NCBI GenBank assembly: GCA_019242465.1
Contig: JAFAVL010000819.1
Coordinates: 1 to 17,492, forward strand
Direction of reading: 5' to 3'
Length of the DNA: 17,492 nt
Origin: Chroococcidiopsidaceae cyanobacterium CP_BM_RX_35
Lineage (GTDB): Bacteria > Cyanobacteriota > Cyanobacteriia > Cyanobacteriales > Chroococcidiopsidaceae
Program-made: the position numbers and the translations under genes
Notes under the pieces: model-generated
What the model saw: only the letters and a program-made list of their open reading frames with translations
What the model was told of the DNA's origin: nothing
Databases searched by the model: none
Shown here: positions 1 through 17,492 of the stretch, piece after piece
Position numbering within the stretch: position 1 is the stretch's first letter
How the letters are laid out: every line of letters starts with the position of its first letter

Positions 1-1232
1 TTGTGATTCCCCAAACCTCCGTAAGCTTTACGGGGAAGCACTAAAGCTTCGTAGGCTCTCAAGGGCAAGAATCGGCGCTCCAAATGCTCCCACAACAGTA
101 CCAGCGTCTCTTGAATCAGGGGTAAAACTCCTGGTTCTCCAGCGGCATCTGTGACTAAGCGCTCTACTAAGGCTGATTCGACAAACACACTAACATCCTC
201 AGCTGGTCTGATGATGGCTTCACGCAACCCCGCTGCATTTAGGGGAACGATCTCCAGCCGATGAGACTGAATCTGTCGCCACAATAGCGAACCCATCAAG
301 TCAGGATAAAAGTCAGCTCGGACTGTCACAACTAAGTAGCAGTTAGGAGTCTCGACCAAACGTAGCAGTGCCGACTGGAAGGGAACTGTTTCCTGGACCA
401 AGGTAAACACTTCCTCAAACTGATCGACAACTAACAGCAATCTTTGAGTACCAGGCTGGGTAGCTAAAGCCTCTGTTACTGCCAGCTCTGGAGTAGTTGG
501 GTCACCACCCAATGCAGTTTCTAGGGCAGTAAGAGGTGTCTCACCAGGGCGCATCGTGCGTACCAACCACTCGCCAGAGCCAAAGAGCCTACTGCGGCGC
601 AGGGCAGGGAGCAATCCTGCAAATACTAAGGAGGATTTACCACTGCCTGACGGACCAATCACTGTTATAAATGGATGCAGGCGCAGACGCTCTATGAGTT
701 CCTTGACTTCCTCATTACGCCCAAAGAAGCGATCGCTCATGTCCTCACTGAAAGGTACCATCCCAGGATAAGGACAGGCTGGCTGAGGCAAGGAATCCGG
801 AACGGGGCGTTGCACATCGGCACACAGACGTGCAACAGCTTCTTCCCATTCATCTGGATTGGTAGCGTTGAGCTTCACAAGCACACTCAGACGAGGTGGC
901 AATTCGACAGGGTGGAGGATGAGGGGAATAACTGGCCACGTTGCCGTGTCTAAGCCATAACACTGAGCTAGTGAGGCAAAAAACTGTTCAGAACAATCTG
1001 CTATGTAGGCTGGGGAAATTACGAGCAAAGTGCGCCGACTTTGCTGGATGGCACGCTCAAATTCCAAGAGCCTGACTGTCCCCAAGGCAAATGCTGCTTC
1101 TGAGTGATAGTGAACGCCTGCCTGCTTCAAGGCGTCCAATAAGTAGCCTTCTACCCAAGCCCGGTCTGCATCAGCATAGGAGATAAAGAGATCGTACTTT
1201 GCCGTTTGCACCATTTTTGCCGCCTGTTGCAT
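1..1232 (-). CDS. TIR-like domain / nSTAND1 NTPase, C-terminus beyond the left edge
   Basis: This is a partial gene: 410 codons are open to the left edge with no stop. Residues 12-140 look like a TIR domain (KYDLFISYADAD near the start, then LLVISPAYI at 69-77). Residues 167-400 match the novel STAND NTPase 1 pattern: FFGRNEEVKELI at 169, P-loop GPSGSGKSS at 193-201, Walker B LLLVVDQFEE at 265-274, then VRADFYPDL. In the family such proteins sense a trigger, oligomerise with ATP and activate the N-terminal effector; the unseen C-terminus is often WD40 repeats. The usual TIR catalytic glutamate (about nine residues after the SPxY tyrosine) appears to be phenylalanine, so NADase activity is doubtful. 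It lies 107 bases after the patatin gene on the same strand, probably in one operon. I chose ATG 1232; ATG 1214 is possible, and the frame stays open upstream to 1346 with a TTG at 1328. The shine-Dalgarno signal is weak at all of these. Confidence 0.85.
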   Translation of the reverse strand, partial: MQQAAKMVQTAKYDLFISYADADRAWVEGYLLDALKQAGVHYHSEAAFALGTVRLLEFERAIQQSRRTLLVISPAYIADCSEQFFASLAQCYGLDTATWPVIPLILHPVELPPRLSVLVKLNATNPDEWEEAVARLCADVQRPVPDSLPQPACPYPGMVPFSEDMSDRFFGRNEEVKELIERLRLHPFITVIGPSGSGKSSLVFAGLLPALRRSRLFGSGEWLVRTMRPGETPLTALETALGGDPTTPELAVTEALATQPGTQRLLLVVDQFEEVFTLVQETVPFQSALLRLVETPNCYLVVTVRADFYPDLMGSLLWRQIQSHRLEIVPLNAAGLREAIIRPAEDVSVFVESALVERLVTDAAGEPGVLPLIQETLVLLWEHLERRFLPLRAYEALVLPRKAYGGLGNH

Positions 1233-1339
1233 AATGCCACTGTTTTTATTACAAATGACTACCCTCAAAGCCCATAGCAGCTTTTGTGTCCCAGTCCAAA
1301 GTCCAAGTTGCTCTAGGCGTTTGCGCAAACCGCTTGGAC

Positions 1340-2494
1340 CTAAAATTCAAAATTGGTAGATCTAGATACCACCTCACTCAAAGCCTGTACAGATAGGTCA
1401 AACGCCTTAGAAAAGTGTTCGTCTTGCACCTGCTGTTCGGCTGCCTTCTCACCTATGAGGGTCAAATTGTAGCGGTTCTCCCCCGCGCTCATGTCGCGAA
1501 GTGAACCCAGCTTCAGACTTAGCTGTGTCAGCCCCAATGCATTGAGAGCATTCGCCTCCAGCCGTACGTCATAGCGCAGATAACTTAGAGCTGGTTCAGG
1601 TGTCAGCAGATCCGAGGCTAGGTTGCCAACCTCTCTGTCGATTTCCCACGGCGTTGAAGTATTGGACAAGTACTGGAGTAGGAGTTGACCCTGCCAGTTC
1701 GCATCATTCATCAGCATTGACGGCACCTGCGTTGCCCAATTCCACATCCTGCCCTCTACTACGTTGTCTGCAGTGTCATGGTGATGCCACGATCCTGTTC
1801 CAACTGAAACTAAGAGTAAGCGGTGCTCTCCAGTTGACCATCGAAAGGGAAAGCCCTTGAGCGTAGCGATGAGGAAAAGTTGTAGCGCCGGGTTGTTTGC
1901 CATACTTACCCCGCCGTCCACGAAAGCCCCAATTTCGCCATTGCCAATATCAAACTTCTCTGGCACAAAGTACGTTGGTGCCGCCGTACTTGCCCGCACT
2001 GCTTGGCGCAGTAGGATTTGGCTGTTGCGGTTGTAGTACTTACTATCTGGGTGATTAGTTAGGGGCCACGTGCTACCAGTGTCGGCTCGCTTGGCAATGA
2101 TGCACAAACCAGTCCTAATTGAGTCATCTCCTAATGTTCTATCCCCAAAAACCTTTGCAAGTTCTTCGTTCAATGGTCCCTGATCAAATCTTGCTTGCAA
2201 GACTCTCCAGCTCCTCTTACCGAAAATCCTCCCTCCTAGCTCCAAGTACATCTGCTTGAGTTCTGCTACCTCCATCCCGATCGCGAGTCCACTCGCAATA
2301 ATCGCCCCAGTACTGGTTCCACCGATCAAGTCGAAGTAGTCGCACAGCTTGAGCTGAGGATCTTGGTGGCGCTGCCGCAGAAGCTGTTCAATCTTCTCAA
2401 GAGATCCTATAGTCAGAATCCCACGAATACCTCCACCGTCCAGTGCCAAAATTCGCTTGGGACTCTTAGATGTCAACCTTTCTAATAAAGTCAT
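1340..2494 (-). CDS. Patatin-like phospholipase
   Basis: A 384-residue patatin family acyl hydrolase, expected to cleave membrane phospholipids with a Ser-Asp dyad. Counting from the chosen start, the oxyanion loop DGGGIRG is at 19-25, the nucleophile elbow GGTSTG has Ser61, and the catalytic Asp193 lies in DGGVSMANNP. All key residues are present, so the enzyme looks active. An in-frame ATG at 2518 would add eight residues, but I prefer 2494 because it forms an ATGA overlap with the stop of the upstream gene and has AAGGAAG seven bases ahead. Translational coupling to the TPR/SLOG-like sensor suggests a stoichiometric pair. Known bacterial defence systems use patatin effectors (for example CapV in CBASS), but no cyclic-nucleotide synthase is visible here. 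Pairing with the sensor as an abortive-infection effector is inference; a lipid-metabolism role cannot be excluded. Confidence 0.92.
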   Translation of the reverse strand: MTLLERLTSKSPKRILALDGGGIRGILTIGSLEKIEQLLRQRHQDPQLKLCDYFDLIGGTSTGAIIASGLAIGMEVAELKQMYLELGGRIFGKRSWRVLQARFDQGPLNEELAKVFGDRTLGDDSIRTGLCIIAKRADTGSTWPLTNHPDSKYYNRNSQILLRQAVRASTAAPTYFVPEKFDIGNGEIGAFVDGGVSMANNPALQLFLIATLKGFPFRWSTGEHRLLLVSVGTGSWHHHDTADNVVEGRMWNWATQVPSMLMNDANWQGQLLLQYLSNTSTPWEIDREVGNLASDLLTPEPALSYLRYDVRLEANALNALGLTQLSLKLGSLRDMSAGENRYNLTLIGEKAAEQQVQDEHFSKAFDLSVQALSEVVSRSTNFEF

Positions 2495-2508
2495 AGCCGC
2501 ACTTCCTT
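2491..2508 (-). promoter_or_regulatory. Coupled start of the patatin gene: SD plus ATGA overlap
   Basis: On the minus strand AAGGAAG (2508-2502) lies seven bases before ATG 2494, inside the end of the upstream gene, and the sequence ATGA merges this start with the upstream TGA stop. This decides the patatin start and indicates translational coupling. Confidence 0.75.
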
Positions 2509-4455
2509 GCATGACCAAAGTGTCGTCGTGTCAAGAATGTGAACTTGACCTGAGTACTTAAGCACAGCGTCATGCATCTGCTTCGTGCCGCCTGGCTCGT
2601 CAACCTCTTTCCGGTCCCAGAGGCAAATAAAATTAACCTTCTCCGGTCCATACGTCAGCGCCGTATAAAGCAGCCACAGATTGTTCCGCACATACGGGTT
2701 GGTACCTTTTGGTGGTGAGCCAAGTTCCTCAGGCATTTTGAATAAGCGCGTCTTTGGATCTGCTGTCACCTGCAAAAACCGATCGCGCCATTGCTCGCCA
2801 GCAAAAGCCACCGACTCCTGCAAAAACCTCGGCTCGTCGAATGGAATATGCATTTCTAGAAGCAACCCGCGCGAAAGGCAGGCTTCTGCAAAGAGCAAGT
2901 CACCGCCACAGGCTCCACTGCATATTGCTATGTCAAGAGAGCCAGCTCCTAGCTCGTCAAGCTTACGAGCGATCGCTCCTTGAGCTGTTCCTGCTTGACT
3001 TGGGGGAAATCGCGGTTCTACTCGCTCCCGTGCATCAATCATATGACCGCTGAAAAGAAATACCCGACGCGGTACCCAGTTGACTTGCGGGACTTCAAGC
3101 TTGCCCAGCTCGTGTTCTAAGATCTTGAGTGCCGCCTCAACTTCTTGTCGCCGAAAGCCCAAATTCTTTAGGAGTAGGAGCTGCTGTCGCGAGGAGTCTA
3201 GCGCAAACCAATCCTTTTGGGCGACAGCAACTGCCGCCTTGAAAGTCTGTTCAATGCGACTCTTGTCACCCAATAAAACTTCAAGTTCGCCAAGCGTGAC
3301 TCTTGCCCAGTAATTCTTCGGATTCTCTATCAGGGCACTGCTCACCGCCCAGCGCACACCCCCCTCCAACGCTTCACGTTGCGTCTTCTCATCCGTACCC
3401 GTTAGGTGCCTAAGTAGATGTAACAAAGTGACAGCATTGATACCGGAGTAGAAGTGACTTGACTGCTTGCGGAACGCCGTCAGATAGGCATCGAACGCTT
3501 CACGCAGTAGATCATCTTCGTAGAGCGCATCCTCTTGCATTTGTGTCGGAGTCTTCTCGTTACTCCTCCAGGCATTAATCCATGCCTCTTTCTCCATTCG
3601 ACCGAGGAGTGCCCAGCTCTCTGCGTCATCAGGATTTTCTTGGACAACTGTTCTGAGCCAGACCATTGCCTCATCGTACTTTTTGAGCCGACTCAGCAAA
3701 ATACCTTTCTGTCGTCGGCTCTCAAGGTCAGTCGGCTCAATGTTAAGGGCTGCTTCATACTGTTTAAGCGCGAACGCAAACTGTCCGAGCTTCAGTAATG
3801 CATTGCCCGCTGCACGATATGCCTCAAGTCGAAGAACTCGGGTGGGTGCCTCTTCGGTAAAAACGAGGATGTCACCGGGTCGTCTTTTCATCCGGGCAAG
3901 CTCAATCCGACGTTCCCACTGCTGGTGTGCCTCCCAAAATTCATTTGCCTCATCAATGCGCAGAGACTTCCAGTCAGGCTCTTTAAGAAAGCGAAGTAGG
4001 TGGTATACCGGGCTGATCTTCCGCCCGTGCCAGGATGCTATAGTTTCGACGGCAAAGTTTGCTAAAGCTGTTTTATTGTCCTCTAGTTTATCTGGGTCAG
4101 GCACACCATCTTTTATGTGATAGCGCAGCGTTCGGTCTACGTAAATGTCAAACGGGAGATGGTCTCGCTGGCACTGAGTTTGTACAACCCCACGGCAGCG
4201 GAGTGCGTGCCGGACTCCTAGCTCGTACCAAACATTGGGATTGTCGATAGATAGATCCACAACCACCAAGTCAGCTAGAAGCAGTTCCTGGAACATGTCT
4301 GTGCGAATGTTTCCAGCACGCAGTTCTTCATCTGCTCGGAAGACCTCAAACCCCACGCCCTCTAAGGCTGGTTTGATATACTCGCTGTAAATTCTATTGA
4401 ATTCAATTCCTTCCTTGGTGCCATATGGCATTGCTACAAACACACTCAGAGCCAT
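2491..4455 (-). CDS. Putative sensor: NDT/TIR-like head, TPR TRAFs-binding middle, SLOG-like tail
   Basis: A 654-residue three-part protein. Residues 1-90 (VFVAMPYG, IKPALEGVGFEVFRADEE, NPNVWYELGVRHAL with Glu78) resemble nucleoside 2-deoxyribosyltransferase-like or TIR-like folds that bind or cleave nucleotides. Residues 205-300 are TPR helices (AYRAAGNALLKLGQFAFALKQ and a second copy), followed by FYSGINAVTLLHLL near 335, a hallmark of the TRAFs-binding/DUF4071 (TPR-S) family. Residues 463-645 (VFLFSGHMID, then SGACGGDLLFAEA at 513-525) look like a Rossmann-type SLOG-like nucleotide-binding domain. It is the first gene of the minus-strand operon and overlaps the patatin gene by four bases. 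GGAG seven bases before ATG 4455 supports the start. Domain labels are by motif only; the TRAFs-binding call is firmest and the SLOG-like call least certain. A plausible role is detecting or making a nucleotide signal that controls the patatin, which is inference. Confidence 0.8.
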   Translation of the reverse strand: MALSVFVAMPYGTKEGIEFNRIYSEYIKPALEGVGFEVFRADEELRAGNIRTDMFQELLLADLVVVDLSIDNPNVWYELGVRHALRCRGVVQTQCQRDHLPFDIYVDRTLRYHIKDGVPDPDKLEDNKTALANFAVETIASWHGRKISPVYHLLRFLKEPDWKSLRIDEANEFWEAHQQWERRIELARMKRRPGDILVFTEEAPTRVLRLEAYRAAGNALLKLGQFAFALKQYEAALNIEPTDLESRRQKGILLSRLKKYDEAMVWLRTVVQENPDDAESWALLGRMEKEAWINAWRSNEKTPTQMQEDALYEDDLLREAFDAYLTAFRKQSSHFYSGINAVTLLHLLRHLTGTDEKTQREALEGGVRWAVSSALIENPKNYWARVTLGELEVLLGDKSRIEQTFKAAVAVAQKDWFALDSSRQQLLLLKNLGFRRQEVEAALKILEHELGKLEVPQVNWVPRRVFLFSGHMIDARERVEPRFPPSQAGTAQGAIARKLDELGAGSLDIAICSGACGGDLLFAEACLSRGLLLEMHIPFDEPRFLQESVAFAGEQWRDRFLQVTADPKTRLFKMPEELGSPPKGTNPYVRNNLWLLYTALTYGPEKVNFICLWDRKEVDEPGGTKQMHDAVLKYSGQVHILDTTTLWSCKEVRL

Positions 4456-4595
4456 ATATTTGCTCCGTAAAACCCATCGACGTTGCTCGTTTAAAATTAA
4501 GAAATTTTAGGCATAAGTTCAAGGGACTATCTTTCTATGCAATTGGTTATTCTTTCGGTATTGGTTAAAAGCTATGAAGCTGCCAAAGCAATGAA

Positions 4596-4624
4596 GATAG
4601 AATTATTATATATTAATATCTATC
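4596..4624. promoter_or_regulatory. AT-rich imperfect palindrome in the divergent intergenic region
   Basis: GATAGA and TCTATC form 6-base inverted arms around a 17-base A/T-only core, between the divergent sensor operon (starting at 4455) and the membrane-protein gene (4714). It could be an operator or simply promoter DNA. The rest of the 258-base gap shows nothing else specific. Confidence 0.25.
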
Positions 4625-4631
4625 CGCTCTT

Positions 4632-4660
4632 TTGCAATGGGTTGTATTAGCTACTATACA
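4632..4660 (+). promoter_or_regulatory. Possible promoter of the RipA-like gene
   Basis: TTGCAA (4632-4637) and TATACA (4655-4660) are separated by 17 bases, a sigma70-type layout with each box matching about four of six consensus bases. It lies 54 bases before ATG 4714, with a strong ribosome binding site AAGGAAGG at 4698-4705 in between, eight bases from the start. Confidence 0.35.
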
Positions 4661-4713
4661 AGAATTAAAAATCTAAGGCTTTGGATTAAACAAAAAAAAG
4701 GAAGGTCAAATAG

Positions 4714-5277
4714 ATGACTGACAAGCAAACTGAAATTGACCAAGAAAATGTGCCAAATAACAGTGGACATCTACACACAACTCAACCCAATTTAACAGAT
4801 ATTACAAAAGAAGCTTATGGAGAAAGTTATCAAGCCCACCTATTAGAGCAATATAAGCTTTATGTTGAAATGACTGACAAAATGAGTGCGAGAAGAAGTA
4901 AGACGAATAGTTTTTATACATCCTTGTTGTCTGGACTATTAGCTTTTCTTTCTCTGACAGGTGAAAAAACACCAACCTCTAATTTTCGAGGCACTGTACT
5001 TTTAGCAATAGCAATTTTAGGTCTGATTTTATGCTTTTTATGGTATATTAATATCCACTCATACAAACAGCTTAATTCAGGAAAATTTAAAGTTATATAC
5101 GAGATGGAGCAGCATTTACCTTTTGCTTGTTACGATAAGGAATGGAACATTTTAAGGAAAGATAAAAGTCATGGAGGGTATTTAAATCATACAAGGATTG
5201 AGCAATACATTCCTTTAGCTCTTGCCACTGTATATCTTGGCTTACTTGCATACTCCATATTCAATCTATTTAAATAA
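4714..5277 (+). CDS. Three-helix membrane protein, RipA-family-like
   Basis: A 187-residue protein with a polar N-terminus (1-45), the conserved-looking stretch EQYKLYVEMTDKMSARR (45-61), hydrophobic helices at about 66-82, 94-112 and 165-186, and a cytosolic-looking loop with MEQHLPFACYDKEWNIL near 131-147. This matches proteins I know as RipA-family octameric membrane proteins, also reminiscent of the SLATT class of membrane effectors in nucleotide-triggered conflict systems. The SLATT link is a weaker guess. The start is firm, with AAGGAAGG eight bases ahead. The gene is clearly more AT-rich than its neighbours, suggesting recent acquisition. It is divergent from the patatin operon and convergent with the receiver-NACHT gene, whose stop is only 13 bases away. 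I see no terminator between them. It may be a stand-alone defence gene or an accessory of either flanking system. Confidence 0.82.
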   Translation: MTDKQTEIDQENVPNNSGHLHTTQPNLTDITKEAYGESYQAHLLEQYKLYVEMTDKMSARRSKTNSFYTSLLSGLLAFLSLTGEKTPTSNFRGTVLLAIAILGLILCFLWYINIHSYKQLNSGKFKVIYEMEQHLPFACYDKEWNILRKDKSHGGYLNHTRIEQYIPLALATVYLGLLAYSIFNLFK

Positions 5278-5290
5278 CCCTTTTATATTC

Positions 5291-7972
5291 TTATCGTTTT
5301 CTATCTAAACCCATTGCAGCAAAATGTTCTAGTAGTAGACGATGGATGAAGATGTAGCCTCCACCAACTTTCTGTAGAAATATGCGTTCCGCAGAGTAAT
5401 CGAGGAAATGGGCATAATTCCAAGGAATATACCCGTTTTGCCAAAGAACGAACCGCAACATGAAGTGCTTGATACAAACAATACCTGAACCTTGCTTAGC
5501 AAATAGCCCACCAATCAACCCAAATATTAGCCCATTAGCCAGCCCATAAAGTACCCCCTTTACTGGCTCAGCAATTGTCCCCACAGCCAGCTTAGGAAAC
5601 CACACGCCAAGTACTCCTAACAGTAGCCCAGAAAATAGCACAACAATTATGGCTGCATTTATAGCAGCGGTTGCCGATTTCCAGATCCCTTGGTTTGGAA
5701 CTATTATTCTATCTACTTCAATTCCTTTTTCAAACCCAAGAGTGACACTGAGAATTAGCCCAATTAATAGCCCATAAATCATCCCGTCAGCTAGTCCAGC
5801 AACTGGAGTAAGGATTGGCCCTAAAACCAACCCAAAAATAAATCTATCCCTGGCTTTTGCCCAAGACCGTTTGAGGGTATCAGCGGGTTCTATTTCTTTA
5901 CGAATTAGTTGATAAAGCAGCCCACCAAACAGCGCATAAACCAGTCCATAAACTAGCCCAAATTTCAGCCCCCCAGCCAACCCAAAACCTAAACCGAAAA
6001 TCAGCCCAAAACTCAAGCCGAAAATCAGCCCAAACATCAGCCCACTGCTTAACATACCAATGAAGCCAAGGTGCCACTCACGGCTCAACGGTTCGCCAGG
6101 GGTAGCTTCTTGACTTGCGTTGAGCTTGCTCAGTCCGTCAGTCAGTGCATAGAGCAAGCCAGCAATTGACCCACCAATCAGCCCCCAAATCAGTCCCATC
6201 GGTCCCAAGTACAGTCCAGCCAGCAGCCCCTCATGCAGAACACCAGCCAGCAGCCCAATAATCAGCCTAACTCCAATCCGATATGTCTTCTTCTGAGCCT
6301 CGGTTTGCACCCAAGATAGCTGCATTTGCTCAATTAAAAATACTGTTTGAGACGATTGAGTCATTCTTTGTGCTAGCCAAATCAGCCAGTGCCGGGCTTG
6401 CTTTTCCGAGTACGGCTGACTGACACCTCGGCGCTTAAACATCCTTTCAACATAAGTACTTAATAGATGTCTGCGGCGTTCTTCCACCAAGTTCGTTATG
6501 GGCAAGTCTTCAGCAGATACCCCTTGGTACGCCAGGATCATGATGTTGAGGATTAGGGGCGACTTTGCTAACTCTTGCAACGCCGTATCTCCCTGAATCA
6601 GTGCGCTTAACCCTGCCAGCTCGGGTCCAGTACTGGCAAGGCTGTGACGAACTTGTTCTAGCGTGAGCGATCGTAGATAGACCGCACCTTGAAAGCTCAG
6701 GCGATTGGAAAGAGCTTCGTAGTCTTTGATACGGCTGCAAACAACTATCTCTGGTCCAAAATCTTGGTTGAATTTGTTTAATGCCAGAATACATGCCTCT
6801 CGACACTCAGCACGGACTTCATCCAAACCATCTAGCAGCAATAACAATTGCTGCTTTCTAATCCAAGTCTGACCAGTTTCCTTAGGAACCTGATATTTGG
6901 TAATCAACTCCTTAACCAGCCAGTCAGCGATGGTTTGCTTCTCACCAAGCCAAGAGGATAGGTTAAACACTACGGGAATCGACTGGTTAATGTCTTGCTC
7001 GGCACGGGTAATCAGGTCACGGGCAAGTTCCAGTAAGGTTGTAGTTTTACCTGCTCCTGGCTCTCCCAGAATCAAAAGTGTCCGCCCTTTGCCCAGTTGG
7101 TCAAATATTTCGATTGCTTTAGCACTTGAAGGCAGGGATTGTTCCGGCCCATCGCCAGTTTCCCAGACCATGTTCCAAGGGTTAGCCACCGCACCAGGTC
7201 TTTCCTCCAGACCTAGCTCAATTAACGCTCGACAATGTAGGGATGTTTCTAAGACACTTTTGACCCAGAAATTGCTTACCTTGCTGAGCAAAGCCTGACG
7301 ATTGTGGTATTCCTGCCGGGTCAGGCGAGTTCTCGCACTTTCCTCTTGCTGACCAAACATATTAACAGTAACATCTTTGAAAACACTCCCGGGACCCTGA
7401 TTCTGTATACTGTCGCGACCAGCTTGGCCGAGCTGACTTCCTTCGATTGAAGATTCATCAATGTTCTGTCGTTGGTGTGGATCGGGAGGCTGTTGGCTTA
7501 GAGGCTTGTTTGTTGTCAATTCATCTGGGACTGGCTCTGGACCATTAGCCTCTGAGCTTGGGACGCTAGTAATCAGCTTTTCCAACAGCCCCGGTCCCAG
7601 ATGAGTATGCCCGCGATAGACCAGCCGAATCGCCTGCGCCAGCTCTTCAGAGAGCATATCTTTGAGCAGATAACCCTTTGCTCCTGCCCGCATCGACTCA
7701 GCAATGTCACGGTCATCATCATAGGTACTCAGAACTAAAACTTTGACATCTGGAAACCGCTGCGCGATCGCTCGTGTGGCATCTTTACCGTTCATCACAG
7801 GCATCCGCAAATCCATCAGCACGACATCGGGCTGCAAGGCTTCTACCTGTTGAATGGCAGCTTCACCATTATCAGCAGTTCCTACCACTTGCAAATCCAA
7901 TTCCTGCGCTAGCATAGCCTTTATCCCTTGCCAAATGAGAGGTTGGTCATCTACCAGTAAAAGGCGAATCAT
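5291..7972 (-). CDS. Receiver-NACHT-polytopic membrane fusion protein
   Basis: An 893-residue protein in one uninterrupted frame. Residues 1-120 are a complete NarL/DegU-type receiver: Asp8/Asp9, phosphoacceptor Asp54 (VVLMDLRMP), Thr83 and Lys104 (GYLLKD). It is followed by the usual linker (RGHTHLGPGLLEKLI), but the DNA-binding helix-turn-helix expected next is absent. Residues 180-190 carry the QxGQAGRDxxQ motif shared with the upstream TIR protein. Residues 215-500 are a NACHT NTPase with P-loop GEPGAGKT (303-310) and Walker B LLLLLDGLDE (376-385). Residues 565-825 hold many glycine-leucine hydrophobic segments (about ten helices, GLIFGL-type repeats). The tail WNYAHFLDYSAERIFLQKV is typical of cyanobacterial NACHT proteins. 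AGAGGT eight bases before the ATG supports the start. It lies 39 bases after the TIR gene, same strand. Phosphorylation-gated NACHT signalling at the membrane is inference; no histidine kinase is in the window. Confidence 0.92.
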   Translation of the reverse strand: MIRLLLVDDQPLIWQGIKAMLAQELDLQVVGTADNGEAAIQQVEALQPDVVLMDLRMPVMNGKDATRAIAQRFPDVKVLVLSTYDDDRDIAESMRAGAKGYLLKDMLSEELAQAIRLVYRGHTHLGPGLLEKLITSVPSSEANGPEPVPDELTTNKPLSQQPPDPHQRQNIDESSIEGSQLGQAGRDSIQNQGPGSVFKDVTVNMFGQQEESARTRLTRQEYHNRQALLSKVSNFWVKSVLETSLHCRALIELGLEERPGAVANPWNMVWETGDGPEQSLPSSAKAIEIFDQLGKGRTLLILGEPGAGKTTTLLELARDLITRAEQDINQSIPVVFNLSSWLGEKQTIADWLVKELITKYQVPKETGQTWIRKQQLLLLLDGLDEVRAECREACILALNKFNQDFGPEIVVCSRIKDYEALSNRLSFQGAVYLRSLTLEQVRHSLASTGPELAGLSALIQGDTALQELAKSPLILNIMILAYQGVSAEDLPITNLVEERRRHLLSTYVERMFKRRGVSQPYSEKQARHWLIWLAQRMTQSSQTVFLIEQMQLSWVQTEAQKKTYRIGVRLIIGLLAGVLHEGLLAGLYLGPMGLIWGLIGGSIAGLLYALTDGLSKLNASQEATPGEPLSREWHLGFIGMLSSGLMFGLIFGLSFGLIFGLGFGLAGGLKFGLVYGLVYALFGGLLYQLIRKEIEPADTLKRSWAKARDRFIFGLVLGPILTPVAGLADGMIYGLLIGLILSVTLGFEKGIEVDRIIVPNQGIWKSATAAINAAIIVVLFSGLLLGVLGVWFPKLAVGTIAEPVKGVLYGLANGLIFGLIGGLFAKQGSGIVCIKHFMLRFVLWQNGYIPWNYAHFLDYSAERIFLQKVGGGYIFIHRLLLEHFAAMGLDRKR
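5994..6041. repeat. 24-base tandem repeat inside the NACHT membrane region
   Basis: Two adjacent 24-base units beginning CCGAAAATCAGCCCAAA encode GLIFGL-type repeats near residues 645-660. Similar, more diverged units extend on both sides. It is coding sequence, suggesting growth of the membrane region by repeat duplication. Confidence 0.6.
7403..7435 (-). other. Shared QxGQAGRDxxQ motif, NACHT copy
   Basis: Residues 180-190 of the receiver-NACHT protein read QLGQAGRDSIQ and sit in a linker rich in Gln, Ser and Pro just before the NACHT part. Eight of eleven residues match the TIR protein copy. The layout resembles short prion-like or RHIM-like signalling motifs found before bacterial NLR NTPases; that function is inferred. 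Confidence 0.5.
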
Positions 7973-8011
7973 ACGTGTACCTCTTGTAAGGAGACTGTTG
8001 GCTCATACTTG

Positions 8012-9136
8012 TCATGACTCAACAAAAAAATCTGCTGCTACACCAAACCAAGGTGCCAACTTAGAAGTAATTAGCTCTAATTTCTGCCATCCTTGACCTG
8101 CCTCAATTTCGTCAGCTTCCTTCAGAGCTTTGATGGCTCGTCGTAAACTCTTCGCAGCAAAGTTTTTGTCAGGTTCAGTTTCCTGAATTTCTTCTTTAGC
8201 AGTCTCTAGATGTTTGAGGGCTTTTTCTTTCTGTTCTTCTGACAAGTCTGAGTTGCGGAATAAGATCTCCATCTGAGCAATTAGCTTAGCAACTTCTGGT
8301 GGGGTTAATTGTTTCTCAGCTACATCCTGGCGAAGTGGCTGAGTTTGATTGAGATCGCGACCAGCCTGTCCAAACTGTCCTGAAACTTGACTACCACTAA
8401 TGCTGATTGATTGTGAAGGTTTTTCTTCGCAAGCGGATTTCTTACTAGGTTGAGATTGAGCTAGCTCATGTGACTGATTCCTCATTACTTGCACTGGCTT
8501 CTCGAGAATGGGTAGTGGTGAGTCCAGCAGATTGTTACGTTCTCCATGCAGCAGCTCGTTCTGATCTGCTGGCTCGGTGCCATTAGGCAACCGTAGACTG
8601 TCTACTTTTTTTAGCTCTTCAACTGCCTTCCGAATCCCTCTAGCAATATCCGCAAACGCCTGATCGCGACTTGCCCAGTTATTCACAGGTTCAGCATTTC
8701 TAGGCAGAGCCTGGAGCTTGCCGAACTGTGCGCCCTTCCAATCAACTTCGCGGAGAATGATGGGAATCACGCGAGCGGCTTGAGCTGCATGCCGTTCCAT
8801 TGCCCGTGTTAGCTCTATGTCATAGCAATAATTTGAAGCTAGGAAATCTGCACTAATCAGCAGCAGAATCACCTGTGCTGTGTTTAAATGCGCATCAATC
8901 TCTCCTGCCCACTCTATTCCGGCACTGATCTCTCGGTCATGCCAGGCCGTAATTACGCCCTGCCGCTTCAAAATAGTCAGGTGTTTCTCTAGTTCATTCC
9001 GCATGTCTTCGTCCTCATGAGCGTAGGAGAAGAAAACTTCAATTTCACGCATCTCCTCATCTAGACACAACGGTGTTGGATCTTTAGGATTTGCTGGTAG
9101 AAGCAAGATTTTTTTTACTGGCTGATCGCTACTCAT
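8012..9136 (-). CDS. TIR-domain effector with shared Gln/Gly motif and helical C-terminus
   Basis: A 374-residue protein. Residues 1-31 (KKILLLPANPKDP, LCLDEEMREIE) look like the first strand and helix of a module often seen in cyanobacterial CHAT, WD40 and NTPase proteins, cut short. Residues 32-175 are a TIR domain: EVFFSYAHEDE, WHDREISAGIEW, LLISADFLASNYCYDIEL, with Glu108 at the NADase catalytic position, then VIPIILREVDW. Residues 180-245 are a polar linker, 254-264 the QFGQAGRDLNQ motif, and 275-374 a mostly helical domain ending in a hydrophobic stretch (LAPWFGVAADFF). Bacterial TIR domains commonly consume NAD+ on activation, so an effector role is likely. Its start overlaps the DUF1830 stop (TAATG) with no clear Shine-Dalgarno, and the receiver-NACHT gene follows 39 bases later. 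ATG 9052 is a weaker alternative start. Confidence 0.9.
   Translation of the reverse strand: MSSDQPVKKILLLPANPKDPTPLCLDEEMREIEVFFSYAHEDEDMRNELEKHLTILKRQGVITAWHDREISAGIEWAGEIDAHLNTAQVILLLISADFLASNYCYDIELTRAMERHAAQAARVIPIILREVDWKGAQFGKLQALPRNAEPVNNWASRDQAFADIARGIRKAVEELKKVDSLRLPNGTEPADQNELLHGERNNLLDSPLPILEKPVQVMRNQSHELAQSQPSKKSACEEKPSQSISISGSQVSGQFGQAGRDLNQTQPLRQDVAEKQLTPPEVAKLIAQMEILFRNSDLSEEQKEKALKHLETAKEEIQETEPDKNFAAKSLRRAIKALKEADEIEAGQGWQKLELITSKLAPWFGVAADFFVES
8345..8377 (-). other. Shared QxGQAGRDxxQ motif, TIR copy
   Basis: Residues 254-264 of the TIR protein, QFGQAGRDLNQ, preceded by a Ser/Gly/Gln stretch (SISISGSQVSG). It lies between the TIR domain and the C-terminal helices and matches the NACHT protein motif at 7403-7435. 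Confidence 0.5.
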
Positions 9137-9408
9137 TACTTATAGCAACTTAACTCATTAACTTGTAAATGGTTACATTGAATTTTGTCAGTTAAAATTG
9201 CAGTAACAGGTGTACCCATGTGAATCTCTAATTGAGCCTCTGGCAAAGCTTCAAACAGAAGCCGTTCTCCAGGAAAAACCGTTCGCTCAAAATACCAACT
9301 GGCAATGTTACAGATCCGAGCAATTTGAATGTGAGGGGTGTTATTCCTATATCTACATAGAATTCGACGTTCATAGTCAGTAGTCAGAGAGTCAAGAATT
9401 TGAGCCAT
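9136..9408 (-). CDS. DUF1830 family small protein
   Basis: A 90-residue protein whose core (RILCRYRNN, IQIARICNI, WYFERTVFPGERLLFEALP, AQLEIH) matches the cyanobacterial DUF1830 family at its usual length. The biochemical function is unknown. It has no membrane segment or signal peptide and looks like a small beta-rich cytosolic protein. GAGGGAAGGA just upstream supports ATG 9408. The stop codon shares a base with the TIR gene start, so the TIR protein may be made by translational coupling to this gene. DUF1830 genes also occur as ordinary chromosomal genes, so the link to the TIR/NACHT pair may be positional: the pair may simply have inserted behind an expressed gene. Confidence 0.85.
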   Translation of the reverse strand: MAQILDSLTTDYERRILCRYRNNTPHIQIARICNIASWYFERTVFPGERLLFEALPEAQLEIHMGTPVTAILTDKIQCNHLQVNELSCYK

Positions 9409-9490
9409 ATCCTTCCCTCATGCAAGCTTGTGCAGGGCGTCTTTGCCAGTCAGCGCTAACAATTTTTCCAAACTTTGAGATGCCGAAATC

Positions 9491-9787
9491 TCAATTAGGT
9501 AGATCTAGATTTGAAATTCGCGTAGCTGCTGGTGAGTCTACAAAATCTTTTTGATCAGGACCTGGAAGCCAATCTGGAGTATAGAGCGGGGCTTCTGATT
9601 GAACACGTCCAACGACTGTTGCTGCCGCACCAGCTAAAATCACAACTATTTGGGCGACCTCTTTCCCAGAAATGCTGTGTCGATCGTAAGCATCTCCAAC
9701 AATTGGAGCTATAGCGGCGATTGTCGTAAAAATCGAACCCCAAACTGTTTTGCTGGCAAAGACACTTTTTGATTGTAGAGTAGGCAT
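9491..9787 (-). CDS. Small two-helix membrane protein, holin-like
   Basis: A 98-residue protein with two hydrophobic segments (about 14-32 and 45-62) joined by a short polar turn (DAYDRHSISGKE), then a soluble tail with LYTPDWLPGP. The KTVWGS start of helix one and the turn-helix-GR arrangement resemble putative phage holins and related small cyanobacterial membrane proteins. No other phage gene is nearby, so it is an isolated remnant or a host protein of unknown function. Only a poor, distant GGAG precedes ATG 9787. It is transcribed in the same direction as the DUF1830 gene, separated by 82 bases. Confidence 0.65.
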   Translation of the reverse strand: MPTLQSKSVFASKTVWGSIFTTIAAIAPIVGDAYDRHSISGKEVAQIVVILAGAAATVVGRVQSEAPLYTPDWLPGPDQKDFVDSPAATRISNLDLPN

Positions 9788-10073
9788 AGCGATACAATTC
9801 TTACACTCCTATTCTCCCTAGCTTCTGTTAATAAAAACCTAAACAAATGCAATGATGAAATATACGCTTTAAATTAGTAAAAACATAATTTTTAAGCTGG
9901 ATCTTTGATTGGAGATGTTGCACGTGAATCAGAAGCGGTTGCTACCTGAAGGCTCACATTTTGTCCTGACTCAAGCCTCTATTTAGTAATCAGTCTAAGC
10001 AATTGAAAACATAGATACAAGAGATGATTTTTTTGTGCAATGGGTGATTTTTTCGGTCTTAGTGAGTAGTGGG

Positions 10074-10994
10074 CTAGCGGCGATGCGACAATCGCCAGGC
10101 TTGCGGAGTCGTGCCATGAAGCCGACGAAACAGCCGGATGAAATGACCTGGGTCGAGATAGCCTACTGTCTGGACAATCTGATTCACTGATTCGTCAGTT
10201 TCCAGCAGTAAGCGGCGTGCCAAAGCCATGCGACGCTCGACAATCCATTCCAGCACTGTGCGTCCAGTCTCGCGCCGCACCAAGTCAGTCAGGTAGGCTG
10301 GGGAAAAGTTGACCGCCTTGGCAACTTCCGAAAGCCCAATTGGCTGACAGTAGTTAGCCTCAATGAAGCGGAACACTCTCATCAGCAAAGGGCGGGAATG
10401 CACTGAGCACTTGGGCAACCCCAGTTCTGGCTGTGCGGTAGTATCAATCTGTACCAATCGGGCAATGTCAATCAGTAGCAGCATCAATAGCGCTCGTGCC
10501 GCCTCTGTAAAACCCAAATGCATGTTGCCCAGTTCACGTTGGAGCTGCTGGAGTTGCAACAGCCAACGGGGCAGTTCTTGGGGTGCGATGTGCAAGTGCC
10601 TCGTCTCCACCTGTTGGTTGCACAGCAATGAGCGCAGTTGCAGTTGCTGCGGCAAAAATAGGTCAGCCTCAGTCTGCCCCAGGTTGAGGGTATCAGCACC
10701 GAAAGCGACTATCCACTTGGTAGCATGATCAAGACCTCTCGGATCGTGAATTTCACCAGGGACAATGACAAACAAATCGCCAGCTTGAGCCCATGTTTGC
10801 CGTTCGCCGATCTTGTGCCAGCCCTCACCCGCTTCCACGAACAATAGCTCGAAGAAGGCATGGGTATGGGGGCGTGACGGTGGAGTGTTGGGTTGGTTAG
10901 TGTAGCGAGAGACCCAGACTTGCGGTGATTCAGGGCTGCGGTCCGGCCAACTCAGTGTGGGTAATGGAGTGACAACACAAGCTGTCTTTGGCAT
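10074..10994 (-). CDS. AraC-family transcriptional regulator
   Basis: A 306-residue regulator with a cupin-type sensing domain at about 35-110 (PHTHAFFELLFVEAGEGWH, GDLFVIVPGEIHD) and a C-terminal double helix-turn-helix at about 205-303. The first recognition unit contains IGLSEVAKAVNFSPAYLTDLV; the second ends with IVQTVGYLDPGHFIRLFRR, the classic AraC/XylS signature, followed by GTTPQAWR. It therefore binds DNA, probably in response to a small ligand, but the ligand and targets cannot be read from the sequence. No metabolic operon is adjacent, so it looks orphan. AAGGTG eleven bases before ATG 10994 and a TATAAT just upstream support the start. GC content is higher than the flanking intergenic DNA. 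Confidence 0.93.
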   Translation of the reverse strand: MPKTACVVTPLPTLSWPDRSPESPQVWVSRYTNQPNTPPSRPHTHAFFELLFVEAGEGWHKIGERQTWAQAGDLFVIVPGEIHDPRGLDHATKWIVAFGADTLNLGQTEADLFLPQQLQLRSLLCNQQVETRHLHIAPQELPRWLLQLQQLQRELGNMHLGFTEAARALLMLLLIDIARLVQIDTTAQPELGLPKCSVHSRPLLMRVFRFIEANYCQPIGLSEVAKAVNFSPAYLTDLVRRETGRTVLEWIVERRMALARRLLLETDESVNQIVQTVGYLDPGHFIRLFRRLHGTTPQAWRLSHRR

Positions 10995-11011
10995 GGCAAG
11001 TAAAGCACCTT

Positions 11012-11028
11012 ATTATATTTCTTGCAAG
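11012..11028 (-). promoter_or_regulatory. Likely AraC-gene -10 box with adjoining palindrome
   Basis: On the minus strand a perfect TATAAT (11017-11012) lies 17 bases before ATG 10994, preceded after three bases by the 8-base palindrome CTTGCAAG (11021-11028). No good -35 box is visible, so activation or autoregulation at the palindrome is possible. The leader would be only about ten bases. Confidence 0.35.
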
Positions 11029-11528
11029 AGTCAGTTTTTTTACGTATCTACAAGACATATCACTCTTGTTTTTACTTTTTATGCAAAAGTTTTACTTTTG
11101 TAGAAACAGATTTACTAAAAAACTCCTGAAACTCATACATATTACAACTCACAAACAACTGCCTCAGACCCGTCTGCTTTTAACGATTGGTAATCGATAG
11201 TCTGGAGAAGTTTACCTTTGTAATGTATTTTTCTTTGAAATTCCTACTTTAGGACGAATTAATAAGGTCAAGCGGGTCTTCAAAGAGCTTCATCTTTTTC
11301 ATCTTCTAGATAATTGGACGTTGAACAAATTTGAGATATTCTCACTTTAAAAGTTTAAGCAAGGATAGACATCTGAAAAACGTCTCGAATCCCATCTCAA
11401 TAATATAGATAAATTTTCTCTAACTTTCGTTAGTTACTAAGTATATTTGCTTAAGACTTTAGTTAGACTGAACTTTGAACAAAAAGAATGAGTTCAGCTA
11501 CTGTGATCCAGAAATTGACCAAGGCTGT

Positions 11529-11569
11529 AAACTAGTAGCTATAAAGCTATCAACCAGAAACCCTAGTTT
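11529..11569. repeat. Nested inverted repeat
   Basis: AAACTAG (11529-11535) and CTAGTTT (11563-11569) enclose a second hairpin TAGCT-ATAA-AGCTA (11536-11549). The function is unknown; it could be part of an unannotated RNA or chance in AT-rich DNA. Confidence 0.3.
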
Positions 11570-11809
11570 GCATCTGATTTCTTTTACTACCTTTAATTAG
11601 GAGTCTCACAACATAATTTTTGGCTTTGTTAGAGATAAATCTATCTTCTAGGGAAAAGGCAAAACTAGCTATTTTCAAATGATGAATAGGAAGACTTTAA
11701 GAAATCATACTGAGGAAACAATTTTGCTTGTCTTGGTTTTTGTTAAATTAGTAAGGTGAATAAGTGTATACTTTGTATTTTTTTATGTCTCTCTACTCAA
11801 CGTTCCGCT

Positions 11810-11847
11810 CAATGACCGCTCATTGCGGCGCGAAGAGCGCAAGCTCT
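11810..11847. other. Two tandem hairpins next to the terminator, possible small RNA
   Basis: CAATGA-CCGC-TCATTG (11810-11825) and AGAGC-GCAA-GCTCT (11834-11847, with a GNRA-type loop) are followed by the terminator stem at 11854-11888. Read on the plus strand, a TATACT at 11767-11772 could start a transcript of about 110 bases ending at the terminator. Equally they may be part of the 3' trailer of the minus-strand coiled-coil gene. Confidence 0.3.
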
Positions 11848-11853
11848 ATAATT

Positions 11854-11888
11854 TTAAAAATCCCAGCTCACGTCACTGGGATTTTTAA
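11854..11888 (-). terminator. Rho-independent terminator, possibly bidirectional
   Basis: TTAAAAATCCCAG and CTGGGATTTTTAA form a perfect 13-base stem with a 9-base loop, 20 bases after the stop of the coiled-coil gene on the minus strand. Both arms give a T-run on their 3' side, so it could work in either direction. Confidence 0.8.
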
Positions 11889-11908
11889 TTCAATGACCTC
11901 AAGCAATA

Positions 11909-12892
11909 TTATTTACTTGGAGGTTCCTTTTCCCGCACAAGCTCAGCAGCTGCCTGTAGTAAATCACTCAATACCTGTCGTATACGTCGCTCTTTCTTAG
12001 CTATAGCAACACCTGCGTCACCTAGCCTTTCGTCTAACAGTGAGCGCTTCTGATCAATCTGATCAACTACTGCTTCAGCTTTAGGACGAGTTTGGTCATA
12101 CCAAGTTTTAGCGTCATCTAGATGTTCCTTAACTTCCTCATATCGACCTCCATACCGAGCTGCCAAGTTAGCTCTGAGAATTGCTGCTTGCGCTTGAAGC
12201 TGGGCATAGCGCTTTCGCATTAAGCCTACCTCTTCACTATCTTTAAGCACATTGACCGCGGATTCAATAGAGGCTTTAATCTTGGGAGACGTATCTTTCC
12301 CCGTCTCTTCAACATCACTGAGAATTTGCTCAACTTCTTTTTGGAGTTCTTCTTCTTCAGAATCTAGCTTAGTCTGAAGCTGTTTAACCTCTGCTTGAGT
12401 TTTAGCAATGGACTGGCGTCGCAAACGACTGACGCCTTCAATAACTCCCTCAATAGAAGCAGTCACTTCTTCTTTGACTTCGCCACCTTTTTCTTGCAAA
12501 TTCTCAGTTACAGTAGAAACAGCGGTAAAAACAGCATCTTTAGCAATCGAACGAATATCTTTGGAGCCTGACTTAAATTCTTCGACTACCTGAGATACTG
12601 CTTCTTGAACAATTTCTCGAACTCGCCCCGTTCGTAATTGCCCAGCTTCTTTAGCTTGTTTCAAGTTAGTTTGAATTCTCTCTTTTAGCAAATCAGCCAT
12701 GGCAATTTTATTAGGTGACTGCTCACTCTGGGATTCGCGTTGAGCAAAATCATCAAAATTTTGGTATTCATTAATGTCAAACTTTTGCTCATCTAACGCT
12801 TGCTTTGGGTTCGGATTCTGGTTTATTAATTCTGGATTACCTTGAGACAACTCTTGCATGATCTGGCGTTTCTCTTCATCGGTAATAGACAT
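11909..12892 (-). CDS. Conserved-type coiled-coil protein of unknown function
   Basis: A 327-residue, highly charged, cysteine-free protein. An acidic, Asn/Gln-rich N-terminus (about 1-65) precedes long amphipathic helices with heptad-like spacing (for example TQAEVKQLQTKLDSEEEEL and LMRKRYAQLQAQAAILRANL), reminiscent of apolipoprotein-like or late-embryogenesis-type repeats. There is no membrane segment or catalytic motif. Similar cyanobacterial proteins have been labelled histidine kinase, but no H, N or G box is visible, so I would not use that name. I chose ATG 12892 because GGAG sits nine bases ahead; ATG 12901 directly abuts the same GGAG. A strong terminator follows the stop. It appears to be a single-gene transcription unit; a scaffolding or stress role is only a guess. 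Confidence 0.75.
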   Translation of the reverse strand: MSITDEEKRQIMQELSQGNPELINQNPNPKQALDEQKFDINEYQNFDDFAQRESQSEQSPNKIAMADLLKERIQTNLKQAKEAGQLRTGRVREIVQEAVSQVVEEFKSGSKDIRSIAKDAVFTAVSTVTENLQEKGGEVKEEVTASIEGVIEGVSRLRRQSIAKTQAEVKQLQTKLDSEEEELQKEVEQILSDVEETGKDTSPKIKASIESAVNVLKDSEEVGLMRKRYAQLQAQAAILRANLAARYGGRYEEVKEHLDDAKTWYDQTRPKAEAVVDQIDQKRSLLDERLGDAGVAIAKKERRIRQVLSDLLQAAAELVREKEPPSK

Positions 12893-13109
12893 TTCATCCA
12901 TCTCCTATTCAAGTTCGAGTTGTGTTATTTAATATTTGATAACAGGTCCTAATACATTAAATGATAGATCTTGACTTGCTTGCTCCCCTCCTCCTGGCGA
13001 CTGACTTGATGTGGCTTGGAGACAGAGGAAAGCAAGAAGCTGTTACTAAGAGTAGTTAATGGCTAGAGTCATTGAATTAAGATTATTGTCTCTTCTTTTC
13101 TTTTCTATC

Positions 13110-15587
13110 TCAAAATTCATCCAACTGACTGTATGCAGTTTGAGCAGCTATAGTCTGAATCCTAGACAAGGGAACTTGGTAGAAATACTGTCGCTGGAAT
13201 TGTTCTTCTCTCACAGCGGCAAGAAATTTTTCAATCGACTGGACATATGCGGTATCTAAAACAGCTGGTTCTTCTACTGGAGTCGCGCTGATGCTAAAAC
13301 CTTGGTCTATGGAACTAACTTTGAAGCCTAAATGAGCTAAGGCTTTAAACCCTAGACGTAGGGGTTGGTCGTCAATGCCCAACTTCTGGTGAAGTTGATG
13401 ACGGGTAACAGTTTGACCAGTCCGACTAAGATATTTAGCGATCCCAACCAGAGACAACCAGACTTGATTGGGTGAGACGACTTGTGGTGCCGTCCAAGCG
13501 AGTGCCAGTGGTTGTTTCAAGTAGAGCGCTCGTCGGAACCAAGCACGTAAATTGTCCCAGTTAGTGGGACATTCTTGGAGCAAAAGAGGAACTGCGTCGG
13601 CTGTGCCTTGTCCTCTTCCCCGTCGCCAGTCGAGCAGCCAATCCATCTGAGTAGTTGAAGTCTTACTCCAGGAAGGATTCTGGGTAGAGGTTCTTACGGC
13701 AACCAGCCGGAGCTCGTAGCGCTTTTTATAGGTGTTGTAGTCTAATTCTGCTATGCAATCGCACCGCCCTGGAGGTAATTCCTCCTTGTAATGTCCCCAC
13801 CACATACCAGTAAAGCCATTCCTAGTGGAGTCATCCCGAATATCAAACTCGGTTTTGATGTACTGCACCTTTTTCCCCTGCCCGTCCTGCAAATTGCGAT
13901 GCCAAGTATTCTCAAACCAGCAGTTTTGCAGCATGAGTTTCGGGACAGGGTTCCCCATACCGCACGGTTCTATAAGTTTCAGTTCCCGGAACAAATCCTT
14001 ACCCAAGTCTGCCACTGTTACAACCAAGTCTGCTTGCACGGCTGGCGCCATCAGACTACTGGAGTGTTGCCGCAGTCTTTGGTTTATTGCCTCCGCAAAC
14101 AAAGGAATATTCTCAATCGGCAGACTTAGCCCAGCCGCGAAAGGATGCCCACCAAAACGATGCAGCAGATGTGCTTGATCTTTTACCAACTGATATAAGT
14201 CGATTTGGTTGACAGAACGGGCAGAACCACGCGCTAGAAGAGGAGGGGGGCATAGGGGGCAGGGGGCAGGGGGGGAATCTCGATCAATCCTCCCTTCCTC
14301 CCCTCCTCCCCTCCCCCCCTCCTCTTTTGCTGCCTCTGTACTTAACAGAACCGTGGGGCGACCGGTTTCTTGTGCTACTTGTCCAGCTACTAAACCTAAC
14401 ACCCCTACAGACCATTGAGCATCTTCTAGAACGATGACGCTGGTTGTTGATAAGTCAAGTTGAGTCAACTTTTGTGCTACAAGATCAGAAACTTCTTTTT
14501 GCAACGCTTTGCGGCGGGCGTTCGCTAGTTCTGTAGCTTCAGCCATCTGATTAACCTGACTTAAATCGCGGCTGGTGAGCAATTCAACACAGAAGCTAGC
14601 ATCACCTTGGATGCGACTGACAGCATTGATGCGTGGACCAAGACCAAAAGAAATATCTGTGGGACGATCACCAGTTTTCTGGCACAGCTCTAACAATCTG
14701 CCTACACCAGGACGCCGCCGCGCCGAGGCAGGCTGTTTCAAATCCTGCTGTAGTTCTTCAATGCCCAACTGTGCTAGATAACGACAATCACCGCTCAGTT
14801 GTACTAGGTCAGCAATTAGACCAATTGCCACCAAATCTAACAAATCCTCTAGAGGTTGTTGCGGCACCTGGGGAAACGTTTGGTAAACTGCTTCCACTAG
14901 TTTGTAAGCTACAGCTACCCCTGAAAGATGAAACATTTGGTGGTCAGTCGGCAAGTAGCGAGGGTTGATGATAGCTACAACTGACGGACGTTTAGGGGGC
15001 AGGGTGTGATGATCTGTAATAATTACATCTAAACCTAGTTGATTGGCATACTCAATTTCGCTAATATTTGTGCTACCAGTGTCGCAGGTAACGATCAGCT
15101 TTGTGCCTTTTTGAGCTAAAGCATCGATTCCTTGACAGTTGAGTCCATGAGATTCACTCAGACGATTGGGAATGTAGTAAAGTAGCCGGGTATGTTGGGT
15201 AAAAAACTGTCCTAATCCGTCCCAGAGTACAGCAGTTGCAGTGATGCCATCGGCATCGAAGTCTCCCCAGATAGCAACAATTTCATTAGCATGGTGCGAT
15301 CGCTGTATTCGCTCAACTGCCTGCTGCATTTCCTGAGCGAACTCAAACGGACTCCCTGGTTGATACGCTTGAGAGTTGATAAATCCTGTTAGTTGTTGCT
15401 CTGTTCGAATCCCCCGCTGCCATAATAACTGAGCAGCACGTTGCCCAGATATATCAGGCGCACACCGTCTTACTGCCGCAACAAACCATTCTGGCGGCGG
15501 CTCGTTTGATGCCAAGAGCCATTGTTGATTGGGCATAGTACCATTTTGGATTTTGGATTGCAAAGCTTGAGCAGTAGGCAGTTTCAT
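13110..15587 (-). CDS. recJ: Single-stranded-DNA-specific exonuclease RecJ
   Basis: An 825-residue RecJ, the 5'-to-3' exonuclease on single-stranded DNA used in recombination and mismatch repair. DHH phosphoesterase motifs are clear: WGDFDADGITATAVL near 108-122, VTCDTGS near 167-173 and IITDHHTLP near 190-197 with the metal-binding Asp and His residues. The DHHA1 part includes RGSARSVNQIDL and HRFGGHPFAAGLSLP near 477-491. About 33 residues around 420-452 (Gly/Glu-rich then Pro/Cys-rich) interrupt the family sequence; they are encoded by a G-rich/C-rich inverted repeat inserted in frame. A C-terminal extension beyond the usual core is typical of cyanobacterial RecJ. The start is uncertain: ATG 15587 adds 17 residues that look like the common intergenic text CCAAAATCCAAAA, and ATG 15536 (MPNQQWLL) fits the family better. 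It follows the PD-(D/E)XK nuclease gene by 35 bases, same strand. Confidence 0.96.
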   Translation of the reverse strand: MKLPTAQALQSKIQNGTMPNQQWLLASNEPPPEWFVAAVRRCAPDISGQRAAQLLWQRGIRTEQQLTGFINSQAYQPGSPFEFAQEMQQAVERIQRSHHANEIVAIWGDFDADGITATAVLWDGLGQFFTQHTRLLYYIPNRLSESHGLNCQGIDALAQKGTKLIVTCDTGSTNISEIEYANQLGLDVIITDHHTLPPKRPSVVAIINPRYLPTDHQMFHLSGVAVAYKLVEAVYQTFPQVPQQPLEDLLDLVAIGLIADLVQLSGDCRYLAQLGIEELQQDLKQPASARRRPGVGRLLELCQKTGDRPTDISFGLGPRINAVSRIQGDASFCVELLTSRDLSQVNQMAEATELANARRKALQKEVSDLVAQKLTQLDLSTTSVIVLEDAQWSVGVLGLVAGQVAQETGRPTVLLSTEAAKEEGGRGGGEEGRIDRDSPPAPCPLCPPPLLARGSARSVNQIDLYQLVKDQAHLLHRFGGHPFAAGLSLPIENIPLFAEAINQRLRQHSSSLMAPAVQADLVVTVADLGKDLFRELKLIEPCGMGNPVPKLMLQNCWFENTWHRNLQDGQGKKVQYIKTEFDIRDDSTRNGFTGMWWGHYKEELPPGRCDCIAELDYNTYKKRYELRLVAVRTSTQNPSWSKTSTTQMDWLLDWRRGRGQGTADAVPLLLQECPTNWDNLRAWFRRALYLKQPLALAWTAPQVVSPNQVWLSLVGIAKYLSRTGQTVTRHQLHQKLGIDDQPLRLGFKALAHLGFKVSSIDQGFSISATPVEEPAVLDTAYVQSIEKFLAAVREEQFQRQYFYQVPLSRIQTIAAQTAYSQLDEF
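14238..14326. repeat. G-rich/C-rich inverted repeat inserted in recJ
   Basis: AAGAGGAGGGGGG (14238-14250) is the exact complement of CCCCCCTCCTCTT (14314-14326). Between them are G-runs of 6, 5, 5 and 7 (14245-14275, a G-quadruplex-capable pattern on the plus strand) and a pyrimidine tract. The style matches low-complexity G/A repeats common between cyanobacterial genes. The reading frame is kept. Confidence 0.75.
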
Positions 15588-15622
15588 CAATGCTATGTAT
15601 TACAGGTATAAATCCGAATATA

Positions 15623-16426
15623 TTAAATAGAAACTTCCTGAATGTCAGTAAGATTCAGCAACGAGTTTTGACTGATTGCTAAATCTAGATAGTCGCTATC
15701 ACCAGACACTTTGTTGCTGGTATCGCGCCCACACCGCACGGCGAATTGACAGGAATCACAAACGCTAACTTTACGTACTTGAGGAAACGGCTCTCCTACT
15801 TGGTAGCGTTGCAGGTGATTGCGCAATTGGTTTAACAACCGCTGTAGTTTTTGACCTGTTTGCTGATGTTGACTAGTACTATAGGTAAATTTAAGGCTTT
15901 GAGGTGGCTCTAGAGTCTGGATGAACCAGTAAGTTAGGGAAATTTGTTCAGGCAGGTAGCCGCTGGTCTCAGCTAACACATAGAGGTAGAGAAGTGTCTG
16001 CCAGTTCTGTTCTAACCGACGCCGATTTTGGGGCTTGGGATAAGTTTTCCAGTCCAGGATTTGAGCTTGGAACTCATCTGTAATCAACAGATCATAGATC
16101 ACAGTCAGTAAATAGTCTTGTATTTGCAATGTACGACAGTGTTCGCTTTCGCGGAACGTTTGACAAGTTGGTTGAGGGGCAAGAATTTCGGGTGCGGCAC
16201 TAGTAAACGCAGACATCCAGCGTTGCATTTGAGGATCTGCTTGCACTAAGGACTCTATCGGCAAGCCCAGTTCTCGCTGCTGCATCAACAAATGAAAGTG
16301 ACTTCCCCAAGTCAGCCGCTCTTGCTGCTCCAAAGTGGTAGGGAGACCGATTTGGTCTAGGTAGGTGTGTTGAAAGTAGCGGGGGCAACGCTTCAGCAAA
16401 TTTAGATGCCCTTGGGAAAGTCGCAT
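15623..16426 (-). CDS. PD-(D/E)XK nuclease with four-cysteine Fe-S signature
   Basis: A 267-residue nuclease of the AddB/Cas4-like PD-(D/E)XK group. Visible elements are Cys14 in LLKRCPRYF, the GxxxH-type motif GSHFH at 41-45, Asp112 (VIYDLL), ILDWKTY with Asp125 and Lys127, the QTLLYLY helix (QxxxY at 143-147), and a C-terminal cluster Cys223, Cys226, Cys232 (VCDSCQFAVRC). The one-plus-three cysteine pattern is the iron-sulfur clamp of this family, so the enzyme probably cuts DNA in repair. There is no helicase domain and no CRISPR array nearby, so a Cas4 role is not supported. RecJ follows 35 bases downstream, suggesting a two-gene repair operon. No Shine-Dalgarno is evident before ATG 16426, but no better start exists, since MRLSQGHLNLLKRCPRYF fits the family N-terminus. 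Confidence 0.88.
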   Translation of the reverse strand: MRLSQGHLNLLKRCPRYFQHTYLDQIGLPTTLEQQERLTWGSHFHLLMQQRELGLPIESLVQADPQMQRWMSAFTSAAPEILAPQPTCQTFRESEHCRTLQIQDYLLTVIYDLLITDEFQAQILDWKTYPKPQNRRRLEQNWQTLLYLYVLAETSGYLPEQISLTYWFIQTLEPPQSLKFTYSTSQHQQTGQKLQRLLNQLRNHLQRYQVGEPFPQVRKVSVCDSCQFAVRCGRDTSNKVSGDSDYLDLAISQNSLLNLTDIQEVSI

Positions 16427-16557
16427 AGCTGTATTTAGTATCTACAAATACAAATTTTATGATGACAATTTTGATTTACTCTAAACGCAGAGGAGTTGGG
16501 AGTATCGGCAGTGAGTACAACCCGGAATGGCAAACCTATAAGGCTAAGGTGAGGACG

Positions 16558-16591
16558 CCAGAATGCTTAACGCCGGGAAACCCGGCTCTGG
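16558..16591. repeat. GC-rich interrupted hairpin in the divergent intergenic region
   Basis: Inner arms GCCGGG and CCCGGC (16572-16586, loop AAA) are wrapped by CCAGA (16558-16562) and TCTGG (16587-16591), with a nine-base bulge on the left. It lies between the divergent nuclease (16426) and amidotransferase (16645) genes. There is no T-run, so it is not a simple terminator; a dispersed repeat or an RNA leader structure is possible. Confidence 0.5.
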
Positions 16592-16644
16592 CAACTGGCT
16601 CGACATAGGAGCGATCGCAGTACATCAACTGCTAGTATCAGGGG

Positions 16645-17400
16645 ATGAAACTTAAGCCACCACTAATTGGGATTACCACCCCACTTATTGAATTTACCAC
16701 TCCGCAAGAGCGTAAGACGCAACTATTTTGTCTGCGAAGTGATTACGTTGAAGCAGTGCGCCGTGTCGGCGGTATGCCTATCCTGCTGCCGCCAGGAGAA
16801 CCGGAAGAAAGCGCTCTGCTTTTAGAACGGGTGGATGGTCTAGTGTTCTCTGGTGGAGGTGACATTGACCCATCCATCTACAATGGTGAGGCGCATCCAA
16901 CGATTTACAATACTGATGTCAAGCGCGATCGCTTTGAGCTAGCCCTCAGCCAATTGGCTCTCAGCACAGATGTCCCGGTTCTTGGTATTTGTCGTGGATT
17001 AGAAGTATTAGTAGTGGCAACTGGAGGCAATTTGGTGCCGCACTTGCCAGATGAGTTTGGTGAGGCAGTTGCCCATCGGGTAGAGCAGTCTGTCCCTTCT
17101 GAGCATGCAGTACAGATTGCTCCTGGGAGCCGTCTGGCTAAAATGATTGGCACTACGGAAACAACAATTGTTTCGTGGCATCATCAGGCGACTCGTACAG
17201 TACCACTAGGGTGGCGCATTGCAGCTCAGGCAAAAGATGGCGTCATTGAAGCGCTGGAGCATAAACACCATCCTTGGGCGATTGCCCTCCAGTGGCATCC
17301 AGAACTATCGCTCAACGACCCACGACAGCAAAGCATCTTTCGCTCGTTTATTGCCGCAGCCCAAGATCGGCAAGCGGCATTGTCGCAAGCAGCTGGGTAA
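16645..17400 (+). CDS. Gamma-glutamyl-gamma-aminobutyrate hydrolase family (class I amidotransferase-like)
   Basis: A 251-residue, single-domain class I glutamine amidotransferase-like hydrolase (peptidase C26). Residues 63-76 (VDGLVFSGGGDIDP) form the characteristic glycine loop, PVLGICRGLE carries the nucleophile Cys116, SWHHQA near 177-182 matches the family HHQ motif, and ALQWHPE supplies His218 and Glu220. All three catalytic residues are present. Relatives such as PuuD split gamma-glutamyl-GABA during putrescine breakdown, but no other puu gene is adjacent, so the true substrate is open. The gene stands alone, divergent from the nuclease-recJ operon. GGGG lies almost directly before ATG 16645, closer than ideal; no better start is seen. 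The remaining 92 bases to the right edge hold no recognisable feature. Confidence 0.92.
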   Translation: MKLKPPLIGITTPLIEFTTPQERKTQLFCLRSDYVEAVRRVGGMPILLPPGEPEESALLLERVDGLVFSGGGDIDPSIYNGEAHPTIYNTDVKRDRFELALSQLALSTDVPVLGICRGLEVLVVATGGNLVPHLPDEFGEAVAHRVEQSVPSEHAVQIAPGSRLAKMIGTTETTIVSWHHQATRTVPLGWRIAAQAKDGVIEALEHKHHPWAIALQWHPELSLNDPRQQSIFRSFIAAAQDRQAALSQAAG

Positions 17401-17492
17401 AAAACGCTCACAAAACTGCCAAAGAATATTTAGGCATCAGAATTAGTAATTGTTGCTACTACTCTGTTAGCAAAGCTGCCCTAGTGTGGTTC

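Follow-up and report, generated by a model that had tools for sequence, protein, structure and literature searches.

A cyanobacterial receiver–NACHT fusion protein shares a putative signalling motif with the product of an adjacent TIR gene

In a 17,492-nt stretch of DNA from Chroococcidiopsidaceae cyanobacterium CP_BM_RX_35 (contig JAFAVL010000819.1), hereafter the window, one gene on the minus strand (5291..7972) encodes a receiver, a short motif, and a NACHT core with an inserted membrane block in a single open frame of 893 aa. The gene upstream encodes a TIR protein with a copy of the same motif, and this protein is the likely output of the fusion. Our overall reading, to which we give slightly better than even chances, is that the fusion protein is a membrane-anchored NLR that signals by motif templating to the TIR effector, with the receiver as an extra phosphorelay input.

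An earlier note on this DNA, made from the sequence alone, had placed a receiver and a NACHT NTPase in one protein, and Pfam confirmed both above cut-off (PF00072, E 6.4e-27; NACHT, E 1.5e-9, residues 297–391). From the N-terminus, with all coordinates on the minus strand, the NarL-type receiver (residues 5–116, the span of the Pfam hit; 7625..7960) is followed by a linker (residues 135–165; 7478..7570) that evolves fast by dN/dS and a motif island (residues 166–204; 7361..7477, GQAGRD core at 7412–7429), which we propose as an amyloid-type signalling motif. The NACHT nucleotide-binding domain (residues 297–445; 6638..7084) has its P-loop at 303–310 and its Walker B from 376. Behind it lie a helical and first winged-helix part (residues 446–565; 6278..6637), a Gly-Leu membrane block in the winged-helix region (residues 566–830; 5483..6277), and the C-terminal end of that region (residues 831–893, ...YIFIHRLLLEHFA...; 5294..5482), delimited from a predicted model and, for the block, also from relatives.

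The same fusion (P0002) occurs at 84% identity on a MAG contig, JAFASY010000108.1 (Chroococcidiopsidaceae cyanobacterium; locus L001), where a TIR gene again lies upstream. The presence of this fusion with the same neighbour in another assembly argues against a chimera or frameshift, although the comparison involves only a pair of sequences and one comes from a MAG. Comparison of the two copies gave an omega of 0.075 for the receiver, suggesting that the fused receiver is strongly constrained by purifying selection, 0.126 for NACHT, 0.394 for the membrane block, and 1.17 for linker residues 135–165, and the 39 residues of the island, which the earlier note had not picked out, are identical (dN 0, dS 0.417); these figures come from two sequences, and the island borders were drawn after the alignment had been seen.

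Receiver and NACHT occurred together in two proteins among the best 120 of 2383 homologues and in two among the best 120 of 588; on plasmids, both were aligned in none of the best 30 of 1384 matching records. Among 386 cyanobacterial genomes and 291 genomes of the order of G001, two overlapping sets in which the best two or three candidates per genome were scored, an alignment starting at residue 1 came from G001 only. We found no description of a receiver–NACHT (receiver–NLR) architecture in the literature searched, which included few subscription papers.

The relatives suggest how the fusion arose. Among the best 120, the sequence before NACHT is 20–100 residues long in 48 and at least 150 in 60, with 12 outside both ranges. 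A QAGRD-type motif was found by regular expression in 14 of the 120 closest relatives listed, and only P0002 and the window protein (P0001) combine it with a long N-terminus. Relatives with a cis effector have no motif, and those with the motif have no N-terminal domain; the fusion has both, so the receiver reads as an added input. In a MAFFT alignment the start Met of 16 of 16 short relatives, picked by eye out of the 48, fell in the column of Leu158, and in local alignments Met1 reached residue 158 in 4 of these 16. Leu158 is encoded by CTA in the window; L001 uses CTG at this position and also has a Met at 154. From these alignments, the receiver and hinge appear to have been joined near the former start codon (residues 154–158, within the fast-evolving linker) of a complete motif–NACHT gene. 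The helix-turn-helix (HTH) that the earlier note considered replaced by NACHT is indeed absent, since a Pfam scan of the fusion protein found NACHT and no HTH family, but the event looks like fusion in front of an intact gene rather than replacement.

The receiver retains its full phospho-site set (Asp8, Asp9, Asp54, Ser82, and Lys104) in both fusion copies. The complete NarL-type set described previously therefore stands, except that we take Ser82, partly on the spacing in NarL, to be the switch residue and not Thr83. By sequence, the PDB neighbours of the receiver are VraR and NarL. Position 14 is Trp in the fusion but Arg in 104 of 117 related receivers; among 119 receivers, an aromatic residue occurs here only in the two receiver–NACHT proteins and, as Tyr, in P0122 and P0123. 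Residue 14 sits at the start of receiver helix 1, a kinase-contact region. A Pfam scan of 12 window ORFs detected no kinase. The closest stand-alone receivers in G001, a related genome, belong to response regulators adjoining HisKA_3/HATPase kinase genes; next to the two closest are a HATPase fragment, at the end of a contig, and a HisKA_3 kinase. Gating of the fusion NLR by a two-component phosphorelay is plausible on the strength of the conserved residues and of the purifying selection on the receiver, and it is the boldest step of our reading. In the predicted structure, model quality is poor over the receiver and linker.

The NACHT core fits the NLR-like character proposed earlier. P-loop, Walker B, and a predicted NBD-HD1-WHD fold are present as in NLR/STAND proteins, and the core matches solved NLRC4, NLRP3, and NOD2 over NBD-HD1-WHD. 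Searching the PDB with a sequence profile gave 0 hits, so the fold claim stands on the predicted model and VIA-align. No Pfam repeat family was found as a C-terminal sensor, and the protein ends with the winged-helix region. In the model, the Gly-Leu membrane block interrupts the winged-helix part of the NBD-HD1-WHD core; among relatives it varies in size and lies inside the winged-helix region. On the predicted fold and the short-insert relatives, we reject it as a C-terminal effector. Output at the membrane, as the earlier note suggested, was not supported, the block also being present in relatives whose N-termini are TIR, kinase, caspase, or protease domains.

The partner gene (8012..9136, minus strand) ends 39 bp before the start of the fusion gene and encodes a 374-aa protein. 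Its TIR domain (residues 34–175; 8612..9037; PF13676 at 34–142, E 2.6e-15) contains Glu108, which we take to be the catalytic residue, within CYDIEL. The motif copy (residues 241–266; 8339..8416, GQAGRD core at 8354–8371) precedes a tail (residues 275–373; 8018..8314), a predicted four-helix bundle common to CHAT, DUF4062, and stand-alone partners. This motif-tail module also occurs fused to TIR (P0240), to CHAT and TIR (P0241), and to CHAT (P0242 and P0243). The first 32 residues of the window's TIR protein (9041–9136, minus strand) align with the CHAT start in P0241–P0243, which would fit descent from a CHAT-TIR protein whose CHAT domain was lost. A HeLo-like tail was considered and rejected, as the Pfam HeLo match in one tail protein (L108) was not significant (E 0.046; 14.0 bits, cut-off 23.2). 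Foldseek with the TIR-tail model, a weak one (mean pLDDT 50.3, six sequences), returned no match at E <=0.001. The tail is not always beside NACHT: 12 of 37 tail-selected loci hold a NACHT of the window's profile, and the remaining loci may have other partners or none.

A DUF1830 gene (9136..9408, minus strand) overlaps the TIR gene by one base; none was present among the L001 ORFs of at least 80 aa. Elsewhere in the window, a patatin-like phospholipase gene overlaps the gene of a TPR-S protein by 28 bases (1340–4455, minus strand). The phospholipase matches a CBASS-lipase model, below that model's cut-off, and the two genes look like a second two-gene conflict system. An 8xMP family membrane protein (4714–5277, plus strand; PF24838, 7e-41) is encoded between the two putative conflict systems.

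The motif links the fusion to its neighbour. The window encodes exactly two copies of GQAGRD, one in the fusion linker and one in the TIR gene (0 in 200 shuffles). At the window, L001, and 20 loci of NACHT relatives, we matched the 70 residues preceding NACHT, under a shuffle control, against the nearest two genes in the same orientation. These 20 were hand-picked from 50 listed rows after their N-termini and motif places had been seen, and they include related loci (L109–L111, L116–L117, and L118–L119); L113 and L122, with N-termini under 20 aa, fell outside the test. The shuffle counts were 1/500 for the window and 0/500 for L001. For short N-termini (20–100 aa), the nearest gene gave 0/500 at 12 of 14 loci, with 6 at L118 and 8 at L119, and none of the four loci with a longer N-terminus matched its nearest co-directional gene by motif. 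Unrelated genes, used as a control, gave 0 of 100 in 7/800 cases.

Motif types differ between loci and match within each, as with ISGGTVQGLTQQNTGTITQNF in L109–L111, SGVGQQAA in L112, and GTNTGQAQAIAAGRD in L170. Summed scores of cognate motifs exceeded all 20,000 re-pairings, both for the 17 of 18 pairs entered (L175 was left out, its motif stretch being under 20 residues) and for the 13 less similar ones. The cognate NLR scored highest for 7 of these 13, and the window TIR motif ranked its own NLR fifth of 17, four other NLRs scoring better. On these scores, motif specificity is by motif type and not by locus, and within the QAGRD type cross-scoring of motif pairs revealed no preference for the cognate partner. 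The motif failed as a genome-wide marker, its DNA pattern occurring at 33 places against 20 for the reversed control (386 genomes). Partners include CHAT (L107), pentapeptide proteins (L115, L116, and L117), and DUF4062 (L176), the last described as a TIR-like NADase in PMC13174449.

We also observed many cyanobacterial motif-matched NACHT/partner pairs of differing motif types (L107–L117, L162–L188, and L199). Plasmid pREC2 of Acaryochloris marina MBIC10699 encodes a 144-aa motif-tail partner of a NACHT gene. At L108, a second short NACHT-like protein (9254–10150, minus strand) has two tandem motif copies, and its gene stands between those of the tail protein and the main NACHT protein.

We hypothesize that the fusion protein is a membrane-anchored NLR, held by the polytopic block in its winged-helix region and devoid of C-terminal sensor repeats. 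Upon oligomerisation, the Gly/Gln/Asn motif before NACHT would nucleate a templated, amyloid-type assembly that recruits and clusters the TIR-motif-tail protein, which would then consume NAD, stopping or killing the cell. The receiver would be a later addition before the complete motif–NACHT gene, with Asp54 phosphorylation and receiver dimerisation licensing or tuning assembly as a second input. Sequence comparison backs the integrity of receiver and NACHT, the membrane-block insertion, the motif in the neighbour, the motif matching in related loci, the fusion near a former start codon, and purifying selection on receiver and motif; we infer the phosphorylation, oligomerisation, amyloid templating, NADase action, and defence role. 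An AND gate, in which phospho-receiver dimerisation driven by a histidine kinase and membrane-linked NACHT oligomerisation together seed the TIR effector, is possible, and we advance it only tentatively.

The receiver could instead assist the seeding of assembly as a dimerisation module, passive or independent of phosphorylation, with no phosphorelay involved. The lack of a Pfam kinase in the scanned window ORFs and the Trp14 substitution, approached only by Tyr in P0122 and P0123, are in keeping with such a module. We consider it unlikely, however, given that every phospho-site residue is kept in both copies at the low omega reported above and that orphan response regulators are common in cyanobacteria. 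Signal flow might also run the other way, with NLR assembly altering the activity of the receiver (as a phosphate sink or through partner binding) and making it an output or adaptor. Close relatives carry TIR, kinase, caspase, protease, or cyclase domains in the same N-terminal slot, and PMC8195603 presents receivers that occur with no histidine kinase as potential effectors and as switches responsive to nucleotides in ternary systems; there and in PMC7159879, receiver domains figure as sporadic effectors of such systems. Yet a TIR effector with a matching motif is already supplied in trans, and of the 120 closest relatives listed the two receiver fusions alone pair a long N-terminus with a QAGRD-type motif, so the effector slot does not seem to have been simply swapped; we regard this reverse flow as quite unlikely.

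The motif itself might be a soluble homotypic docking element through which the NLR and the TIR protein bind, and not an amyloid. Motif matching shows pairing and not physical state, and the window proteins lack the RHIM tetrad. Nevertheless, the layout is the published signature of bacterial amyloid signalosomes, cyanobacterial TIR/CHAT effectors included, as given in PMC7889193. Soluble docking therefore seems improbable to us.

If the fusion NLR does signal by motif templating to the TIR effector with a phosphorelay as an extra input, environmental sensing would be tied to immune-style cell death within one polypeptide. NLRs are usually held to be triggered by ligands on C-terminal repeats; this one has no such repeats, a membrane block in its switch region, and a phospho-switch before the signalling motif. 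Under the AND-gate reading it would be the first NLR of immune type with a direct connection to two-component signalling, and one whose membrane segment is built into the winged-helix switch. The fusion would also be a case of an amyloid signalling motif acting from a central position, a question raised in PMC7889193, and would point to a broad cyanobacterial set of motif-matched NACHT/effector pairs, one of them on the A. marina MBIC10699 plasmid.

Several known groups resemble parts of the fusion and its partner. NarL/LuxR response regulators share the receiver and hinge (best stand-alone relatives over residues 1–143: G001:C324, 66% identity; Gloeocapsa sp. PCC 7428 plasmid, 69%) but carry the HTH that the fusion lacks. 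The REC-PF26355-AAA_35 proteins P0122 and P0123 have the same NarL-type receiver (59–61% identity), with its aromatic position 14, before a P-loop ATPase; this is AAA_35 and not NACHT, and neither the inserted membrane block nor the QAGRD motif was seen in their sequences. The cyanobacterial Gly-Leu NACHT family (P0003–P0120) is alike in NACHT and membrane block (42–65% identity over the aligned part), whereas its N-termini are TIR, kinase, caspase, protease, cyclase, or motif-only, with the receiver confined to P0001 and P0002 among the best 120 of 2383 homologues. On the partner side, the PADLOC model for the Thoeris protein ThsB1 matches TIR residues 33–190 (E 2.1e-63), but the match covers half of the profile, and the tail and motif fall outside it; the best ThsA candidate in 7 ORFs scanned was a weak ThsA1 match (E 0.035). 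RHIM/BASS3 membership was rejected, as the core tetrad, given as (V/I)Q(V/I/L/C)G in PMC9444067, is absent from both window proteins; it occurs in 4/18 partners and 1/18 NLRs.

The closest comparison is with BASS pairs. In PMC7889193 these NLR/effector pairs are described from actinobacteria and from cyanobacteria, CHAT and TIR being among the less common effectors; their signature is a short Gly/Gln/Asn-rich motif at the NLR N-terminus that is matched in the adjacent effector gene. The window pair is alike in its adjacent genes, its short motif before the NLR core with a match in the effector, its cyanobacterial host, and its TIR/CHAT type of effector. The BASS motif is very N-terminal, as it is in the short relatives of the fusion NLR, whereas the fusion motif is central (166–204), between receiver and NACHT. 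BASS effectors combine a BELL domain with a C-terminal motif, whereas the window partner is ordered TIR, motif, four-helix tail, and the membrane block inside the NLR and the added receiver are further differences. Judged by layout, the window pair is a member of the motif-matched NLR/effector systems, and the central motif, the membrane insertion, and the receiver are its variant features.
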